NCBI GenBank assembly: GCA_041545745.1 | Contig: CP168152.1 | Coordinates: 3,718,001-3,782,000 of the forward strand | Source of the DNA: Stenotrophomonas indicatrix | Lineage (GTDB): Bacteria; Pseudomonadota; Gammaproteobacteria; Xanthomonadales; Xanthomonadaceae | DNA: 64,000 bases | Direction of reading: 5' to 3' | Part shown: in pieces, positions 1-64,000 of the stretch | Numbering within the stretch: the stretch's first letter is position 1 | Layout of the letters: the number at the start of each line of letters is the position of its first letter | Program-made: the position numbers and the translations under genes | The notes under the pieces: generated by a model | Told to the model about the DNA's origin: nothing | Databases searched by the model: none | Seen by the model: only the letters and a program-made list of their open reading frames with translations

Positions 1-572
1 TCCGACACCAGCAGGTGCGGGAACGCGGTGAACACCACATGCGCTGCTTCCGGATCGAAGGCGATGTTGAATTCGGCGGCGGGGGTGATGTTGCCGTGGC
101 AGGTGACTGCGCCGCCCATCACCACGATGCGCTTGATACGCTGGGGCAGCGTCGGGTCGAGCTTCAGCGCCAGCGCCAGGTTGGTCAGCGGGCCGAGCAT
201 CACCAGCATCAGTTCGCCGGCATGTTGGTGCGACAAACGCAGGATCGCCAATGCGGCGTGTTCGGCGTCGGCCTGGCGGCTCGGCGGCGGCAGGTCGACG
301 TCGCCGTAGCCATCGCGGCCATGCACGTGGGCGGCGTCAACGGACGGATGCAGCAGCGGATCGGGGCTGCCGGCGAACACCGGCACGTCGGTGCGGCCGA
401 CGATGTCGCAGAGCTTGAGGGCGTTGCGGACGGTGTACTGCAGGCCTACGTTGCCGGCGGCGATGGTCAGGGCGACCACGTCATGCCGTTCATCGGCGAA
501 GGCCATCAGCAGGGCCAGTGCGTCGTCGACACCGGGGTCGGTATCGATCAACAGCGGGATCTTCTTGGTCAT
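1..572 (-). CDS. Nucleoside hydrolase, partial (3' end outside window)
   Basis: Reverse-strand reading frame starting with ATG at 572 and running off the left edge, so about 190 residues are visible. It begins MTKKIPLLIDTDPGVDDALA; the DTDPGVDDA motif is the calcium- and ribose-binding signature of the inosine-uridine preferring nucleoside hydrolase family, which splits ribonucleosides into base plus ribose for purine/pyrimidine salvage. Further in, a VMGGAV stretch is followed by AEFNIAFDPEAA, the typical asparagine/aspartate pair near the active site. Family members are about 310-330 residues, so roughly the last 40% is missing. Substrate preference cannot be told from this portion. The upstream gap holds repeats rather than an obvious operon partner. 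Confidence 0.9.
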   Translation of the reverse strand, partial: MTKKIPLLIDTDPGVDDALALLMAFADERHDVVALTIAAGNVGLQYTVRNALKLCDIVGRTDVPVFAGSPDPLLHPSVDAAHVHGRDGYGDVDLPPPSRQADAEHAALAILRLSHQHAGELMLVMLGPLTNLALALKLDPTLPQRIKRIVVMGGAVTCHGNITPAAEFNIAFDPEAAHVVFTAFPHLLVS

Positions 573-715
573 CGTTGCCGTCTTCAGATCGGCAACGAAG
601 TGTGGACCGGGAAGATGACCGTTGCAAGTATGGGAGTTCGGGTTCGGCAGGGCGGCGCCCTGCACCCTCAGAATCGACGGCAACGGCAACGGCAGAAGCT
701 GGCATTCCGTGGGAT

Positions 716-817
716 GGCGGGGTGGGTCCGGTGGCGGGGGGCGCTGCAAGTACGTCCATGTAAGCTCGGTCGCGCCATCCATGGCGCTCACGCCCCCGCA
801 ACCGGACCCACCCCGCC
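716..817 (+). repeat. Large three-way-junction palindrome, copy 1 of 4
   Basis: Outer arms 716-740 and 793-817 pair over 25 positions with one G/A mismatch (733 against 800). The interior 741-792 is exactly 52 bases. Inside it, 772-787 is a perfect hairpin (GCGCCAT, CC loop, ATGGCGC) and 751-762 can form a short TAC/GTA hairpin. The left flank is GGGAT and the right flank continues TTCGACAGTT. Three more copies in the window share the 52-base interior length, the CATCCATG centre and the GACAGTT flank but have different arm sequences. This copy lies between the divergent nucleoside hydrolase and the gene at 1277. Confidence 0.85.
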
Positions 818-845
818 TTCGACAGTTGTCCACTGCTCTTGGTGG

Positions 846-889
846 GTGTCGACCTTGGTCGACACGGTAGATCCACGCCATGCGTGGAT
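846..889 (+). repeat. GTCGACC/GGTCGAC hairpin plus SMAG element
   Basis: A 9-bp hairpin with TT loop (846-865, arms GTGTCGACC and GGTCGACAC) is followed immediately by a SMAG-type element, GTAG at 867-870 plus the hairpin ATCCACGC/GCGTGGAT at 871-889. The same two-part arrangement recurs at 22368-22411, again just downstream of a copy of the large palindrome. SMAG elements are the short GTAG-headed REP-like palindromes of S. maltophilia. Confidence 0.85.
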
Positions 890-941
890 GGACGTCGGCG
901 GGATCGGGAAAGATGACGTAATCGGCGTGCCGGGCGGGGCC

Positions 942-970
942 ACGCTGCAATTGCAGCGTTTTCGACTTTT
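942..970 (+). terminator. Palindrome followed by T-rich tract (possible terminator)
   Basis: Positions 942-959 read as a perfect self-complementary sequence (ACGCTGCAA/TTGCAGCGT) followed by TTTCGACTTTT. On the plus strand this resembles an intrinsic terminator with a tight loop. No plus-strand gene ends just upstream, so its transcript is unknown; it may equally be a protein-binding palindrome next to the Fur-like site at 973. Confidence 0.35.
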
Positions 971-972
971 CC

Positions 973-985
973 AATGATTCTCATT
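973..985. promoter_or_regulatory. Fur-box-like palindrome
   Basis: AATGATTCTCATT at 973-985 matches the core of the Fur consensus (AATGA, three bases, TCATT) with perfect symmetry, extended to CAATGA/TCATTG at 972-986. Fur represses iron-uptake genes and small RNAs when iron is plentiful. No iron gene is adjacent: the nucleoside hydrolase starts 400 bases to the left and an unknown gene 290 bases to the right. It may drive an unannotated small RNA. Confidence 0.55.
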
Positions 986-1080
986 GAAGCGACGAGGGCT
1001 GTCGTGGACATCATGAGGGGCCATCGACAACGGATGGCACGGGCTTGCAATCCCGTTTGACTGCCTTGTTGTTTACGCTT

Positions 1081-1268
1081 GCCTGCCGGCGTTGCGCGCG
1101 TGTTCCTGCGTGGCGTCCGGCAGGCAATCCGTCCGTGCGTTCTATGGCGGGCGGTGCGTGGGGGCTTCGCGCCCGCCGGCGTTCTTGAGGTAGTCACCGG
1201 TATTGCAACCACTCACCGCCCGCCACCCTCGCCTTCGAGTGGGTGGCCCCTTGCCTTGCGCACAAGGA
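1081..1268 (+). promoter_or_regulatory. Multi-hairpin structured 5' leader with masked ribosome-binding site
   Basis: The 190 bases before the gene at 1277 are dense in inverted repeats. In order: a 9-bp stem 1081-1089/1117-1125 (GCCTGCCGG/CCGGCAGGC); a 15-bp stem with one mismatch, 1146-1160/1210-1224; inside it GGGC/GCCC at 1162-1174 and GCCGG/CCGGT at 1175-1201, whose loop holds TTCTTGAGG; then GCCACCC/GGGTGGC at 1222-1247; and finally CCTTG/CAAGG at 1254-1267, which overlaps the Shine-Dalgarno AAGGA (1264-1268). From memory, a similar CTTGAG-ACCGGTAT-GCAACC-GCCACC leader precedes small-protein genes in Pseudomonas; I cannot verify this here. Confidence 0.6.
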
Positions 1269-1276
1269 CTGCCGAC

Positions 1277-1687
1277 ATGACCGCATCCCGCTATCCCTTC
1301 CTGTTCGCCACTCTGGGCGACGCCGCCACCAGCATCCCCGATGAGCTGGCGCAGGCACTGGAAACCACCCTCGCCGCCCCCGCGACCGGACCGACGGACG
1401 ACGGCTTCACCCTGCTGGGTTGCCTCAAGCGCATCCGCCAGGGCGAAGGCGCCGATGGTCAGCAGTGGCCGAGCCGGTGGCACACCCCGGGGCAACGCGT
1501 GGCGCTGGCCCGTATCGACCGCGCCAATGCAGGGTTGAGCCTGCTGCTGGAAATGCTGCACGCCACTGAGCGCGTGCGCGTGGACGGCGAAGAAGCGCAG
1601 CAGATAGGCGATGACATCCGCGAAGGACTGCTGCTGGCCTGCCGTGGTTTGTCCGAATACATGGGTACGCAGTTGCCGGCCGTCTAG
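1277..1687 (+). CDS. Small protein of unknown function behind a structured leader
   Basis: 136 residues starting MTASRYPFLFATLGDAATS. The ATG at 1277 is chosen because AAGGA lies 8 bases upstream and because the frame upstream of it is occupied by the folded leader. No signal peptide, membrane segment or cysteine cluster is evident. The C-terminal half (about residues 75-130) is predicted helical, with leucine-rich repeats of small residues around ANAGLSLLLEMLHATE and an acidic linker. This pattern is loosely like the small DUF3077-type helical proteins of Pseudomonas, but I do not recognise the family with confidence. It stands alone: the gene downstream (recG) is on the other strand and SMAG palindromes follow its stop. 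Expression is probably controlled by the leader. Confidence 0.6.
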   Translation: MTASRYPFLFATLGDAATSIPDELAQALETTLAAPATGPTDDGFTLLGCLKRIRQGEGADGQQWPSRWHTPGQRVALARIDRANAGLSLLLEMLHATERVRVDGEEAQQIGDDIREGLLLACRGLSEYMGTQLPAV

Positions 1688-1696
1688 CAGATGCCA

Positions 1697-1795
1697 GTAG
1701 ATCCACGCCATGCGTGGATAGGCTTTTGTGGAATCGAGCCATGCTCGACTCACGCGCGCAGCGCGAACAGCAGCCGAGCATGGGCTCGGCTCTAC
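1697..1795. repeat. SMAG cluster (three palindromes)
   Basis: A plus-oriented SMAG (GTAG at 1697-1700, hairpin 1701-1719) is followed by a GTAG-less hairpin around 1733-1750 (TCGAGC/GCTCGA) and a minus-oriented SMAG at 1772-1795 (AGCCGAGC/GCTCGGCT ending CTAC). The hairpin sequences differ but the head-plus-stem form is the same. They lie between the converging 1277 gene and recG. Confidence 0.8.
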
Positions 1796-1824
1796 CAATC
1801 CGCGGCGGACGTCCTGGCCCTTGC

Positions 1825-1863
1825 GGGGTCAGAGCCCTTTGCTCGGCAAAAGGATCCGACCCC
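1825..1863. repeat. GGGGTCAGAGCC-type inverted repeat, copy 1
   Basis: GGGGTC at 1825-1830 pairs with GACCCC at 1858-1863. The outer bases (GGGGTCAGAGCC on the left, GGATCCGACCCC on the right) recur at 26918-26956, whereas the inner stem differs (CTTT/AAAG here). It sits 10 bases beyond the recG stop codon and may double as its transcription end. Confidence 0.7.
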
Positions 1864-1873
1864 AACCGGTCAG

Positions 1874-3985
1874 TCAGGCCGAGGCGTACCGCACGGCGGT
1901 GCCGATCCAGCGCTGCACCACGCGATCTGCAAGCGCCGGTTGCTGCGCCAGCAGGCGTTCGGCCAGCTCATGCACTCCCGGCAGCAGGCCCGCATCGCGG
2001 GCCAGATCGGCGATGCGGAAACCGGCCAGACCTGTCTGGCGGGTGCCCAGCAGTTCGCCGGGACCGCGCAGTTCCAGATCCTTCTCGGCGATGACGAACC
2101 CGTCGTTGGTCTCGCGCATGGTCTGCAGGCGTTCGCGCGCCATCTGCGAAAGCGGCGCCTGATACAGCAGCACGCAGCGCGACACCGCTGAACCACGGCC
2201 TACGCGGCCACGCAGCTGGTGCAGCTGGGCCAGGCCCAGGCGCTCGGCATTCTCGATCACCATCAGCGAGGCGTTGGGCACGTCCACACCCACTTCAATG
2301 ACGGTGGTCGCGACCAGCAGGTCGATGTCGCCGGCCTTGAACGCGACCATCGTCGCCAGCTTCTCGGCCGCTTTCAGCCGGCCATGCACCAGCCCCACGC
2401 GCACGCCGGGCAGCAGCGCCTGCAGCGATTCGTAGGTGGCCTGCGCGGGCGTGGCATCCAGTTCTTCACTTTCTTCGATGAGCGTGCACACCCAGTACAC
2501 CTGCCGCCCTTCCTGGCAGGCCAGGGCGATGCGCTCGATCAACTCCGGACGACGATCGTTGTTCAGTGCCACGGTCTGCACCGGCGTACGGCCCGGCGGC
2601 AGTTCGTCGATGGCCGATACATCCAGGTCGGCATACTCGGACATCGCCAGCGTGCGCGGAATCGGCGTGGCGGTCATCACCAGCTGGTGTGGCACGTTGT
2701 TGCCGCCCTTGCCCTTGTCGCGCAGCGCAAGCCGTTGATGCACGCCGAAGCGGTGCTGCTCATCGACGATGGCCAGGGCCAGATCCTGGAACACCACCGC
2801 TTCCTGCATCAGCGCGTGGGTACCGACCACCACCTGCGCCTCGCCATTGGCGACCTGTTCCATCACCTTCGCGCGCGCCTTGCCGGTGACCTTGCCGGCC
2901 AGCCAGGCAATGCGTACGCCCAGCGGTTCCAGCCAGCCGCGCAGGTTGTTGAGATGCTGCTCGGCCAGCAGTTCAGTGGGGGCAGCCAGTGCGACCTGCT
3001 TGCCCTGCTCCACCGCCAGCATCGCCGCCAACGCGGCAACCACGGTCTTGCCCGAGCCGACATCACCCTGCACCAGCCGCAGCATTGGGCTGGGGCGCGC
3101 CAAGTCTTCGCGGATCTGCTTGAACACGCGCGCCTGCGCGCCGGTCAGTGCGAATGGCAGTTGCTTCAACAGCGCCTTGGCCAGCTTGCCGGGGCCGGCC
3201 AGCGGCGGCGCGTGATGCGCCTGCAGCGCAATGCGCTGGCGACGCAGGCTGAGGTGGTGCGCCAGCAGTTCTTCCATCGCCAGCCGGCGCTGCGCTGGAT
3301 GGGTGCCGGCAGCGAGTGCGGCCAGGTCTGCATCCGGCGGCGGCTGATGCACGGTCAGCAGCGCGCTGCGCAGCGATGGCAGGCCGAGGCCATCAAGCCA
3401 GCCGGTGGGCAGCAGTTCCAGCGTGCTTTCTTCCGGCAGGCGATCAAGCGCCTGGCCGATCAGCTTGCGCATGGTCATCGGGCCGACGCCTTCGACGGTG
3501 GGATACACCGGGTCGAGGCGGTCGCCGAGATCGGGATCGTCATTGCGCCCCAACACCTGGTAACTGGGATGGACGATCTCCAACCCCAGGTGCCCGGGCT
3601 TGGGCGTACCGAAGCAGCGCAGGCGATTGCCGACCGCGAACTGACCGACCTGCTGCTGGCGGAAATGGAAGAAGCGCAGCACCAGGGTGCCCTGCCCTTC
3701 ATCCTCCACTGCCACTTTCAGCATCGGCCGGTAGCGCATGCCGCGTTCGACGGCGACCACCCGCACTTCCACCTGCGCTGGAATGCCGTTGCGCAGGTCT
3801 TCGATAAGGGTCAGCCGGGTGCGGTCTTCATAGCGCAGCGGCAGGTGCAGCCACAGATCCTGCAGGGTGGCCAGACCACGCGCCTGCAGCTTGGCGGCCA
3901 CGGCCGGACCGACGCCGGCGAGCATCGCAAGCGATGCTTCACCGGACGGTGCCAGTGCCGGGGTGACCGCCGCCTTGCGTGCCAC
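1874..3985 (-). CDS. recG: ATP-dependent DNA helicase RecG
   Basis: 703 residues, normal length for RecG, which remodels stalled replication forks and branches Holliday junctions. The first 200 or so residues form the wedge/OB region that grips the fork. The helicase core follows with Walker A GDVGSGKT near residue 315, the DEQH Walker B box near 410 (IVDEQHRFGVHQR), motif III VMTATPIPRT and motif VI QLRGRVGRG, all intact. Start ATG at 3985 gives MARKAAVTPALAPSG; the family usually begins close to this point. It lies 7 bases downstream of ridA on the same strand and follows rpoZ-spoT. In many gammaproteobacteria recG also follows spoT, so this neighbourhood is conserved. Assignment is secure. 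Confidence 0.97.
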   Translation of the reverse strand: MARKAAVTPALAPSGEASLAMLAGVGPAVAAKLQARGLATLQDLWLHLPLRYEDRTRLTLIEDLRNGIPAQVEVRVVAVERGMRYRPMLKVAVEDEGQGTLVLRFFHFRQQQVGQFAVGNRLRCFGTPKPGHLGLEIVHPSYQVLGRNDDPDLGDRLDPVYPTVEGVGPMTMRKLIGQALDRLPEESTLELLPTGWLDGLGLPSLRSALLTVHQPPPDADLAALAAGTHPAQRRLAMEELLAHHLSLRRQRIALQAHHAPPLAGPGKLAKALLKQLPFALTGAQARVFKQIREDLARPSPMLRLVQGDVGSGKTVVAALAAMLAVEQGKQVALAAPTELLAEQHLNNLRGWLEPLGVRIAWLAGKVTGKARAKVMEQVANGEAQVVVGTHALMQEAVVFQDLALAIVDEQHRFGVHQRLALRDKGKGGNNVPHQLVMTATPIPRTLAMSEYADLDVSAIDELPPGRTPVQTVALNNDRRPELIERIALACQEGRQVYWVCTLIEESEELDATPAQATYESLQALLPGVRVGLVHGRLKAAEKLATMVAFKAGDIDLLVATTVIEVGVDVPNASLMVIENAERLGLAQLHQLRGRVGRGSAVSRCVLLYQAPLSQMARERLQTMRETNDGFVIAEKDLELRGPGELLGTRQTGLAGFRIADLARDAGLLPGVHELAERLLAQQPALADRVVQRWIGTAVRYASA

Positions 3986-3992
3986 GTGGCGG

Positions 3993-4379
<387 letters not shown>

Positions 4380-4436
4380 GGGTCGCTCCGGTGCGTTGGG
4401 GGAAAACAGAGCGGTGATTGTACCGGGTGGGGGTGC

Positions 4437-4545
4437 ATCCACGCATGGCGTGGATCTACCGCGCCGCTTCGGTAGTGCCGGCCGCTGGCCGGCAATCGCG
4501 ATGCAGCCGAAGATCCATGGGTTGCCGGCCAGCGGCCGGCACTAC
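4437..4545. repeat. SMAG cluster (-, +, -)
   Basis: Three palindromes: minus at 4437-4459 (ATCCACGC/GCGTGGAT then CTAC), plus at 4472-4494 (GTAG then TGCCGGCC/GGCCGGCA) and minus at 4523-4545 with the same stem. The last two form a facing dimer with GTAG heads outermost. They fill the gap between spoT (ends 4554) and ridA. Confidence 0.85.
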
Positions 4546-4553
4546 CGGGTACG

Positions 4554-6716
4554 CTACTGGCGGCGGACGGCCTGCACGACCGACAGGCGGCGCAGGCGAC
4601 GCATGACTTCGGCCAAGTGGTTGCGGTCGCGCACCTGGATGTTGAACGCCAGCACGGCGGCGTTGAAATCGCGGTCCAGGTAATCCACGCGCTCGATGTT
4701 GGAATGGCTCTGCGCGATCGCCGCGGCCAGCTGTGCAAGCACGCCGGTGCCGTTCTCCACCTCCACCACCAGCGAGGTGTCGTAGTCACCGGATACGGTG
4801 GTATCCCAGCCGATCAGCACCCAACGCTCGGGCGACTTGCGCAGCTCGGCCAGGTTCGGGCAATCCATGCGGTGCACCACGATGCCCTTGCCGGCGGTGT
4901 GGTAGCCCATGATGTCGTCGCCCGGAATCGGCTGGCAGCAGCCGGCGAAGGTGACCACGCCACGCTCGCTGCCATTGATCAGGATCTTTTCCTGCGAGCT
5001 GTGGCGCGAATGCGGCCCGCCGCGCAGTTCGGCGTAGGCCATCAGCGCCTGCGCGGCCTGGGTCGGCATCCAGTTGCCCAGCGCGACTTCCGCCAGCAGG
5101 GCCTCCAGGCGCGGGAACCGATGCTCTGCAAGGAAGGCATCCAGACGTCCCTTCGGCAGGCGTTCCAGCGAGCTGTCCATCGCCTCCAACGCGCGGTCGA
5201 GCATGCGGTGGCCCAGCTGCACGGCATCTTCGTGCTCCAGCTGCTTGAGCTGGTGGCGGATGGCGGTGCGTGCCTTGCTGGTGACCACGAACTCCAGCCA
5301 CTGCGGCTTGGGCGTGGCCGAGCGTGCGGTGATGATCTCCACCGATTGCCCGGACACCAGCTTGGTGCGCAGTGGCACCAGTTTCTTGTCCACGCGCGAG
5401 GCCACGGCCATGTTGCCGACATCGGTATGCACGGCATAGGCGAAGTCGAGCGCGGTGGAATTGCGCGGCAGGGCCAGGATCTTGCCCTTCGGGGTGAACA
5501 GGTAGACCTCGTCCGGGAACAGGTCGACCTTGACGTTGTCGAGGAACTCCAGCGACGAACCGGCGGCACGCTGCGAATCGATCAGTTCGACGATCCAGGC
5601 ATGCGCGCGGCTCTGCGCGCTGTTGGGCGAGTCACCGCCGAACTTGTAGGTCCAGTGCGCAGCCACGCCACGCTCGGCAATCAGGTCCATCTCTTCGGTG
5701 CGGATCTGCACTTCGATGGGCGAACCATACGGGCCGAACAGTACGGTATGCAGCGACTGGTAACCGTTGGCCTTGGGGATCGCGATGAAATCGCGGAAGC
5801 GCCCGTCCAGCGGTTTGAACGCGGCATGCACTGCGCCCAGCGAGTGGTAGCACTGCGGCACACCGCGCACGACCAGGCGGAAGCCGAACACGTCCATCAC
5901 CTGGTCGAAGGATTTGTTCTCGTCGCGCATCTTGTTGTAGATGCTCCACGGGGTCTTGATGCGGCTGACCAGGCGGTGTTCGATGCCCTCCTTGGCCAGG
6001 CGCTGCGACAGCTGCACTTCCACCTGCGCCAGCGCCTCACGGCGCACCACCGGCTGGCTGCGGATGTGTTTTTCCAGGATCGCATGGCGCCACGGGTACA
6101 GTGCCTTGAAGCCGAGGTTCTGCAGTTCGCTCTTGACCAGGCTCATGCCCAGCCGCTGCGCGATCGGGGCGTAGATCTCCAGCGTCTCGCGGGCGATGCG
6201 ACCACGCGCTTCGCGGCTCTGCGCGCCCAGCGTGCGCATGTTGTGCAGGCGGTCGGCCAGCTTGATCATGATCACGCGCAGGTCGCGCGACATCGCCAGC
6301 AGCATCTTGCGGAAGCTCTCGGCGGCTGCTTCCTGGCGGTCGCGGAACTTCAGCTTGTCCAGCTTGGTGACGCCGTCCACCAGCTCGGCCACGGCTTCGC
6401 CGAACTCGGCCGACAGGGCCTCGCGGGTCAGCGGGGTGTCTTCGATGGTGTCGTGCAGGATCGCGGCGATCAGCGCTTCCACGTCCAGGCCGAGCTCGGC
6501 CAGCACCTGGGCCACGGCCACCGGATGGGTGATGTAGGGCTCGCCCGACTTGCGCGTCTGCCCAGCGTGCGCGGAGGCGCCGACTTCCCACGCACGGCGC
6601 AGCAGCGGCAGCTGCTCGGGCGGCAGGTAGTGGGCGGCGCGTTCGAGCTGGAGGACGTAATCGGGTACGGCGGCAGCGGGGACTGCGGCGACCTTGGCAG
6701 TGGGGCCTGGGTTCAT
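4554..6716 (-). CDS. spoT: Bifunctional (p)ppGpp synthase/hydrolase SpoT
   Basis: 720 residues from the ATG at 6716; a TTG six bases further upstream is possible but less likely. It controls the alarmone (p)ppGpp. The N-terminal HD hydrolase domain is intact (HDTIEDT near residue 90, with the preceding PYITHPVAVA). The synthetase domain follows (RIKTPWSIYNKM near 245, DVFGFRLVV, GYQSLHT), then a TGS domain near 390-450 and a C-terminal ACT domain. The presence of both active sites separates it from monofunctional RelA. It is about 100 bases downstream of rpoZ, the standard rpoZ-spoT order, with a possible terminator hairpin between them. Confidence 0.97.
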   Translation of the reverse strand: MNPGPTAKVAAVPAAAVPDYVLQLERAAHYLPPEQLPLLRRAWEVGASAHAGQTRKSGEPYITHPVAVAQVLAELGLDVEALIAAILHDTIEDTPLTREALSAEFGEAVAELVDGVTKLDKLKFRDRQEAAAESFRKMLLAMSRDLRVIMIKLADRLHNMRTLGAQSREARGRIARETLEIYAPIAQRLGMSLVKSELQNLGFKALYPWRHAILEKHIRSQPVVRREALAQVEVQLSQRLAKEGIEHRLVSRIKTPWSIYNKMRDENKSFDQVMDVFGFRLVVRGVPQCYHSLGAVHAAFKPLDGRFRDFIAIPKANGYQSLHTVLFGPYGSPIEVQIRTEEMDLIAERGVAAHWTYKFGGDSPNSAQSRAHAWIVELIDSQRAAGSSLEFLDNVKVDLFPDEVYLFTPKGKILALPRNSTALDFAYAVHTDVGNMAVASRVDKKLVPLRTKLVSGQSVEIITARSATPKPQWLEFVVTSKARTAIRHQLKQLEHEDAVQLGHRMLDRALEAMDSSLERLPKGRLDAFLAEHRFPRLEALLAEVALGNWMPTQAAQALMAYAELRGGPHSRHSSQEKILINGSERGVVTFAGCCQPIPGDDIMGYHTAGKGIVVHRMDCPNLAELRKSPERWVLIGWDTTVSGDYDTSLVVEVENGTGVLAQLAAAIAQSHSNIERVDYLDRDFNAAVLAFNIQVRDRNHLAEVMRRLRRLSVVQAVRRQ

Positions 6717-6764
6717 GGCCAAAGCCTATGCCAGCGCGACGTTTACGGCAAACCCTGAATGCGA

Positions 6765-6789
6765 AACAGCCCGCACGGGGCGGGCTGTT
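6765..6789 (-). terminator. GC-rich hairpin between rpoZ and spoT
   Basis: AACAGCCCGC at 6765-6774 pairs with GCGGGCTGTT at 6780-6789 (10 bp, 5-base loop). On the minus strand it is followed by TTCGC rather than a full T-run, so it may be an attenuator or weak terminator allowing some readthrough from rpoZ into spoT. Confidence 0.5.
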
Positions 6790-6822
6790 CGGCGTATCCA
6801 GCAATGACGTTGATCGATGCGA

Positions 6823-7122
6823 TCAATCGTCGTTCTTGGACATGTCTTCGTCGGCGACCACTTCAGCGGCGGCCCACTCCAGCGCTTCGCGCTCGGCGCG
6901 CTCACGCTCGGCCTTCTCGACTTCGTCGATCAGCGCGTTGTCGATCTTGCGGGCGGCGATCTCGCGCAGCGCCAGCACGGTCGGCTTGTCCTCGGTCTCG
7001 CTGTTGTCCAGCGTAGCCTGCACGCCATTGGCGAGCTGACGGGCGCGCTTGGAGGCCATCATCACCAGCTCGAAACGGTTGTTAACGACTTCCAGGCAAT
7101 CTTCTACGGTAATGCGGGCCAT
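6823..7122 (-). CDS. rpoZ: RNA polymerase omega subunit
   Basis: 99 residues beginning [20 protein letters not shown], the highly conserved omega N terminus. The subunit helps fold and hold the beta-prime subunit and forms part of the ppGpp binding site 1 on RNA polymerase, giving a functional link with spoT directly downstream. The conserved core covers residues 1-65 ([18 protein letters not shown]); the rest is an acidic, alanine- and glutamate-rich tail ending in DMSKNDD, longer than in some relatives but common in xanthomonads. It lies 110 bases after gmk on the same strand, as in the widespread gmk-rpoZ-spoT arrangement. The start at 7122 is certain from homology. Confidence 0.97.
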
Positions 7123-7232
7123 ACGGGCTCCCGGCGACCGGTCGGCCGCTCAGTCGAATGAGGGAAAGGGGACGGAGTGTACTGGCAGGGGTTGGACAAA
7201 ATCAAGCCAACCCCCACCGGACCCTTTAGGAA

Positions 7233-7895
7233 TCAATCAGTTGAACCCGCATCCGGGGTCAACAGGGCCTGGATAAGGCCGGCATGGCGAACCTTCTGGG
7301 CCTCCCGGCGCAAGCGGCTGGCGGTGAAGATCGCGCACAGTTCGTCCACGGCGGTGTCGAACACTTCGTTGACGATGACGTAGTCGAATTCGTTGAAGTG
7401 CAGCATTTCATCGCGGGCCGCGCCCAGGCGCTGGGCGATGACCGCCTCGCTGTCCTGGCCGCGCTTGCGCATGCGGTCCTGCAGGGCCTGCTTGGACGGC
7501 GGCAGGATGAACACCGTCACCGTGCCCGGCACCAGCTGGCGCACCTGCTGCGCGCCCTGCCAGTCGATTTCCAGCAGCACGTCCTGGCCAGCGTTCAGCT
7601 GCGGCTCCACCGACTGCCGGGCGGTGCCCTTCCAGTCGCCATGCACCCAGGCATGTTCGAAGAAGTCGCCGGCGGCAATCATCTCCTCGAACTTTTCCGC
7701 GCTGACGAAGTGGTAGTGCTGGCCGTTCACCTCACCCGGGCGCATGGCGCGCGAGGTGAAGGAGATCGACAGCGCGATCTGCGGGTCGCGCGCCAGGGTG
7801 GCGTTGACGATGCTGCTCTTGCCGGCGCCGGAGGGCGCGGCAACGATGTACAGCGTGCCGCGCGCGATCGCGGCCGGGGGCGTGGAAATGCTCAT
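7233..7895 (-). CDS. gmk: Guanylate kinase
   Basis: 220 residues. Guanylate kinase phosphorylates GMP to GDP with ATP in nucleotide synthesis and recycling. The P-loop APSGAGKSS lies near residue 20, followed by the GMP-binding segment SFTSRAMRPGEVNGQHYHFV and the later TVFILPPS and RLGAARDEM stretches, all typical. The frame starts MSISTPPAAIARGTL; the first dozen residues are a short extension before the conserved strand. The start codon overlaps the stop of yicC by four bases (ATGA), so the two are translationally coupled, and rpoZ and spoT follow. Gmk activity is inhibited by ppGpp in many bacteria, which fits the neighbourhood. Confidence 0.96.
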   Translation of the reverse strand: MSISTPPAAIARGTLYIVAAPSGAGKSSIVNATLARDPQIALSISFTSRAMRPGEVNGQHYHFVSAEKFEEMIAAGDFFEHAWVHGDWKGTARQSVEPQLNAGQDVLLEIDWQGAQQVRQLVPGTVTVFILPPSKQALQDRMRKRGQDSEAVIAQRLGAARDEMLHFNEFDYVIVNEVFDTAVDELCAIFTASRLRREAQKVRHAGLIQALLTPDAGSTD

Positions 7896-8752
7896 TCGAT
7901 GTTCTGCACCTGCTCGCGGATCTGGTCGATCAGCACCTTCAGCTCGACCGCGGCATTGGACGTGCGGCTGTCCACCGACTTGGAGCCCAGCGTGTTGGCC
8001 TCGCGGTTGAACTCCTGCAGCAGGAAGTCCAGGCGGCGGCCGACCGGTTCACGCTGCTTGAGCACGCGGCGGATCTCGACGATGTGGCTGGACAGGCGGT
8101 CCAGTTCCTCGTCCACGTCCAGCTTCTGCAGCCACATCACCAGTTCCTGTTCGGCGCGGCCAGGATCGACCGGATGCGGCAGGTCGGCCAGGCGGGCGGC
8201 GAGCTTGGCGCGCTGGCCGTCGCGAATGGCTGGAATCAGCGTACGGACCTCGGCGGCGATGCGCTCGATGGCATCCACGCGCTCGGCAATCGCGGTGGCC
8301 AGCGTATTGCCTTCACGCTCGCGGGCGGCGATGAAGCCGTCCAGCACCTGGTCCAGCAGCGCCAGTGCTTCAACCTGCAGGGCCGCGGCATCGGTGGCCT
8401 CGCCCTGGGTGACGCCCGGCAGCTGCAGCAGGTCGGTGAAGCTGACCTGCAGGTTGGGGAAGTCGGAGGTCAGCCGGTGCGCCAGCTGGCCCAGCTGGCC
8501 CAGCAGCACCTCGTTGATCTGCAGGCTGGCGGCCGAGTCCGGCGCACGCAGGCGTATCACCAGATCCAGCTTGCCACGGCTCAGGCGCGCGGAAATGCGC
8601 TCGCGCAGCTGCGGTTCCAATGCGCGCAGTTCCTCGGGCAGGCGGGTGCCCACTTCCAGGAACCGGTGGTTGACCGAGCGCAGCTCGCAGCCCAGCGTTC
8701 CCCACGGGGTGGAGCGCTCGCCGCCAGCATAGGCCGTCATGCTTCGAATCAT
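7892..8752 (-). CDS. yicC: YicC family endoribonuclease
   Basis: 286 residues starting MIRSMTAYAGGERSTPWGTL; the ATG at 8752 is chosen because MIRSMTAYA is the invariant family N terminus, although the frame extends seven residues upstream. YicC proteins (YicC_N plus DUF1732 domains) are hexameric endoribonucleases; in E. coli YicC helps degrade the small RNA RyhB. Conserved segments seen include ELRSVNHRFLEVGTRLPEEL near residue 25 and the C-terminal FLLQEFNREANTLGSKS with DSRTSNAAVELKVLIDQIREQ. It overlaps gmk by four bases. It diverges from rph across a 122-base promoter gap, an arrangement also seen in E. coli (yicC beside rph). Confidence 0.94.
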   Translation of the reverse strand: MIRSMTAYAGGERSTPWGTLGCELRSVNHRFLEVGTRLPEELRALEPQLRERISARLSRGKLDLVIRLRAPDSAASLQINEVLLGQLGQLAHRLTSDFPNLQVSFTDLLQLPGVTQGEATDAAALQVEALALLDQVLDGFIAAREREGNTLATAIAERVDAIERIAAEVRTLIPAIRDGQRAKLAARLADLPHPVDPGRAEQELVMWLQKLDVDEELDRLSSHIVEIRRVLKQREPVGRRLDFLLQEFNREANTLGSKSVDSRTSNAAVELKVLIDQIREQVQNIE

Positions 8753-8874
8753 GGATGTATCCGGTGCTTGCAAAGGGGGAATGGTACCCTAGCGGTCTCT
8801 TTTGAGCCCCTTTCCCCGCCCCGTGAAGGCCGCGGGGATGGTGGCGTACTCCCCTTGCCTACGGAACCTGCCCC

Positions 8875-9600
8875 ATGTCCGATTTCCGCCCCAGTGGCCG
8901 TCAGCCCGATCAGCTGCGCCCGGTCGTCATCCAGCGCGGTTTCACCCGCCACGCCGAAGGTTCGGTGCTGGTCTGCTTCGGTGAAACCCGCGTGCTGTGC
9001 ACGGCCAGCATCGAGAACCGGGTGCCGGGCTTCCTGCGCGGCAAGGGCGAAGGCTGGGTGACCGCCGAGTACGGCATGCTGCCGCGCGCCACCCACACCC
9101 GCAGCGACCGCGAAGCCGCACGCGGCAAGCAGGGTGGCCGCACGCTGGAGATCCAGCGCCTGATCGGCCGCAGCCTGCGCGCCTGCGTGGACCGCAACGC
9201 ACTGGGCGAACGCACCATCACCCTGGACTGCGACGTGCTGCAGGCCGACGGCGGCACCCGCACTGCTGCCATCACCGGCGCCTATGTGGCCCTGGTCGAT
9301 GCAGTGAACGTGCTGATGAAGCGCGGCGACATCAAGCGCAACCCGATCCTCGGCGCGGTGGCGGCGGTGTCGGTCGGCGTCTACCGCGGCACCCCGGTGC
9401 TGGACCTGGATTACGCCGAAGACAGCGACTGCGACACCGACATGAACGTGGTGATGAACGACGGTGGCGGTTTCATCGAACTGCAGGGCACCGCTGAAGG
9501 CCATGCCTTCCGCCGTGACGAACTGGATGCGCTGCTGGGCCTGGCCGAAAAGGGCGTGACCGAGCTGCTGGCCGCGCAGCAGGCGGCGCTGTCGGCATGA
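8875..9600 (+). CDS. rph: Ribonuclease PH
   Basis: 241 residues, full length. RNase PH uses inorganic phosphate to trim the 3' ends of tRNA precursors and other RNAs, releasing nucleoside diphosphates. It carries the standard landmarks: [13 protein letters not shown] at the start, [20 protein letters not shown] with the R-S-D-R-E run near 80, [16 protein letters not shown], and [20 protein letters not shown] with the catalytic phosphate-binding residues near 115-130. The truncating frameshift found in E. coli K-12 is absent. The start ATG at 8875 follows a short 5' region shared divergently with yicC. Its stop overlaps the next start (ATGA), so it begins an operon with the VOC protein and rdgB. 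Confidence 0.97.
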
Positions 9601-9983
9601 ACCGGCGCATTGCCCTGACCACCCTGGTGGTGGCCGATTACGACGAAGCCATCGGCTGGTACACCGGCAAGCTCGGCTTCCAGCTGCTGGACGACATCGA
9701 CCAGGGCAGCAAGCGCTGGGTCGTGGTCGGGCCGACCGATGGCAGCGCCGCCGCCCTGCTGCTGGCCCGCGCCAGCAACGACGAACAGCGCAGCCGCATC
9801 GGCAACCAGACCGGCGGCCGCGTCGGCTTCTTCCTCAACACCGACGACTTCCGCCGCGACCACGCGGCGATGCTGGCCGCCGGTGTCGAATTCCTGGAAG
9901 AACCGCGCGAAGAACCCTACGCCACGGTCGCGGTGTTCCGCGACCTGTACGGCAACACCTGGGACCTGTTGGAGCCCCGTTGA
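9597..9983 (+). CDS. VOC superfamily (glyoxalase/dioxygenase-fold) protein
   Basis: 128 residues, one vicinal-oxygen-chelate domain. The opening [20 protein letters not shown] and the later [21 protein letters not shown] give the two beta-alpha-beta-beta-beta halves typical of the fold; [11 protein letters not shown] carries the usual C-terminal glutamate metal ligand. Substrate is not predictable: members include glyoxalases, bleomycin/fosfomycin resistance proteins and dioxygenases, and small orphans like this are mostly uncharacterised. The start ATG overlaps the rph stop by four bases and its TGA stop shares one base with the rdgB start, so it is tightly coupled with housekeeping genes for RNA and nucleotide quality control. 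Confidence 0.85.
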
Positions 9984-10585
9984 TGAAGAAGCTTGTCCTG
10001 GCCAGCCACAACGCTGGCAAGCTGGTGGAAATGCAGGAAATCCTCGCCGACCTGCCGCTGCAGATCACTTCGGCCGCCGAACTGGGCCTGGGCGATGTGG
10101 AAGAGACCGGCCTGACCTTCGTCGAGAACGCGCTGCTGAAGGCACGCGCCGCCTGCGAAGCGACCGGCCTGCCGGCGCTGGCCGATGATTCGGGGCTGAT
10201 CGTCGATGCCCTCGGCGGTGCGCCGGGTCTGTACAGCGCGCGCTATGCGGGCCATCCGACCAATGCGGCGGCCAACAACGCCAAGCTGCTGGAAGCGATG
10301 GCCGATATCGCCGATGGCCAGCGCAGCGCCCGCTTCTATGCGGTGATCGTGCTGCTGCGGCACGCCACCGACCCTCAGCCGCTGATCTGCGAAGGCCGCT
10401 GGGAAGGACAGATCATCCGCGAACTGCGCGGCAGCAACGGCTTCGGCTACAACCCGGTGTTCCTGGATACTGCCCACGGCCTGACCGCTGCGGAAATGGA
10501 ACCGGCGTTGAAGAATGCCATCAGCCATCGCGCCATCGCCCTGCAGCAGCTCAAGCAGCAGCTCAAGCAGCAGCTCGCGGCCTGA
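9983..10585 (+). CDS. rdgB: RdgB/HAM1 family XTP/dITP pyrophosphatase
   Basis: 200 residues from the ATG at 9983 (an upstream in-frame TTG at 9980 is ignored). The enzyme hydrolyses non-canonical purine triphosphates (XTP, dITP, ITP) to monophosphates plus pyrophosphate, keeping them out of nucleic acids. Signature elements: LASHNAGKLVEMQ at the N terminus (substrate loop and catalytic lysine), ETGLTFVENALLKARAA, the LADDSGL catalytic aspartate motif near 68, and GFGYNPVF near 150. The last residues form an unusual run of leucine/lysine/glutamine repeats (LKQQLKQQL). The stop-start junction with the VOC gene shares one base. It is part of the rph operon; hemW usually follows rdgB, as it does here after one extra gene. 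Confidence 0.96.
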   Translation: MKKLVLASHNAGKLVEMQEILADLPLQITSAAELGLGDVEETGLTFVENALLKARAACEATGLPALADDSGLIVDALGGAPGLYSARYAGHPTNAAANNAKLLEAMADIADGQRSARFYAVIVLLRHATDPQPLICEGRWEGQIIRELRGSNGFGYNPVFLDTAHGLTAAEMEPALKNAISHRAIALQQLKQQLKQQLAA

Positions 10586-10611
10586 ACCAGCGTCCAACAG
10601 GAGACTCAAGG

Positions 10612-11112
10612 ATGACCGTGAAGCGCTACCGCACCGGAATGGAACTGGTGCAATTGCTTGCCGTACTGGGACTGATCAGTGGTGCGATCTTTGGCGGCAT
10701 GTTGGCGTGGGCAGGGAAGGAATCCTGGTGGGCGGTGCCGGTGGTTGCGCTGGTCGGCATGACCGTCATCACGCTCATCGGCGCACCCATCATGTGGCAG
10801 CGCGTCGAACTGGACGGCGCTGCCGGCCACCTGCGCTATCACAACATCGGCAGCCTGCATCGGTGGCGCCATGTGGCACTGGTGGACGTGCTGGAAGTAC
10901 GGCTTGACAGTTTTGCCGACAAGCGCAAGGCCATGGTCTCCGGTCTCCATCTGTGCATGCGCAATGGCTGCAGTCCTGCGCGCCACCGTTTGATGGACAA
11001 CGCTATAGGCAGCTACAAAGGGCCCTCGCCTTTCTTCCGCCAGATTGCCGCTGCCGTGCTTCGCGCGCAACCGCGCTGCCTGGTCGACCCCCTTCTGCGG
11101 GCGGCGGACTGA
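10612..11112 (+). CDS. Membrane protein of unknown function with two N-terminal helices
   Basis: 166 residues, not recognised. Two hydrophobic segments, about residues 12-33 (ELVQLLAVLGLISGAIFGGM) and 40-60 (WWAVPVVALVGMTVITLIGA), suggest a helical hairpin in the inner membrane. A soluble C-terminal part of about 100 residues follows; its WQRVELDGAAGHLRYHNIG start looks like the beta-rich PH-like domains found in small bacterial membrane proteins, though this is only a resemblance. It has four cysteines in the C-terminal part. It sits 26 bases after rdgB behind GGAGA and shortly before hemW, so it is probably cotranscribed with them although it is not part of the usual rdgB-hemW pair. Confidence 0.6.
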   Translation: MTVKRYRTGMELVQLLAVLGLISGAIFGGMLAWAGKESWWAVPVVALVGMTVITLIGAPIMWQRVELDGAAGHLRYHNIGSLHRWRHVALVDVLEVRLDSFADKRKAMVSGLHLCMRNGCSPARHRLMDNAIGSYKGPSPFFRQIAAAVLRAQPRCLVDPLLRAAD

Positions 11113-11147
11113 TCTGCCGCTCCCCCCACGTCTGCATCACGCCAGCC

Positions 11148-12374
11148 ATGCCGCACGCCCACAACCACGACCACTGCAACCACCTGCCCGGCGAGTCCTG
11201 CGACCACGACACCCCGCCACGCCTGGTGCCGCCGCCACTGGCGCTGTACGTGCATCTGCCGTGGTGCGTGCGCAAGTGCCCGTACTGCGATTTCAACTCG
11301 CACCAGGCCAAGGGCGAACTGCCCTTCGATGCCTACATCGATGCGCTGGTGCGCGACCTCGACCAGGACCTGCCGCTGGTCTGGGGCCGGGTGGTCAGCA
11401 GCGTGTTCTTCGGTGGCGGCACGCCCAGCCTGTTCCCGCCGGAAGCCATCGACCGCTTCCTGCAGCAGGCCAGCGCGCGTCTGCGCTTCGCGCCGAATGC
11501 CGAGATCACCCTGGAAACCAACCCGGGCACCGCCGAGCACGGCCGCTTCGACCGCTACCGCGCGGCCGGCGTCAACCGCCTCAGCTTCGGCATCCAGAGT
11601 TTCGATGATGCGATGCTCAAGCGCCTGGGCCGCATCCACGACAGTGGCGAGGCCGAGCGCGCGGTGAAGATGGCGCAGGACGCGGGCTACGACAATTTCA
11701 ACATCGACCTGATGTACGCCCTGCCGGAGCAGACCCTGGCCGGTGCCGAGTCCGACCTGGAACGCGCCTTCGCGTTGCAGCCGGCCCACATCTCGCACTA
11801 CCAGCTGACCCTGGAACCGAACACGGTGTTCTTCGCGCGGCCGCCGCAGGGCATCCCCGATGAAGACAATGCGTGGGACATGCAGGAACACTGCCAGGCG
11901 CTGCTGGCGCAGGCCGGTTTCGGCCAGTACGAGGTGAGTGCCTATGCCCGCCCCGGCCGGCAGAGCGCGCACAACCTGAATTACTGGCGTTTCGGTGACT
12001 ACCTCGGTATCGGCGCCGGCGCACACGGCAAGATCAGTTCCGGCGCCGAGGAGCACGTGCTGCGGCGCTGGAAGCACAAGCACCCGCAGACGTTCATGGA
12101 TACCGCAGGCACGGCGGCATCGTTCGGTGGCGACGAGGTGATCGCCGCCGAGCGCCTGCCGTTCGAGTACATGCTCAACCTGCTGCGCCTGCACGAAGGT
12201 TTCAGCCTGCGCGACTTCGAATCGCGGACCGGCCTGGCCCGCAGCGTGCTGGACGTTCCATTGGCCGAAGCGGTGCAGCGCGGTTGGCTGGCGGTGGCGG
12301 ACGGGTACGTGCAACCGACCGAGCTCGGCCGGCGCTTCACCAACGATGTGGTCAGCCTGTTCCTGGAAGGTTGA
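11148..12374 (+). CDS. hemW: Radical SAM heme chaperone HemW
   Basis: 408 residues from the ATG at 11148. HemW (once annotated as oxygen-independent coproporphyrinogen oxidase-like) binds heme and an iron-sulfur cluster and delivers heme to membrane proteins. The radical-SAM cluster motif CVRKCPYC (CX3CX2C) lies near residue 45, followed by FFGGGTPSLF, ETNPGT, RLSFGIQSF and a C-terminal HemN_C domain ending VSLFLEG. It lacks the extra N-terminal cysteine context of true HemN. The first 25 residues are an unusual His/Cys-rich extension, HAHNHDHCNH then CDHD, before the conserved LALYVHLPWC. An internal start could remove this, but no good alternative ATG is present before the conserved region. 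It belongs to the rph-rdgB series. Confidence 0.93.
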   Translation: MPHAHNHDHCNHLPGESCDHDTPPRLVPPPLALYVHLPWCVRKCPYCDFNSHQAKGELPFDAYIDALVRDLDQDLPLVWGRVVSSVFFGGGTPSLFPPEAIDRFLQQASARLRFAPNAEITLETNPGTAEHGRFDRYRAAGVNRLSFGIQSFDDAMLKRLGRIHDSGEAERAVKMAQDAGYDNFNIDLMYALPEQTLAGAESDLERAFALQPAHISHYQLTLEPNTVFFARPPQGIPDEDNAWDMQEHCQALLAQAGFGQYEVSAYARPGRQSAHNLNYWRFGDYLGIGAGAHGKISSGAEEHVLRRWKHKHPQTFMDTAGTAASFGGDEVIAAERLPFEYMLNLLRLHEGFSLRDFESRTGLARSVLDVPLAEAVQRGWLAVADGYVQPTELGRRFTNDVVSLFLEG

Positions 12375-12384
12375 TCTGCCTGCG

Positions 12385-12406
12385 GCGCGGCCATGGAAGG
12401 CCGCGC
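12385..12406 (+). terminator. GC-rich hairpin after hemW
   Basis: GCGCGGCC at 12385-12392 pairs with GGCCGCGC at 12399-12406 around ATGGAA, 11 bases past the hemW stop. No T-run follows, so termination would be inefficient or Rho-assisted. Confidence 0.35.
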
Positions 12407-12494
12407 TGAATGAATCTGCGGCTAAAGTAGCGCCGTCACCGGCCGACACGGTAGATTCCAAGTTCGATACGCGGGAATCCGGACCCCCTCGCCG

Positions 12495-14771
12495 ATGTCT
12501 GCTGTCTTCTCTCTTTCCAGTGCCGACACTGCCCGCCTGGCCGCGGCCGACCTGCCGCCGCGTGTACGCGAGCTGCTGGGCGCGTTGATCGGCCTGTGCC
12601 ACCAGGCTCTGACGGCACCGTTGATCCTCACCGTGGAAGCGCTGGAGCAGACCCTGCTGCATGACGCCGACCATGCCCGCAACCCGCAACAGCAGGCTGA
12701 CCTGCTGGGCCAGCGCGGGCAGCTGCATGCGTTCGCCGGTCACTTCAGCGACCGCATGCTCGATGCACTGGCTGATGCGCTCGCGCGGCTGCGGGAACCG
12801 GCCGCCCCGGTCGTGGCCGCCGTCACCCCACCGCCGTTGCCCGGCATGCTGGGGTTGACCCTGGTCGCCGAGCATGAGGTCGACCGCGACCTGCTGCTGA
12901 CCGAAATGGTGCGCCGGGAAACGCTGCGTTCGGCCAACGCCCTGAACCTGCTCGGCCAGCGCCTCGGCGTTGTCGCCGGTGCACCGGCCTTTGAAGCCGA
13001 TACCCTGCCGTTGGCACCGCAGGCCCTGTGCGCAATGGTGCGCAAGCTGGCCGAACAGGATGCCCTCAGCGCCGACGTGCAGATGGCGCTGTACCGCAGT
13101 TTCGAGCGGCAGGTACTGGAACGGCTGGGCGATATGCTCGACCGCGCCAATGCGCTGCTGGCACAGCACGGCATCCTGCCGGGCCTGGTCTACACCCCAT
13201 ACCTGGCGCGTTCTTCGAGCACCCGCCGGATCATCACCCAGTCGGTCGGCAGCGGCCGCAGCGGACGCCCGTCACCGCGCGCGCCCACGCCGATGACCGG
13301 CTGGGGTGGCTCGGCACCGCCCGGCTCGTGGTCGACGTTGATGCAGGACGCCTTCGCCGATGCGGCTGCACCCGGCGCGTCGGCCGGGCTTACGGTACCG
13401 GCCAGCAGCGTGCTGCACGAAATGCTGCAACGGGCGCGGCAAACCCCACAGCCAGCGGCGGATCACGCTGCCCTGCCCAGTGCAGCGGTTGATGCCGTGC
13501 TGGCGCGCCTGCAGGGCCAGGCCAGCGCCGCCAGCGCCATGACCGATCTGCAGGCCGCCGTGGTCGCGCAGCTGCGCAGCGAACATGGCGCGCAGGCCAA
13601 CCTCGGCAGCCACGACCGCGACAATCTCGATCTGCTGCGCCTGCTGCTGCAGCAGGTCCAGCAGCAGCAACGACCGGACCCGGTGCCGGCCGCGCTGCTC
13701 GCGCGCCTGCAGGTGCCCCTGGCGCGCGCAGCGATGGCTGACCCGGGCTTCTTCGTACGTGACGAACACCCGGCACGCGAACTGCTCAACCATGTCGCTG
13801 AAGCCGGCGCCAGCTGGCTCGGCGATGACGATGTCGATCCGCAGCTGCTGCAGCGGCTGGCGCAGAGCGTGCAGGGCCTGCTGGGCCAGGATGCACGCAC
13901 GCCCGAGGCCTTTGCCGCCGCCAACGAAGAAGTACAGCAGCATCAGCGTGCCGCCGCGCACCGCGCTGAACTGGCAGAGCGCCGTCACGTGGAAGCGGCA
14001 CGCGGCAAGGAACGGCTGGAACTTGCGCGACGCCAGGCCAATGCGCAGATCGACCAGTGCTGCGATACGCAGGAGCCGCCGCGCTTCGTGCAGACACTGC
14101 TGCGCCAGGCCTGGGCGGACGCGTTGACGCTGACCCGCCTGCGCCACGGTGATGATTCGCCGCAATGGCAGGAGCGCCTGCAGCAGACCGAACGCATCGC
14201 TGCGATCACTGCCGAGGCCGCCAGCGAAAGCAGCGTGACCGATGCTCCGCTGGCCGCCGAGGTTGAATCGGCCCTGCTGCAGGTCGGCTACCACGCAGAG
14301 GAAGCCGCAGCCGTCGCGCGTCGCCTGTCCACGCCCGGTGGCGAAGACGAAAGCACTTCGCGCACCGAACTCAGTGCGCGCCTGAAGGCCCATGCACGAC
14401 TGGGCGAACACGCAGGCGCACAGGCCGTGGCAAGCGATGCCGCACCGCGCAGCGAAGCCGAGGAAGCCAGGTACCAGCAGTTGTGCGCGCTTCCCTTCGG
14501 CAGCTGGTTCGATATCGATGACGGCGAAGGCACTCTGCGTCGCCAGCGCCTGTCCTGGTACAGCCTGCTGACCGGCCATGTGCTGTTGGTCAACGCGCGC
14601 GGGCAGAAGATCGGCGAAACCACCCTGGATACGCTGGCCCGGCAGATGGATGCTGGACGCGCGCAACTGGTCACCGAAGACAAGGGCCGGCTGGTCGACC
14701 GCGCCTGGCAGGCCAGCCTGAGCGCACTGCGCACGCTCGCCGGACGTCGCCCGCAGGAGCCCAACGCATGA
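12495..14771 (+). CDS. DUF1631 family protein
   Basis: 758 residues, predicted cytoplasmic and almost wholly helical, rich in alanine, leucine and glutamine. It matches the layout of the DUF1631 family (sometimes mislabelled thymidine phosphorylase) of xanthomonads and pseudomonads, whose function is not established. There is a helical N terminus, a low-complexity basic linker around residues 235-280 (RSSSTRRIITQS, RPSPRAPTP), a long helical middle, and a C-terminal part with GSWFDIDDGEGTLRRQRLSW near 670, which resembles a small beta-barrel of PilZ type. A PilZ protein is encoded directly downstream with a four-base overlap, which argues that the pair works together, probably in cyclic-di-GMP-dependent control. 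No enzymatic motif was seen. Confidence 0.8.
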   Translation: MSAVFSLSSADTARLAAADLPPRVRELLGALIGLCHQALTAPLILTVEALEQTLLHDADHARNPQQQADLLGQRGQLHAFAGHFSDRMLDALADALARLREPAAPVVAAVTPPPLPGMLGLTLVAEHEVDRDLLLTEMVRRETLRSANALNLLGQRLGVVAGAPAFEADTLPLAPQALCAMVRKLAEQDALSADVQMALYRSFERQVLERLGDMLDRANALLAQHGILPGLVYTPYLARSSSTRRIITQSVGSGRSGRPSPRAPTPMTGWGGSAPPGSWSTLMQDAFADAAAPGASAGLTVPASSVLHEMLQRARQTPQPAADHAALPSAAVDAVLARLQGQASAASAMTDLQAAVVAQLRSEHGAQANLGSHDRDNLDLLRLLLQQVQQQQRPDPVPAALLARLQVPLARAAMADPGFFVRDEHPARELLNHVAEAGASWLGDDDVDPQLLQRLAQSVQGLLGQDARTPEAFAAANEEVQQHQRAAAHRAELAERRHVEAARGKERLELARRQANAQIDQCCDTQEPPRFVQTLLRQAWADALTLTRLRHGDDSPQWQERLQQTERIAAITAEAASESSVTDAPLAAEVESALLQVGYHAEEAAAVARRLSTPGGEDESTSRTELSARLKAHARLGEHAGAQAVASDAAPRSEAEEARYQQLCALPFGSWFDIDDGEGTLRRQRLSWYSLLTGHVLLVNARGQKIGETTLDTLARQMDAGRAQLVTEDKGRLVDRAWQASLSALRTLAGRRPQEPNA

Positions 14772-15142
14772 GCACGCAACCGCCCGTTGATACCCGCCGC
14801 GCGCCGCGTCGGCAGGTCTCCGATCTGATACCGGTGACCGACCAGATGCGCGATAGCGTGGTCGGCCGGCTTGGCAACGTGTCCGAGACCGGCATGCTGA
14901 TGCTGGCCAGCGCCGCGCTGCGCGACGATGCGCTGTATCAGTTGCGCTTCCCGTTGCCGTTGGCCGATGGCCGCAGCGAGCTGATCGACGTCGGCGTACA
15001 CCTGCTGTGGAGCGAACCGGCACATGCGCCCGGCCAGAGCTGGGCAGGCTTCCGCTTCCTGACCCTGTCACGCGAGCATCGGCAGCTGCTGCGCCGCTGG
15101 ATCGGCGAAGACAACGACGAGGCACCGGTTTCGACGGGCTGA
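14768..15142 (+). CDS. PilZ domain protein (cyclic-di-GMP effector candidate)
   Basis: 124 residues, a single PilZ domain. The cyclic-di-GMP binding signature is present: an arginine-rich segment TRRAPRRQV near residue 10 (RxxxR type) and NVSETG near residue 38 (D/NxSxxG). The rest forms the expected beta barrel with a final helix, SREHRQLLRRWI. Proteins of this sort change partner or conformation on binding the second messenger and control motility, pili or secretion. Its ATG overlaps the stop of the DUF1631 gene by four bases, so the two are translationally coupled and probably physically linked. No membrane segment or second domain is present. Both halves of the binding motif being intact makes real nucleotide binding likely. 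Confidence 0.9.
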   Translation: MSTQPPVDTRRAPRRQVSDLIPVTDQMRDSVVGRLGNVSETGMLMLASAALRDDALYQLRFPLPLADGRSELIDVGVHLLWSEPAHAPGQSWAGFRFLTLSREHRQLLRRWIGEDNDEAPVSTG

Positions 15143-15217
15143 GTGCCGGTTCCGGCACAGCGGATTGCATCGGTATCCGGCAGAATCTAGGGCCGTTTTC
15201 CGTGTCGAGCCACCGCA

Positions 15218-16549
15218 ATGATCCAGCAAGACCCCGGCGTCCTGTATCCCGACCACCTGGCCGTGCTGTGCCGACGCGCCGAGCAGGCGCTGGCACGCGG
15301 CGGCTTCGACCATCTGGTGGTGCCCAGCGGCACCCTGCACTACCAGGTCTTCGACGACCGTGACTATCCGTATGCGGTCAACCCGCAGTTCAAGGCCTGG
15401 CTGCCGCTGACCCGGGTGCCCAACAGCTGGATCGTGTTCACCCCGGGCAAGCGCCCGGCGGTGATCTTCCACCAGCCGTTCGACTACTGGCATGTAGTGC
15501 CGGATGCACCGAGCGGCTGGTGGGTCGAACACTTCGACATCCACATCATCCGCAAGCCCGAAGAAGCGCTGGCACTGCTACCGTCCGACCCGGCGCGCTG
15601 CGCGATCCTGGGCGAACCGCAGAGCGCGCTGGGCGCCTACGTGCCCAACAATCCGGCGTCGGTGGTGAACTACCTGGAATGGCATCGCGGCAGCAAGACG
15701 CCGTATGAAATCGCACTGATGCGCCAGGCGCAGGTGCTGGGCGTGCGCGGCCATCGCGCGGCCGAAGCGGCGTTCCGCAACGGCGCCGACGAGTTCAGCA
15801 TCCACATGGCGTACTGCCAGGCCGTGGGCCAGGACGCCACCGAGCTGCCGTACGGCAACATCGTGGCCTTGAACGAGCATGCGGCGGTGCTGCACTACAC
15901 CGAACTGGGCCGCAAGGCGCCGCAGCCGCTGCGCAGCTTCCTGATCGATGCCGGCGCCAGCGCGCACGGCTATGCCAGCGACATCACCCGCACCTACGCC
16001 GCCGCCGGCCATGACGAGTTCGCGGCGATGATCGAAGCCGTTGATGCCGCCCAGCAGCAGATGTGCGCGGCCGTGCGCCCGGGCTTCGACTACAAGCAGC
16101 TGCACGTAGATGCGCACCTGTCGCTGATGGGCGTGCTGAAAGACTTCGGCGTGATCAAGATATCGCCGCAGACCGCGCTGGAAACCGGCGTCAGCGCCGC
16201 GTTCTTCCCGCACGGCATCGGTCACCTGATCGGCCTGCAGGTGCATGACGTGGCCGGTTTCGCTGCCAGCGACGAAGGCGGCCGCATCGAGCGCCCGGTC
16301 GGCCACCCGTACCTGCGCCTGACCCGCGTACTGGAACCGGGCATGGTGGTGACGATCGAGCCGGGCCTGTACTTCATCGACATGCTGTTGAACGAAGTGA
16401 AGGCTGCCGGTCATGGCGATGCGATCAACTGGGAGCGCGTGGATTTCTTCCGCCCGTACGGCGGCATCCGCATCGAAGACGAAGTGCTGTGCACTGATGG
16501 CGAGGCGGACAACCTGACGCGGCCGGTATTTGCGGCGGCCAACGGCTGA
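15218..16549 (+). CDS. pepQ: Xaa-Pro dipeptidase (prolidase)
   Basis: 443 residues, normal for bacterial PepQ, which cleaves Xaa-Pro dipeptides and, as a side reaction, some organophosphates. N-terminal domain to about 160, then a pita-bread metallopeptidase domain. All five dinuclear metal ligands are visible: D in FLIDAGA near 245, D in YASDITRT near 257, H in FFPHGIGHLIG near 330, E in TIEPGLYF near 385 and E in GIRIEDEV near 424. The segment DYWHVVP is typical of prolidases rather than aminopeptidase P. The start at 15218 is the first ATG after the PilZ gene (75-base gap). It converges on pepP, a related metallopeptidase, across a gap carrying two large palindromes. Confidence 0.95.
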   Translation: MIQQDPGVLYPDHLAVLCRRAEQALARGGFDHLVVPSGTLHYQVFDDRDYPYAVNPQFKAWLPLTRVPNSWIVFTPGKRPAVIFHQPFDYWHVVPDAPSGWWVEHFDIHIIRKPEEALALLPSDPARCAILGEPQSALGAYVPNNPASVVNYLEWHRGSKTPYEIALMRQAQVLGVRGHRAAEAAFRNGADEFSIHMAYCQAVGQDATELPYGNIVALNEHAAVLHYTELGRKAPQPLRSFLIDAGASAHGYASDITRTYAAAGHDEFAAMIEAVDAAQQQMCAAVRPGFDYKQLHVDAHLSLMGVLKDFGVIKISPQTALETGVSAAFFPHGIGHLIGLQVHDVAGFAASDEGGRIERPVGHPYLRLTRVLEPGMVVTIEPGLYFIDMLLNEVKAAGHGDAINWERVDFFRPYGGIRIEDEVLCTDGEADNLTRPVFAAANG

Positions 16550-16588
16550 GCCCCTCGTGGTTGGTCGCTCGGAGCAATAGCCGCGCTT

Positions 16589-16692
16589 GGCGGGGCGGGG
16601 TGGGTTCGCGGGGGACGCCGTGAATCCATCCCTGGAGGCTTGGCCGCCGCATCCATGCGGCGGACACCCCCGCGAACCCAACCCGCCCCACC
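16589..16692 (+). repeat. Large three-way-junction palindrome, copy 2 of 4
   Basis: Outer arms 16589-16614 and 16667-16692 are complementary at 24 of 26 positions. The interior 16615-16666 is again 52 bases. It contains a 9-bp hairpin CCGCCGCAT/ATGCGGCGG at 16644-16663 with a CC loop and a small CCA/TGG hairpin near 16626-16635. The right flank reads TCTGACAGTTTCC. Compared with copy 1 the arms have different bases but the same architecture. It points toward copy 3 within the convergent pepQ/pepP gap. Confidence 0.85.
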
Positions 16693-16850
16693 TCTGACAG
16701 TTTCCTGCGGGCGGCCAGCCACGGAAGAAAGAAAGAAAAGCAAAAGCGGGTCGCTTGCTACGCTCGCTCTGTGTCGACCAAGGTCGACACCTACCAACAG
16801 CCGCGCATCCCAACAACCGCCGTTACCAACAGCCACGTGAAACTGTCGAA
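16693..16850. other. Spacer between two facing palindromes
   Basis: 158 bases separating copies 2 and 3 of the large palindrome. It contains a purine-rich tract (GAAAGAAAGAAAAG near 16727-16741), the GTGTCGACC/GGTCGACAC hairpin at 16771-16790, and the reversed GACAGTT flank of copy 3 near 16841-16849. I see no gene, and no start codon with ribosome-binding site. Confidence 0.6.
16771..16790 (-). repeat. GTCGACC/GGTCGAC hairpin
   Basis: Arms GTGTCGACC and GGTCGACAC with an AA loop, the reverse-oriented version of the hairpins at 846-865 and 22368-22387. As at those sites it lies on the GACAGTT side of a large palindrome (copy 3, reversed), so the two seem to travel together. Confidence 0.75.
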
Positions 16851-16952
16851 GGCGGGGTACTGTGGGTTTGCGGGGTGTGAGCCGCATGGATGCGGCGACC
16901 AAGCCTACAAGGACGTACTTGCGGCGGCCCCGCAAACCCACAGTACCCCGCC
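16851..16952 (-). repeat. Large three-way-junction palindrome, copy 3 of 4 (reversed)
   Basis: Outer arms 16851-16875 and 16928-16952 are perfectly complementary over 25 bp. The interior 16876-16927 is 52 bases. Read on the minus strand it contains a TAC/GTA hairpin and GCCGCAT/ATGCGGC with a CC loop, and the downstream flank is TTCGACAGTTTC. Its interior closely resembles copy 1 (AAGTACGTCC shared), yet the outer arms are different, with compensating changes on both sides. Confidence 0.88.
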
Positions 16953-17045
16953 ATCCCGCAGGAAGCCCGCTTCGGCTCTTGCTTCGGTGGTTGCTGTTGC
17001 TGTGGCCTCTGCAGGTTCAGGGCTGCAAGCCATGCCGAAAACCCT

Positions 17046-18374
17046 TCACCCCGCCATCAACGCTTCGATCTCGTCGGCGCTGCGCGCCAGGCCTTCGGTC
17101 AACACCCGATGCCCGTCGTCGGTGATCAGCACGTCATCTTCGGTACGGATGCCGATGCCACGCCAGCGCGGTTCCACTGTCGTGTCGTCCACGCCGATGT
17201 ACAGCCCCGGCTCGATGGTGAAGGCCATGCCCGGCTCCAGCAGACGCGAATCGCCGGCCAGGCGGTAATCGCCTACGTCGTGCACATCCAGCCCGATCCA
17301 GTGCCCCGTCTTGTGCCGGTAGAAACGCTGGTACAAGCCTTCGGTGAGATTCTTTTCCAGCGTGCCCTTCAACAGGCCCAGTTGCAGCAACCCCTCGGTA
17401 AGAGTCTGCACCGCCGCCAGATGGCCCATTTCGTACGCCACGCCCGGTTTGGCCTGGGCCAGTGCCGCCGCCTGTGCCGCCCCCACCAGATCATGCAGCG
17501 CGCGCTGCTCGGCGCTGAAACGACCGTTGACCGGGAACGTGCGGGTGATGTCACTGGCATAGCCGCGATACTCGGCACCGGCATCGATCAACACCAGTTC
17601 ACCGTCGCGCGAACGCGCGTTGTTGTCGCGGTAATGCAGGATGCAGGCGTTGCGGCCGGCACCGACGATGCTGCAGTACGCAGGCACCGCGTCGTTGGCG
17701 CGGAACACCCGCTCCAGCTCGGCCTGCAGTTCGTACTCGTGGATGCCGGCCTTCGCGGCCTGCATGGCCGCACGATGCGCCAGCACGCTGATATCGGCCG
17801 CGCGCTGCATCAACGCCACCTCGGCACCGGACTTGAACAACCGCTGCTCGTGCAGCAGATGGCCCAGTTCCAGGAACTCATGCGGTGGCTGCGCACCATG
17901 GCGCACCTGCGAACGTACGCGGTTCACCCAGCCGATCAGCTTCAGGTCGAAATCCGCGTCGCGGCCGAAGTGGTAGTACACCCGCGACCGCCCTTCCAGC
18001 AGGCCCGGCAGGATGTCGTCCAGATCGGTGATCGGGTACGCATCGTCCATCGCGAACTGCGCCACTGCGCCGTCCTGGCCGGCGCGCCCTCCATCCCAGG
18101 CTTCACGCTCGGGATCACGCTCGCGACAGAACAGGATGGCTTCACCGTGGCGGCGACCGGGAATCAGCACAAGCACCGCTTCCGGCTCCGGGAAGCCGGT
18201 CAGGTACTGGAAATCCGAATCCTGCCGGTACGGATAATGGGTATCGAGGCTTCGCACCTTCTCCGATGCCGCCGGCAGCACCAGGATCGCGTCTTCGCCC
18301 GCCATGTCCATCAGCTGCCGACGGCGACGCTTGTACTCGCCGGCAGCGATGCCGGTGCGCTGCTTGATATCCAT
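17046..18374 (-). CDS. pepP: Xaa-Pro aminopeptidase P
   Basis: 442 residues, matching E. coli PepP (about 440), which removes any N-terminal residue preceding proline. The N-terminal AMP_N domain opens IAAGEYKRRRRQLM and contains SEKVRSLDTHYPYRQDSDF near 40-60. The metallopeptidase domain has all five manganese ligands: LIDAGAE, YASDITRT, HKTGHWIGLDVHD, TIEPGLYI and IRTEDDV. Start ATG at 18374 shares one base with the TGA stop of the UPF0149 gene, as in the conserved ygfB-pepP pair of gammaproteobacteria, where ubiquinone genes often follow; here the converging pepQ follows instead. It is paralogous to pepQ across the palindrome-rich gap but differs clearly in the N-terminal domain. Confidence 0.96.
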   Translation of the reverse strand: MDIKQRTGIAAGEYKRRRRQLMDMAGEDAILVLPAASEKVRSLDTHYPYRQDSDFQYLTGFPEPEAVLVLIPGRRHGEAILFCRERDPEREAWDGGRAGQDGAVAQFAMDDAYPITDLDDILPGLLEGRSRVYYHFGRDADFDLKLIGWVNRVRSQVRHGAQPPHEFLELGHLLHEQRLFKSGAEVALMQRAADISVLAHRAAMQAAKAGIHEYELQAELERVFRANDAVPAYCSIVGAGRNACILHYRDNNARSRDGELVLIDAGAEYRGYASDITRTFPVNGRFSAEQRALHDLVGAAQAAALAQAKPGVAYEMGHLAAVQTLTEGLLQLGLLKGTLEKNLTEGLYQRFYRHKTGHWIGLDVHDVGDYRLAGDSRLLEPGMAFTIEPGLYIGVDDTTVEPRWRGIGIRTEDDVLITDDGHRVLTEGLARSADEIEALMAG

Positions 18375-18922
18375 CAGTTCAGGCGCTGCCGATGGCGCGC
18401 GGCCAGTACCACGTCACCGTGCAGCAGCAGCACCGCCACCCGGATGAACTCTTCGATTTCCGACAGGGCTTCGTCGTCGTCATCACCGCCGGCTTCGAAA
18501 TCCTCGCTCGAGGCACGGGCCAGGCTGGCCAGATCGTTCAGCGCCTCCTCGCCTTCTTCGGACAAGGTCGGCCGGTGGCCGCCACTGCCCAGGCCGAAGC
18601 CGCCCAGGAAAGAACGGGTCCAGCTGAACATGGCATCCGCCTGCGCGGCCACGTCGCTGCTGTCGGTCAACAGCAGCTCGAAGGCGAAGTCACGGTCTTC
18701 CAGCTGCTTGATGGTGGCCTCCAGCAACTGCGCCAGCGCACTGTCGGCAGCCACCTGCGGCAGATTGTCGTCGGCCAGCACACGCGCCGGCCAGTCATTG
18801 CCGGGGGCACCGCCAGCGGCCAGCCAGCCGCACAGCCCGCCATGCAGTTCGGCAGCAGTGGCGCCCAGGCCCAGTTCCTGGCTGGCGCGGGTAACGTCGT
18901 CGACGGAGGGAAGTTCGGTCAT
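18374..18922 (-). CDS. ygfB: UPF0149 (YgfB/YecA) family protein
   Basis: 182 residues of the UPF0149 family, an all-alpha acidic protein. In Pseudomonas aeruginosa YgfB modulates expression of AmpDh3 and beta-lactam resistance; the biochemical role elsewhere is unclear. Conserved features: ELHGGLCGWLAAGG near residue 25, FELLLTDSSD near 80, FLGGFGLG near 105, EEGEEALNDLASLAR, and a strongly acidic segment (EAGGDDDDEALSEIEEFIRVAVLLLH) near 145-165, here written only to locate it in short parts: GGDDDDEA and EEFIRVAV. It is translationally coupled to pepP and diverges from the TIGR02449/zapA operon, the same order as in E. coli. Confidence 0.92.
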   Translation of the reverse strand: MTELPSVDDVTRASQELGLGATAAELHGGLCGWLAAGGAPGNDWPARVLADDNLPQVAADSALAQLLEATIKQLEDRDFAFELLLTDSSDVAAQADAMFSWTRSFLGGFGLGSGGHRPTLSEEGEEALNDLASLARASSEDFEAGGDDDDEALSEIEEFIRVAVLLLHGDVVLAARHRQRLN

Positions 18923-19076
18923 CGTGCGGCTCGTTCGGAAGGGAAACTTGCAGAGCGCGCACGCGCGCGCCCGTGAGCCGGGTAGTGTAGCAATGTGCCC
19001 GCCTGCTCTCCGTGGCCGCCGGGGCCTGCTGCGACAGTGCTTGACCGCCCTGACCCGGCTTGCCTATCGTGCGGGC

Positions 19077-19298
19077 ATGGAACCCGCCGATCCCCTTGCC
19101 CAGCTGCAGGCCTTCGCCGCCCGTGTGGAGGCGTTGCTGGACCGCAACCAGCGGCTGGCCGAGGAGAACCGCAGCCTGCGCCACCAGCAGGAACAGCTGG
19201 TGGCCGAGCGCTCGACGCTGCTGGCCAAGAACGAGCAGGCGCGTTCGCGGGTGGAAGCGATGATCACCCGGCTCAAATCCCTGGAGCAGCACACATGA
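19077..19298 (+). CDS. TIGR02449-type small coiled-coil protein
   Basis: 73 residues, not in a longer conserved frame: the ATG at 19077 begins MEPADPLAQLQAFAARVEAL. Almost the whole protein is a heptad-repeat coiled coil (RNQRLAEENRSLRHQQEQL), followed by NEQARSRVEAMITRLKSLEQ. This matches the family of small proteins next to zapA in gammaproteobacteria (TIGR02449), reminiscent of ZapB in size and coiled-coil form and presumed to act in cell division, though that has not been shown for this protein. Its stop overlaps the zapA start by four bases, so the two are cotranslated. It diverges from the ygfB gene across a 154-base region holding their promoters. Confidence 0.85.
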   Translation: MEPADPLAQLQAFAARVEALLDRNQRLAEENRSLRHQQEQLVAERSTLLAKNEQARSRVEAMITRLKSLEQHT

Positions 19299-19591
19299 GT
19301 GCCGAACCGGTCAGCGTCCGTATCCTTGATCGTGAATACACGGTCGGCGTCGGTGGCGATGAACGTGACAGCCTGATGGCGGCCGCCCGCCTGCTGGATG
19401 CGCGCATGCGCGAGATCCGTGGCAGCAACCGGATGGCCGCCGTCGACCGCATCGCGGTGCTGGCGGCACTCAACCTGGCGCACGAACTGCAGCAGCTGCG
19501 CGATGAGAACGCCCGCCAGGCGGTGGCCCTGCAGCAGACTCTGGCCGACCTGAACCGGCGTCTGGACCGGGCAATCGACAGCAGCACGTGA
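19295..19591 (+). CDS. zapA: Cell division protein ZapA
   Basis: 98 residues from the ATG at 19295, which overlaps the previous stop. ZapA is a cytoplasmic tetramer that bundles FtsZ filaments at midcell. The N-terminal globular part reads VSVRILDREYTVGVGGDERD, with the usual LMAAARLLDARMREIR helix, and the C-terminal half is a long coiled coil (AALNLAHELQQLRDENARQA). Length and order match gammaproteobacterial ZapA. The downstream neighbours, 6S RNA and the 5-formyl-THF cyclo-ligase gene, reproduce the conserved zapA-ssrS-fau module. A longer frame from 18995 exists but includes the upstream gene and is not a likely start. Confidence 0.94.
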   Translation: MSAEPVSVRILDREYTVGVGGDERDSLMAAARLLDARMREIRGSNRMAAVDRIAVLAALNLAHELQQLRDENARQAVALQQTLADLNRRLDRAIDSST

Positions 19592-19675
19592 GAAAGGCGC
19601 GGAATGCGCCTTCTCTTTTCTGAATTGGCACGCACTGTTGCCGACGAACGGCCTATCCAGATCACCCGCGGTAGC

Positions 19676-19681
19676 TATAAT
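19676..19681 (+). promoter_or_regulatory. Sigma-70 -10 box for 6S RNA
   Basis: A perfect TATAAT at 19676-19681, 8 to 9 bases before the predicted 5' end of 6S RNA. No convincing TTGACA is seen 17 bases upstream (the sequence there is CTATCC), so the -35 is weak. Confidence 0.65.
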
Positions 19682-19689
19682 GGCCACGC

Positions 19690-19875
19690 GTTCTCTGCGG
19701 TACTCGACGGCATGTGCAAACATTCGCCTTGTCCCTTAAGAACGACACCGGGAGCGCGACAGCGCCGGGAGTGCAGGTCCGCCTTGCAGCGGGAAGCCCG
19801 ATGGTTCTCCAACGTTCCCACTTGAGCCCGCGGGTTCAAGGTCGTTTCGCATGCATCGACATTGCGGAGAATGCA
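19690..19875 (+). ncRNA. ssrS: 6S RNA
   Basis: About 185 bases between zapA and fau, the standard place for ssrS. 6S RNA mimics an open promoter and sequesters sigma-70 RNA polymerase in stationary phase. The 5' end (TTCTCTGCGGTACTCG, from 19691) and the 3' end (CGACATTGCGGAGAAT, 19857-19872) form the closing stem. The middle has the expected large asymmetric bubble, flanked by CCTTGTCCCTTAAG on the 5' side and CACTTGAGCCCGCGGGTTCAAGG on the 3' side, with a GC hairpin between (CACCGGGAGCG... region). A perfect -10 box precedes it and an intrinsic terminator follows. Exact ends are estimated. Confidence 0.85.
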
Positions 19876-19885
19876 ATATTCCAGC

Positions 19886-19920
19886 AAGGGCGGCGTCTTC
19901 GGGCGTCGCCCTTGTTCTTT
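19886..19920 (+). terminator. Intrinsic terminator after 6S RNA
   Basis: AAGGGCGGCG at 19886-19895 pairs with CGTCGCCCTT at 19904-19913 (one mismatch) around a TCTTCGGG loop and is followed by GTTCTTT. It lies just beyond the 6S 3' end and before the fau start at 19958. Confidence 0.75.
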
Positions 19921-19957
19921 CCGGCACAATGGCGGCTGATCCTTGCCGCACGCTGCC

Positions 19958-20551
19958 ATGACCGACCCGCGACAGGCCCTGCGCCACGACCTGCGGCAAC
20001 GCCGCCGCGACCTTTCCGCTCCCGCCCGTATTGCCGCTGCCGAATCGCTGGCCGACGCGCTGCTGGCACTGCCGTTCGCCCCGCGCGAAGGCGCCGTGGC
20101 CGGCTACTGGGCGCTGGATGGCGAAATCGCCCTGCACCGCTGGCAGCTGCAACTGCCCGACACGCTGCGCTACTGCCTGCCTGTGCTGCACGGCGACGTG
20201 CTGCGCTTCGCGCCCTGGCGCCCCGGCCAACCGTTGACCAGCAACTGTTACGGCATCCCCGAACCGGACGTCGCCCTCGAGGACACGCTGGAACCGGCGC
20301 AGATGGCCCTGGTGGTGACGCCGCTGGTGGGCTTCGACGCACAGTGCCGGCGGCTGGGAATGGGAGGCGGCTGGTATGATCGCAGCTTCGCCTTCCGCCA
20401 TGATCGGCCGGCGCCACCCTGGCTGGTCGGCGCGGCATTCTCGGTGCAGCAGGTCGAGTCCTTGCCGGTAGCGTCCTGGGACGTGCCGGTGGATGCGATC
20501 TGCACTGAAGCCGGCACCCTGCTCCCTTCCGCTGCCCCCGTGAACGCATGA
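19958..20551 (+). CDS. fau: 5-formyltetrahydrofolate cyclo-ligase
   Basis: 197 residues from the ATG at 19958 (an earlier TTG in frame is ignored). The enzyme uses ATP to convert 5-formyl-THF to 5,10-methenyl-THF, recycling folate. Recognisable elements are the basic N terminus RQALRHDLRQRRRDL, the GIPEP motif near 100 and the C-terminal TPLVGFDAQCRRLGMGGGWYDR near 130-150, which forms the nucleotide/folate site. The conserved link with 6S RNA (processing of the ssrS-fau transcript in E. coli) is kept, with a terminator-like hairpin between. Its stop overlaps the following EVE-domain gene by four bases (ATGA), so the two are cotranslated. Confidence 0.94.
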   Translation: MTDPRQALRHDLRQRRRDLSAPARIAAAESLADALLALPFAPREGAVAGYWALDGEIALHRWQLQLPDTLRYCLPVLHGDVLRFAPWRPGQPLTSNCYGIPEPDVALEDTLEPAQMALVVTPLVGFDAQCRRLGMGGGWYDRSFAFRHDRPAPPWLVGAAFSVQQVESLPVASWDVPVDAICTEAGTLLPSAAPVNA

Positions 20552-21027
20552 CCGCCCGCAAGCGCTACTGGCTGATGAAGTCCGAACCGGACGCCTTTTC
20601 CATCGATGACCTGGCCAAGGTCAAGGTTGAACCCTGGAACGGCGTGCGCAACTACCAGGCGCGCAATTTCATGCGCGACGGCATGCAGGTCGGCGACGGC
20701 ATCCTGTTCTACCACTCCAATACCAAGGTGCCGGGCATCGTCGGGCTGGCCACGGTGGCCAGCGCGGCCTACCCGGATGACACCCAGTTCGATCCGAAAT
20801 CCGACTACCACGACCCCAAGAGCACGCGCGAGAACCCGCGCTGGATGCTGGTGGACGTGGCCTTCGACCGCAAGCTGAAGCAGGTGATCGCGCTGGACGA
20901 GATCAAGCTGCATGCCGAGGAACTCGGCGAAGGCTTCCCGCTGGTTGCCAAGGGCAACCGCCTGTCGGTGTTCCCGGTGACCGCCGCGCAGTGGAAACTG
21001 CTGCTGTCGCTGGAAAAGAAATCCTGA
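20548..21027 (+). CDS. EVE domain protein
   Basis: 159 residues, a stand-alone EVE domain (PUA-like fold, related to the eukaryotic YTH domain and to thymocyte nuclear protein 1). The hallmark opening RKRYWLMKSEPDAFS is followed by WNGVRNYQARNFMRD near 30 and GDGILFYHSN near 53, which line the pocket for a modified base. EVE domains are thought to read modified DNA or RNA bases; they occur alone as housekeeping proteins and also fused to restriction enzymes. No defence partner is present here, and the neighbours are folate and pentose-phosphate genes, so a household role in nucleic-acid surveillance is more likely. The start overlaps the fau stop. Confidence 0.93.
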   Translation: MTARKRYWLMKSEPDAFSIDDLAKVKVEPWNGVRNYQARNFMRDGMQVGDGILFYHSNTKVPGIVGLATVASAAYPDDTQFDPKSDYHDPKSTRENPRWMLVDVAFDRKLKQVIALDEIKLHAEELGEGFPLVAKGNRLSVFPVTAAQWKLLLSLEKKS

Positions 21028-21051
21028 TTCCCTGCCTGAGAGCTCTCCGCA

Positions 21052-21699
21052 ATGTCTGAAGCCAAGCGCCTGGCCGCCGAAAAGGCCATCGAGTACGTCG
21101 AAGACGGCATGATCGTCGGTGTCGGTACCGGTTCCACCGTCGCCTATTTCATCGATGCGCTGGCCCGCATCCAGCATCGCATCAAGGGTGCGGTGTCCAG
21201 TTCCGAACAGAGCACCGCGCGCCTGAAGCAGCATGGCATCGAGGTGATCGAACTGAACCACACCGGCACCCTGTCGCTGTACGTGGATGGCGCCGACGAG
21301 TGCGATGCCAACAAGTGCCTGATCAAGGGCGGCGGCGCTGCGCTGACCCGCGAGAAGATCATCGCCGAGGCCAGCGAGCGCTTTGTCTGCATCGTCGACC
21401 CGAGCAAGCAGGTGCCCGTGCTGGGCAGGTTCCCGCTGCCGGTGGAAGTGATCCCGATGGCACGCAGCCTGGTGGCCCGCCAGATCCGCGACATGACCGG
21501 CGGCCAGCCGACCTGGCGCGAAGGCGTGGTGACCGACAACGGCAACCAGATCCTGGACATCCACAACCTGCAGATCACCGATCCGGAAAAGCTGGAGCGC
21601 GAGCTCAACCAGCTGCCGGGCGTGGTCTGTGTCGGCCTGTTCGCACGTCGCCGTGCCGATGTGGTGATCGTCGGCGGCGAGCCGCCGATCGTGCTCTGA
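21052..21699 (+). CDS. rpiA: Ribose-5-phosphate isomerase A
   Basis: 215 residues, full length. RpiA interconverts ribose 5-phosphate and ribulose 5-phosphate in the non-oxidative pentose phosphate pathway. Seen: [16 protein letters not shown] near 22-38 (phosphate loop), the VSSSEQST segment, the catalytic YVDGADECD near 80-90 and [14 protein letters not shown] near 95-108 with the active lysine, then GNQILDIHN near 165. The start ATG at 21052 follows the EVE gene by 24 bases. In many gammaproteobacteria rpiA and fau lie close together near zapA, so this run of genes is an old neighbourhood. It is followed 20 bases later by a DUF192 lipoprotein gene on the same strand. Confidence 0.97.
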
Positions 21700-21719
21700 C
21701 CCTTCGAAGGACCCTGACG

Positions 21720-22166
21720 ATGTCATTGCTGCGCTCACTGCTGATGCTCCCGCTGCTGGCCCTGACCGGCTGCGCCACCGATGCCGCCCGCCACTGGGTG
21801 GAACTGGGCGGCGCACGCTATGACGTTGAACTGGCCACCAACGATGAAACCCGTGCGCGTGGGTTGATGTTCCGCGACCAGATGGCCGAGGACCACGGCA
21901 TGCTGTTCGTGCATGACCGCGAGGAAATGCAGGCGTACTGGATGAAGAACACCAAGATCGCGCTGGACATCCTGTACTTCGACAGCGAGCGGCGGCTGGT
22001 GAGCCAGCAGCGCGACGTGCCGCCGTGCTCGGCCGGCGACATGTGCCCGCCCTACCCCAGCGGCGGTCCGGCGCGCTTCGTGCTGGAGCTCAATGCCGGC
22101 CAAGCGGAGAAGCTCAAGCTGAAGGATGGTACCGAGCTGACCTTCGGCCCGGGCATCGAGAAGTAG
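21720..22166 (+). CDS. DUF192 family lipoprotein
   Basis: 148 residues starting MSLLRSLLMLPLLALTGCA; the LALTGC lipobox predicts cleavage before Cys19 and lipid anchoring at the outer membrane or periplasm. The mature part is a DUF192 domain, with the characteristic TNDETRARGLMFRDQMAEDH, GMLFVHD and YWMKNTKIALDILYFD segments. DUF192 proteins are small beta-barrels of unknown function. It is the last gene of the fau-EVE-rpiA series. The ATG at 21720 is preceded by GAAGGA at a good distance. Its TAG stop is embedded in a GTAG that heads a GC-rich palindrome (22163-22193), so the repeat element supplies the end of the gene. Confidence 0.9.
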   Translation: MSLLRSLLMLPLLALTGCATDAARHWVELGGARYDVELATNDETRARGLMFRDQMAEDHGMLFVHDREEMQAYWMKNTKIALDILYFDSERRLVSQQRDVPPCSAGDMCPPYPSGGPARFVLELNAGQAEKLKLKDGTELTFGPGIEK

Positions 22167-22193
22167 GGGTCGGCCGGGCTGCGCCCGGCCCCC
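22163..22193 (+). repeat. SMAG-type palindrome overlapping a stop codon
   Basis: GTAG at 22163-22166 contains the TAG stop of the DUF192 gene and is followed by a GC-rich hairpin, GGCCGGGC/GCCCGGCC around TGC (22171-22189), within a longer GGGG/CCCC-flanked palindrome. The form matches SMAG elements, though this stem is more GC-rich than most copies. Confidence 0.7.
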
Positions 22194-22235
22194 ACCGAAT
22201 CAACATCAAATGCAACATCTGGGCGACCGAGGGAT

Positions 22236-22339
22236 GGCGGGGCGGTGTGGGCTTGCAGGACACGCCGTAAACCCATCCCTGGGGGCTCGTAGGCGCCATC
22301 CATGGCGCCTGCGGTCCTGCAAGCCCACACCGCCCCACC
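22236..22339 (+). repeat. Large three-way-junction palindrome, copy 4 of 4
   Basis: Outer arms 22236-22261 and 22314-22339 pair at 25 of 26 positions. The interior 22262-22313 is 52 bases. It contains CCCA/TGGG at about 22272-22283 and AGGCGCCAT/ATGGCGCCT at 22291-22310 with a CC loop. The left flank is GGGAT and the right flank CTGACAGTTTCC, as in the other copies. The arm sequence (GGCGGTGTGGGCTTGCAGG region) is unique to this copy. Confidence 0.88.
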
Positions 22340-22367
22340 CCTGACAGTTTCCCGCTGCTGTTGGTGG

Positions 22368-22411
22368 GTGTCGACCTTGGTCGACACGGTAGATCCACGC
22401 CATGCGTGGAT
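22368..22411 (+). repeat. GTCGACC/GGTCGAC hairpin plus SMAG element
   Basis: GTGTCGACC/GGTCGACAC with TT loop at 22368-22387, then GTAG at 22389-22392 and ATCCACGC/GCGTGGAT at 22393-22411. From 22361 the sequence closely repeats 837-889, including TGGTGGGTGTCGACC and ACGGTAG, so the palindrome, hairpin and SMAG form one composite unit at both places. Confidence 0.85.
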
Positions 22412-22483
22412 GGGAAATCGGTGGGATGAGAAATTCACGCCACACTGCTTGAAACCGCCCACGATTGCCACCAGTCTGTGGGC

Positions 22484-23329
22484 ATGCAGGACCGGATCAC
22501 ACTCCCCGACTGGGATGCACTGGCAGCCTTCGACGACGAGGCGCTGCCACTGCTGCCGACCGCGCTGCTGATCGCGCGCGATGAATATCCCGATCTGCAG
22601 CCGTCGACCTACGATGCGCTGGTGCAGAGCCACGTCGAGCACCTGCGCGCCGAGGTGGACAGCATCGAGCACAGCCCGCTGAAGATGGCCGCCATCAACC
22701 GGCATCTGTTCGATGAGCTGGGTTACAGCGGCGACCACCAGGAGTACTACGACCCGCGCAACAGCTACCTCAACCAGGTGTTCGAGCGCCGTCTGGGCAA
22801 TCCGATATCGCTGGCGCTGGTGCAGATGGAAGTGGCGCGACGGCTGGGCATTCCGCTGGACGGCGTGTCATTTCCCGGTCATTTCCTGGTGCGCCTGCCG
22901 GTCGACGATGGCGTGCTGGTGATGGACCCGTTCAACGGTGGCCGCCCGCTGGACGTGGACGAACTGCGCGAGCGCGCCAAGTCGCACCTGGGCGGGCAGA
23001 TGCCCGACGACCAGGTACTCGCGCAGATCCTCGATCCTGCACCGAGCCGCGCGATCCTGATCCGCATGCTGCGCAATCTGCATGGCGTGTATGCCGAGGC
23101 CAGCGAGTGGGATCGTGCCGCGCGCAGTGCCGACCGCCTGCTCAAGCTCGCCCCCGAACAGGACGATGCGCTGCGTGACCGCGGCCTGGCCTATCTGCAG
23201 CTGGACTACCTGGCCGGGGCCCGCACCGACCTGGGCCTGTACCTGAAGCGCAACCCCGAGGCCAGCGACGCGCAATGGCTGCGCGAGAAACTGATCGACC
23301 TCGGCGGGCCCGCACCACGGCTGCATTGA
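22484..23329 (+). CDS. SirB1-type transglutaminase-like/TPR protein
   Basis: 281 residues from the ATG at 22484; a GTG two codons earlier is also possible and neither has a strong ribosome-binding site. The protein matches the SirB1 N-terminal domain (transglutaminase-like superfamily): YYDPRNSYLNQVFERRLGNP near 85, GIPLDGVSFPGHFLVR near 120 and DPFNGGRPLD near 145. The C-terminal part (about 195-265) holds tetratricopeptide-like helices, YAEASEWDRAARSADRLLKL and RDRGLAYLQLDYLAGARTDL. Homologues sit near peptide-release and heme genes in E. coli (sirB1/ychA) but no enzymatic activity is known. It is preceded by 317 bases of repeats, so it is probably transcribed separately from the DUF192 gene. 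Confidence 0.87.
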   Translation: MQDRITLPDWDALAAFDDEALPLLPTALLIARDEYPDLQPSTYDALVQSHVEHLRAEVDSIEHSPLKMAAINRHLFDELGYSGDHQEYYDPRNSYLNQVFERRLGNPISLALVQMEVARRLGIPLDGVSFPGHFLVRLPVDDGVLVMDPFNGGRPLDVDELRERAKSHLGGQMPDDQVLAQILDPAPSRAILIRMLRNLHGVYAEASEWDRAARSADRLLKLAPEQDDALRDRGLAYLQLDYLAGARTDLGLYLKRNPEASDAQWLREKLIDLGGPAPRLH

Positions 23330-23340
23330 GGTTTTCCGGT

Positions 23341-23387
23341 GTGCGGACCAACGGTCCGCTCCCACAGGAAGGTCCGCACCCACAGAC
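23341..23387. repeat. GGTCCGCAC palindrome cluster
   Basis: GTGCGGACC with an imperfect partner GGTCCGCTCCCAC (23341-23365) and a further GGTCCGCACCCAC (23371-23383). Related to the hairpin at 48117-48136. It lies between the convergent SirB1-like and rubredoxin genes. Confidence 0.6.
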
Positions 23388-23395
23388 AGGTCCGA

Positions 23396-23587
23396 TCAAT
23401 CGATCTCGACCATCTCGAAATCGTCCTTGGTCACGCCGCAATCCGGGCACGTCCAGGTCTCGGGGATGTCTTCCCAGCGAGTGCCCGGGGCGATGCCCTC
23501 TTCCGGCAGTCCATCCGCTTCGCGGTAAAGGAATCCGCAGACCACGCACATCCAGGTACGCAGGGTGGTGGGGGGGGCTTCGCTCAT
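23396..23587 (-). CDS. Rubredoxin
   Basis: 63 residues from the ATG at 23587, starting [20 protein letters not shown]. Rubredoxins are small one-iron electron carriers in the cytoplasm. The two metal-binding knuckles CVVCG and CPDCG are intact, with the usual aromatic spacing ([20 protein letters not shown] between). The frame extends upstream to 23638, but homologues start near MSEAP and that ATG is the closest to the conserved core. It diverges from thiE, 67 bases away. Partners such as rubredoxin reductase or an alkane hydroxylase are not in the window. It could serve oxidative-stress or terminal-oxidase maturation roles seen in other gammaproteobacteria. Confidence 0.94.
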
Positions 23588-23654
23588 CGGATAATCAGGG
23601 CTGGATTCACGGGCCGCCATTGTCCCATCGCGGTCCACTCACCGGTAGCCATCG

Positions 23655-24290
23655 ATGACTTCTGCTTCCCCGACGCCCCGTGGCGTCTACCTGATCACCC
23701 CGGATGAACCCGATACCGCCCGCCTGCTGGCACGCACCGCGCCGCTGCTGGCCGCCGGTGCCACCTGGCTGCAATACCGCAACAAGACCGCCAGCGATGC
23801 CCTGCGGCGGGAACAGGCTACGGCCCTGCTGGCCCTGTGCGCAGCCCATGATGTGCCGCTGATCGTCAACGACGACCCGATGCTTGCCCAGGCCATCGGC
23901 GCAGCCGGCGTGCACCTGGGCGGCACCGACGGCGACATCTCCGCCGCCCGCAGCCTGCTCGGCCCCGACGCCATCATCGGCGCCTCCTGCTACGACCAGC
24001 TGGCCAACGCCGAGCGCGCCGTGGCTGCCGGCGCCAGCTACGTGGCCTTCGGCGCGTTCTTCCCCACCACCACCAAGGTCACCAGCAGCCGTGCCCACAC
24101 CGACCTGCTGCGGCAGAGCGCCGCACTGGGCGTGCCGCGGGTGGCGATTGGCGGCCTGAGCCCGGACAATGTCGGTCCCATCATCGATGCCGGCGCCGAT
24201 CTGCTGGCCGTGGTCAGCGGCATCTACGCCGCACAGGACCCGGTCGCGACCCAGCGCGCCTACCTCGCCCGTTTCGATACGCCGCAGTAA
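23655..24290 (+). CDS. thiE: Thiamine-phosphate synthase
   Basis: 211 residues. ThiE joins HMP pyrophosphate and thiazole phosphate to make thiamine phosphate. It shows the TIM-barrel landmarks: [11 protein letters not shown] at the start, WLQYRNKTA near 33, [20 protein letters not shown] near 70 with the diphosphate/metal residues, [19 protein letters not shown] near 110, and [13 protein letters not shown] near 130 that closes over the substrate, ending IGGLSPDN and VVSGIY. It lies 15 bases before hemL, so the two vitamin/cofactor genes probably share a transcript. thiC, another thiamine gene, is at the far right of the window but is not linked. The start at 23655 is the first ATG after the divergent rubredoxin gene. 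Confidence 0.96.
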
Positions 24291-24305
24291 TACCCAGGAA
24301 ACCCC

Positions 24306-25595
24306 ATGAACCACGACCAGTCCCACGCCCTGTTCTCCCGCGCCCAGGAACTGCTGCCCGGCGGCGTCAACTCACCGGTGCGCGCGTTCAAGTCGGTCGG
24401 TGGCGAGCCCTTCTTCGTCGAGCGCGCCGACGGCGCCTACCTGTACGACGTCGACGGCAACCGCTACATCGACTACGTGGGTTCGTGGGGCCCGATGATC
24501 GTCGGCCACAACCACACCGCCGTGCGCCAGGCAGTGAAGAAGGCGATCGACAACGGCCTGTCCTTCGGCGCGCCGTGCGCAGCGGAAGTGACCATGGCCG
24601 AGACCATCACCCGGCTGGTGCCGTCGTGCGAGATGGTGCGCATGGTGAATTCCGGTACCGAAGCGACCCTGTCGGCGATCCGCCTGGCGCGCGGTGCCAC
24701 CGGCCGCAACTGCATCGTCAAGTTCGAAGGCTGCTACCACGGTCACGGCGACTCGTTCCTGGTCAAGGCCGGCAGCGGCATGCTGACCCTGGGCGTGCCG
24801 ACCTCGCCCGGCGTGCCGGCCGGTCTGAGCGAACTGACCCTGACCCTGCCCTACAACGACTTCGAGGCGGCCACCGCCCTGTTCGAGGCACGCGGCAGCG
24901 AAATCGCCGGCCTGATCATCGAACCGGTAGTGGGCAACGCCAACTGCATTCCGCCGCGCGAAGGCTACCTGCAGCACCTGCGCGAGCTGTGCACGCAGCA
25001 TGGCGCCCTGCTGATCTTCGACGAAGTAATGACCGGTTTCCGCGTTGCCCTTGGCGGTGCGCAGGCGCACTACGGCATCAGCCCGGACCTGACCACCTTC
25101 GGCAAGATCATCGGTGGCGGCATGCCGGTGGGCGCCTACGGCGGCCGTCGCGAGCTGATGCAGCAGATCGCCCCCGCTGGCCCGATCTACCAGGCCGGTA
25201 CGCTCAGCGGCAATCCGGTGGCGATGGCCGCCGGCCTGGCCATGCTGGAGCTGATCCAGCAACCGGGTTTCCACGACGATCTGAGCGCACGCGCTGCACG
25301 CCTGTGCGCGGGCCTGGAAGCTGCCGCCGCCGATGCCGGCGTGGCGGTGACCACCACCCAGGTGGGCGCGATGTTCGGGCTGTTCTTCACCGCAGAGAAG
25401 GTGGAGACCTACGCCCAGGCCACGGCCTGCGACATCCCGGCATTCAATCGTTTCTTCCACGCGATGCTGGACCAGGGCGTGTTCCTGGCACCGTCGGCGT
25501 ACGAAGCCGGCTTCCTGTCCAGCGCTCATGATGATGCCGTGATCGAGGCCACGCTGGCAGCGGCGCGCGTGGCGTTCAAGGCGGCCAAGGGCTGA
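24306..25595 (+). CDS. hemL: Glutamate-1-semialdehyde 2,1-aminomutase
   Basis: 429 residues, standard length. HemL is a PLP enzyme of the C5 heme pathway that converts glutamate-1-semialdehyde to 5-aminolevulinate. Seen: [20 protein letters not shown] at the N terminus, [18 protein letters not shown] near 118, [19 protein letters not shown] near 145, [15 protein letters not shown] near 240 (PLP-contacting aspartate), [17 protein letters not shown] near 263 with the catalytic lysine, and [13 protein letters not shown] near 298. It follows thiE by 15 bases behind AGGAAA. SMAG palindromes follow its stop. Together with hemW upstream and the heme oxygenase and receptors downstream, the window holds several heme-related genes, but in separate operons. 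Confidence 0.97.
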
Positions 25596-25606
25596 GATCG
25601 GGCCTG

Positions 25607-25697
25607 GTAGGTGCCGACCTTGGTCGGCACTTCCATCCACGCATGGCGTGGATCTACTGAGCTGCGTCCCTGGAGTAGAGCCACGCCATGCGTGGCT
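25607..25697. repeat. SMAG cluster (+, -, +)
   Basis: Three elements with different stems: GTAG plus GTGCCGACC/GGTCGGCAC at 25607-25630; reversed ATCCACGC/GCGTGGAT plus CTAC at 25635-25657; GTAG plus AGCCACGC/GCGTGGCT at 25675-25697. They fill the gap between convergent hemL and the azurin gene. Confidence 0.85.
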
Positions 25698-25706
25698 GCT
25701 GCGCAC

Positions 25707-26159
25707 TCAACCGAAGACGAACTTGCCCTTCATCATCGCGAAATGGCCGGGGAACGAGCAGAAGAAGGTGTAATCGCCGCCCTTCTGCAGGCTCTTCGTG
25801 GAAAAACGCACGCGGGCGGTCTCGCCACCGCCGATCACCTTGGTGTGGGCCAGCACACGCTTGTCGGCCTTCGGCAGGTAGCTGTCGGCCAGGGTCATGC
25901 GCATGCCCGCCATCGCCACCGGCTGGTAGTCGGCACTGCGGGTCAACACCCAGTTATGCCCCATCGCAGTGGCGGCCAGCCTGCCGGTGTGGCGCAGGGT
26001 CAGGTCAACTTCGCTGCAATCGGCGGCCACCTTGATCTCGCGGCTGCTGAAACTCATCTGGTCGGTGCTGTCGATGCTCACCGCACACACGCGCGCCATC
26101 GCCGACGGCGTCAGCATCAACGCGCCCAGTCCCACCGCAACCATCCAAGCCTTCATCAT
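25707..26159 (-). CDS. Azurin
   Basis: 150 residues including a signal peptide (MMKAWMVAVGLGALMLTPSAMA), giving a mature blue copper protein of about 128 residues, the normal azurin size. Azurins carry electrons in the periplasm. The type-1 copper ligands are visible: histidine in MGHNWVL, and cysteine, histidine and methionine in FFCSFPGHFAMMKGKF near the C terminus; the disulfide cysteine pair is VCAV and the later DCSE. Start is either of two adjacent ATG codons (26159 or 26156); AGGAGA lies 4 or 7 bases upstream. The natural electron partner is not encoded next to it. It diverges from the HAD hydrolase gene by 119 bases. Confidence 0.94.
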   Translation of the reverse strand: MMKAWMVAVGLGALMLTPSAMARVCAVSIDSTDQMSFSSREIKVAADCSEVDLTLRHTGRLAATAMGHNWVLTRSADYQPVAMAGMRMTLADSYLPKADKRVLAHTKVIGGGETARVRFSTKSLQKGGDYTFFCSFPGHFAMMKGKFVFG

Positions 26160-26278
26160 CACGTCTCCTGCAGGTTCGATGGCCATTCTAGGCAGCGGCC
26201 TGCCCGCCCGGCTGCGACCGTGTGTCGCAGTGGTGGTCCAGGGTTTGCGCTGGGGTACGGCAATGGCATGCTCGACCG

Positions 26279-26881
26279 ATGCGGATCGATCTTCTCCTGC
26301 TCGATGTCGACGGCGTGCTGGTGCACTACCAGCGCGCACAGCGCGTGCTGCATCTGGCGCAGGCACTGGACGTGCCGACCGCGCACGTGCACGCCGCACT
26401 ATATGACAGCGGGATCGAAGCGGCACACGACAGCGGCACGCTGGATGGCGCACGCTATCTGGCCCGGCTTGGCGAACTGCTCGGCACAACGGTAACGCTG
26501 CCAATCTGGATCGCCGCACGGCAGGTGGCCAGCCACCCGCAACTGCCGGTATTGCAACGGCTGCAGGAACTGCAGGTGCCAATGGCGGTGCTGACCAACA
26601 ACGGTGCCTTGATGACGCAGGCGCTGCCGACGCTGCTGCCGCAACTGTTTCCTGCATTGCAGGGACGCGTGTTCTGCAGCGCGGACTTCGGCCTGCGCAA
26701 ACCCGTGCCGCAGGTATTCCTGCGCACACTCGCAGCCCTCGGCGTGGCACCGGGGCACACGCTGTTCGTCGATGACCTGTTCGCCAACGTGCGGGGTGCG
26801 CGCGCGGCGGGCCTGCACGCGGAAACCGTGCAGGACGGACGCGGACTGGGCAAGGTACTGAAGCGCTACGGGGTGCGGTAG
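26279..26881 (+). CDS. HAD superfamily hydrolase
   Basis: 200 residues from the ATG at 26279, beginning MRIDLLLLDVDGVLVHYQRA. Haloacid dehalogenase-type motifs are all present: motif I DVDGV near 9-13 (both aspartates), motif II VLTNNG near 103, motif III lysine in FGLRKPVP near 140, and motif IV LFVDDLFANV near 162. A helical cap lies between motifs I and II, as in subfamily IA. The substrate is unknown; size and cap resemble small phosphatases such as YihX-type or phosphoglycolate-like enzymes. The TAG stop is formed by the GTAG head of a SMAG palindrome that begins at 26878. A weakly related frame upstream is ignored. Confidence 0.88.
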   Translation: MRIDLLLLDVDGVLVHYQRAQRVLHLAQALDVPTAHVHAALYDSGIEAAHDSGTLDGARYLARLGELLGTTVTLPIWIAARQVASHPQLPVLQRLQELQVPMAVLTNNGALMTQALPTLLPQLFPALQGRVFCSADFGLRKPVPQVFLRTLAALGVAPGHTLFVDDLFANVRGARAAGLHAETVQDGRGLGKVLKRYGVR

Positions 26882-26900
26882 CGCCGGGCCATGCCCGGCG
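26878..26900 (+). repeat. SMAG element whose GTAG contains a stop codon
   Basis: GTAG at 26878-26881 includes the TAG stop of the HAD gene. The hairpin 26882-26900 is CGCCGGGC/GCCCGGCG around CAT, a common SMAG stem in this window (also at 35349 and 47529). Confidence 0.85.
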
Positions 26901-26917
26901 AGCGCAGCGGCAGCAAC

Positions 26918-26956
26918 GGGGTCAGAGCCCTCTCCGCAGGGGAGGCATCCGACCCC
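26918..26956. repeat. GGGGTCAGAGCC-type inverted repeat, copy 2
   Basis: GGGGTC at 26918-26923 pairs with GACCCC at 26951-26956. The shared outer parts match 1825-1863, but the inner stem is CTCTCC/GGGGAG around GCA instead of CTTT/AAAG, so the inner pairing is kept with other bases. It lies 12 bases beyond the argD stop codon. Confidence 0.7.
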
Positions 26957-26967
26957 GGCGTCGGAAC

Positions 26968-28194
26968 TCAGCGCGCTGCGACAAACGCAGCAATCGCCGC
27001 GCGCAGGCGCTTGAGGCCTTCGGCCACTTCTTCGTCGGTGATGTTCAGCGACGGCACGAAGCGCAGCACGTCCGGGCCCGCCTGCAGGGTCAACAGGCCC
27101 TGTTCGGCGGCGTGGTCGAGGATCGCCCCGGCCTGGCCAGCAAAGTCCTTGCTCAGCACCGCGCCCAGCATCAGGCCGCGACCGCGCACCTCGCTGAACA
27201 CCTTGAACTCGTCATTGATGCGGGCGAAGCCATCACGCAGCGCCTTCGACTGGCGGCTGACATTGGCCGCGATCTCGGCCGAGGCCAGCTTGCGCAGCGC
27301 TACGCGGGCAACGGCCGCAGCCAGCGGATTGCCGCCGAAAGTGGTGCCGTGGGCACCGAACTGCATGGTCTCGGCCACCTTCGGGCCGGCCAGCATCGCG
27401 CCGATCGGGAAACCACCACCCAGCGCCTTGGCCAAGGTGACCATGTCCGGCACCACGTCATCCTGCCAGTGCGCGAACAAGGTACCGGTGCGGCCCATGC
27501 CGGCCTGGATCTCGTCCAGCACCAGCAGTGCGTTGTGCTGGTCGCACAGCTCGCGCACGCGCTTGAGGAAACCGGACTTGGCCGGCATCACCCCGCCCTC
27601 GCCCTGGATCGGCTCCAGCATCACCGCCGCCACGTCGCCGGCGGCCATTGCCGTTTCCAGCTGCACCTCATCGTTGAAATCGATGTAGCGGAAGCCACCC
27701 GGCAGCGGCTCGTAGCCTTCCTGGTACTTCGGCTGTGCGGTGGCGGTCACTGCGCCCATGGTGCGGCCATGGAAACTGCCACGGAAGGTGATGATCACGC
27801 GCTTGTCGGCCGGGCGGCCCTGGCTGGAGGCCCACTTGCGGACCATCTTGATCGCCACTTCATTGGCTTCGGCGCCGGAGTTGCACAGGAACACGCGCTC
27901 GGCGAAGCGACTGGCTTTCACCAGTTCCTCGGCCAGGTGCAGCGGCGGCGCACTGTAGAACACGTTGCTGGTGTGCCACAGCTTGCCGGCCTGCTCGACC
28001 AGGGCGGCGACCAGATCCGGATCGTTGTGGCCCAGACCACACACGGCGATACCCGCGGCCAGGTCGATGAACTCACGGCCCTGGCTGTCCCACACGCGGG
28101 CGCCCTGGCCTCGCTCCAGCACCACCTGGCGGGGCTTGTACACCGGCAGGTAGTAGTGCGACAGGGAGATCAGCGGATCGGTAGCGGCGGTCAT
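26968..28194 (-). CDS. argD: Acetylornithine aminotransferase
   Basis: 408 residues, class-III PLP aminotransferase. ArgD makes N-acetylornithine from N-acetylglutamate semialdehyde; in xanthomonads arginine synthesis then goes through N-acetylornithine carbamoylation. Key segments: FIDLAAGIAVCGLGH near 42, LCNSGAEANEVAIKM near 105, ITFRGSFHGRTMGAV near 135, LLVLDEIQAGMGRTG near 222, and the PLP lysine in MVTLAKALGGGFPIGAM near 252, then HGTTFGGNPLA. The same enzyme can serve in lysine/diaminopimelate synthesis (DapC) or ornithine breakdown (AstC), so the exact substrate is inferred. The start ATG at 28194 diverges from a potassium channel gene 63 bases away. No other arg gene is adjacent. 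Confidence 0.9.
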   Translation of the reverse strand: MTAATDPLISLSHYYLPVYKPRQVVLERGQGARVWDSQGREFIDLAAGIAVCGLGHNDPDLVAALVEQAGKLWHTSNVFYSAPPLHLAEELVKASRFAERVFLCNSGAEANEVAIKMVRKWASSQGRPADKRVIITFRGSFHGRTMGAVTATAQPKYQEGYEPLPGGFRYIDFNDEVQLETAMAAGDVAAVMLEPIQGEGGVMPAKSGFLKRVRELCDQHNALLVLDEIQAGMGRTGTLFAHWQDDVVPDMVTLAKALGGGFPIGAMLAGPKVAETMQFGAHGTTFGGNPLAAAVARVALRKLASAEIAANVSRQSKALRDGFARINDEFKVFSEVRGRGLMLGAVLSKDFAGQAGAILDHAAEQGLLTLQAGPDVLRFVPSLNITDEEVAEGLKRLRAAIAAFVAAR

Positions 28195-28257
28195 GGCAGT
28201 CGGCAGGGTTCAGGAATGCCCATTCTCGCGCCGGAACCCGTGCGGCACAATGCACGC

Positions 28258-29130
28258 ATGCGACCGTTTTCCGCCCCCCAGCTGAACCCCGCCACCGAGA
28301 CCGGCTGGCGCCGCCGATGGTTCGACATCATCTATCGCCACGACAGCCGGCCGTCGCGCAATTTCGACCTGCTGCTGGTGTACGCGATCATCGCCAGCGT
28401 GCTGGTGGTGATGTTCGACAGCGTGCAGCGTTTCCATATCGCCCATGCCGACTGGCTGTACGTGCTGGAATGGGGCTTCACCATCCTGTTCACCGCCGAA
28501 TACGTGCTGCGCCTGGCGGTAGTGAAGCGACCGCTGCGCTATGCCGTAAGCATCTGGGGCATCATCGACCTGGCCTCGATCCTGCCGACCTACCTGTCGC
28601 TGTTCATTCCCGGTGCGCAGAGCCTGCTGGTGGTGCGCGCACTGCGCATCCTGCGCGTGTTCCGCATCCTCAAGCTGACCCGCTACATCGAAGAAAGCGG
28701 CGTGCTGATGCAGTCGCTGTGGCGCAGCCGGCGCAAGATCCTGCTGTTCCTGTTCACGGTGGTCACCATCACGATCATTGCCGGCACCCTGATGTACGTG
28801 ATCGAGGGCCCGAACCATGGCTTCACCAGCATCCCCAGCAGCATGTACTGGGCGGTGGTGACGATGGCCACGGTCGGCTTCGGGGACATCGTGCCGCAGA
28901 CCGTGCTCGGCCGCTTCGTCACCTCGGTGCTGATCCTGATCGGTTACAGCATCATCGCCGTGCCCACCGGCATCTACACCGCCGAGCTGGCCAGCACCAT
29001 GCGCGATGCCGAACTGGCCGCGCGCCGCGATGCACGTGGCTGTCCGCACTGTGGGCTGGAAGGCCACGAACAGGACGCGCGGCACTGCCGCAAGTGCGGC
29101 GGACCGTTGCCGGATACGTTCAGTCACTGA
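28258..29130 (+). CDS. Voltage-gated potassium channel with C-terminal zinc ribbon
   Basis: 290 residues from the ATG at 28258. Six transmembrane helices are predictable: S1 near 38-58, S2 near 70-92, S3 near 98-118, S4 with regularly spaced arginines (VVRALRILRVFRILKLTRY near 125-143), S5 near 160-182, the pore loop with the selectivity filter TVGFGD near 207-212, and S6 near 220-245. After a short basic helix (MRDAELAARRDARG) the protein ends in a zinc-ribbon-like module with CPHCG and CRKCG. The KvAP/KvLm-like core is common in bacteria, but the C-terminal cysteine module is less usual and may sense metal or redox state. It is a single-gene unit between argD and repeats. Confidence 0.9.
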   Translation: MRPFSAPQLNPATETGWRRRWFDIIYRHDSRPSRNFDLLLVYAIIASVLVVMFDSVQRFHIAHADWLYVLEWGFTILFTAEYVLRLAVVKRPLRYAVSIWGIIDLASILPTYLSLFIPGAQSLLVVRALRILRVFRILKLTRYIEESGVLMQSLWRSRRKILLFLFTVVTITIIAGTLMYVIEGPNHGFTSIPSSMYWAVVTMATVGFGDIVPQTVLGRFVTSVLILIGYSIIAVPTGIYTAELASTMRDAELAARRDARGCPHCGLEGHEQDARHCRKCGGPLPDTFSH

Positions 29131-29136
29131 CGATGA

Positions 29137-29197
29137 TGCCGGCCAGCGGCCGGTACTACCAAATGCCTGCGGCAGTAGATCCACGCCATGCGTGGAT
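29137..29197. repeat. SMAG pair (-, +)
   Basis: Reversed TGCCGGCC/GGCCGGTA plus CTAC at 29137-29159, then GTAG at 29175-29178 with ATCCACGC/GCGTGGAT to 29197. A decayed third copy (GCATCCACGCATGGGG) follows near 29208-29223. The rest of the gap to 29369 contains no recognisable gene. Confidence 0.8.
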
Positions 29198-29369
29198 GCA
29201 ACGTGCTGCATCCACGCATGGGGTCAATCCACCGGCGCAATCCATGCCGTCGCTGGTGGTCAGCAGATCGTCGCAGGCCGCCACCATCCTCGACGGTACG
29301 CCTCAAGGTGCGCGGCCCCGGGGCGCCTCATCCAGCTCGTGCAGGCCTGGAAAGGCGCTGGCGTGCCGG

Positions 29370-30362
29370 TTACTGGCGGTTGCTCTGGAAAACGAGCGAG
29401 TTGTATTCCTGCATCAGCTTGCCGGCAGAACCACGCGGCGCCATCGAGGGCGAATCAAGCATGCGTCGTTCGAAGTCGGTGTAGGGCGTGTTGGCGCTGA
29501 CGCGCTGCAGCCGCTCCTTGCCTTCACGGCGGAAGTTCTCGGCCTCGCGTTCGAAGCTGTTCCAGTCCAGCTTGCCCGGCTCCTGGTCGGCGACCTTGGC
29601 ATGCGCTTCATCGGAAATGCGGTTGAAGGCATCCAGGCGTTCGCGCGCCTTGGCCTGGTCGAAGTCGTCCTCGGTCATCATGTCCATGATCGCTTTCGCT
29701 TCCAGCATCATCGCCAGGCGGTAGTACTCGCGTGTGCGTCCTTCAGCCTGCTCCAGCGTCTTGAGCTGTTCGCGCTGGGCAGCGTCGTTCTGGCGCTCCA
29801 GTTCGGCGTTGAACGTTTCACTGGCAACCACGAAATCCTTGAAGGCGGTCATCAACGGCGCGTGCAGCTGCTTGCCCTTGGCAAACCTGTCGTCTTCGTA
29901 GTCCTGACGCTCGTAGTAGTCGTGGGCTTCCTTGCTGATCGGCACCAGGGCCTTCAGCGCCTGCTGGTACTGACCTGCAGTGGCATCGAGATCGGCAAGC
30001 GCCGGCTTGGCAGCGATCGCTTCGGTCACGGGGGCGTCGCATTGCTTCATGTCGTAATCGCTGATCTCGAACGGCCCGTACACGTTCGTCTCGCGCCCGC
30101 TCGGGCCGGCATCCACGTCCTTGATCCAGCGCGTATAGGACTGGATGCTGCCGTGCGTTTTCGAATCAAGCGCGTTGAAGCAGCCGATGTAGGCGTTGAG
30201 CTTCGCGGTCAACTGCTGCTGGGCGTCGGCCGGCGCCGCGCTGGCCTCCGGCTTTGCGGAAGAACCCGCGCCGCCGCCGGCTGTGGGCGCCTTGTCGCCG
30301 CAGGCGGCCAGGATCAACGACAACGAAGCGGCCAGCGCCGCGATGGAAAGAGTACGTGACAT
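29370..30362 (-). CDS. DUF3829 (YiiG-like) lipoprotein
   Basis: 330 residues from the ATG at 30362, starting MSRTLSIAALAASLSLILAA then CGDK: a signal peptide with LILAAC lipobox, so an outer-membrane or periplasmic lipoprotein. After a low-complexity Ala/Gly/Pro linker (residues 25-50) comes a helical DUF3829 domain beginning QQQLTAKLNAYIGCFNAL, with YTRWIKDVDAGPSGRET and long charged helices (ETFNAELERQNDAAQREQL). The family includes E. coli YiiG, whose function is unknown. The frame upstream to 30458 has no signal-peptide logic, which fixes the start. It is preceded by the SDR gene on the same strand, 92 bases away. Confidence 0.87.
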   Translation of the reverse strand: MSRTLSIAALAASLSLILAACGDKAPTAGGGAGSSAKPEASAAPADAQQQLTAKLNAYIGCFNALDSKTHGSIQSYTRWIKDVDAGPSGRETNVYGPFEISDYDMKQCDAPVTEAIAAKPALADLDATAGQYQQALKALVPISKEAHDYYERQDYEDDRFAKGKQLHAPLMTAFKDFVVASETFNAELERQNDAAQREQLKTLEQAEGRTREYYRLAMMLEAKAIMDMMTEDDFDQAKARERLDAFNRISDEAHAKVADQEPGKLDWNSFEREAENFRREGKERLQRVSANTPYTDFERRMLDSPSMAPRGSAGKLMQEYNSLVFQSNRQ

Positions 30363-30454
30363 GGGCTCACTTCCCTGTTGAAAACGATTACATGCGGGAA
30401 TTCTAGCGCAGCAGGCCGAGGGCCGCAGCCATCGGCCTCTTTCCACCGGCGAGC

Positions 30455-31273
30455 TCAATCCAGGAACAGATCCGGCAGCAGCGGACGCGACGCATCCACC
30501 GCATACCCGGAAAGATCGGTCACGCCGGCCTCGGCCAGCACCTCGTCATCGATCAGGAAACGGCCATGGAAGCCTGCCGCCTCGCGCAGCAGCACCGCAT
30601 GCGCGGCATCGGCCATGATCTGCGGCGTACGGCAGCCGCCGACGTCCACGCCGGGAATCATGTTGATCGCATCGGTAGCAATGACCGTGCGCGGCCACAA
30701 CGCATTGACCGCCACACCTTGCGGGCCGAACTCGGCAGCCAGGCCGAGGGTGACGAAGCTCATGCCCATCTTCGCCAGCGTGTAGCCGGTGTGTGCGCCC
30801 CACCACTTGGGATCGAGGCTCGGCGGCGGCGCGAGGGTCAGGATATGTGGGTTCGGCGCCTGCAGCAGGTACGGCAGGCAGGCCTGCGCACACAGGAAGC
30901 TGCCGCGCGAATTGACCTGCTGCATCAGGTCGAAGCGCTTCATCGGCGTGTCCAGGGTGCCGCGCAACCAGATGGCGCTGGCGTTGTTGACCAGGATGTC
31001 GATGCCACCGAACGTGTCCACGGCGGCAGCAACGGCTGCCTGCACCTGGTCTTCTTCGCGGATGTCGCACTTCAGCGCCAGGCCCTGGCCACCCGCTGCG
31101 GTGACCGCCTCGGCGGCACTGTGGATGGTGCCCGGCAACTTGGGATTGGGCACCGACGACTTGGCAGCAATGGCGACGTTGGCGCCATCGCGCGCGGCGC
31201 GCAATGCGATCGCCAGGCCGATGCCACGCGAGGCACCGGTGATGAAAAGGGTTTTGCCCTGCAGACTGCCCAC
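30455..31273 (-). CDS. Short-chain dehydrogenase/reductase (HSDL2-like)
   Basis: 272 residues. The Rossmann motif TGASRGIGLAIALRAARDG lies at residues 12-30, NNAS near 95, and the catalytic tyrosine/lysine in HTGYTLAKMG near 165. The NASAIWLRGTLDTPMKRFDL region and the C-terminal DDEVLAEAGV are typical of the hydroxysteroid dehydrogenase-like-2 group, which lacks a firmly known substrate in bacteria. The GTG at 31273 is chosen because GGAG lies 8 bases upstream; a GTG at 31282 abuts the GGAG and cannot use it. NADP(H) preference is suggested by the arginine after the glycine motif. It diverges from a lipoprotein gene 107 bases away. Confidence 0.88.
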   Translation of the reverse strand: MGSLQGKTLFITGASRGIGLAIALRAARDGANVAIAAKSSVPNPKLPGTIHSAAEAVTAAGGQGLALKCDIREEDQVQAAVAAAVDTFGGIDILVNNASAIWLRGTLDTPMKRFDLMQQVNSRGSFLCAQACLPYLLQAPNPHILTLAPPPSLDPKWWGAHTGYTLAKMGMSFVTLGLAAEFGPQGVAVNALWPRTVIATDAINMIPGVDVGGCRTPQIMADAAHAVLLREAAGFHGRFLIDDEVLAEAGVTDLSGYAVDASRPLLPDLFLD

Positions 31274-31380
31274 GTTCCACACTCCAGCGTATGCAATGAG
31301 CCGCTAGTATGCCGCGCCGACGCGGAGTTCACCGCACGTTGACGATACTGGTGCCCCGGTCACTGCACGAGGTCCATGCC

Positions 31381-32064
31381 ATGCGCTGTTCCCGCCTGTT
31401 GTTGCCTGCCCTGGGCCTGGCCCTGCTCACCGCCTGCCAGGGCCGCTCGCCCGAACCCGGCAGCGCGCCGGCCAAGGATGACGCCGCCAGCGTCGACAAG
31501 GCCACCGGTGATGGCAAGCTGCGCTGGAGCGAGGCCGTTGTCTGGGATGGTGACCTCAACGCCTGCCGCCAGGGCGACAGCGCGGCGACCCGTGATTGCC
31601 TGCGCGATGCGATGCGCGCCGGCGGTGCCAGCGCGGACGCGGTCACCGCTGCCGAGCAGCTGTCCACCGGTGGCGAACTGGCCTACGTGACCGCTTGGCA
31701 CGAACACGATGGCCTGGGCGTGGCCACCGTCGAATATCCGTTCCGCGCCAACACCAATGAAGGCACGCGCCTGGTCGATGCCGCGGGCAAGCGTATCGAC
31801 GTGGATGCGGTGCAGCTGGACGACACGCTGCGCGCCGATCCCGGCGTGCAGGAGGCGCTCAAGGCGCATCCACAGGCCACGCCGTTCGCGCCGGCGCAGG
31901 CCGCGGGTACCGCAGCGCTGGACGGCGGTGGCATCCGCCTGCTGTACCGCACGCCGCTGCGCGACTGCCATGCGTGCCCGGATGTGGGCCAGCTGCAGAT
32001 CGGCTATGACTTCGACGGCAAGCGCAACTTCATCGGCCAGCAGGTGGTACCGGTAACGCCGTAG
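31381..32064 (+). CDS. Lipoprotein of unknown function
   Basis: 227 residues, starting MRCSRLLLPALGLALLTACQ; the LLTAC lipobox marks a lipoprotein. The mature protein has no recognised domain. It contains several cysteines (ACRQGD, DCLRDAM, and DCHACPDVG near 200) that could form disulfides, and a regular beta-rich C terminus with GQLQIGYDFDGKRNFIGQQV. It resembles uncharacterised periplasmic proteins of xanthomonads. The ATG at 31381 is the only start leaving a proper signal peptide. Its stop TAG lies in a GTAG that begins a decayed palindrome, and it converges on the DUF2867 gene, whose stop also comes from a SMAG element. Confidence 0.75.
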   Translation: MRCSRLLLPALGLALLTACQGRSPEPGSAPAKDDAASVDKATGDGKLRWSEAVVWDGDLNACRQGDSAATRDCLRDAMRAGGASADAVTAAEQLSTGGELAYVTAWHEHDGLGVATVEYPFRANTNEGTRLVDAAGKRIDVDAVQLDDTLRADPGVQEALKAHPQATPFAPAQAAGTAALDGGGIRLLYRTPLRDCHACPDVGQLQIGYDFDGKRNFIGQQVVPVTP

Positions 32065-32115
32065 TAGTTCGCCGCGCCATGCGGCAAAGCGCATCCACCC
32101 ATGGCGTGGATCTAC
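32061..32115. repeat. Facing SMAG pair supplying both stop codons
   Basis: A degenerate plus-oriented copy (GTAG at 32061-32064 and again 32064-32067, GCCGC/GCGGC stem to about 32086) and an intact minus copy 32093-32115 (ATCCAC/GTGGAT then CTAC). The stop of the lipoprotein gene (TAG 32062-32064) and of the DUF2867 gene (TAG, complement of 32112-32114) both fall in GTAG heads. Confidence 0.8.
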
Positions 32116-32600
32116 TGATACCCGCGCACCTGCTTGTTCAGCAGGTGCGGTGCGATCCATCGATGCACCGGCGCGACCGGCAGCATGTACAGGCGGCCCA
32201 ACACGTTATGGGTATGCACCACCGTCGCCACTTCCAGCGCATCGCCGTGCCATTGCAGCGCCAGCTGCACGCGCAGATGGCGATCGTCGTCTTCCAGCAC
32301 GATGGCATCTTCGCCCAGCGCCTGCAGGGTGAAGATGCCGAGGCGTTGCCCAGGCTGTGGATCGACGGTCTGCTGCACCGCGCGCAACGAGCCGAGATCC
32401 TTCATGCCCAGCAGCCGCATGCCACGGTTGCGCAGACCCATCAGCCCGTCGAACCAGCCCGGCACCGCTGCGGCCATATCGCGGTAGGCCTGCAGCGCCG
32501 AACGGCCGTTGCGCGGCGCCGCCGCTTGGCAGGCATGGACGAAATCAGCACCCGGCAGTTGCGAACGCAGCACGCTGCCTTCGCTCAGCAGCGCGCTCAT
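32112..32600 (-). CDS. DUF2867 family protein
   Basis: 162 residues from the ATG at 32600. The sequence has the DUF2867 pattern, with ADFVHACQAAAP, a YRDMAAAVPGWFDGLMGLRN run and LEVATVVHTHNVLGRLYML near the C terminus. This family belongs to a START-like/SRPBCC-type small beta-helix fold and is sometimes fused to NAD(P)-binding proteins; no activity is established. Its start overlaps the stop of the kinase-like gene by four bases, so the two are translationally coupled and may act on the same target. The final codons run into a SMAG palindrome whose GTAG supplies the TAG stop, implying the C terminus ends where the repeat inserted. Confidence 0.8.
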   Translation of the reverse strand: MSALLSEGSVLRSQLPGADFVHACQAAAPRNGRSALQAYRDMAAAVPGWFDGLMGLRNRGMRLLGMKDLGSLRAVQQTVDPQPGQRLGIFTLQALGEDAIVLEDDDRHLRVQLALQWHGDALEVATVVHTHNVLGRLYMLPVAPVHRWIAPHLLNKQVRGYQ

Positions 32601-33259
32601 GGCTTGGGCCCCTGCCCTTCGTTGTCTTCCCAATGCAGGATGCGGCGGGTGACGAAGCGGTAGACCGGCTTGCCGGTGGCGAACCAGAGATCGCGCACCC
32701 ACGAGGTGCGCTTCAGCACGCGCTTCTCCACCGGCGTGAGCGACTCGCGGCAGTACATGCGCTTGTGCTTGAGCAGGTGGCGCAGGTCTTCGCGCGCCAG
32801 CAAGCGCATCCAGCGCGAGCGCGGGGCGCCGATCACCGCCAGCTGGAAGTCGATCAGCGCCGGGCGACCGTCCTCGGTCACCAGCCAATTGGCTTCCTTG
32901 GCCAGGTCGTTGTGGGCCACACCGCGTCGATGCAGTTGTTGCAGCAGGCGACGCGCGGCGCGGAACCAGGCCACATCACCGCGCGGCGGGCGCTGGTACA
33001 TCGCATCGCCGGCCATGAAGCTACGGTCGAGATGACGACCATTCCAGTCCAGCAGTTGCGGCACGTCGGCCATGCCGTGGATGTGCTTCAGCGCGCGCGC
33101 TTCGCGCCGCGCCAACCACCATGCAGGCAACCGCAGCCACAGCGGCGTGGCCCCAAGATCGCGGCGCACGAAGGGGCCTTCCGGGCCCTGCACGAGGAGG
33201 ATCCGGCCAAAGCTGTCGGCCTTCAGTGCATGCGTTGGCGCGTCGTGGGGTACAGGCAT
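32597..33259 (-). CDS. RIO-like/lipopolysaccharide-kinase-type protein kinase fold
   Basis: 220 residues. The protein has a kinase-like C-terminal lobe: the catalytic loop reads GVAHNDLAKEANWLV near residue 112-126 (His-x-Asp with downstream Asn) and the metal-binding motif appears as LIDFQLA near 135, DFQ in place of DFG. The N-terminal lobe is short, with GRILLVQGPEGPFVRRDL as the probable nucleotide-binding strand pair and no clear glycine-rich loop. This layout resembles the small RIO/Kdo/WaaP-type kinases that phosphorylate lipopolysaccharide core sugars or small molecules. The C terminus is basic and hydrophobic, suggesting membrane contact. It is coupled to the DUF2867 gene by a four-base overlap. 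The substrate is unknown. Confidence 0.75.
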   Translation of the reverse strand: MPVPHDAPTHALKADSFGRILLVQGPEGPFVRRDLGATPLWLRLPAWWLARREARALKHIHGMADVPQLLDWNGRHLDRSFMAGDAMYQRPPRGDVAWFRAARRLLQQLHRRGVAHNDLAKEANWLVTEDGRPALIDFQLAVIGAPRSRWMRLLAREDLRHLLKHKRMYCRESLTPVEKRVLKRTSWVRDLWFATGKPVYRFVTRRILHWEDNEGQGPKP

Positions 33260-33332
33260 GGCGACATTCTAGGCGATGGCGATGGTTGCAAACGGTCACC
33301 AAGCGGCTGGGAACCAGTCACCTTCACGCCCC

Positions 33333-33344
33333 TATAATCGGGAA
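33333..33344 (+). promoter_or_regulatory. -10 box placed for a leaderless transcript
   Basis: TATAAT at 33333-33338 is followed after only six bases by the ATG at 33345. Transcription from a standard +7 position would begin at or next to the A of the start codon. No good -35 or Shine-Dalgarno sequence is seen. Confidence 0.5.
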
Positions 33345-35342
33345 ATGGACTCTTCATGGATCGACGCCACCCTCGCGTGGATTGCCGCTCATCCCGTGTT
33401 GGCGGGTGCGGTCATCTTTCTGATCGCCTTCTGCGATGCGGTCATCATTCTTGGCGCCATCGTGCCGGCGCTGCCGTTGCTGTTCGCCGTCGGCGTGTTC
33501 ATCGGCCTGGGCCAGATCTCCGGGCCGTATGCGGTTGCCGCCGCGGCACTGGGTGCGTTCGCCGGTGATGGCATCAGCTACTGGATAGGCCGGCGCTGGG
33601 GCGACCGCCTGCGTGGCGTCTGGCCGTTCAGCCGTTATCCGCAACTGCTTGATCGAGGCGAGAACCTGTTCCGCCGCAACGCGTTCAAGAGCATCCTGAT
33701 CGCCCGCTATGTCGGTGCCATCCGGCCATTCGTACCCGCCATCGCCGGCATGATGAAAATGCCCGCCAGCCGTTATGTACAGGCCAGTGGCATCGCCAGT
33801 ATTTCCTGGGCCGTACTGTTCCTGGCCCCGGGCTGGATCCTCGGCGAGGCCTATGACACCGTCGCTGCGGTTGCCGGCCGGCTGGTCGTGGTGGCGGGCC
33901 TGCTGGCGGTGATCCTCAGCCTGGTCTGGGCCATCGTGCTGTACGGCTATCGCTGGTCGGCCGCACGCATGGACAACTGGCTTGCCCGACTGCTCGACTG
34001 GTCCAACCGGCACCCGACACTCGGTCGCTATACCGTCGGCGTGCTCGACCCGAAGCGCCGCGAATCGGTGCCGCTGGCGATGCTGGCGCTGATGCTGCTG
34101 CTGTTGGGCTGGGGCTGGTTCGCTCTGCTGACCGTGGTGGTCGCCCACGGCGAACCGTTGGCGGTGGATCTGCTGGTGCACCAGGCGATGCTGGCCCTGC
34201 GCAATCCGCTGGCCGACTACCCGATGGCTGCCCTGGCGTCGTTGGGCGCATGGCAGGTGCTGCTGCCGGCAACCGCTGCAGCGATGGGCTACCTGATCTG
34301 GCGCCGTCGCTGGATGGCGGCCGCCCATTGGCTGGCTGCGTTGGCCTTCGGCTTGGCCCTGACCAAACTGCTCGGCGCCACCGTCGATGTGGTGCGCCCG
34401 ATCGATGCCAGCAGCGGCTTCGGCTTCCCGTCGGTGTCGGTGACCATGGCCACCATCACCTTCGGCTTCTTCGCAGTGCTGATCGCCCGCGAAATGCCCG
34501 GCCGCACGCGCGTCTGGCCGTACCTGGTATCGGGCATCGTGGTCAGCCTGATCGGCTTCTCGCGCATATACCTGGGCGCACACTGGCTGAGCGACGTCAT
34601 CGGCGGCATGTTGTTCGGCACCTTCTGGCTGCTGGTGCTGGGCATCGCCTACCGTCGCCGCTTCAACCGCTCGTTCTGGGTCAAGCCGGTAGCATGGCTG
34701 TTCTACGGCATCTTCGCGGTGGCGGCGATGTGGTATGCGCCACGCAACATCGCCATCAAGCTGGAACGCTTCGAACCGACGCTTCCGGCGCCGCTGGCGA
34801 TGGACGCGCAGGCCTGGTGGCAGCACGACTGGGCGAAGCTGCCGGCACGCCGCAACGAATTCGACGATGACCAGCGCTGGCCGCTGGACGTACAAGTGGC
34901 CGGTCCGTTGGCATCGCTGCAGGCACAGCTGGAAGCGCGCGGCTGGCAGGTGCAGGCCCAGGCTGGTTGGCAGGAGGCACTGCTGATGCTGGACAAGAAC
35001 ACCGGCGCCGAAGAACTGCCGGTGCTGCCGGCAACACTGGATACGCGCGTGGAAGCGCTGCTGATGGTGCGCCAGGGTGCGCAGGCCGATGAGCGCTACG
35101 TGCTGCGCCTGTGGCAGGCACCGGCGCAGCTGCAGCCGGGCGACACCCCGTTGTGGCTGGGCAGCGCACAGACCCTGCGCTACGAGCGTCACTTCCAGTG
35201 GATCGGCATGTGGCACCCAGTGCGTGGGATCGATCCGGCGTTGAACGCCGTGAAGGAAGCGGTGCAGACGCTGCCTCAGCAGGAAGCCGTGCACCCGGAG
35301 ACTGGCCTGCCAGTGCTGCGGTTGAAGACCACCGCGCCCTGA
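33345..35342 (+). CDS. DedA-PAP2-LssY fusion membrane protein
   Basis: 665 residues with three recognisable parts. Residues 1-200 form a DedA/SNARE-associated (VTT) domain: FLIAFCDAVIILGAIVPALP, FAGDGISYWIGRRWG and FIARYVGAIRP-like text (here LIARYVGAIRPFVPAIAG). Residues about 250-450 form a PAP2-type phosphatase domain, with KLLGATVDVVRP, GFGFPSVSVTMATI (PSxH-like, with V replacing H) and SRIYLGAHWLSDVIGG containing the catalytic SR and H. The last 190 residues match the LssY C-terminal domain. The central motif change from PSGHS to PSVSV could affect catalysis. Such proteins act on lipid phosphates or undecaprenyl pyrophosphate. The start at 33345 follows an adjacent -10 box. Confidence 0.85.
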   Translation: MDSSWIDATLAWIAAHPVLAGAVIFLIAFCDAVIILGAIVPALPLLFAVGVFIGLGQISGPYAVAAAALGAFAGDGISYWIGRRWGDRLRGVWPFSRYPQLLDRGENLFRRNAFKSILIARYVGAIRPFVPAIAGMMKMPASRYVQASGIASISWAVLFLAPGWILGEAYDTVAAVAGRLVVVAGLLAVILSLVWAIVLYGYRWSAARMDNWLARLLDWSNRHPTLGRYTVGVLDPKRRESVPLAMLALMLLLLGWGWFALLTVVVAHGEPLAVDLLVHQAMLALRNPLADYPMAALASLGAWQVLLPATAAAMGYLIWRRRWMAAAHWLAALAFGLALTKLLGATVDVVRPIDASSGFGFPSVSVTMATITFGFFAVLIAREMPGRTRVWPYLVSGIVVSLIGFSRIYLGAHWLSDVIGGMLFGTFWLLVLGIAYRRRFNRSFWVKPVAWLFYGIFAVAAMWYAPRNIAIKLERFEPTLPAPLAMDAQAWWQHDWAKLPARRNEFDDDQRWPLDVQVAGPLASLQAQLEARGWQVQAQAGWQEALLMLDKNTGAEELPVLPATLDTRVEALLMVRQGAQADERYVLRLWQAPAQLQPGDTPLWLGSAQTLRYERHFQWIGMWHPVRGIDPALNAVKEAVQTLPQQEAVHPETGLPVLRLKTTAP

Positions 35343-35348
35343 TGGATC

Positions 35349-35547
35349 CGCCGGGCATGGCCCGGCGCTACCGCCTACGCTTTGGTGGACGCCAACCTTG
35401 GTTGGCGCTTCGGGCAAAGGCTGCCAACCAAGGTTGGCATCTACCGGCTCCGCCGCACTCTGGTAGTCGCCAACCTTGGTTGGCGCTTTCGGGCAAAGGC
35501 TGCCAACCAAGGTTGGCATCTACCGGTTCTGGGTTGGTTGGCATCTA
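35349..35547. repeat. SMAG array with tandemly duplicated dimer
   Basis: A reversed SMAG at 35349-35371 (CGCCGGGC/GCCCGGCG) is followed by a dimer of facing GCCAACC/GGTTGGC palindromes (35391-35443), a near-identical second dimer (35463-35523) and a partial third (35531-35547). The spacer GGGCAAAGGCT is shared by both units. The array occupies the gap between the convergent LssY and LON-domain genes. Confidence 0.85.
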
Positions 35548-35592
35548 CCGGCTCCGTTTTGGTTGGCGGCTGCCGGTCTCGGCGTTCCGTCG

Positions 35593-36171
35593 TTACGGCA
35601 TCCAGCCCAGCAGCTGCTGCAGGCGCTGGTGCGGGTCGTCCAGCTGCAGCAGCTGCAGGCGCTGCTGTTCGCTCAACGGCAGCAGCTCGGCCAGCCGCCA
35701 GCTGACCCAGCTGGCCTGGTCCATCAATGCCGGCGTGGCCGGTGCGAACGCCGTGCCCGCCTGCTCGATGATGTGGTCCAGTACCGTCGCCAGCAACGCA
35801 TGCTGCGGACGCAGTTCGTCATCGGGATCCTCATCGCACCAACGCACATCGGCAACCACCAGCCCGTTGTCGCGCACGCGCGTGCGCTCGACATGGAAAC
35901 GGCGGGTGCCGCGCAATCGCAGCTGCAGCACGCCATCGGCACCGACATCGAAATCCTCGACCTTCACCTGCACGCCGAAGGCGGCCGGCGTTGCCGGCGC
36001 TCCCACTTCGTGCCCTTCCAGGATCAGGCAGACACCGAAACCTTCGCCGCTGCGGCCGGTTTCGCGGATCAGATCCAGGTAGCGTGGCTCGAACACGCGC
36101 AGGCCGATGGCCGCGCCCGGAAGCAGCGTCGTATGCAGCGGGAACAGCGGCAGCGAACCGTCGCCGCTCAT
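35593..36171 (-). CDS. LON peptidase substrate-binding domain protein
   Basis: 192 residues corresponding to the N-terminal (LAN) domain of Lon only: it opens LPLFPLHTTLLPGAAIGLRVFEPRYLDLI in the family manner (shown by its pieces LPLFPLHTTLLPG and VFEPRYLDLI), with GVCLILEGHEVG near 45 and GTRRFHVE near 90. No ATPase or protease domain follows, so it is not a peptidase. The C-terminal half is helical and ends in leucine/glutamine-rich helices (EQQRLQLLQLDDPHQRLQQLL). Stand-alone LAN proteins are widespread and may bind unfolded segments. Its start overlaps the mpl stop by four bases (ATGA), so the two are translationally coupled. Confidence 0.9.
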   Translation of the reverse strand: MSGDGSLPLFPLHTTLLPGAAIGLRVFEPRYLDLIRETGRSGEGFGVCLILEGHEVGAPATPAAFGVQVKVEDFDVGADGVLQLRLRGTRRFHVERTRVRDNGLVVADVRWCDEDPDDELRPQHALLATVLDHIIEQAGTAFAPATPALMDQASWVSWRLAELLPLSEQQRLQLLQLDDPHQRLQQLLGWMP

Positions 36172-37532
36172 CGTGCCTGCAGCCCTGCAAGGAAGCGGCG
36201 CGGCGCGCCATCGAAGCCACCGTTGGACATGAACACCACATGGTCGCCACTGCGCACGTCGGACTGCAGCTGCGCCAACAGCGCATCGGTATCGGCCACG
36301 GCATGCGCCTGTCCACGCACCGCCGCGATCACCGACGCCGCATCCCAGGCCAGCTCCGGGCGGTGCAGGAACACCACTTCATCGGCCAGCGCCAACGACG
36401 GTGCCAGTGCCTGCGCGTGGGCACCCAACCGCATTGAATTGCTGCGCGGCTCCATCGCTACCACGATGCGCGCATCACCGACCTTGGCACGCAGGCCCTC
36501 GAGGGTGGTCGCAATCGCGGTCGGATGATGGGCGAAATCGTCGTAGACGGTGATGCCATCGTGGTTGCCGATCACTTCCATGCGGCGCTTGACGCTGCGG
36601 AAGCGCGCCAGCGCCGGGATCACCTCGGCCGGCGCGACACCCACTGCGTGCGCAGCGGCCAGCGCCGCCAGGCCATTGAGCACGTTGTGCCGGCCCAGCA
36701 GCGACCAGTGCACATCGCCCAGCGCCTGCCCGCGATGATGGACGCGGAACGCGCTGCCATCGGTGGCCAGCAGCTCGGCATGCCATTCCAGCGCGGGGTC
36801 GAAGCCGAAGCGTTCGACCGGGGTCCAGCAGCCCATCGCCAGCACTTCGGCCAGGTGCGCGTCTTCGCCGTTGACGATCAGGCGGCCGCGCGCCGGCACG
36901 GTACGCACCAGGTGGTGGAACTGGCGCTGGATCGCTGCCACATCGGGGAAGATGTCGGCGTGGTCGTATTCGAGGTTGTTGAGGATCGCCACCAGCGGCC
37001 GGTAATGCACGAACTTGCTGCGCTTGTCGAAGAACGCGGTGTCGTACTCGTCGGCTTCGACGACGAACTCGCGGCCCTGGCCCAACCGGGCGGAGACGCC
37101 GAAGTCCTCGGCCACGCCGCCGATCAGGAAGCCGGGGGAGCGACCGGCATTCTCCAGCAGCCAGGTCAGGATGGTGGTGGTGGTGGTCTTGCCATGGGTG
37201 CCGGCCACGGCCAGGGTGTCGCGGCCTGGCAGGACCTGCTCGGACAGCCACTGGGCGCCGGAGATGTAGCGCTGGCCGGCATCCAGGACGGCTTCCACGG
37301 CCGGGTTGCCACGCGACAGCGCGTTGCCGATCACTACCTGCCCGGTGCCCTGCGGCACGCTGTCGGCGCGGTAGCCCTGGTCCAGGGTGATGCCCAGCTG
37401 CTCGAGCTGGGTCGACATCGGCGGATAGATGGCCTGGTCGCTGCCGCTGACCGTATGGCCCAGTTCCCGCGCCAGGGCGGCCACGCCACCCATGAAGGTG
37501 CCGGCGATTGCAAGGATATGTACGCTGCTCAT
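36168..37532 (-). CDS. mpl: UDP-MurNAc:tripeptide ligase Mpl
   Basis: 454 residues from the ATG at 37532, beginning MSSVHILAIAGTFMGGVAAL. Mpl reattaches recycled L-Ala-gamma-D-Glu-meso-DAP tripeptide to UDP-MurNAc in cell-wall recycling, and is important for beta-lactamase induction signalling in bacteria with AmpG/AmpR systems. Mur-ligase motifs are complete: VAGTHGKTTTTTI near 108, NNLEYDHADIF near 195, RHNVLNGLAALAAAH near 290, and DDFAHHPTAIATTL near 340. The frame extends upstream to 37670, but that segment is not conserved and overlaps a probable ncRNA region. It is coupled to the LON-domain gene downstream and separated from adk by a gap containing a strong terminator. Confidence 0.96.
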   Translation of the reverse strand: MSSVHILAIAGTFMGGVAALARELGHTVSGSDQAIYPPMSTQLEQLGITLDQGYRADSVPQGTGQVVIGNALSRGNPAVEAVLDAGQRYISGAQWLSEQVLPGRDTLAVAGTHGKTTTTTILTWLLENAGRSPGFLIGGVAEDFGVSARLGQGREFVVEADEYDTAFFDKRSKFVHYRPLVAILNNLEYDHADIFPDVAAIQRQFHHLVRTVPARGRLIVNGEDAHLAEVLAMGCWTPVERFGFDPALEWHAELLATDGSAFRVHHRGQALGDVHWSLLGRHNVLNGLAALAAAHAVGVAPAEVIPALARFRSVKRRMEVIGNHDGITVYDDFAHHPTAIATTLEGLRAKVGDARIVVAMEPRSNSMRLGAHAQALAPSLALADEVVFLHRPELAWDAASVIAAVRGQAHAVADTDALLAQLQSDVRSGDHVVFMSNGGFDGAPRRFLAGLQAR

Positions 37533-37639
37533 GACCGGGGATTGTGACCGATCACGGCTGTATAGGGCCATTGTCAGCAACAGGGTAAGGGAACCCCTAC
37601 AGCCGCTGTGAGAAAACTCCAATCGCATGTAAGGGAATT

Positions 37640-37823
37640 CCCGATAGCGATGTTCTGTGAACCCGGACACAATTCAGGATGCCAGCCGCAGTACCCGAAC
37701 CGGTCCTACTCCCCAAGAGGCCATCCCCAAGGGAGCTCATGCTGTGGGGGCCCTGAGCAAGCCCTTTGCTGGCACCTATGAAACGAAACAGGCCTGATCC
37801 TCGCGGATCAGGCCTGTTTTTTT
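37640..37823 (+). ncRNA. Candidate small RNA ending at an orphan terminator
   Basis: No plus-strand gene exists here, yet a strong plus-strand intrinsic terminator ends at 37823. Upstream, 37700-37765 holds short hairpins with cytosine-rich loops: GGTC/GGCC around CTCCCCAAGA (37701-37722), TCCC/GGGA around CAA (37724-37734) and GCTCA/TGAGC (37735-37758). C-rich loops with a terminal rho-independent hairpin recall xanthomonad small RNAs such as sX13, but I cannot compare sequences here. The 5' end is a guess; no convincing promoter was found. Confidence 0.4.
37788..37823. terminator. Strong intrinsic terminator
   Basis: A perfect 13-bp stem (ACAGGCCTGATCC 37788-37800, GGATCAGGCCTGT 37805-37817) with a TCGC loop, followed on the plus strand by TTTTTT (to 37823). 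On the minus strand it is followed by TTCGTTTC, so it may also end the adk transcript, whose stop is 36 bases away. Confidence 0.9.
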
Positions 37824-37859
37824 GCGCCTGTCATGGCCGGCATCGACCGGCCAAGCGTG

Positions 37860-38423
37860 TCAGCGCTTGATCGCCGCCAGGATGCGGGCTTCGATCTCGT
37901 CGAGTTCGCCGACGCCATCGACGCGGGCCAAGGTGCCACGGCCAGCGTAGAAGTCGACCACCGGCGCGGTCTGCTCGGTGTAGACCTGCAGGCGCTTGCG
38001 CACCGATTCCGGGTTGTCGTCGGCGCGACCCTGCTCCTGCGCACGGCCGGCGATGCGCTCGACCAGCAGTTCGGTGGCCACGTCCAGCTGCACCACGGCG
38101 TCCAGCGGCTGGCCGATCTCGGCCAGCATGCCGTCCAGCGCGTTGGCCTGGGCCACATTGCGCGGATAGCCGTCAAGGATGAAGCCCTTGGCGACATCGG
38201 CCTGGGCCAGGCGCGACTTCAGCATGCCCAGCAGGATCTCATCGGACACCAGGTTGCCGGCATCCATCACCGACTTGGCCTGCTTTCCCAGCTCGGAGCC
38301 GGCGGCGATTTCCGCGCGCAGCATGTCGCCAGTGGAAATGTGGGCGATCTCGAGCTTTTCCTTCAGGCGCGTCGCCTGTGTCCCCTTGCCCGAACCGGGC
38401 GGTCCCAACAGAACCAATCGCAT
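37860..38423 (-). CDS. adk: Adenylate kinase
   Basis: 187 residues from the ATG at 38423, starting MRLVLLGPPGSGKGTQATRL. Adk catalyses 2 ADP to ATP plus AMP and is essential for energy balance. P-loop GPPGSGKGT, the AMP-binding HISTGDMLRAEIAAGSELG near 30-50, FILDGYPRN near 82 and the short LID region RAQEQGRADDNPESVRKRL near 120-140 are all present; it is the short-LID form without the four zinc cysteines. The longer frame to 38489 begins with non-conserved residues, and the ATG at 38423 matches the family. It diverges from the pyrophosphate-dependent phosphofructokinase gene, 136 bases away, and ends at a strong terminator. Confidence 0.97.
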   Translation of the reverse strand: MRLVLLGPPGSGKGTQATRLKEKLEIAHISTGDMLRAEIAAGSELGKQAKSVMDAGNLVSDEILLGMLKSRLAQADVAKGFILDGYPRNVAQANALDGMLAEIGQPLDAVVQLDVATELLVERIAGRAQEQGRADDNPESVRKRLQVYTEQTAPVVDFYAGRGTLARVDGVGELDEIEARILAAIKR

Positions 38424-38559
38424 TGACCTGACTCCAACGTGTTGAAAATAAAGAAGGTTCGCGACCCGGACGGTCCGGTATCGCTGCACCGCAATAGCGC
38501 CACTTTAGCGCATCCGGGTAATGTCCCTGCAATGTCCCCTTCCCTGAGCAGGTAGAAGC

Positions 38560-39816
38560 ATGCGCAATGGCACCCTCCTTTACGCCCAGTCCGGCGGCGT
38601 CACCGCCGTCATCAACGCCACTGCCGCAGCGGTGATCGAACAGGCCCGCGCCAAGGGAATCAAGGTCCTGGCCGCGCGCAACGGCATCCTTGGCGCCCTG
38701 CGCGAGGAGCTGATCGACACCAGCAAGGAGAGTGTTGCGGCCATCCGCGCCCTTGCCCACACCCCCGGCGGCGCGTTCGGCTCGTGCCGGGTCAAGCTGA
38801 AATCACTGGAGGCCGACCGTGCCCGTTACGACCGCCTGCTGGAGGTTCTGCGCGCCCACGACGTGCGCTGGTTCCTCTACAACGGCGGCAACGACTCGGC
38901 AGATACCGCCCTGAAGGTGTCGCAGCTGGCAAAAAGCTCCGGCTACGACCTGACCTGCATCGGCGTGCCCAAGACCATCGACAACGACCTGGCGGTGACC
39001 GACACCTGCCCCGGCTTCGGCTCGGCGGCCAAGTACACGGCCGTGTCCGTACGCGAAGCGGCGTTGGACGTGGCGGCCATGGCCGAGACCTCCACCCGCG
39101 TCTTCATCTACGAGGCAATGGGCCGTCACGCCGGCTGGCTGGCCGCGGCCGCCGGCCTGGCCGGTACCAGCGAGGACGACGCCCCGCACATCATCCTGCT
39201 GCCCGAGCGCGCCTATGACGAGGCCGCGTTCCTGGCCAAGGTCAAGGCCGTGGTCGCACGCGTGGGCTACTGCGTGGTGGTGGCGTCGGAAGGCATCGCC
39301 ACCGCCGATGGCCGCTTCGTCGCCGACGCCGGCGGCGGCAAGGACTCCTTCGGCCATTCGCAGCTGGGCGGCGTGGCCGCGCATCTGGCCGGGCGGGTCA
39401 AGGACCAGCTGGGGCTGAAGGTGCACTGGGCCCTGCCCGACTACCTGCAGCGATCGGCCCGCCACCTGGCCAGCAAGACCGATTGGGAACAGGCCCAGGC
39501 GGTGGGCAAGGCGGCAGTGCAGCTGGCGCTGAAGGGCCGGAACGGGGTGATGCCGGTGATCGTGCGCAGCAGCGATGCGCCGTATCGCTGGAAGATCGAA
39601 GCCGCACCGCTGTCGAAGATCGCCAACCATGAGAAGAAGATGCCGGCCAGCTTCATCCGACGCGATGGCTTCGGCATCACGGCCAAGGCGCGGGCCTACC
39701 TGCAGCCGTTGATCAAGGGTGAAGCACCGTTGCCCTACGGTAGCGATGGCCTGCCGAAGTACGTGACGCTGAAGAACGTCGCGGTGAAGCAGAAACTGCC
39801 GGCATTCGAAGGCTGA
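38560..39816 (+). CDS. pfp: Pyrophosphate-dependent 6-phosphofructokinase
   Basis: 418 residues. The residues that set phosphoryl donor use are diagnostic: the nucleotide loop reads GGNDS (ATP enzymes have GGDGS, with glycine at the fourth place) and the catalytic segment reads PKTIDND (lysine where ATP enzymes have PGTIDND). Both changes mark a PPi-PFK, which interconverts fructose 6-phosphate and fructose 1,6-bisphosphate reversibly with pyrophosphate, as shown for the Xanthomonas enzyme. MGRHAGWLAAAAGLA near 188 and GKDSFGHSQLGGVA near 265 are standard. Start ATG at 38560 follows GAGCAGGTAG. It replaces the missing ATP-dependent enzyme in many xanthomonads. A proton-pumping pyrophosphatase gene lies 2.3 kb downstream. 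Confidence 0.95.
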   Translation: MRNGTLLYAQSGGVTAVINATAAAVIEQARAKGIKVLAARNGILGALREELIDTSKESVAAIRALAHTPGGAFGSCRVKLKSLEADRARYDRLLEVLRAHDVRWFLYNGGNDSADTALKVSQLAKSSGYDLTCIGVPKTIDNDLAVTDTCPGFGSAAKYTAVSVREAALDVAAMAETSTRVFIYEAMGRHAGWLAAAAGLAGTSEDDAPHIILLPERAYDEAAFLAKVKAVVARVGYCVVVASEGIATADGRFVADAGGGKDSFGHSQLGGVAAHLAGRVKDQLGLKVHWALPDYLQRSARHLASKTDWEQAQAVGKAAVQLALKGRNGVMPVIVRSSDAPYRWKIEAAPLSKIANHEKKMPASFIRRDGFGITAKARAYLQPLIKGEAPLPYGSDGLPKYVTLKNVAVKQKLPAFEG

Positions 39817-39824
39817 AGTCCTCC

Positions 39825-39851
39825 TGCGCCCTGTGCGGAGCGCAGGGCGCA
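39825..39851 (+). terminator. GC-rich hairpin after pfp
   Basis: TGCGCCCTG at 39825-39833 pairs with CAGGGCGCA at 39843-39851 (9 bp). No T-run follows, so it is at best a weak terminator or mRNA-end stabiliser for pfp. Confidence 0.45.
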
Positions 39852-39981
39852 TTGCGGCGACCGCCGAAGCGCTCCACAATCGGGCTCCGGCCCGGGGCAA
39901 AGGGGCCGCCGCAAACCAGATTCGACGCTGCCCGGCCGCACGGCCCGGGCCCGTGCTGCCATTTCACAAGGACTGTAACCA

Positions 39982-40776
39982 ATGAAGCACCCTATCCTGA
40001 TCGCTGCCCTGCTGTGCGGCGCTGCTGCGCCGGCCTTCGCTGCGACCTGCGAAAGCAACTTCCAGAAGAAGGGCAATCCCTTCGTCGGCACCACCTTCAC
40101 CTCGTCGGTCACCCACCCGGACCTGACCGTGGCCAGCGCCATCGGCCAGATGCGGGTGATCGCCAAGAACGCCAACATGGATGTTCTCAGCGAGGATGCG
40201 GAAGGCGGCTCCATGCTGATCGAAGAGCCGGAAACCATGGCCCACAAGCCGATTCCGATGATCATCAGCGCCACCTCCGAAGGCGGCCAGGGCACCGTCG
40301 GCATGGTGGTGAAGGTCAACAAGGGGGCCATTGCTTCGGCCGACGGCGTGCGCGACGAAATGTGCAAGCTGCTCAACCAGATCAAGCCGGGCAAGGCCGG
40401 CGAACAGGCGGCCAGGACCGCCCCGCAGGCGTCGGTGGTGACCATCGCCGCCGAGCGCTTCGGCTTCCAGCTGCGCAACCAGAACAAGGACAATCCGGCT
40501 GCGGTCGAGCCGCGCTACAAGGGCAAGACCTATGCCATCACCGGTCGCATCACCACGGTGCTGCGCAGCGGCGGCACCTACAACACCAGCTTCGACCTGC
40601 CCAGCGATGGCAGCATCGACTACGAGCGCGTGGCCATTTCCTGTTCGTTCGCCGCCAACCAGGCTGCGTATGCGCTGGCCCTGCGTCCGCGCGAGAAGGT
40701 GACCTTGACCGGCGTGGTCGACAGCTATGACCAGATCGGCCGTGTGCTGTGGCTGAAGGACTGCCGCGGCAACTGA
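39982..40776 (+). CDS. Secreted protein with C-terminal OB-fold (tRNA_anti-like) domain
   Basis: 264 residues. A clear signal peptide (MKHPILIAALLCGAAAPAFA, cleavage after AFA) sends it to the periplasm. The middle region (residues 30-135) includes VTHPDLTVASAIGQMRVIAK and repeated short beta strands; I do not recognise a domain there. The C-terminal part (about 165-262), YKGKTYAITGRITTVLRSGG to KVTLTGVVDSYDQIGRVLWL, looks like the tRNA_anti-like OB fold found in some periplasmic proteins, binding unknown ligands. A strong terminator follows. It sits alone between pfp and a DUF488 gene, with GGAC near its start; its relation to pfp is unclear. Confidence 0.75.
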   Translation: MKHPILIAALLCGAAAPAFAATCESNFQKKGNPFVGTTFTSSVTHPDLTVASAIGQMRVIAKNANMDVLSEDAEGGSMLIEEPETMAHKPIPMIISATSEGGQGTVGMVVKVNKGAIASADGVRDEMCKLLNQIKPGKAGEQAARTAPQASVVTIAAERFGFQLRNQNKDNPAAVEPRYKGKTYAITGRITTVLRSGGTYNTSFDLPSDGSIDYERVAISCSFAANQAAYALALRPREKVTLTGVVDSYDQIGRVLWLKDCRGN

Positions 40777-40794
40777 CCGCTGCCGGCATGAGCG

Positions 40795-40826
40795 AAGGCC
40801 CGGGTGCGCAAGCGCCCGGGCCTTTT
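40795..40826 (+). terminator. Intrinsic terminator
   Basis: AAGGCCCGGG at 40795-40804 pairs with CCCGGGCCTT at 40815-40824, followed by TTCATTT. It lies 18 bases after the stop of the secreted OB-fold protein. Confidence 0.85.
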
Positions 40827-40897
40827 CATTTCCACGCGGGTTCACGTCTGTCGCACGTGCATCGCAGGAAGATGGATTGCCCCGCCTGGAGATCATC

Positions 40898-41287
40898 ATG
40901 GCCCTGCATGTGGTTCGTCTCGGCAGTCCGCGTACGCCCGGCGAGGGACTGCGCATCGGCACCGTACGGCGGCCGCCGCGCGGCGTGCCGCGCAGCGAAT
41001 TCGCCCGGCAGGACTGGTATGACGTGTGGTTTCCGACGCTGTCACCCAGCGCCGAGCTGGTGAAGCAGGCGCATGAGGCGAAGACCGCCGCCGACTGGAC
41101 GGCGTTCTTCCGCCACTACAAGGCCGAGATGAAGGCGCCTGATGCGGCGCATGCGCTGGATCTGCTGGCCGCACTGTCCCAGCACAGCAATATCGCGGTG
41201 GGCTGCTATTGCGAGGATGAGGCGCACTGCCACCGATCGGCACTGCGCGAGCTGCTGGTGGCGCGTGGAGCGAGGCTTGAGGATTGA
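40898..41287 (+). CDS. DUF488 family protein
   Basis: 129 residues from the ATG at 40898, which has GGAG 7 bases upstream; the frame extends a little further up but without a better site. The DUF488 (YeaO-like) family is small and cytoplasmic, with two patches: the N-terminal IGTVRRPPRGVPRSEFARQDWYDVWFP and the C-terminal GCYCEDEAHCHRSALRELL, whose CYCED and CHR residues are conserved and may bind a metal or nucleotide (shown here as GCYCEDE and HCHRSAL). Function is unknown; relatives often neighbour DNA repair or stress genes. It lies after a strong terminator, so it has its own promoter, and is followed by SMAG palindromes. Confidence 0.85.
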   Translation: MALHVVRLGSPRTPGEGLRIGTVRRPPRGVPRSEFARQDWYDVWFPTLSPSAELVKQAHEAKTAADWTAFFRHYKAEMKAPDAAHALDLLAALSQHSNIAVGCYCEDEAHCHRSALRELLVARGARLED

Positions 41288-41296
41288 TCACCGGGT

Positions 41297-41358
41297 TGTC
41301 GGCCAGCGGCCGGCATTACCCGGGTCTGCCTTCCAGTAGATCCACGCCATGCGTGGAT
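41297..41358. repeat. SMAG pair (-, +)
   Basis: A degenerate reversed copy at 41297-41319 (TCGGCC/GGCCGG, ending TTAC instead of CTAC) and an intact plus copy at 41336-41358 (GTAG plus ATCCACGC/GCGTGGAT). Both lie between the convergent DUF488 gene and the secreted protein at 41367. Confidence 0.8.
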
Positions 41359-41366
41359 GCTCGGCC

Positions 41367-41870
41367 TCAGTTGCAGGCCTTGCCTTCCATCTGCAGCTGC
41401 GCGGCGAACATCGTCACCTGCGGGATCTTGCCGGCGGCGGCCTGCTTCTTTGCTTCTTCCAGATAGATGCGCGACTGTCCCTGCCCATCCAGCGCCTGCG
41501 CGTTGTTCACCGGCAGACGCCACACGCGCACCACCGCCTGCTGTGCGGGGCAGGTCGCATTCGGAACACGGATCACGTCATTGAGTTTCCAGCCCTTGTC
41601 GGCGCTCGGTTGTGCCTTGGCGTAGTCGACAAAGCGCGCGCGCGGCTGGCACTGCTCGCTGGTGCGCACCGCCGAGAAACGATAGGGCTCCGCGGCCTGG
41701 CCGGTGAACGCGCCTTCCAGGCGGGCACAGGCTTCGGGAATCTGCCGCAGCGTATGCACCGCGCCGACCGCCTGCGGTGCACCGACCGCGCGCTGCAGTT
41801 CGGGTGTTTCCGCCGCGAAGGCAGGCATGGCCGGGGCCAGAACGGCAAGCATCAACAGGGACAGGCGCAT
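41367..41870 (-). CDS. Secreted protein of unknown function
   Basis: 167 residues starting [19 protein letters not shown], a standard signal peptide with cleavage after AFA. The mature protein (about 148 residues) has four cysteines ([22 protein letters not shown] and the final KACN), a pattern suggesting disulfides in the periplasm. No domain is recognised; the balanced spacing of the cysteine-containing segments and the terminal GKACN are typical of small lineage-specific secreted proteins in Xanthomonadaceae. The ATG at 41870 is preceded by GAGAAT. It diverges from hppA across a 257-base gap. Confidence 0.7.
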
Positions 41871-42127
41871 GGAGATTCTCCGACAGGACTGCGCGCAGGC
41901 TTGCAGAGGTTGGCTTAACGGGGTGCAAAGAGGAACCCGTCGAGTGCCGCTCGACTCCGCAGGTGGTGGCACGCATACTGCGGACACCAGGGAATGCTGA
42001 ACACCGCCATACGTCGGACGACCACCAAGGTCGGTACGGGTTGGTTCCAGGCTGCAGCCCGTCGTCCCCCTCGTGGTGCAGTTCATCGCCACTGGATGCT
42101 TGTCCATCCATTCTGCGGAGGGGTCTA

Positions 42128-44151
<2,024 letters not shown>

Positions 44152-44155
<4 letters not shown>

Positions 44156-44174
44156 ATCCACGCCATGCGTGGAT
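44152..44174 (+). repeat. SMAG element supplying the hppA stop codon
   Basis: GTAG at 44152-44155 contains the TAG stop of hppA; the ATCCACGC/GCGTGGAT hairpin follows at 44156-44174. It lies just before the convergent tonB gene end. Confidence 0.85.
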
Positions 44175-44192
44175 CGCCGCCCCCGCTGCCGA

Positions 44193-44912
44193 TCACCGCC
44201 CGCGCAGGTAGAACGCCACCGGCACCATCACTTCCACCGGGTCGCCGGCCACTTCGGCCGGCGGCACCGGCACCGGGCTGGCGCGCTGCACGGTGTCCAG
44301 TGTCTCCTGGTCGAGCAGTGCGAAGCCACTGCTGCGCTCGATGCGCAGCGCCGACACACGGCCGTCGCGGGCAACCGCAAAGCGCACATAGGCCACGCCC
44401 TGCTGGCGCAACCGTTCGGACTGGCGTGGATAACGCCGATGCTGTTGCAGGTGTCCCAGCAGCAACCCCTGCCAGGTGGCGTTGGCACTGCTGCGTTCGC
44501 CGGCCGTGGTACGCGGTGCAGCGTAACGTGCTGCTGCCTGTGCAGGAACGTCCGGCGGCGCCAGCGTGCGATCGACGTTGGCGTCCGCAGCGTCCTCTGT
44601 CGGCTTCGCAGGTGGCTCGAGCGGGGCCGCAAGTTCCCCTTGTGGCAGCGCCGGCGCTTTGATCTGTTCGTGTTGCTTCGGCACGGTCACGCGCCGCTGC
44701 TGCTCCTGCTGCAACGGTCCGGCGGGCAGCGCGCGCGGCGGTACCGGCGGCGCCTGCGCGGCGGGAGCCAATTCCAGCATCAAGGCGGCAGGAGGTGCCA
44801 CTGCTACGACCGGCGGCGTGCGCGACGCCCACCACCACAGCGTACCGATCAGCACCGCATGTGCCAGCAGTACGATCGCCAGGCTGGTCGCCCAGCGCTG
44901 CAGCCCGCTCAT
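44193..44912 (-). CDS. tonB: TonB family energy transducer
   Basis: 239 residues. TonB links the proton-motive force of the ExbB-ExbD complex to outer-membrane receptors. An N-terminal membrane anchor (residues 8-28, SLAIVLLAHAVLIGTLWWWA) is followed by a long Pro/Ala-rich periplasmic linker (residues 40-150) and a C-terminal TonB box-binding domain, with QQHRRYPRQSERLRQQGVAYVRFAV near 160-185 and SGFALLDQETLDTV near 200. It is the last gene of an exbB-exbD-tonB run (ATGA overlap with exbD), a second or dedicated TonB system next to heme oxygenase; xanthomonads usually have several tonB genes. The substrate receptors are not encoded in this operon. Confidence 0.9.
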   Translation of the reverse strand: MSGLQRWATSLAIVLLAHAVLIGTLWWWASRTPPVVAVAPPAALMLELAPAAQAPPVPPRALPAGPLQQEQQRRVTVPKQHEQIKAPALPQGELAAPLEPPAKPTEDAADANVDRTLAPPDVPAQAAARYAAPRTTAGERSSANATWQGLLLGHLQQHRRYPRQSERLRQQGVAYVRFAVARDGRVSALRIERSSGFALLDQETLDTVQRASPVPVPPAEVAGDPVEVMVPVAFYLRGR

Positions 44913-45334
44913 CGAGCGCCCTGCTCCAACCCGACCAGGGCGACCTTCAGGTAACCGGCACTGCGCAATGCGTCCAGCGTCGCCATCAGGTCTCCATAGG
45001 AGACGCGTTGATCGGCACGCAGATAGAGACGCTGCGACGTATCGCCATGCGTTGCCGAGCGCAGCGCGTTGGCGAGGCCATCACTTGCCACCGGCGCCTC
45101 GCCCACCCGCAGCGACAGGTCGGCCTGCACGGTCACATACACCGGCGCATTTTCTGCCGGCGTCGCCTGCGCACTGCTGGCGAGGAGCTGTACCGGCACC
45201 GACACCGTAGCCAGCGGCGCGGCCACCATGAAGATGATCAACAGCACCAGCATCACGTCGATGAAGGGCGTGACATTGATCTCGTGGGCTTCTTCCGGGG
45301 TGTCATCGCGTCCGGATGCGGTCCTGATCGCCAT
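44909..45334 (-). CDS. exbD: ExbD-type biopolymer transport protein
   Basis: 141 residues. ExbD forms the rotating dimer inside the ExbB pentamer and carries the proton-binding aspartate. The single transmembrane helix and its functional motif are clear: EEAHEINVTPFIDVMLVLLIIFMVA near residues 14-38, with the aspartate in PFIDVML. The periplasmic part (residues 45-140) has the standard fold, TVQADLSLRVGEAPV and YLRADQRVSYGDLMATLDAL. Its stop overlaps the tonB start by four bases and it starts 8 bases after exbB. The short cytoplasmic N terminus is typical. Together with exbB and tonB it makes one complete energy-transduction unit. Confidence 0.93.
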   Translation of the reverse strand: MAIRTASGRDDTPEEAHEINVTPFIDVMLVLLIIFMVAAPLATVSVPVQLLASSAQATPAENAPVYVTVQADLSLRVGEAPVASDGLANALRSATHGDTSQRLYLRADQRVSYGDLMATLDALRSAGYLKVALVGLEQGAR

Positions 45335-45342
45335 GGCGTGCC

Positions 45343-46086
45343 TCAGTTCACTGCACGCAGCGTGCCTGCCGGTGCACGGCGTGCAGCCCGATCCAGATCA
45401 CGCGACACCAGCTGCTGCACAGCTGCGGACAGATCGCCCAGCAGCCCGCGCAGGCCCGCCAGCACCCGGGTGAAGTGGTTGTAGACCAACACCGCCGGGA
45501 TCGCTGCGACCAGACCGAGCGCGGTAGCCAGCAGCGCTTCGGCAATGCCTGGCGCAACCACGGCAAGGTTGGTGGTGTTGCTGTGGGCGATGCCGATGAA
45601 GCTGTTCATGATGCCCCACACGGTGCCGAACAGGCCAACGAACGGCGCCACTGCGCCAATGCTGGCAAGCACGCCGATGCCACGACGCTGGTTGCGTGCG
45701 GTCTCCAGTTCCAGGCGCTCCAGTCGTAACGCCACCCGCTCCTTGATTCCCTCGCGGTGATCAAGTTCCTGCGACAGATGCAGCTCGGTGCGCGCAGCAT
45801 CCAGCATTGCGGCGGCGATGCTCTGCTGCAGTGCGGGCTCGCCGCCTGCAACCGGCAGGCTGGATGTCGACAGCAGCAGGCTTCGTGCGAGGCGCAAGGC
45901 GCGTGCCTGCCGTGCCAGTTCCCAGCCCTTGGCCAGCAGCACGGTCCAGGTGGCCAGCGAGGCTACAGCCAGGGCAATCATCACGCCCTTCACCACCACA
46001 TCGGCAGCCAGGTACATGCCCCAGGGGGTCAGTGCGGGGGCGGCCATGGGAGCCAGATCAGCAGGCAGCATCGTCAGAGGTTCCAT
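45343..46086 (-). CDS. exbB: ExbB-type (MotA/TolQ/ExbB) proton channel
   Basis: 247 residues from the ATG at 46086; starts at 46137 and 46071 are also in frame, none with a clear ribosome-binding site, and all overlap the preceding gene. The three-helix MotA/TolQ/ExbB pattern is clear: helix 1 near residues 30-50 (VVVKGVMIALAVASLATWTV), helix 2 near 155-178 (GVLASIGAVAPFVGLFGTVWG, part) and helix 3 near 195-215 (LLATALGLVAAIPAVLVYNH). The segment GLFGTVWGIMNSF and EALLATALGL hold the conserved small and polar residues of the proton path. It is followed 8 bases later by exbD. Confidence 0.92.
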   Translation of the reverse strand: MEPLTMLPADLAPMAAPALTPWGMYLAADVVVKGVMIALAVASLATWTVLLAKGWELARQARALRLARSLLLSTSSLPVAGGEPALQQSIAAAMLDAARTELHLSQELDHREGIKERVALRLERLELETARNQRRGIGVLASIGAVAPFVGLFGTVWGIMNSFIGIAHSNTTNLAVVAPGIAEALLATALGLVAAIPAVLVYNHFTRVLAGLRGLLGDLSAAVQQLVSRDLDRAARRAPAGTLRAVN

Positions 46087-46525
46087 TGGAATCGGAAGAG
46101 GAGGCGCGACGGCGGGCAGCGCGTGGATCGGTGGCATCGTCCACGCCCACCAGCGGCGCAGGATCGAAACGTGGCGCCGGTCGACTCAGGACATAGCCGG
46201 CACTGACCGCAAAGAACAGGCCAACGCCCAGCAGCAGGCGCCAGGACGGGTGTGCGCCCCAGCAGAACATCGCAAATCCCACCGCCATGCCCGCGCTGGC
46301 AAACGCCTTGCCCTTGCGCGATACCGCGCCCTGCTCACGCCACAGGCGCAGCGACGGGCCATAGCGCGGATGGGAAAGCAGCCGCTGTTCGAACCTGGGC
46401 GAACTGCGCGCGAAGCAGCCCACCGCCAGGATCAGGAAAATGGTGGTCGGCATGACTGGCAGCAGCGCGCCGATCACCCCCAACGCGACCATCAGCCAAC
46501 CGAGCGCGAACCAGAGCCAGCGCAT
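46058..46525 (-). CDS. DUF454 (YbaN) family inner-membrane protein
   Basis: 155 residues from the ATG at 46525, beginning MRWLWFALGWLMVALGVIGA, which aligns with the E. coli YbaN start; an upstream ATG at 46579 would add 18 residues and overlap the heme oxygenase stop. DUF454 proteins have two hydrophobic hairpins, here near residues 5-25, 27-42 and 75-105, with the conserved LPVMPTTIFLILAVGCFARSSPRF in the first (PVMPTT and CFARSSPRFE). Function is unknown, but members often neighbour heme or iron genes. The C-terminal tail is acidic/serine-rich and overlaps the exbB start. It lies between heme oxygenase and the TonB unit. Confidence 0.82.
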   Translation of the reverse strand: MRWLWFALGWLMVALGVIGALLPVMPTTIFLILAVGCFARSSPRFEQRLLSHPRYGPSLRLWREQGAVSRKGKAFASAGMAVGFAMFCWGAHPSWRLLLGVGLFFAVSAGYVLSRPAPRFDPAPLVGVDDATDPRAARRRASSSDSNGTSDDAAC

Positions 46526-46556
46526 CAATCGCGCGCCAGCGGGCGGTGCAGGGACA

Positions 46557-47144
46557 TCAGGAAAACTCCACTTCGACATGGCCGTGCACGCTGCGGAACG
46601 CGGCATCAGCGGCATCGATCACTTCCTGCTCCTGCGCCGGCGACAGCACCACTGCATCCAGTGCAGCAGTGAACTCGCGCCAGTGCCGCGCGGCCCCATC
46701 AGGATGTGCCGCCAGGTGGCGCGCGCCGAAATCACGATCCAGGCCGAGCGCAGCCGCCATCTTGTAGAGTACGGTGCCACCCAGGTTGGAGCCTTCAGCA
46801 ACATACAACCAGCCCAACGCAGTCGGCAGCGGCAGGTCATTCCCGAGTGCGGCGATGTCCTCGCCCGGCAGCGCCTGTTCCAGGTCCTCCAGGTCGCTAC
46901 GCACCTGCTGCAGGCGGCGACGTTCAGCCAGGTCCGGCAGCAATGCGTCCAGTGCAGGGCTGGCATACAACGCGTCGATGCTGCGGTGGAAGCGGTACTG
47001 CACGCGCAGGAAGCGAGCGAAACTGCTGCGGTCGGCAAAGATGTCGCCGGCCATGATGCGCTTGTCGAGGGCGCCATGGCTGTCGCGGGTGGCGGCCTTG
47101 AGCCGCACGCTGCGGCTGTCTTCGGGAGCGATGTGTGCGTTCAT
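46557..47144 (-). CDS. hemO: Bacterial heme oxygenase
   Basis: 195 residues from the ATG at 47144 (an upstream TTG at 47156 is less likely). The protein matches the bacterial HemO/BphO group, which opens heme to biliverdin with release of iron and CO. Seen: the heme-ligand region RDSHGALDKRIMAGDIF near residue 23 with the proximal histidine, FLRVQYRFHRSIDALY near 46, and GWLYVAEGSNLGGTVLYKMAAALG near 112-135 with the distal-helix glycines (cited in part: GWLYVAEGSNLGG). Its cluster with DUF454, exbB, exbD and tonB points to heme-iron acquisition. It might alternatively supply biliverdin to a phytochrome, but none is seen in the window. Confidence 0.88.
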   Translation of the reverse strand: MNAHIAPEDSRSVRLKAATRDSHGALDKRIMAGDIFADRSSFARFLRVQYRFHRSIDALYASPALDALLPDLAERRRLQQVRSDLEDLEQALPGEDIAALGNDLPLPTALGWLYVAEGSNLGGTVLYKMAAALGLDRDFGARHLAAHPDGAARHWREFTAALDAVVLSPAQEQEVIDAADAAFRSVHGHVEVEFS

Positions 47145-47251
47145 GGGGAATGCCAAGGGGGTCGTCGTGCTGTAGACGTCTGCTGCGGGGCTTTCCCCAA
47201 GCCCGTGTGCGCCGATAATGGGCCATTCCCTTCTTCCACTCGGAACCGACG

Positions 47252-47509
47252 ATGATCACCACCGAACCGCGCATGACCAACCTGTTCCTGCAGCTGGGCC
47301 TGGATGCCAGCGCCGAGGGCATCGCCCGTTTCATCCGCGAGCACCAGCTGGCCACCGACGTTGAAGTGGTCGAGGCACCCTACTGGAACGATGCCCAGCG
47401 CCAGTTCCTGAGCGAATCGCTGCAGGCCGATGCGGCGTGGACCACTGTGGTCGACGAACTGAACGAAGCGCTGCACGAGGAGGCGGTGAAGGCAGCGACC
47501 GGGCTGTAA
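47252..47509 (+). CDS. DUF2789 family protein
   Basis: 85 residues, starting MITTEPRMTNLFLQLGLDAS. It corresponds to the small DUF2789 family of gammaproteobacteria, whose function is unknown. The sequence is a single compact helical domain: LFLQLGLDASAEGIARFIREH, PYWNDAQRQFLSESLQADAAW (in part, WNDAQRQFLSESL), and a C-terminal helix DELNEALHEEAVKAA. It has no signal peptide or cysteine. The start could also be the internal ATG at 47273 (MTNLFLQ), but the ATG at 47252 is kept because GGAA lies 8 bases upstream. It diverges from heme oxygenase and is followed by decayed SMAG palindromes. Confidence 0.85.
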   Translation: MITTEPRMTNLFLQLGLDASAEGIARFIREHQLATDVEVVEAPYWNDAQRQFLSESLQADAAWTTVVDELNEALHEEAVKAATGL

Positions 47510-47528
47510 GCATTCGCCGGGATGGGGG

Positions 47529-47576
47529 CGCCGGGCATGGCCCGGCACCACCCGTAGATCCACATCATGTGCAGAT
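47529..47576. repeat. Decayed SMAG pair
   Basis: A reversed CGCCGGGC/GCCCGGC copy ending CCAC instead of CTAC (47529-47551) and a plus copy with an altered stem, GTAG then ATCCACAT/ATGTGCAGAT (47554-47576). Both are recognisable but imperfect. Confidence 0.65.
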
Positions 47577-47678
47577 GAATTCCCTTGCCAAAAGAATTCT
47601 GAACCTCAGTCGCAATCGGCCCTCGATGAAGCGCGTCATTTCCATCACGATGAGCGCGGTAGCAAGGCTGATCCACCC

Positions 47679-48071
47679 ATGGCGAAAGCAGCGAACATCA
47701 ACTACATCCATTACCTCTACTACCCGTTGTTGTCCATGTCGGACGATGAACTGGCGGCGCTCGAGATAAACGATGCGCAGGACAGAGCTTGGCTGTTCGG
47801 TGAGATGGGCAAGGTTCTGGAGACATTCGGTCCCGCAGCCCGTGCCCATGTCTGCAGCACTCTAGGCTTCCTTGCAGGGACGAATGGCGCTGAAGATCAC
47901 TGGCGAAACCTGATTCCACACGAACTTCCGCTTGGCGAAGTCGAGAACAGGGCTGGCTACTTGAGCGAACTGTTTCTCAGCCTTTTCCACCGCCTCCCGG
48001 TTGAAGAAGACTGGACGGATGTCGAGCTCTCACTGGACCTTCCAGCTGATGGATTGAGAACCAATTTATAG
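47679..48071 (+). CDS. ORFan-like protein of unknown function, atypical composition
   Basis: 130 residues starting MAKAANINYIHYLYYPLLSM. No domain is recognised. It is acidic, predicted helical and cytoplasmic, with two leucine-rich segments (DDELAALEINDAQDRAWLFG near 22, YLSELFLSLFHRLPVEEDW near 94) and no transmembrane helix. The first 60 bases and the upstream 100 are clearly lower in GC than neighbouring genes, suggesting recent acquisition; the small acidic form and lone position would suit an immunity protein or a regulator, but this is only a guess. The start ATG at 47679 has no strong ribosome-binding site. It lies between decayed SMAG palindromes and a TonB receptor gene. Confidence 0.55.
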   Translation: MAKAANINYIHYLYYPLLSMSDDELAALEINDAQDRAWLFGEMGKVLETFGPAARAHVCSTLGFLAGTNGAEDHWRNLIPHELPLGEVENRAGYLSELFLSLFHRLPVEEDWTDVELSLDLPADGLRTNL

Positions 48072-48116
48072 AGCGGTAGTTCCGGTCAAGAGAAGTCTTC
48101 CGCACTGCAAAGGCGG

Positions 48117-48136
48117 TGCGGACCAAGGTCCGCACC
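48117..48136. repeat. GGTCCGCAC palindrome
   Basis: GTGCGGACC/GGTCCGCAC with AA loop, the same stem family as at 23341-23387 and the GTCGACC hairpins. It lies between the 47679 gene and the receptor gene end. Confidence 0.7.
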
Positions 48137-48161
48137 CACCGAAGGCGCTCCGCGCTGCCGA

Positions 48162-51077
48162 TCAGTACTTCCAGGTCACTGCCAGCCGTGCGGTGCGGCC
48201 CGGTGCCGGCATCACACCCAGGGCAAGCGGATCCAGATAGTAGCGGTCGGTCACGTTGTCCACGTTCGCTTCCACCGACAACTGGTCGTTGAAGCTCCAG
48301 CTTGCGAACAGATCCACCAGCGTGGTCGGCCGGTACAGCTGCTGGATCGCCGACAGGCCGACGTTCCATTCCTTGTCCAGCTTGCTGATCGGGCCAGCGT
48401 TGTGGACCACGCGGGTGCCGAAGGTCAGCCGCTCGTCGAACAGGCGCGAGCCCAGTGTCAGGTTGACCATGTAGCGCGGCGGGTTCTGGGTGTTGCTGTA
48501 GGAACCTTCGAAGCCACCATCCACGCAGTCCGGCGTGCCGATCAGTTCCTCGATCCTGCGCTGGACACCGTACGCGCGGCGTTCGGCGGCGATGTCCGGC
48601 GCGCAGGTCTTGGCCTTGAAGTAGTAGTGTGCCGACAGATCGGCAAACACCTTGCCGCTGTCATAGCTGGACTGGAACTCCATGCCCGACACCTTGAAGC
48701 GGTCGACGTTGCGGATCAGGCCGGCCGACAACGTGCGGTAGTCGCGGGTGATCAGGTCATCGATGCGGGTATCGAAGTACGCCAGCTTCAGCGCCAGGCG
48801 GTCACCGGCAGTGAACAGGTCGTGCTGGATCGTACTGGCGCCCAGTTCCCAGCTGTGCGCGCGCTCGGGCTTGAGTTCGTCCACCGGCTTGGCCGCAGTG
48901 AACAGACCGAGCGTGGTCTCGAACAGACTCGGCAGCTTGGTCCCTTCGGCGTACTTCAGGTAGACCATGCTGTCTTCGCTGAAACGGAAGGCCACGCTGG
49001 CCGTCGGCGAGAACGCACTGTCACGGCGGCGAATCGGCTGCGACCAGGTCCAGCTCACCGGCACTTTCAGATCCTCTGCAGCATCGGCGTCATAGAAATT
49101 CCAGCCACCGATGTCGCCGACGGTGCCCTTCTTGTACGGCGAGGCCAGCAGTGACTCCTGGGTGAAGTTGCCGTTCGCGTCGGGATACCAGTTCAGCAGC
49201 GCGATACGCTTGGCCCGCCACGACGGCAGCTTGGGATTGCCGTTGAGCAGCTCGGTGTAGCGGTACTGGCCTTGGACTTCGTATCCGTCGGGCGTGGCCA
49301 GGCGGTTGCGGTCATGCACGTCCACGCGGTTCCAGCGCCCGCCCAGCAGCATCTCCCAGTGTTCGTCCGGCGCCCACTTCAGCGACGCCACCGCGCTGTA
49401 TTCCTTGCGCTCGGCATTGCGCAGGAAGCGGTTGTTGACCAGGTCGTCGTGCATGATCGGGCCGGAGCTGCCCGGGGCGATGTCTTCATCGCTGTAGGAC
49501 AGGCCGTAATCGAGAGTGAAGCGGCCGGCACTGCTGTCGAACACCGAGGTGTTGCTGGCGTCCAGACCGAAGCGCTTCTGCCGCAACGGGTTGCGGTAGG
49601 CATCCTTGTAGCCGGGATTGCCGCTGAAGCTGGGCGCGTCGTACCACTCGGTACGGCGGTCGAAGTACCACGGGGTGATGCCGGTCAGGCTGTTGTACAT
49701 CACGCTGTCGGCGTCGGTGTACCACGCGTTGACGCGCAGGTCGATCAGCTCGCTGTCCGGGTTGAACCGGTAGCGCAGGCTGTAGCTGTCCATGTCGACA
49801 TGGCCCGGGTCCCACTGCGGCACGCGGTCGCGGTCGACGCGGATGATCTGCGAGGCCATGATCTCGCCAGCGGTGCCTTCATAGCGCCGATAGCCCGCTT
49901 CCAGCGTCTGCGCGTCGTCGATGCGCCAGGTGCCCTTGAGCAGGGTCGATTTCGAACGCGAGGACGTGTTGAACACTTCGGTACGCGGCGGGTTCAGCGG
50001 CGCGAGGGTGCGACGGGTCTGCGGGAAATCGTAGTAGCCCTTGCTGCCGGAGAAGTAATTGCCGTTGTCTCGGTACGCATAGGCGGCCACCAGGTCGAAG
50101 CGATCCCAGTGCCCGGCGGCGGCCACGTTGAGGAACTGGCTGCCGGTGGCGCTGCGATCGCTGCGCGGCACGGCCTCGTAGCCGGGCAGGTTGTTGGCGC
50201 TGCCGTTGGCCAGTCCCCCGCGCATGCGTACGCCGACATCGCGCCCCTCGCGCAGCACGTCATCGACATTCAGCGTTTCCATTTCGACCACGCCACCGAT
50301 ACCGCCGGAGGCATTTGCCTGCAGGCTCGGGCCCTTGGTGATGGTCAGCCGCGAGATCAGGTCGGGGTCGAGGTAGGTGCGCTGCGACTGGCCGGCATAA
50401 CCACGGTAGGTGTCCATGCTGGACTGGCCACCGTCGATGATGACCGGCACGCGGCTCTGGCCCTGGATGCCGTGGATGTTGACGTCGAAGCCATTGCCCA
50501 CACGTGGATCGCCAGCGGTAACACCGGCCACGCCCTTGACGATGTCGCCGGTGGAGGTGCCGCGGAACCGCTCCAGTGCGACGCGGCCGATGCTGGTGGT
50601 CGAACCCACGCTCCGGTAGCTGTCGAGCAGGCGTGCTTCATCGCTGGCCGCGCCGCCCTGCACGCGGTCTCCGGCCACGCTGAGGGTATCGGTGACGATC
50701 ACTCCGCCCGTCTGGCCCGCCGCAGCGACCTCCAGCGTCACGGCATCGGCGCTTACCCGGCGCACGCTCAGGCCGCTGCCGCGAAGCAGACGTGCGAGGG
50801 CCTCGTCGGCTGACAGCGTGCCGCTGACCGGTTGCGAGATCACGCCCTTGGCCAGCGTGCTCGGATAGACCACCTGCACACCGGACTGGCGCATGTAGGC
50901 GCGCAGTGCATCGTCCAGCGGTTGTTCGCGAATATCGAAGTGCTGTACCGCAGCCGGGCCAGCGGTGCTGGACTGCGCCATCACGGTGGGGGTGGCGGTT
51001 GCCAGGCCGGCGGCCAGCAGCGCGATGCACAGACGGGACGGGCGCGGTGCGCGGCCCGGACGGCGGAATTCGTACAT
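48162..51077 (-). CDS. TonB-dependent receptor with N-terminal signalling (STN) domain
   Basis: 971 residues. The signal peptide (residues 1-34) ends near PTVMAQ. An STN/secretin-N domain follows (FDIREQPLDDALRAYMRQSG near 47-66, LARLLRGSGLSVRRV near 95), which contacts the FecR-type anti-sigma factor. Then a plug domain, with GNGFDVNIHGIQGQSRVPVI near 195 (in part, FDVNIHGIQGQ), and a beta barrel ending in aromatic K-Y, as usual for BamA recognition. Directly upstream are fecR and fecI genes, so this receptor senses its own ligand and turns on its operon. The ligand is probably an iron-siderophore or heme complex; the plug text resembles heme/HasR-like receptors, but this cannot be settled here. 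Confidence 0.9.
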   Translation of the reverse strand: MYEFRRPGRAPRPSRLCIALLAAGLATATPTVMAQSSTAGPAAVQHFDIREQPLDDALRAYMRQSGVQVVYPSTLAKGVISQPVSGTLSADEALARLLRGSGLSVRRVSADAVTLEVAAAGQTGGVIVTDTLSVAGDRVQGGAASDEARLLDSYRSVGSTTSIGRVALERFRGTSTGDIVKGVAGVTAGDPRVGNGFDVNIHGIQGQSRVPVIIDGGQSSMDTYRGYAGQSQRTYLDPDLISRLTITKGPSLQANASGGIGGVVEMETLNVDDVLREGRDVGVRMRGGLANGSANNLPGYEAVPRSDRSATGSQFLNVAAAGHWDRFDLVAAYAYRDNGNYFSGSKGYYDFPQTRRTLAPLNPPRTEVFNTSSRSKSTLLKGTWRIDDAQTLEAGYRRYEGTAGEIMASQIIRVDRDRVPQWDPGHVDMDSYSLRYRFNPDSELIDLRVNAWYTDADSVMYNSLTGITPWYFDRRTEWYDAPSFSGNPGYKDAYRNPLRQKRFGLDASNTSVFDSSAGRFTLDYGLSYSDEDIAPGSSGPIMHDDLVNNRFLRNAERKEYSAVASLKWAPDEHWEMLLGGRWNRVDVHDRNRLATPDGYEVQGQYRYTELLNGNPKLPSWRAKRIALLNWYPDANGNFTQESLLASPYKKGTVGDIGGWNFYDADAAEDLKVPVSWTWSQPIRRRDSAFSPTASVAFRFSEDSMVYLKYAEGTKLPSLFETTLGLFTAAKPVDELKPERAHSWELGASTIQHDLFTAGDRLALKLAYFDTRIDDLITRDYRTLSAGLIRNVDRFKVSGMEFQSSYDSGKVFADLSAHYYFKAKTCAPDIAAERRAYGVQRRIEELIGTPDCVDGGFEGSYSNTQNPPRYMVNLTLGSRLFDERLTFGTRVVHNAGPISKLDKEWNVGLSAIQQLYRPTTLVDLFASWSFNDQLSVEANVDNVTDRYYLDPLALGVMPAPGRTARLAVTWKY

Positions 51078-51237
51078 GGGGGGAACCTGTCAGAGGAGCG
51101 TGGCCGCGGGCGCGGCATCGTCCGCGCATGCGCGGACCCAACGACGTACGTGGCGGCGGCGGGTACGTTCGTGGATGAGACGCATGGCGGCGCGCGATCC
51201 CCAAGACGGATGCGCTGCATCCGCGGATGGCGTGGTG

Positions 51238-52179
51238 TTACCGGTGGACGATTGCCACACCCAGCGGCAGGCGGGTGACCTGCAGGCCGGCGGTGGCCGC
51301 CAGCGCGTCCAGTGCCTGCTCCGGATGATCGACGCGCAGCGCCGCGCTGATGGCTGGAAGCGACTGAAGATTGCCGCGCACGAACGTCGGCCCTGCGCGA
51401 TAGCGACCGACCTCGTGCACGGCATCGGTCACGCTGGCCTGCTCCAGCAGCAGCTCGCCCTGTCGCCAGGCGCCGACACTGTCTGCGGCAACGTCGGTCA
51501 GGCGCTGCACGCTTCGATGCTCGCCATAGCCCGCACGCTGCCCCACCTGCAGATAGGTCCAGCCGCCATCGACCGGACTGGCCACGCGTATGCGGCCCTG
51601 CCCGACTTCGGTCTCGACCCCGGCGGCGACGTGAGCGACCGTGAATGCGGTGGAGATGTCTTCCACCACACCGTTGCCAGCCGCGACGCTGAAGCGCCTC
51701 TGCGCATCAGGCGCCACGTAGAACCAGGCACGGCCACGCAGCAGTTCAATGCGACGACGCTGGTCATCGAAGTGCACGGCGATCGCACTGTCGGCATCGA
51801 GTACGGCATGGCTTCCATCGGGCAGATGCACATCCTGTACGCGGTGGTCGCTGCGATGATCCGCCTGCAGGCGCAGCCAGGTATCGGGCCAGGCCACCAG
51901 CACTGCCAGCGCAGCGGCGGTGGCCATGGCCCAACGCAGCCGCCGCGGGCGACGCGCTGCCTGCCTGCGTTCGATGGCGACCGGACGCGGCCCCACACTG
52001 CGCCACAGCATGCGCTCATGCTCGAATGAACGCCGATTCGCCGGCTCGGCCAGCCAGCGCTCGAACGCATCCATGCGCGCGTCGCTGATATCGCCGGACG
52101 CCAGGCACACGATCCAGTCCCTGGCCTGTTCGGCCACGGCATCATCGGCGGTGCTGCGGGGTGTCGGGGGCGGGCTCAT
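51238..52179 (-). CDS. fecR: FecR-type anti-sigma/sigma-regulator protein
   Basis: 313 residues. The cytoplasmic N terminus (residues 15-60) carries the DUF4880/anti-sigma pattern EQARDWIVCLASGDISDARM then FERWLAEPANRRSFE. One transmembrane helix lies near residues 85-103 (MATAAALAVLVAWPDTWL), after a basic stretch RRQAARRPRRLRW. The periplasmic FecR domain includes VHLPDGSHAVLDADSAIAV near 120 and the conserved GRAWFYV. The C-terminal LQSLPAISAALRV region interacts with the receptor STN domain. It lies between fecI (103-base gap) and the receptor gene, completing a cell-surface signalling cassette. Confidence 0.92.
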   Translation of the reverse strand: MSPPPTPRSTADDAVAEQARDWIVCLASGDISDARMDAFERWLAEPANRRSFEHERMLWRSVGPRPVAIERRQAARRPRRLRWAMATAAALAVLVAWPDTWLRLQADHRSDHRVQDVHLPDGSHAVLDADSAIAVHFDDQRRRIELLRGRAWFYVAPDAQRRFSVAAGNGVVEDISTAFTVAHVAAGVETEVGQGRIRVASPVDGGWTYLQVGQRAGYGEHRSVQRLTDVAADSVGAWRQGELLLEQASVTDAVHEVGRYRAGPTFVRGNLQSLPAISAALRVDHPEQALDALAATAGLQVTRLPLGVAIVHR

Positions 52180-52282
52180 CGGCTGGCGGGGGACACGATC
52201 AGAGGTGGGCGGAAGGACTAGACCGCATGGGCGGCCTGCGAATCAAGACGCACGGCGGGTGTGCGCCCCCAAGCCGGATCGT

Positions 52283-52783
52283 TCATCGACCGCTGCGTGC
52301 CCAGGCAAGCCGCTGCAGGGCAGTGCGTACGTGGTTCTCCACCGTGGTCACCGACACCCCGAGGCGTCGGGCGATGTCGGCCTGGGTCAGGCCCTGCAGG
52401 CGATTGAGATGGAAGATGGTACGCGTCGGCTCGGGCAGGTGGCCGGCGGCATCAAGCACGCGCTGCAACTCATCCTGCGCCATCACCTGCTCCTCCGTGG
52501 AGATCTGCTCGTCCTCCTGCCACAGGTAGTGCTCGGCCAGCAGGCGGTTGCGCCGCGTCGATTCGCGGCCATGATCGGTGGCGAGGTTGATGGCCAATCG
52601 ATAGAGATAGGCGCGCGGATTGTCGATGCTCTGGCTGTTGTCGACCCCGCGCGCCTTGAACCAGACCGCCTGGATCACGTCTTCCGCCCCGCTGTCGCCA
52701 CCGAGAATGCGCTGCACGCGCCGCAGCAGTGCCGATCGTTCGCGGATCAGCAGTTCGGTCAAGGTGACGGCGTTGGAGGACAT
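52283..52783 (-). CDS. fecI: FecI-type ECF sigma factor
   Basis: 166 residues, sigma-70 region 2 and region 4 only. Region 2 appears as RRVQRILGGDSGAEDVIQAVWFKA near 20-45, with the NPRAYLYRLAINLATDHGRES box near 60 (cited in part: PRAYLYRLAINLA). Region 4 has PEPTRTIFHLNRLQGLTQADIARRLGV with the HTH QADIARRLGVSVTTVENHV near 130-150. It belongs to the iron-starvation group of ECF sigma factors, activated by FecR on ligand binding to the receptor. Upstream, at 52829-52853, is an AATGCGAA/TTTGCATT inverted repeat that may be the Fur-controlled operator. The start at 52783 is the first ATG. Confidence 0.93.
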   Translation of the reverse strand: MSSNAVTLTELLIRERSALLRRVQRILGGDSGAEDVIQAVWFKARGVDNSQSIDNPRAYLYRLAINLATDHGRESTRRNRLLAEHYLWQEDEQISTEEQVMAQDELQRVLDAAGHLPEPTRTIFHLNRLQGLTQADIARRLGVSVTTVENHVRTALQRLAWARSGR

Positions 52784-52828
52784 GCGCGGCGACGGGACAG
52801 ACGGGGGCGGCGCGCATGCTACTCCGTT

Positions 52829-52853
52829 AATGCGAATAAATCACGTTTGCATT
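52829..52853. promoter_or_regulatory. Inverted repeat upstream of fecI, possible Fur/iron operator
   Basis: AATGCGAA (52829-52836) and TTTGCATT (52846-52853) are complementary at 7 of 8 positions, separated by nine bases. It lies 46-70 bases before the fecI start. It does not match the classical Fur core exactly, so it may be another regulator's site. Confidence 0.4.
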
Positions 52854-52867
52854 CACGAGCCGCTGCA

Positions 52868-53341
52868 TCAGAGACAGTCTGTCAGGCCGTCATAGACGCT
52901 CGTGGTTGTGCCGGGCAACGGGGCATCAATCGCCTCATGCCCGGAAGCCTGCCAGACCTGGAGCAGCTCCTCCAGCCGGGTTGCAGGCGCCAGCGGCAGC
53001 GTGCAGGCGTAGGTGCCATGGTCGACGTCGATCCGGCCGTCCTTCTGCACCCAGGTTTCGCTGCCAGCGAAGGTCCAGACGCAGCTGGCGACCACGCCTG
53101 TCGCGCGTTCCACCGAGCAGCGCAGGCGCATGGCCCACAGGTTGTAGTACTGCCCCTCGCAGAACGTGTCGCCACAGACATCATCGAACCCGCGCACCAG
53201 CATCCGCTCGGCAGCGAGGAAGCGCTCCCGGCCGGTCGCTGGATCGGGATAGTCACGGGCGTCCACGAACGCCGGCGCCGCCTGCGCGGTTCCGGCCAGC
53301 AGCAGACCACAGAGCAGCCATCGTCCCGGGAAAGCACGCAT
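52868..53341 (-). CDS. Secreted cysteine protein, tandem paralogue A
   Basis: 157 residues from the ATG at 53341, starting MRAFPGRWLLCGLLLAGTAQ; signal peptide cleavage is expected after TAQA. The mature protein has conserved-looking cysteines in DVCGDTFCEGQYYNLWAM, LRCSVERATG, SCVWTFAGSE and the C terminus LTDCL. The neighbouring gene encodes a protein with the same arrangement (CADTFCEGDYSNY, RCAVLAHRG, RCVWVLAASE), so the two arose by tandem duplication and then diverged considerably. No domain is recognised. The start shares a base with the stop of the paralogue. Located between fecI and the paralogue but on the same strand, it might be periplasmic and metal-linked; there is no direct evidence. 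Confidence 0.75.
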   Translation of the reverse strand: MRAFPGRWLLCGLLLAGTAQAAPAFVDARDYPDPATGRERFLAAERMLVRGFDDVCGDTFCEGQYYNLWAMRLRCSVERATGVVASCVWTFAGSETWVQKDGRIDVDHGTYACTLPLAPATRLEELLQVWQASGHEAIDAPLPGTTTSVYDGLTDCL

Positions 53342-53826
53342 CAGGCGCCCCTCCTCTGCAGGCAATCAGGCAGCACCTCGAACAGACCATGATCGAGCCC
53401 GGGCAGCGGCGCCATCAGGCCGTCCGGCGCCTCCAGCGAGGCAAAGAAGGCTTCAACCGGCACCCCGGGCTGCATCTCCACCGGGCAGGTCCAGTGGCCG
53501 TTGTCGACCTGCACCTGCCCTGTGTCGGGTTGCACCGCCAGTTCGCTGGCCGCCAGCACCCAGACGCAGCGCTGCACGGTGCCCCGGTGGGCCAGCACGG
53601 CGCAGCGGAACTCCATCACCCGGTAGTTGCTGTAGTCACCTTCACAGAAGGTGTCGGCACACACCGCGGCGAATTCGCGGGCGACCGCGTCCTCCAGCGC
53701 GAAGGCCCGTTCCCATCCAGCCTCGTCGGCAGGGTAGTTGATCAGGTCGACATGCGCCCCACGTGCAAGCGCGGGCAGAGGCGCCAGCAGCAGGACGGCG
53801 CAACAGCACCAGCGGTTCCAGTTCAT
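53341..53826 (-). CDS. Secreted cysteine protein, tandem paralogue B
   Basis: 161 residues from the ATG at 53826, starting MNWNRWCCCAVLLLAPLPAL; cleavage is expected after ALA. The mature protein starts RGAHVDLINYPADEAGWERA, matching the AAPAFVDARDYPDPATGRERF opening of paralogue A (seen as INYPADEAGWERA against RDYPDPATGRERF). The shared core is CADTFCEGDYSNYRVMEFRC, followed by RCVWVLAASE and GHWTCPVEM. Its TGA stop shares one base with the ATG of paralogue A. The ATG at 53826 is fixed by the signal peptide and GGAGC upstream. No function is known for either member; the pair diverges from ppa. Confidence 0.75.
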   Translation of the reverse strand: MNWNRWCCCAVLLLAPLPALARGAHVDLINYPADEAGWERAFALEDAVAREFAAVCADTFCEGDYSNYRVMEFRCAVLAHRGTVQRCVWVLAASELAVQPDTGQVQVDNGHWTCPVEMQPGVPVEAFFASLEAPDGLMAPLPGLDHGLFEVLPDCLQRRGA

Positions 53827-54011
53827 GGCAAGGCTCCTTGGTATGGAGCTCCAGCCTGCCGGGGCGGACCGGGGCGAACCCATCGGGGAACCCCGCTCTG
53901 GCCCCTCCGTCGGGGGCAAGTGCGCAGGTCGGCGCCGCCCTACCCTGCACAGCGACCGGCAAAGGCATAAAATGGAGAGCTATCCGTCTACACCCCCACC
54001 TGGAGCACACC

Positions 54012-54548
54012 ATGGGTCTGGAACTCGTCTCGCCCGGCAAGAACCCGCCGGAAGAAATCAACGTCATCATCGAGATCCCGAAGGATTCCGAGCCGGTGAA
54101 GTACGAAGTGGACAAGGAAACCGGCGCGATCTTCGTCGACCGCATCCTGTCGACCCCGATGCGCTACCCCTGCAACTACGGCTACGTGCCGAGCACCCTG
54201 TGCGGCGACGGCGATCCGGCCGACGTGCTGGTGGTGCTGCCGCTGCCGCTGGTCCCGGGTTCGGTGGTGCGCTGCCGTCCGGTCGGCGTGCTGAAGATGA
54301 GCGATGAGGCGGGCAGCGACGAGAAGATCCTGGCCGTGCCGGTCACCAAGGTGTTCGGCGGCTACGCCCACGTGGAAGACATCGAGCAGGTGTCCAGCCA
54401 CTGGCTGGAGCGCATCGGTCACTTCTTCGAGCACTACAAGGACCTGGAGAAGGGCAAGTGGGTCAAGCTGGACGGTTGGGGCGGCGCGGCTGAGGCCAAG
54501 CAGATCCTGATCGAGGCGCACCAGCGCCACCTCGACAGCAAGGCCTGA
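54012..54548 (+). CDS. ppa: Inorganic pyrophosphatase
   Basis: 178 residues from the ATG at 54012 (GGAG 7 bases upstream). This family-I pyrophosphatase hydrolyses PPi to phosphate. Active-site segments are complete: VIIEIPKDSEPVKYEVDKETG near 22-40, RYPCNYGYVPSTLCGDGDPADVL near 52-75 (D-x-D-P-x-D in GDGDPAD), KILAVPVTKVF near 100 and the C-terminal HYKDLEKGKWVKLDGW near 140. With hppA (proton-pumping) and the PPi-dependent phosphofructokinase also in this window, the cell has three ways of using or disposing of PPi. A GC-rich hairpin (54564-54586) follows the stop. The longer upstream frame is rejected. Confidence 0.96.
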   Translation: MGLELVSPGKNPPEEINVIIEIPKDSEPVKYEVDKETGAIFVDRILSTPMRYPCNYGYVPSTLCGDGDPADVLVVLPLPLVPGSVVRCRPVGVLKMSDEAGSDEKILAVPVTKVFGGYAHVEDIEQVSSHWLERIGHFFEHYKDLEKGKWVKLDGWGGAAEAKQILIEAHQRHLDSKA

Positions 54549-54699
54549 GACTGAACAGCATTGCTCCGGCGCACGGCGTCGGAGCGATGCGGGTCACGTT
54601 TCATGACGGCGGCACATCACCTTTGCCGCCGTATTAGGTAAATTGCGTCACTTCACACGTCGTCGACATCGACCGTCGAGACAGCCAGGGGAATGTGTC

Positions 54700-55821
54700 G
54701 TGCGTATTCTGCTTGTTGGGGATACAGCCAGCCTGCCGGCTGAGCTGACCGAATTCATTGCCGATCTTGGGGAAGACTGGCAGCCGTTGACCGCCTCCGA
54801 TGGCCACACCGCGATGACCGCGGTCGCCACCCAGGGCGTGGACGCGGTGATCGTCTGCCCGCAGTTGCCCGATCTCAACGCGACGACGTTGCTGGGACAG
54901 ATCCGCACCTTGCGCCCGGAGACCATCCGCATCGCACTGGTCGATGCGCAGCATGGCAACCGGCCGCCGCCGGCGCGCCTGATCGGTGTCGCCCATCGCT
55001 TCCTGCCATTACCGCTGGCACCGGAAGTCCTGCTGGAAGCACTGACCAGCCTGGAAGAGCTGCGCGAAGTGCTGGACAGCCCGCGCCTGCGCGATGCCAT
55101 CGGCCGCATCGAGAAGCTGCCCTCGCCGCCGCATCTGTACCTGAGCCTGACCCAGGCGCTGGAACATGACGACGACGCCGACAGCGCCGATGTCGCCAAG
55201 CTGGTCGCCGCCGATCCGGCGATCGCGGCCAAGGTGCTGCAACTTTCCAATTCGGCGTTCTTCAGCCAGGGCCGCACCATCGCCGACCTGCGCACGGCCG
55301 TGACCCGGCTGGGCCTGGCCACGCTGCGTGACCTGGTGCTGGCCAGCGAAGTGTTCTCCGCGCCGACCTTGTCTGGCGCCGAACGCAACTCGCTGCAGCA
55401 GCGCGCCTTGATGGCCTCGCGATTGGCTGCACGCCTGCTGCCCGACTCCAGCGCCGAACTCGGTGCCACCGCCGCACTGCTGGCCGACATCGGCCTGCTG
55501 CTGCCGGGCGTACGCAACGAACGCAGCGAACCCGAACTGGCGGACGACGACCGTCCCGGCCATGCCGAAGCCGGCGCCTATCTGCTGGGCCTGTGGGGCC
55601 TGCCGATGCCGATCATCGAGGCGGTGGCGTTCCATCTGCAACCGCAGCGCGCGAACACCCGCAGCTTCTGGGTAACCGGTGCGGTGCACGTGGCGCTGGC
55701 ACTGGTCAACGGCGACCCGGTGGATGAAGAGTATCTGCAGCGCGCCGGTGTACTGAACAAGCTTCCGCAGTGGCGCGAGCACGCCAACAGCCTGATGGGG
55801 CTGGTGCCCAGCGACGCCTGA
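54700..55821 (+). CDS. Receiver-like/HDOD signalling protein
   Basis: 373 residues from the GTG at 54700, with AGGGGA 7 bases upstream. The N-terminal 120 residues have a receiver-like order (VRILLVGDTASLP, then DAVIVCPQLPDLNATTLLGQ), but the usual phospho-acceptor aspartate position in the third strand holds cysteine (VIVCPQLPD), so it is probably a pseudo-receiver. Residues 140-340 form an HDOD domain: KLVAADPAIAAKVLQLSNSAFF near 185, AVTRLGLATLRDLVL near 218 and GATAALLADIGLLLPG near 262. HDOD proteins bind other signalling proteins and lack the HD metal ligands. A strong terminator follows. It diverges in context from ppa by 151 bases. Confidence 0.87.
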   Translation: MRILLVGDTASLPAELTEFIADLGEDWQPLTASDGHTAMTAVATQGVDAVIVCPQLPDLNATTLLGQIRTLRPETIRIALVDAQHGNRPPPARLIGVAHRFLPLPLAPEVLLEALTSLEELREVLDSPRLRDAIGRIEKLPSPPHLYLSLTQALEHDDDADSADVAKLVAADPAIAAKVLQLSNSAFFSQGRTIADLRTAVTRLGLATLRDLVLASEVFSAPTLSGAERNSLQQRALMASRLAARLLPDSSAELGATAALLADIGLLLPGVRNERSEPELADDDRPGHAEAGAYLLGLWGLPMPIIEAVAFHLQPQRANTRSFWVTGAVHVALALVNGDPVDEEYLQRAGVLNKLPQWREHANSLMGLVPSDA

Positions 55822-55852
55822 GGCACAGCGGCAGGCGGGTACGAATGGGACG

Positions 55853-55881
55853 AAAGGCAGGCCAGGTGGCCTGCCTTTTTT
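55853..55881 (+). terminator. Intrinsic terminator after the HDOD gene
   Basis: AAAGGCAGGCC at 55853-55863 pairs with GGCCTGCCTTT at 55868-55878 around AGGT, followed by TTT to 55881. Confidence 0.9.
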
Positions 55882-55898
55882 CATTGTGCCGGAGGTTC

Positions 55899-55921
55899 AT
55901 CCACGCATGGCGTGGATCTAC
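55899..55921 (-). repeat. SMAG element
   Basis: ATCCACGC/GCGTGGAT plus CTAC at 55899-55921, reverse orientation, between the HDOD terminator and the receptor terminator. The remaining bases to 56028 show no gene. Confidence 0.85.
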
Positions 55922-56028
55922 TGGAAATGACCGGGAGTTCGTTCGCACGTGACGTGGATCAATCGCTGGTGACCGGAGGTTCGGCGCACGCGGCATGGAC
56001 AGCCGCGTTGCCCGACCGCGCAAACAAG

Positions 56029-56060
56029 AAGGGCGGACCTTGCGGCCCGCCCTCCTTTTT
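56029..56060. terminator. Bidirectional intrinsic terminator
   Basis: A GGGCGG/CCGCCC-type stem (AGGGCGGACC region 56031-56040 with GGCCCGCCCT 56044-56053) with TTTTT on the plus strand (56056-56060) and TTCTTGTTTG on the minus strand. It can end the receptor mRNA arriving from the right. Confidence 0.8.
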
Positions 56061-56081
56061 CTGCTGTCACGCTTCGATGGA

Positions 56082-58970
56082 TCAGAAGCGCTGGGTGTAC
56101 TTCATGTAGTAGTAACGACCGATGTCGAAGCCGCCGTAGTACGAGAAGCTCGAGTTCGGCTGGCTGTACATGACCGGGCCTTCGTGATTGAACACGTTGT
56201 TGGCACCGACCGAGACCGTGGCCTGCCACGGCAGGGTGTAACGCACCTGCACATCGTGGAAGGTGTTCGAACCGACCTTGCGGGTCGGCTGGCCCAGGGT
56301 GTAGGACGAGCTGAAGTCAGGCAGGTTGCACTCGGTGTCGTAGGAGCACGGCTCCTTCATGCTCGAGTAGTAACGCACCGCCCAGTTGACGCCCAGGTTG
56401 CCCAGGCTCCAATCGACATTCAGGTTCGAACGGACGCGGAAGTTCGCACCCCAGTCGCCGGTTGCCCAGCTGGTGTGCTGCTCGACCGGGGTCTCGGCTT
56501 CGTTGTCGCGCTTGTACTCGAGGTAATCGACGTAGGTGGTCTTCCAGTCAACCACGATCTTGCCGAAGGAGAACTCCGGCAGGCGGTACTTGATGCCCAG
56601 GTCGTAACCTGCGGTTTCCTGGTAACCACCGTTGATCAGGGTACGGGTAACGTCGACCACCTGGTTGACGGTACGGCCTTCGGTACCGCGGCTGAAGCGG
56701 TCACACGCCGACGCCACACCCAGCACGTAGCACTGGTTGAGGATCGAGGTCACCGACTCGGCGGCGATCACGTTGTCGATGCGGATCTTCCACCAGTCCA
56801 GGCTGACGTCCAGGCCCTGCACGAAGTTCGGGCTGTAGACCAGGCCAGCAGTCCAGGTCTTGGAGGTTTCCGGCTGCAGTTCCGGGTTGGAACCCGACTC
56901 GAAGGCACTGTAGGACTGGGTACCCGGACCGGTCGACTGTGCGCCACCAGAGGTGATCTGGCGGAAGTTCGCCGGAACGCCACGTGCGCCGCAGGCCGCG
57001 GCAACCGACGGGTTGCGCGAAGCCGAACCGAAGCTGCTGTCGCACGGATCGGTGTAGGCGTCGAAGGTCTGCGAGGTGCCGCCGTACATGTTGGCGATGT
57101 TCGGCGCGCGGAAGCCCGTCGAATAGGTCGCACGCACCAGCAGGTCGTCGATCGGCTTCCACTTCAGGCCGAACTTGCTGTTGATGGTGTCGCCGAAGGT
57201 GTTGTAGTCCGAGTAGCGACCGGCCATGTCGAGCGACAGTTCCTTGGCGAACGGCATGTCGGCCAGCACCGGCACGTTCAGTTCGACGTAGAACTCGTCG
57301 AGCTTGTAGCTGCCCTTGGTCGGCGCGCCGGCCAGGTCGGTGCTCAGGCCCGACTGCAGCAGTGCATCCGGGTTGTACTCACCGCTTTCCTGACGGTGCT
57401 CGTAACCGGCGGCGATGGCCAGGTCACCTGCCGGCAGCGTGAACAGCGAGCCGGAGATGTTGGCGCTGTAAGCCTTGGTGGTGTTGGTGTAGGTGTCGTG
57501 GCTCGGCAGGAACAGGTAGGCCTGCAGTGCCGGATCAGCCAGCGAGCCGTTGCCGGTGGAGCCGTACGGTGCGAGCGGGTTCCACGGGGTGCAACCGGCG
57601 ATCACCTTGCCCGGGGTGCCGCAACGGGCAACGTCGCCATCCATGAAGGACGGGCCGACGGCGTTCTGCACGTTCGGGATGAACAGGTTGCCGGTGCCGG
57701 TCTTGACGCCCTTGTTCTGGTTATAGACGTAACCCACGTCCCAATCCCAGAACTTGTCAGCGAATTCGAACGAACCTTCCAGGCCGGCCGAGAAGCGGAA
57801 GGTTTCCTGCTCGGATTCGGTCTGGCGCGGGAACTCGGAGGTGCGACGGATGAAGTTCGCGTCCTTGCCCAGCGGGTTGTAGATGCTGTCGCCCGACAGC
57901 GGGGTGCCGTAGACCTCGGACTGGTACGGGTAGCCGGCGATCTGCGAGGTCGCGGTGCGCTTGGTGTACAGCACGTTCGCGGTAGCGCGGATGTTGTCGG
58001 TCAGGTCGTAGTTGCCGTTGGCAAAGACCGAGCGACGGGTCAGCTTGTTCTGCAGCCACATTTCCTGGCTGGCATTGGTGTAGTCGGCGGTGCCGAACTC
58101 ACGGAAGTCGCCCATGCCGTTGCCGGCACCGGTATTGGCACGGGTGTACCAGATATCGTCGTTGGCGTCCTTCGGGGTACCCATGTCGTCGATCAGCACG
58201 CCATGGTTGGATGCCGGCGACCAGCCGTTGGCATCGTCGTCGGTCGGGAACGGATGGAAGCGACCGTTCGGGTAGCGGCTGAAGGAGCGGTCCTTGGCCT
58301 GGACCTCGTCTTCCTTGCTGTACTCGGCGCCGAAGGTGATCGAACCGCGCTCACCGGTCTGGCCGTAGACGAAGTTGTAGACCTGCTTCTGGCCGTCGCC
58401 CTGGCCATACTGACCACCGTAGACGCTGGCTTCCAGCCCGTCGAAGTTCTTGCGGGTGATGATGTTGACCACGCCGGCGATGGCGTCGGAACCATAGATG
58501 GCCGATGCACCGTCGGTCAGCACTTCGATGCGTTCCACGACCGAGGTCGGGATCGAAGCCAGGTCGGTGTAGCCGCCGGTGCTGGTGCCCATGCGCTTGC
58601 CGTCCAGCAGCACCAGGGTGCGCTCCGGGCCGAGGTTGCGCAGGTCGACGTACTGGCCGCCGACTTCTTCGCCCGAAGACAGGGCATCGGCGCGGCTGAT
58701 CGCCGGCGAACCGGTCGCCGACAGGTTCTGCACGATGTCGGCAACGCTGGTGAAGCCCTGCTTTTCAATATCGGCGCGCTGCAGCGCGATCACCGGCTGC
58801 GCGGTTTCCATGCTCGCCTGGCGGATACGCGAACCGGTGACCGAGATGCGGTCCAGGTCGGTCGTGCCGCCGGCAGCTGCGTCCTGCGCCGAAGCGAAGG
58901 ACGGTGCCAAGGCAAGCGCAATGCCGGCCGGCAGCAAGCCGAGCCGCACTGCGGGAATACGAACGTTCAT
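56082..58970 (-). CDS. TonB-dependent receptor (Oar/CirA-like, large)
   Basis: 962 residues from the ATG at 58970, where GGAGAG lies 4 bases upstream. Signal peptide residues 1-30 end near SFASAQD. TonB box and plug domain: DLDRISVTGSRIRQASM near 40, VADIVQNLSATGSPAISRA near 80, LRNLGPERTLVLLDGKRM near 110 and VERIEVLTDGASAIYGSDAI near 145 (last two in part: RTLVLLDGKR and VLTDGASAIYGSD). The barrel has the FRAP motif (GFRAPNIANMYGG near 640) and ends in phenylalanine, R-F. This class (DGASAIYGSDAIAGVVN) is often used for uptake of plant or peptide carbohydrates in Xanthomonas; the substrate is unknown. An AraC-type regulator gene lies 49 bases upstream on the same strand. Confidence 0.92.
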   Translation of the reverse strand: MNVRIPAVRLGLLPAGIALALAPSFASAQDAAAGGTTDLDRISVTGSRIRQASMETAQPVIALQRADIEKQGFTSVADIVQNLSATGSPAISRADALSSGEEVGGQYVDLRNLGPERTLVLLDGKRMGTSTGGYTDLASIPTSVVERIEVLTDGASAIYGSDAIAGVVNIITRKNFDGLEASVYGGQYGQGDGQKQVYNFVYGQTGERGSITFGAEYSKEDEVQAKDRSFSRYPNGRFHPFPTDDDANGWSPASNHGVLIDDMGTPKDANDDIWYTRANTGAGNGMGDFREFGTADYTNASQEMWLQNKLTRRSVFANGNYDLTDNIRATANVLYTKRTATSQIAGYPYQSEVYGTPLSGDSIYNPLGKDANFIRRTSEFPRQTESEQETFRFSAGLEGSFEFADKFWDWDVGYVYNQNKGVKTGTGNLFIPNVQNAVGPSFMDGDVARCGTPGKVIAGCTPWNPLAPYGSTGNGSLADPALQAYLFLPSHDTYTNTTKAYSANISGSLFTLPAGDLAIAAGYEHRQESGEYNPDALLQSGLSTDLAGAPTKGSYKLDEFYVELNVPVLADMPFAKELSLDMAGRYSDYNTFGDTINSKFGLKWKPIDDLLVRATYSTGFRAPNIANMYGGTSQTFDAYTDPCDSSFGSASRNPSVAAACGARGVPANFRQITSGGAQSTGPGTQSYSAFESGSNPELQPETSKTWTAGLVYSPNFVQGLDVSLDWWKIRIDNVIAAESVTSILNQCYVLGVASACDRFSRGTEGRTVNQVVDVTRTLINGGYQETAGYDLGIKYRLPEFSFGKIVVDWKTTYVDYLEYKRDNEAETPVEQHTSWATGDWGANFRVRSNLNVDWSLGNLGVNWAVRYYSSMKEPCSYDTECNLPDFSSSYTLGQPTRKVGSNTFHDVQVRYTLPWQATVSVGANNVFNHEGPVMYSQPNSSFSYYGGFDIGRYYYMKYTQRF

Positions 58971-59019
58971 CAATCTCTCCAAGGTACGTGTTAGTAGCGT
59001 GTTAAAACGCCGTAGCACG

Positions 59020-59919
59020 TTACGATTGCGTTGCAGCGCTGTATTTGCGCGACACAACCGGAGACTTTGCGGAGTGTGGCGGAAGCTGTCCATCGTTCTC
59101 GCGGAAGCGCGAGGCGGACTGGCCGTAGCGGGCGCGGAAGGCACGCGCGAAGCTGCAGCAGTTGTCGAAACCGCTGGCGGCAGCGACTTCGCCGACCATC
59201 ATGTCGGTGTCGCGCAGCAGATCGGCCGCGCGCTCAAGGCGCAACCGTGCCGAAAGCGACTGCGGGCTTTCCTCGTACAGGCTCTGGAACGTCTTGGAGA
59301 GATACCAGCTGGAGAAGTTGGTCAGCTCGGCCAGTTCGCCGATGCGCACCACACGGTGGCTGTTGCCCTCCAGATACAGGCGCGCGCGCTGCATGCGGCC
59401 GAACACCTGGCGCTTGCGACTACGCGAGCGGCCGGGGCAACGCTGTACGTTGTCTGCCAAGCTGCGCTGCAGACCGGCCAGATGCAGCAGCAATGGACGC
59501 AGCGCCTGCGCCGGCTGCCCGCTGGCGAGGGCGTCACGCCACAGGCGCAGCGCCACGCGTGCATCGGCCCGGTTCATCAGGCCGCGGCCGGCGTACAGGC
59601 CGCAGTCGGCCATTTCGGTCAGCACGCGCAGCGCTTCGACGTTCAGGTTCATGCCCACGCACAGGCCGTTGCGTCCGGCTTGGACCAGCGGTCTGGACTC
59701 CTTCTCGAACGCGATCCACTCGCCCTGGCGAAGGCGGAACCGCCCTTCCTTGGCTTCCACCCACGAGGTGCCGCGCACCTGCATCCAGACGCTGAAGCTG
59801 GTGCCGGCGGTCTGCAGGCTGCCGAGGCGGGCAACGCCCATGCAGGTCGGCGCGACATCGTCGATCGCCTTGTCCAGGGATACGGTTTGGCCACGATCAG
59901 CCAGCGAGAGTTGACGCAT
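59020..59919 (-). CDS. AraC family transcriptional regulator
   Basis: 299 residues. The N-terminal 180 residues show no clear cupin or sugar-binding domain (they contain GTSFSVWMQVRGTSWVEAKE and an SFSVWMQVRG strand) and may be a small-ligand sensor domain. The C-terminal AraC/XylS double helix-turn-helix is clear: YLEGNSHRVVRIGELAELTNFSSWYLSKTFQ near 185-215 (in part, RIGELAELTNFSSWYLSKTF) and ADLLRDTDMMVGEVAAASGFDNCCSFARAFRARYGQSAS near 245-275 (cited as VGEVAAASGFDNCCSFARAF). It probably controls the TonB receptor gene 49 bases downstream. The start ATG at 59919 has no close rival. Confidence 0.9.
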   Translation of the reverse strand: MRQLSLADRGQTVSLDKAIDDVAPTCMGVARLGSLQTAGTSFSVWMQVRGTSWVEAKEGRFRLRQGEWIAFEKESRPLVQAGRNGLCVGMNLNVEALRVLTEMADCGLYAGRGLMNRADARVALRLWRDALASGQPAQALRPLLLHLAGLQRSLADNVQRCPGRSRSRKRQVFGRMQRARLYLEGNSHRVVRIGELAELTNFSSWYLSKTFQSLYEESPQSLSARLRLERAADLLRDTDMMVGEVAAASGFDNCCSFARAFRARYGQSASRFRENDGQLPPHSAKSPVVSRKYSAATQS

Positions 59920-60034
59920 GAGGGCACCACGGATTTGCCAAGTACAGGCCTCCGTTTTGCCAAATCAGGTGGCAGCGCGTCAGGAAAGACTGCCGAGATC
60001 GCCACGAATTCGCGGCGAGATCGTCACGAAGAAA

Positions 60035-62359
60035 TTACGAAGGCCCTTTCTCGTTCAAGATCAACAATTTGGAGAATGCAGGGAACAGCGTGGGCGGTTG
60101 CTCGGGCAGTCGCATCACACCGATGTCGGCACCATCGCTGATGGCCAGGGCCAGGTACAGGCTGTTTCCGTCGGTGCTGGCGCTGAGTCCATTGCCCGCG
60201 CTCAGGCGCTGCGCGTCCAGGCAGCGCTCCGCTTCTTCGCGTCCGGACTGGATACGGACCAGGGTCGTGCCACAGCTGGCACTGCTGCCGAGGTAGTCGA
60301 TGCTACCGTTGCCGGCCACGGTCCAAGTCCGGTAGCGCCAACGGCTGGGCCGGTCCTCGCTGAGCTGCTGCACGCTGGCCGGGGTCAATGCAGCGTCCAC
60401 CGACCACAGCCCGCCCGCTGCCAGCCGGGTGAACAGCACCCGCCCGCTACTGCGGTCGAAACGCGCCTGCGACACGCCCTCCAGGCTGGCCAACCGCCGC
60501 CAGGGCTGCGCGCTGCGGTCGAACAGGCTCAAACGGGTGTGCTGGTCGGCATCACGTTCAACCACCAGCAGTTGCTCCGCGTCTGCACCGTACAACGCCT
60601 GCAACGGCTGCTCGGCGGGGACCGGAAGGCGATGCAGCTGTTCGTCGCGCGGAGCGATCTCGTAGACAACCGCTTCCCCGTGCTCATCACGGCCCACCAC
60701 CAGCAGATGCCGGCTGTCGGCCGACCAGTCCGGCGCTTGCCGTGCTTCTGGCTTCAGCCCCTCGATCGGCCGCAGCGACTCCGGCCGCTGCATGTCGGCC
60801 CACCACAGCGCAAAGCTGCCGGAACGATCGGAACTGAACACCAGCTGCCGTCCATCCGGCGCCACCATCGGTTGCCCATCGCGGCCGCTGGAGGCAAACA
60901 GACGCTCGCCTGCACCACCCTGCGCGGGCATCCTGAACACGCCGAACTGCGCGCGCCGATGCACGAACGCCAGCATGTCGCCGCGGCGGGAGACCGCCGG
61001 CCACTGCGCATCGTCGAGCCCCGCGTCGCGCAGCGTGCGGCGCTCGACGTTGAGGTAGTACAGGCGCGCTTCGCTGTCCACGCGACGACCGAACACGATA
61101 TGTCGACCGTCGCCCAGCCATGCCCAACCGCGCAGCTCGGCCGATTCGGTCGTCAGCTGCTCGGGCGTGCCGCCGCTGGCAGGCATCCGCCACAGGTCGC
61201 CCAACTGAGGGTTGCGGACAAACACCAGCCATTTGCCATCCGGGGAATAGCGCGGGGCGTAATCGAAATCATCTTCGTCGACAGCGTAATCCAGCGCACG
61301 CCATTGGCCGCTGGCCAGATCGAGCACGCGGATGCCGCGATGGGCATAGCGACCAACCATGCTGCCGAAGACCAGGCCGCGGCCATCGGGTGTCCAGTCG
61401 AAACTCAGCAACTCGGTGCCGTCGCAGCGCGTGGCCTGGCGCACGGCGCCGCCGGTGGCACTGGCGATCAATACCTGGCAGCTGTCATCAGCACCAAAGC
61501 GGGCGAAGGCAATTTCGCGGCCATCCGGCGACCAGTTCGGGAAACGGTCGCTGGCACCTGCCGGAGGCGAAAGCAGCTGGCGTGCGGGCGCGTTGCCGGA
61601 GGTCTGCACCTTGATGGCATTGCCGCCGGCGCCATCGTCGTTGGCGCCTTCGTAGGCGACCTGCGATCCATCAGGCGAAAGTGTGGGATAGGTCTCAAAA
61701 CCGGCCGTGGCGGTAATCAATCGATACGGTCGCTCAGGGCTTCCGATCACCCGCGTGCCGTTCTCCACTGCCGCGTCCACCGGAGAGTTCGCCGGTGCCG
61801 GGCGGCGCAGCAGCAGTACGCTCAATACCACCAGCGCAAGCAGCATCACTACGCCAAGCGCCAGCAGCAGGCGACGGCGGAGACGCCGCCAGCGGCGACT
61901 GCCGCGTTCAACCACGGGCGCGCCGACGGGGGCGACGGCATCCGGCGCAGGCGGTGGCGGTGCAGACGATTCCTCGGCAACAGCGATCGCATCGGTCTCG
62001 TGGTCCGCCAGCGGCTGCACCGGCACAAGCAAGCGGTAGCCGGTCTTGGCGATGGTCTCGATGTACGCCTGGCCGTTGTCGTCGTCGACGCTGAACGCCT
62101 TGCGCAGTTGGGTGACAGCCTGGGTCAGCACATCGTTGGTCGGCAGCGTGTCCGGCCACACTTCGGCGAACAGCTCGTCACGGGTCACCACCCGCCCCGG
62201 CTGTCGCATCAATACGCGCAGCACGCCCAGCGACTTGGGCGTCAAACGGCGTGTACGGCGGGCACCGGCGACTTCGACCTCACGCGAGGACAAAGTAACA
62301 ATGCACTCACCGACGCGGACGCGGTCGGATTCAGGCGATTGGATTTCGCTGTTGATCAT
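60035..62359 (-). CDS. Membrane one-component regulator: winged helix, TM helix, beta-propeller
   Basis: 774 residues. The N terminus (about 10-112) is an OmpR/PhoB-type winged helix: VRVGECIVTLSSREVEVAGA, LTPKSLGVLRVLMRQPGRVV (helix-turn-helix), and TRDELFAEVWPDTLPTNDVL. After a Pro/Ala-rich linker, one transmembrane helix lies near 165-188 (LLLALGVVMLLALVVLSVLL). The periplasmic part is a PD40/TolB-like propeller built from repeats such as TYPTLSPDGSQVAY, FPNWSPDGREIAF, YAPRYSPDGKWLVF and PMVAPDGRQLVFSSDRSG. The design resembles CadC-like sensors, here with a propeller as ligand domain. It has no receiver domain. The start at 62359 is the first ATG. An orphan terminator and 259 bases lie upstream. 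Confidence 0.9.
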   Translation of the reverse strand: MINSEIQSPESDRVRVGECIVTLSSREVEVAGARRTRRLTPKSLGVLRVLMRQPGRVVTRDELFAEVWPDTLPTNDVLTQAVTQLRKAFSVDDDNGQAYIETIAKTGYRLLVPVQPLADHETDAIAVAEESSAPPPPAPDAVAPVGAPVVERGSRRWRRLRRRLLLALGVVMLLALVVLSVLLLRRPAPANSPVDAAVENGTRVIGSPERPYRLITATAGFETYPTLSPDGSQVAYEGANDDGAGGNAIKVQTSGNAPARQLLSPPAGASDRFPNWSPDGREIAFARFGADDSCQVLIASATGGAVRQATRCDGTELLSFDWTPDGRGLVFGSMVGRYAHRGIRVLDLASGQWRALDYAVDEDDFDYAPRYSPDGKWLVFVRNPQLGDLWRMPASGGTPEQLTTESAELRGWAWLGDGRHIVFGRRVDSEARLYYLNVERRTLRDAGLDDAQWPAVSRRGDMLAFVHRRAQFGVFRMPAQGGAGERLFASSGRDGQPMVAPDGRQLVFSSDRSGSFALWWADMQRPESLRPIEGLKPEARQAPDWSADSRHLLVVGRDEHGEAVVYEIAPRDEQLHRLPVPAEQPLQALYGADAEQLLVVERDADQHTRLSLFDRSAQPWRRLASLEGVSQARFDRSSGRVLFTRLAAGGLWSVDAALTPASVQQLSEDRPSRWRYRTWTVAGNGSIDYLGSSASCGTTLVRIQSGREEAERCLDAQRLSAGNGLSASTDGNSLYLALAISDGADIGVMRLPEQPPTLFPAFSKLLILNEKGPS

Positions 62360-62576
62360 TCGTTGCTATGGGGCTGAAACAGGCCGCGAACACTGTTCAC
62401 CATCGATCCCTTCCCATCCTTGGCACAGCAAGAAGCCAGATTCCGCACAAAGCATCGGCGCATACCGCAAAAAAAACGAAGCCTCCGGATATTAGCCTAT
62501 GCCGGTTACCTCGCCTATCGCGTGGTCGACATCAGGCTCTCTCTCGCCGACGCATTCACATAATAAGCATCATCAT

Positions 62577-62605
62577 TCGCGCCCTTCTGGGCGCGATATT
62601 TTTAT
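62577..62605 (+). terminator. Orphan plus-strand intrinsic terminator
   Basis: A perfect 8-bp stem TCGCGCCC/GGGCGCGA (62577-62584 and 62589-62596) with a TTCT loop, followed by TATTTTTAT. It points along the plus strand, but both neighbouring genes are on the minus strand. A small plus-strand RNA or short ORF may end here. Confidence 0.75.
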
Positions 62606-62618
62606 CTGGCGTTCATTT

Positions 62619-63290
62619 TCAGAAGCGTTTCAGCATGGTCAGACCGACCAAGCGCGAAACCACCAGTGCTACATACATGACGCCGGAAAACTGCTCCAGC
62701 ATCACCAGCGCGCGGGCCTGCGGATGCAGTGGCACGACATCACTGAGACCTACCCCCGACAATAAGCTGAAGCTCAGATAAAGCAGCTCCATCCATGTGC
62801 GCTGCGCTCCACCAATGCCGCCCTGGAAACTGCCCGGATACCACTGCTGACATACGGCAAAGGTAAAGGCGAACGCCCATGCCAACAACGTGAACGTGGC
62901 ACCAGCGGCGAACAGCTCGTCGCGGGTCACTTTGTGGTCCTGCAGCATGTAGGCGATCAACGCACCGGCGGTATAGAAATACAGCAGACTTTCCAGCAGT
63001 TGTGCAGTGATGCCCAGTGCAGGCCGATCGAGCAGGGCCGCGGATAGTGAAAACACCACCGCCGGAATGGCCAGCACCAACGCCAGCCATGTCCCCAGCG
63101 GACTGCGCTGCACCACCCACAGTGCCAGGCCGAGCACGGCCATGCCGAACACGCCTACTGCCGCGCGCCCGGCAGCGGTTTCGTCCAACGCCGGGTACAG
63201 CAGTACCGACAGCAGCTGTGCGCCGAGCAGCCAGGCAGAGGGATGACGGCGGGCGATGGCCAGCCAGCGGGTGGTGACAGCAATGGGCAT
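62619..63290 (-). CDS. Two-pore-helix ion channel-like membrane protein
   Basis: 223 residues from the ATG at 63290, beginning MPIAVTTRWLAIARRHPSAW; the frame extends upstream without homology. Six hydrophobic segments are predicted, and the last part has the pore pattern of Ion_trans_2 potassium channels: YLSFSLLSGVGLSDVVPLHP near residues 170-188, with the filter position reading GVGLSDVVP instead of TVGYGDIVP, then FSGVMYVALVVSRLVGLTML as the second pore helix. Many bacterial homologues keep GYGD; here glycine and aspartate remain but the middle residues differ, so ion selectivity may be lost or altered. It ends 14 bases from an orphan terminator and is a single gene. Confidence 0.8.
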   Translation of the reverse strand: MPIAVTTRWLAIARRHPSAWLLGAQLLSVLLYPALDETAAGRAAVGVFGMAVLGLALWVVQRSPLGTWLALVLAIPAVVFSLSAALLDRPALGITAQLLESLLYFYTAGALIAYMLQDHKVTRDELFAAGATFTLLAWAFAFTFAVCQQWYPGSFQGGIGGAQRTWMELLYLSFSLLSGVGLSDVVPLHPQARALVMLEQFSGVMYVALVVSRLVGLTMLKRF

Positions 63291-63357
63291 GGTTCCGTGT
63301 CCCCGGGGAACGATGGGGCGAGGATAGCGGCATGTCGGTGAGATGGGTGACTGGACG

Positions 63358-63376
63358 GTGCCGGGCATGACCCGGC
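63358..63376 (+). repeat. Headless SMAG-like hairpin
   Basis: TGCCGGGC/CCCGGCA around ATGA at 63358-63376, lacking a GTAG head. It lies just past the end of thiC and may help end or protect its mRNA. Confidence 0.55.
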
Positions 63377-63391
63377 ACTGCCCCTCTGCGA

Positions 63392-64000
<609 letters not shown>

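Follow-up and report, generated by a model that had tools for sequence, protein, structure and literature searches.

Dispersed palindromes of Stenotrophomonas indicatrix resemble the TwoAYGGAY RNA and may act as CsrA/RsmA-binding modules

INTRODUCTION

Palindromes of about 105 nt that recur in the genome of Stenotrophomonas indicatrix probably constitute a CsrA/RsmA-binding RNA module, one that has spread as an interspersed repeat and been shuffled by recombination. We hold this reading, which comes from sequence comparison, with moderate confidence; it is the simplest account of the loops of the palindromes, the Rfam clan to which they lead, the strand that they favour and their spread. The palindromes were noticed in a 64-kb stretch of contig CP168152.1, termed the window, meaning the whole stretch that was analysed. 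In what follows, the TCC strand is the one on which they were originally described, and the AYGGAY strand is its complement, the proposed RNA strand.

RESULTS

Palindromes of the window

The window holds, as originally predicted, four inverted repeats of common architecture with 52 nt between the arms in each. Arm length is ∼26 bp across all four copies, the arms of copies 1 and 3 having one base fewer each than those of copies 2 and 4. Both hairpins of the original prediction are present, the central CATCCATG one and a smaller one, but the latter is better drawn as 3 bp around a 6-nt loop, with the stem TAC/GTA in copies 1 and 3, TCC/GGA in copy 2 and CCC/GGG in copy 4. Folding of each copy lies 6.0 to 9.9 SD below that of 200 shuffles on either strand. 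The copies and the genes beside them are as follows (window coordinates).

709..829, AYGGAY strand (-): copy 1, R1 model span; arms 713-740 and 793-820, 93% complementary
751..762 (-): small hairpin of copy 1; loop 754-759, ATGGAC on the AYGGAY strand
777..782 (-): central hexaloop of copy 1, ATGGAT
15218..16549 (+): gene, presumably aminopeptidase-P-like; stop 39 nt before copy 2
16582..16704 (-): copy 2, R1 model span; arms 16589-16614 and 16667-16692, 92% complementary; loops 16628-16633 and 16651-16656
16705..16838 (no strand): spacer inside the tail-in pair of copies 2 and 3
16839..16959, AYGGAY strand (+): copy 3, inverted partner of copy 2; arms 16848-16875 and 16928-16955, 96% complementary
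16886-16891 and 16909-16914 (+): loops of copy 3, ATGGAT and AAGGAC
17046..18374 (-): gene converging on copy 3, which we take to be a second aminopeptidase-P-like gene; anchor for orthologous-site comparison
21720..22166 (+): gene, presumably DUF192-like; stop 69 nt before copy 4
22229..22351 (-): copy 4, R1 model span; arms 22236-22261 and 22314-22339, 96% complementary; loops 22275-22280 and 22298-22303
22478..23329 (+): gene after copy 4, which we take to be SirB1-like; anchor for orthologous-site comparison

The window also has an Rfam match to C4 antisense RNA (67.4 bits, 1140-1230, ∼310 nt after copy 1), as well as matches over the Rfam cut-off to 6S RNA (19689-19874) and the sX11 sRNA (37679-37827).

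Family size and relation to TwoAYGGAY

The genome (4.66 Mb) contains 169 matches to the core pattern (84 + 85) at up to 3 mismatches and none to a reversed-pattern control, so the core pattern is not a product of chance. A covariance model made from the four window copies found at least 149 matches in the same genome (150 candidates scored; one place was matched on both strands).

The original description knew of no name for the element. Copies do match a named family, TwoAYGGAY (Rfam RF01731), on the opposite strand. A search of the genome with RF01731 returned at least 17 matches (150 of 305 candidates scored), and the 14 that fall on the palindrome family are always on the AYGGAY strand. 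The top copy scores 43.6 bits against a curated cut-off of 43, and the other 13 elements are under the cut-off, including copy 4 (34.1 bits, (-) strand); copies 1-3 were not among the matches listed. One of 14 control genomes was also matched, under the cut-off. At the gathering threshold, an Rfam scan of the window matched no palindrome copy, and a scan of copies 2 and 3 at E of 10 or less gave mostly microRNA-type matches and no RF01731.

The plan is shared. The RF01731 alignment has a long outer stem and then two hairpins with AUGGAU-type loops, and the palindromes likewise place two AYGGAY-loop hairpins inside an outer stem on one strand, although G or A is common as the second base of the small loop, so that the literal Y is not always kept. 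They differ from TwoAYGGAY as known in that this base can be any of four, in that most copies are under the Rfam cut-off and in their number, with more than 100 copies per genome, many of them in tail-in pairs behind genes. TwoAYGGAY belongs to Rfam clan CL00106, and E. coli CsrB leads to the same clan.

Weinberg et al. (2010) reported TwoAYGGAY from gammaproteobacteria among others and judged it probably an RNA and probably not cis-regulatory (PMC2864571); its current Rfam type is Cis-reg. CsrA binding was proposed for it by Gardner and Eldai (2014) (PMC4333381). The portions of the TwoAYGGAY literature available to us, these two papers included, contain neither a description of it as an interspersed repeat nor a placement in Stenotrophomonas; those of PMC12306157 and PMC9788540 do not mention the palindrome repeat, and none of the papers listed on CsrA with repeats or decoys describes such a repeat in its title or the opening of its abstract.

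Helices and loops

Substitutions are paired in all three helices, as had been claimed from four copies, over about 150 copies of the own genome and in other genera. The best 150 of 157 own-genome matches were aligned and four identical rows removed, leaving 146 distinct copies in which 97.3% of cells are paired and 31 of 34 pairs have changed on both sides. Their covariation score is 0.483, a value reached by none of 500 shuffles, and slid partners give no more than 0.078; many arms are unlike between copies, yet complementary. Loci of other genera (8 antisense rows included) are 92.4% paired with a covariation score of 0.753, and the further pair types in that alignment (98) were not above shuffles, 148 of 500 of which reached 98. 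A consensus fold of the AYGGAY strand from 16 sequences (the four window copies and 12 from six named genera and four MAGs) is a three-way junction of 40 pairs, 32 of them changed on both sides. This strand can form a variable outer stem of ∼24-30 bp that bears two A-N-GGA hexaloop hairpins, and the GGA motifs of the two loops are 23 nt apart, start to start.

Loops were counted in 148 full copies, 9 of the 157 core copies having arms shorter than 18 nt and being left out. The first base is A in 148/148 small and central loops alike, and GGA is present in 146/148 small and 148/148 central loops. The main free position is N, together with the choice of C or T at the end of the small loop (C or T in 146/148). 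At N the small loop has G in 69, T in 58, A in 17 and C in 4 copies; the central loop is ATGGAT in 144, AAGGAT in 3 and ACGGAT in 1, all four variants differing at N. Both loops of all 16 sequences of the consensus fold read A-N-GGA, and 14 of the 16 small loops end in C or T. Judged by its letters, the AYGGAY strand thus carries in its hairpin loops the A-N-GGA-N of putative CsrA/RsmA sites. The small hairpin with the TAC/GTA stem reads UACANGGACGUA, close to RUACARGGAUGU, the CsrA SELEX consensus. CsrA has a preferred spacing of its two motifs. It is a homodimer that takes one motif per half (PMC4333381).

Some copies have a nested, hairpin-rich insert of ∼75 nt inside a palindrome loop. One type lies in the small loop (L066:1873-2069, L106:1879-2075, L074:1243-1442, L178:1234-1428) and a second in the central loop (L093:1879-2078); both types occur in G073 and L181. 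Insertion sequences inside loops were considered and dropped, the inserts being only about 75 nt long.

Strand asymmetry of mismatches

Helix mismatches are unequal between the strands. In the own genome 92 read as G.U on the AYGGAY strand (A.C on the TCC strand) against 10 that are G.U on the TCC strand; without a recurrent pair (columns 10/200) the counts are 65 and 10, or 48 and 10 as distinct events. The AYGGAY strand is favoured also in other genera (98 versus 12; 56 rows, 8 antisense rows left out) and at orthologous sites within the genus (42 versus 8; 50 rows, 5 of 55 having been removed as identical). The bias is partly linked to replication: if the origin lies near the contig start, as we assumed, the ratio is 50:4 in the 76 copies whose TCC strand is head-on, and it is 15:6 in the 70 co-directional copies (p = 0.08 alone; replichore border assumed). 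Corrected for replication orientation and with the recurrent pair left out, the strand ratio is 5.6 (2.8-11.2) raw and 4.8 (2.4-9.6) for distinct events.

Pure arm copying is hard to square with this bias, which points to a folded AYGGAY strand; RNA and single-stranded DNA would both fit. Two causes had been offered for the paired substitutions, selection on the folded form and a mechanism that copies one arm onto the other. The former gains support, since a G.U bias towards the AYGGAY strand is better explained by a folded single strand, in the simplest case RNA, than by arm-to-arm copying.

Genomic position and pairing

We classed 148 copies against genes from our own codon-based calling; no called gene contains a copy. 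Behind a gene co-oriented with the TCC strand lie 96 of them, with a stop-to-arm distance of 30-148 nt in 93 of the 96, and the other 52 have no such gene ahead. Seen from the AYGGAY strand, a same-sense gene stands on the 5′ side in 103/148 copies, so read-through could transcribe this strand, and in 96/148 the strand is antisense to a gene ending on its 3′ side.

Multi-copy clusters in the own genome are nearly uniform: 50 of 51 are plus-then-minus pairs with the tails facing in, and one is plus-plus-minus. For the 47 tail-in pairs that have gene calls, the neighbouring genes are convergent in 19 cases, tandem in 27 and divergent in one, so convergent genes by themselves do not account for the pairs. 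Avoidance of like partners within pairs had no clear effect (mean interior identity 0.769 versus 0.787 shuffled; near-identical partners 1 versus 3.75 expected, P 0.11; whole element, P 0.29). Other genera have tail-in pairs too, as well as a tail-out pair in L203. Six directly repeated matches, ∼230 bp apart, form a tandem array in another genus (G281:C1:94411-95646).

Upstream regions and spacers have recurring GC-rich hairpins, AACGGC-like runs and GTAG-type hairpins; the GTAG-type repeats beside some copies are presumably SMAG/GTAG REPs. Behind many of the stops shown, the region leading to the copy has a GC-rich hairpin and then variable six-base runs (AACGGC, AACAGC, AACGTC).

History within the genus

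The core (up to 2 mismatches) is present in 72 of 91 genomes of the genus, at 0 to 180 copies each. Since copy number is so patchy, with no core match in 19/91 genomes, the module is not essential.

Sites were compared across 30 genomes. The copy-4 site has the element in seven, one of them in another version, and one further genome has what resembles a deletion remnant; an intact copy is absent from 23/30. At the copy-2/3 site, where the flanks are still recognisable, the left element is intact in 23/30 genomes with 13 different interiors, and the right core is found in 27/30 with 19 interiors, two having altered arms and one an insert. Arms, small hairpin and central hairpin switch as separate blocks, and, classed by small hairpin, central hairpin and inner arm together, the 148 copies of the own genome fall into 101 combinations. 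Mean pairwise identity has no simple drop inside the palindrome relative to the flanks at the copy-2 site (interior and arms 0.79-0.83, 5′ flank 0.77, 3′ flank 0.87) or the copy-3 site (interior and arms 0.80-0.82, flanks 0.75 and 0.72), so it is from the type switches, and not from mean identity, that we infer replacement of versions. This site history, as read from the alignments, fits short-tract recombination between copies with the helices staying paired. The suggested copying mechanism is thus upheld in so far as copies are also rewritten by recombination, seen as version replacement at orthologous sites; plain arm-to-arm copying is disfavoured by the strand asymmetry.

Spread and co-occurrence with CsrA

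Among the matches listed from an exact scan, the core occurs in Stenotrophomonas, Xanthomonas, Marinobacter, Pseudidiomarina, Shewanella, Haliea, Saccharospirillum and Vreelandella, and also in a Cellvibrio MAG, several other gammaproteobacterial MAGs and one MAG labelled Nitratireductor. Of 299 genomes sampled evenly over the phylum, 19 match (at most 11 candidates scored per genome, stricter filters), all in the own class. CsrA is encoded by 19/19 element-bearing genomes (own genome included) and by 161/280 others (Fisher 4.9e-5), an association confounded by phylogeny; within the class the comparison is 19/67 versus 0/20 CsrA-negative class genomes among those listed (0.0048). One element-bearing genome, G210, has nine CsrA family matches.

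DISCUSSION

Proposed function

Under the proposed mechanism, each copy would bind one CsrA/RsmA dimer across both loops, and the outer stem would close the junction and protect the RNA. Intergenic copies may be transcribed by read-through or by antisense transcription, and would then serve either as decoys that titrate RsmA or as 3′ UTR segments bound by it. Selection would keep the helices paired and the GGA loops fixed, while recombination (gene conversion or cassette exchange, to go by the site comparisons) would rewrite the copies.

More tentatively, and as a possibility only, the copies could together be a distributed RsmA reservoir: a decoy RNA turned interspersed repeat, scattered through a genome in more than 100 copies, many of which form tail-in pairs behind genes, rewritten by recombination between copies and ranging in number from 0 to 180 among species of one genus. 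Such a reservoir might take the place of sRNAs of the CsrB/RsmY type, which homology searches have not turned up in Xanthomonas. The repeat may be either a useful decoy network or a selfish element borrowing the shape of a decoy.

Alternative explanations

The main rival is REP-like mobile DNA, in which the AYGGAY strand folds as single-stranded DNA, its loops are recognised as DNA, the tail-in pairs are the transposing form and movement is in trans, by a Y1/RAYT-like or other transposase. The patchy copy number in the genus, presence and absence at the orthologous copy-4 site, the replacement of versions at a fixed site and the prevalence of tail-in pairs (50/51 own-genome clusters, and pairs in other genera) would all suit it, and G.T wobble would favour one strand in DNA as well. 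The tyrosine transposase that might have been linked to the element did not, however, appear: around 88 loci (33 of other genera and 55 of the own genome), no gene family recurs near more than five, apart from ORFs over the repeats themselves, which by coordinates make up the two largest shared neighbour groups. The number of Y1 transposases does track copy number over the 91 genomes (rho 0.62), but Y1 genes are found in 88 of these, including 16 of the 19 without a core match, and no correlation is seen when the 48 genomes with at least 40 copies are compared by themselves (rho 0.14, p 0.33). We dropped the Y1/RAYT link, the correlation being confounded by SMAG repeats. The tail-out pair and the direct tandem array are arrangements other than the supposed transposing form, and the loop signature is that of a CsrA RNA site, for which we know of no DNA counterpart. 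We rate mobile DNA as rather unlikely, if still a serious contender.

Two further explanations seem to us improbable, and to a like degree. One makes the palindrome a 3′-end element of the upstream gene on the TCC strand, a terminator or RNase barrier like the REPs of E. coli. Position speaks for it, in the 96/148 copies that follow a co-oriented gene, 93 of them within 30-148 nt of the stop, and in the 19/47 pairs between convergent genes; yet 52/148 copies are not so placed, those of the window have no long T-run after them, the strand bias favours the AYGGAY strand instead, and the fixed GGA loops are left unexplained. The other assumes no function and has the arms stay complementary mainly through hairpin template switching or conversion at the DNA level. 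Version swaps between species at one site, the module mosaic of 101 combinations in 148 copies and the many unlike but complementary arms all agree with this, but it predicts no G.U strand preference, whereas a bias is seen (part of which mutational strand bias explains), and the loops are the most conserved part, common to distant genera.

Relation to known regulators and repeats

With the reading as a CsrA/RsmA-binding RNA, the palindromes can be named, assigned to a strand and tied to a candidate protein partner, and an RNA family without an assigned function becomes a testable system with natural replicates. If it is true, titration of a global regulator could evolve via repeat copy number. 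The decoys CsrB/RsmB and RsmX/Y/Z come from one or a few dedicated sRNA genes, and each of these RNAs contains many GGA motifs. The palindromes share with them the GGA in hairpin loops, and the clan of CsrB is that of TwoAYGGAY; they differ in having two loops per copy and very many copies. One study of sequenced Xanthomonas genomes found no significant homologue of CsrB, CsrC or RsmV to RsmZ (PMC7694677), and the palindromes may bear on how RsmA is counteracted in Xanthomonadaceae. The same study describes RsmU (sRX061) of Xanthomonas campestris, an RsmA-sequestering RNA with two isoforms bearing 3-4 GGA motifs and no Rfam homologue (PMC7694677); RsmU is a single sRNA of a related genus, whereas the palindromes are many and have an Rfam match.

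The SMAG/GTAG REPs of Stenotrophomonas are likewise numerous extragenic palindromes, often dimers and mostly downstream of coding regions (PMC3733652). These REPs measure 20-40 bp and have a terminal tag, whereas the elements described here are ∼105-nt three-way junctions without a GTAG tag at the stem-loop foot: their ends are the variable arms, and the GTAG-type hairpins are separate neighbours. The 3′ flank is GACAG or GACAA in 125/148 copies, and the GACAG flank sometimes runs into a small palindrome, GACAGAT...ATCTGTC, for example in G000:C1 after 611994 and after 1732641.
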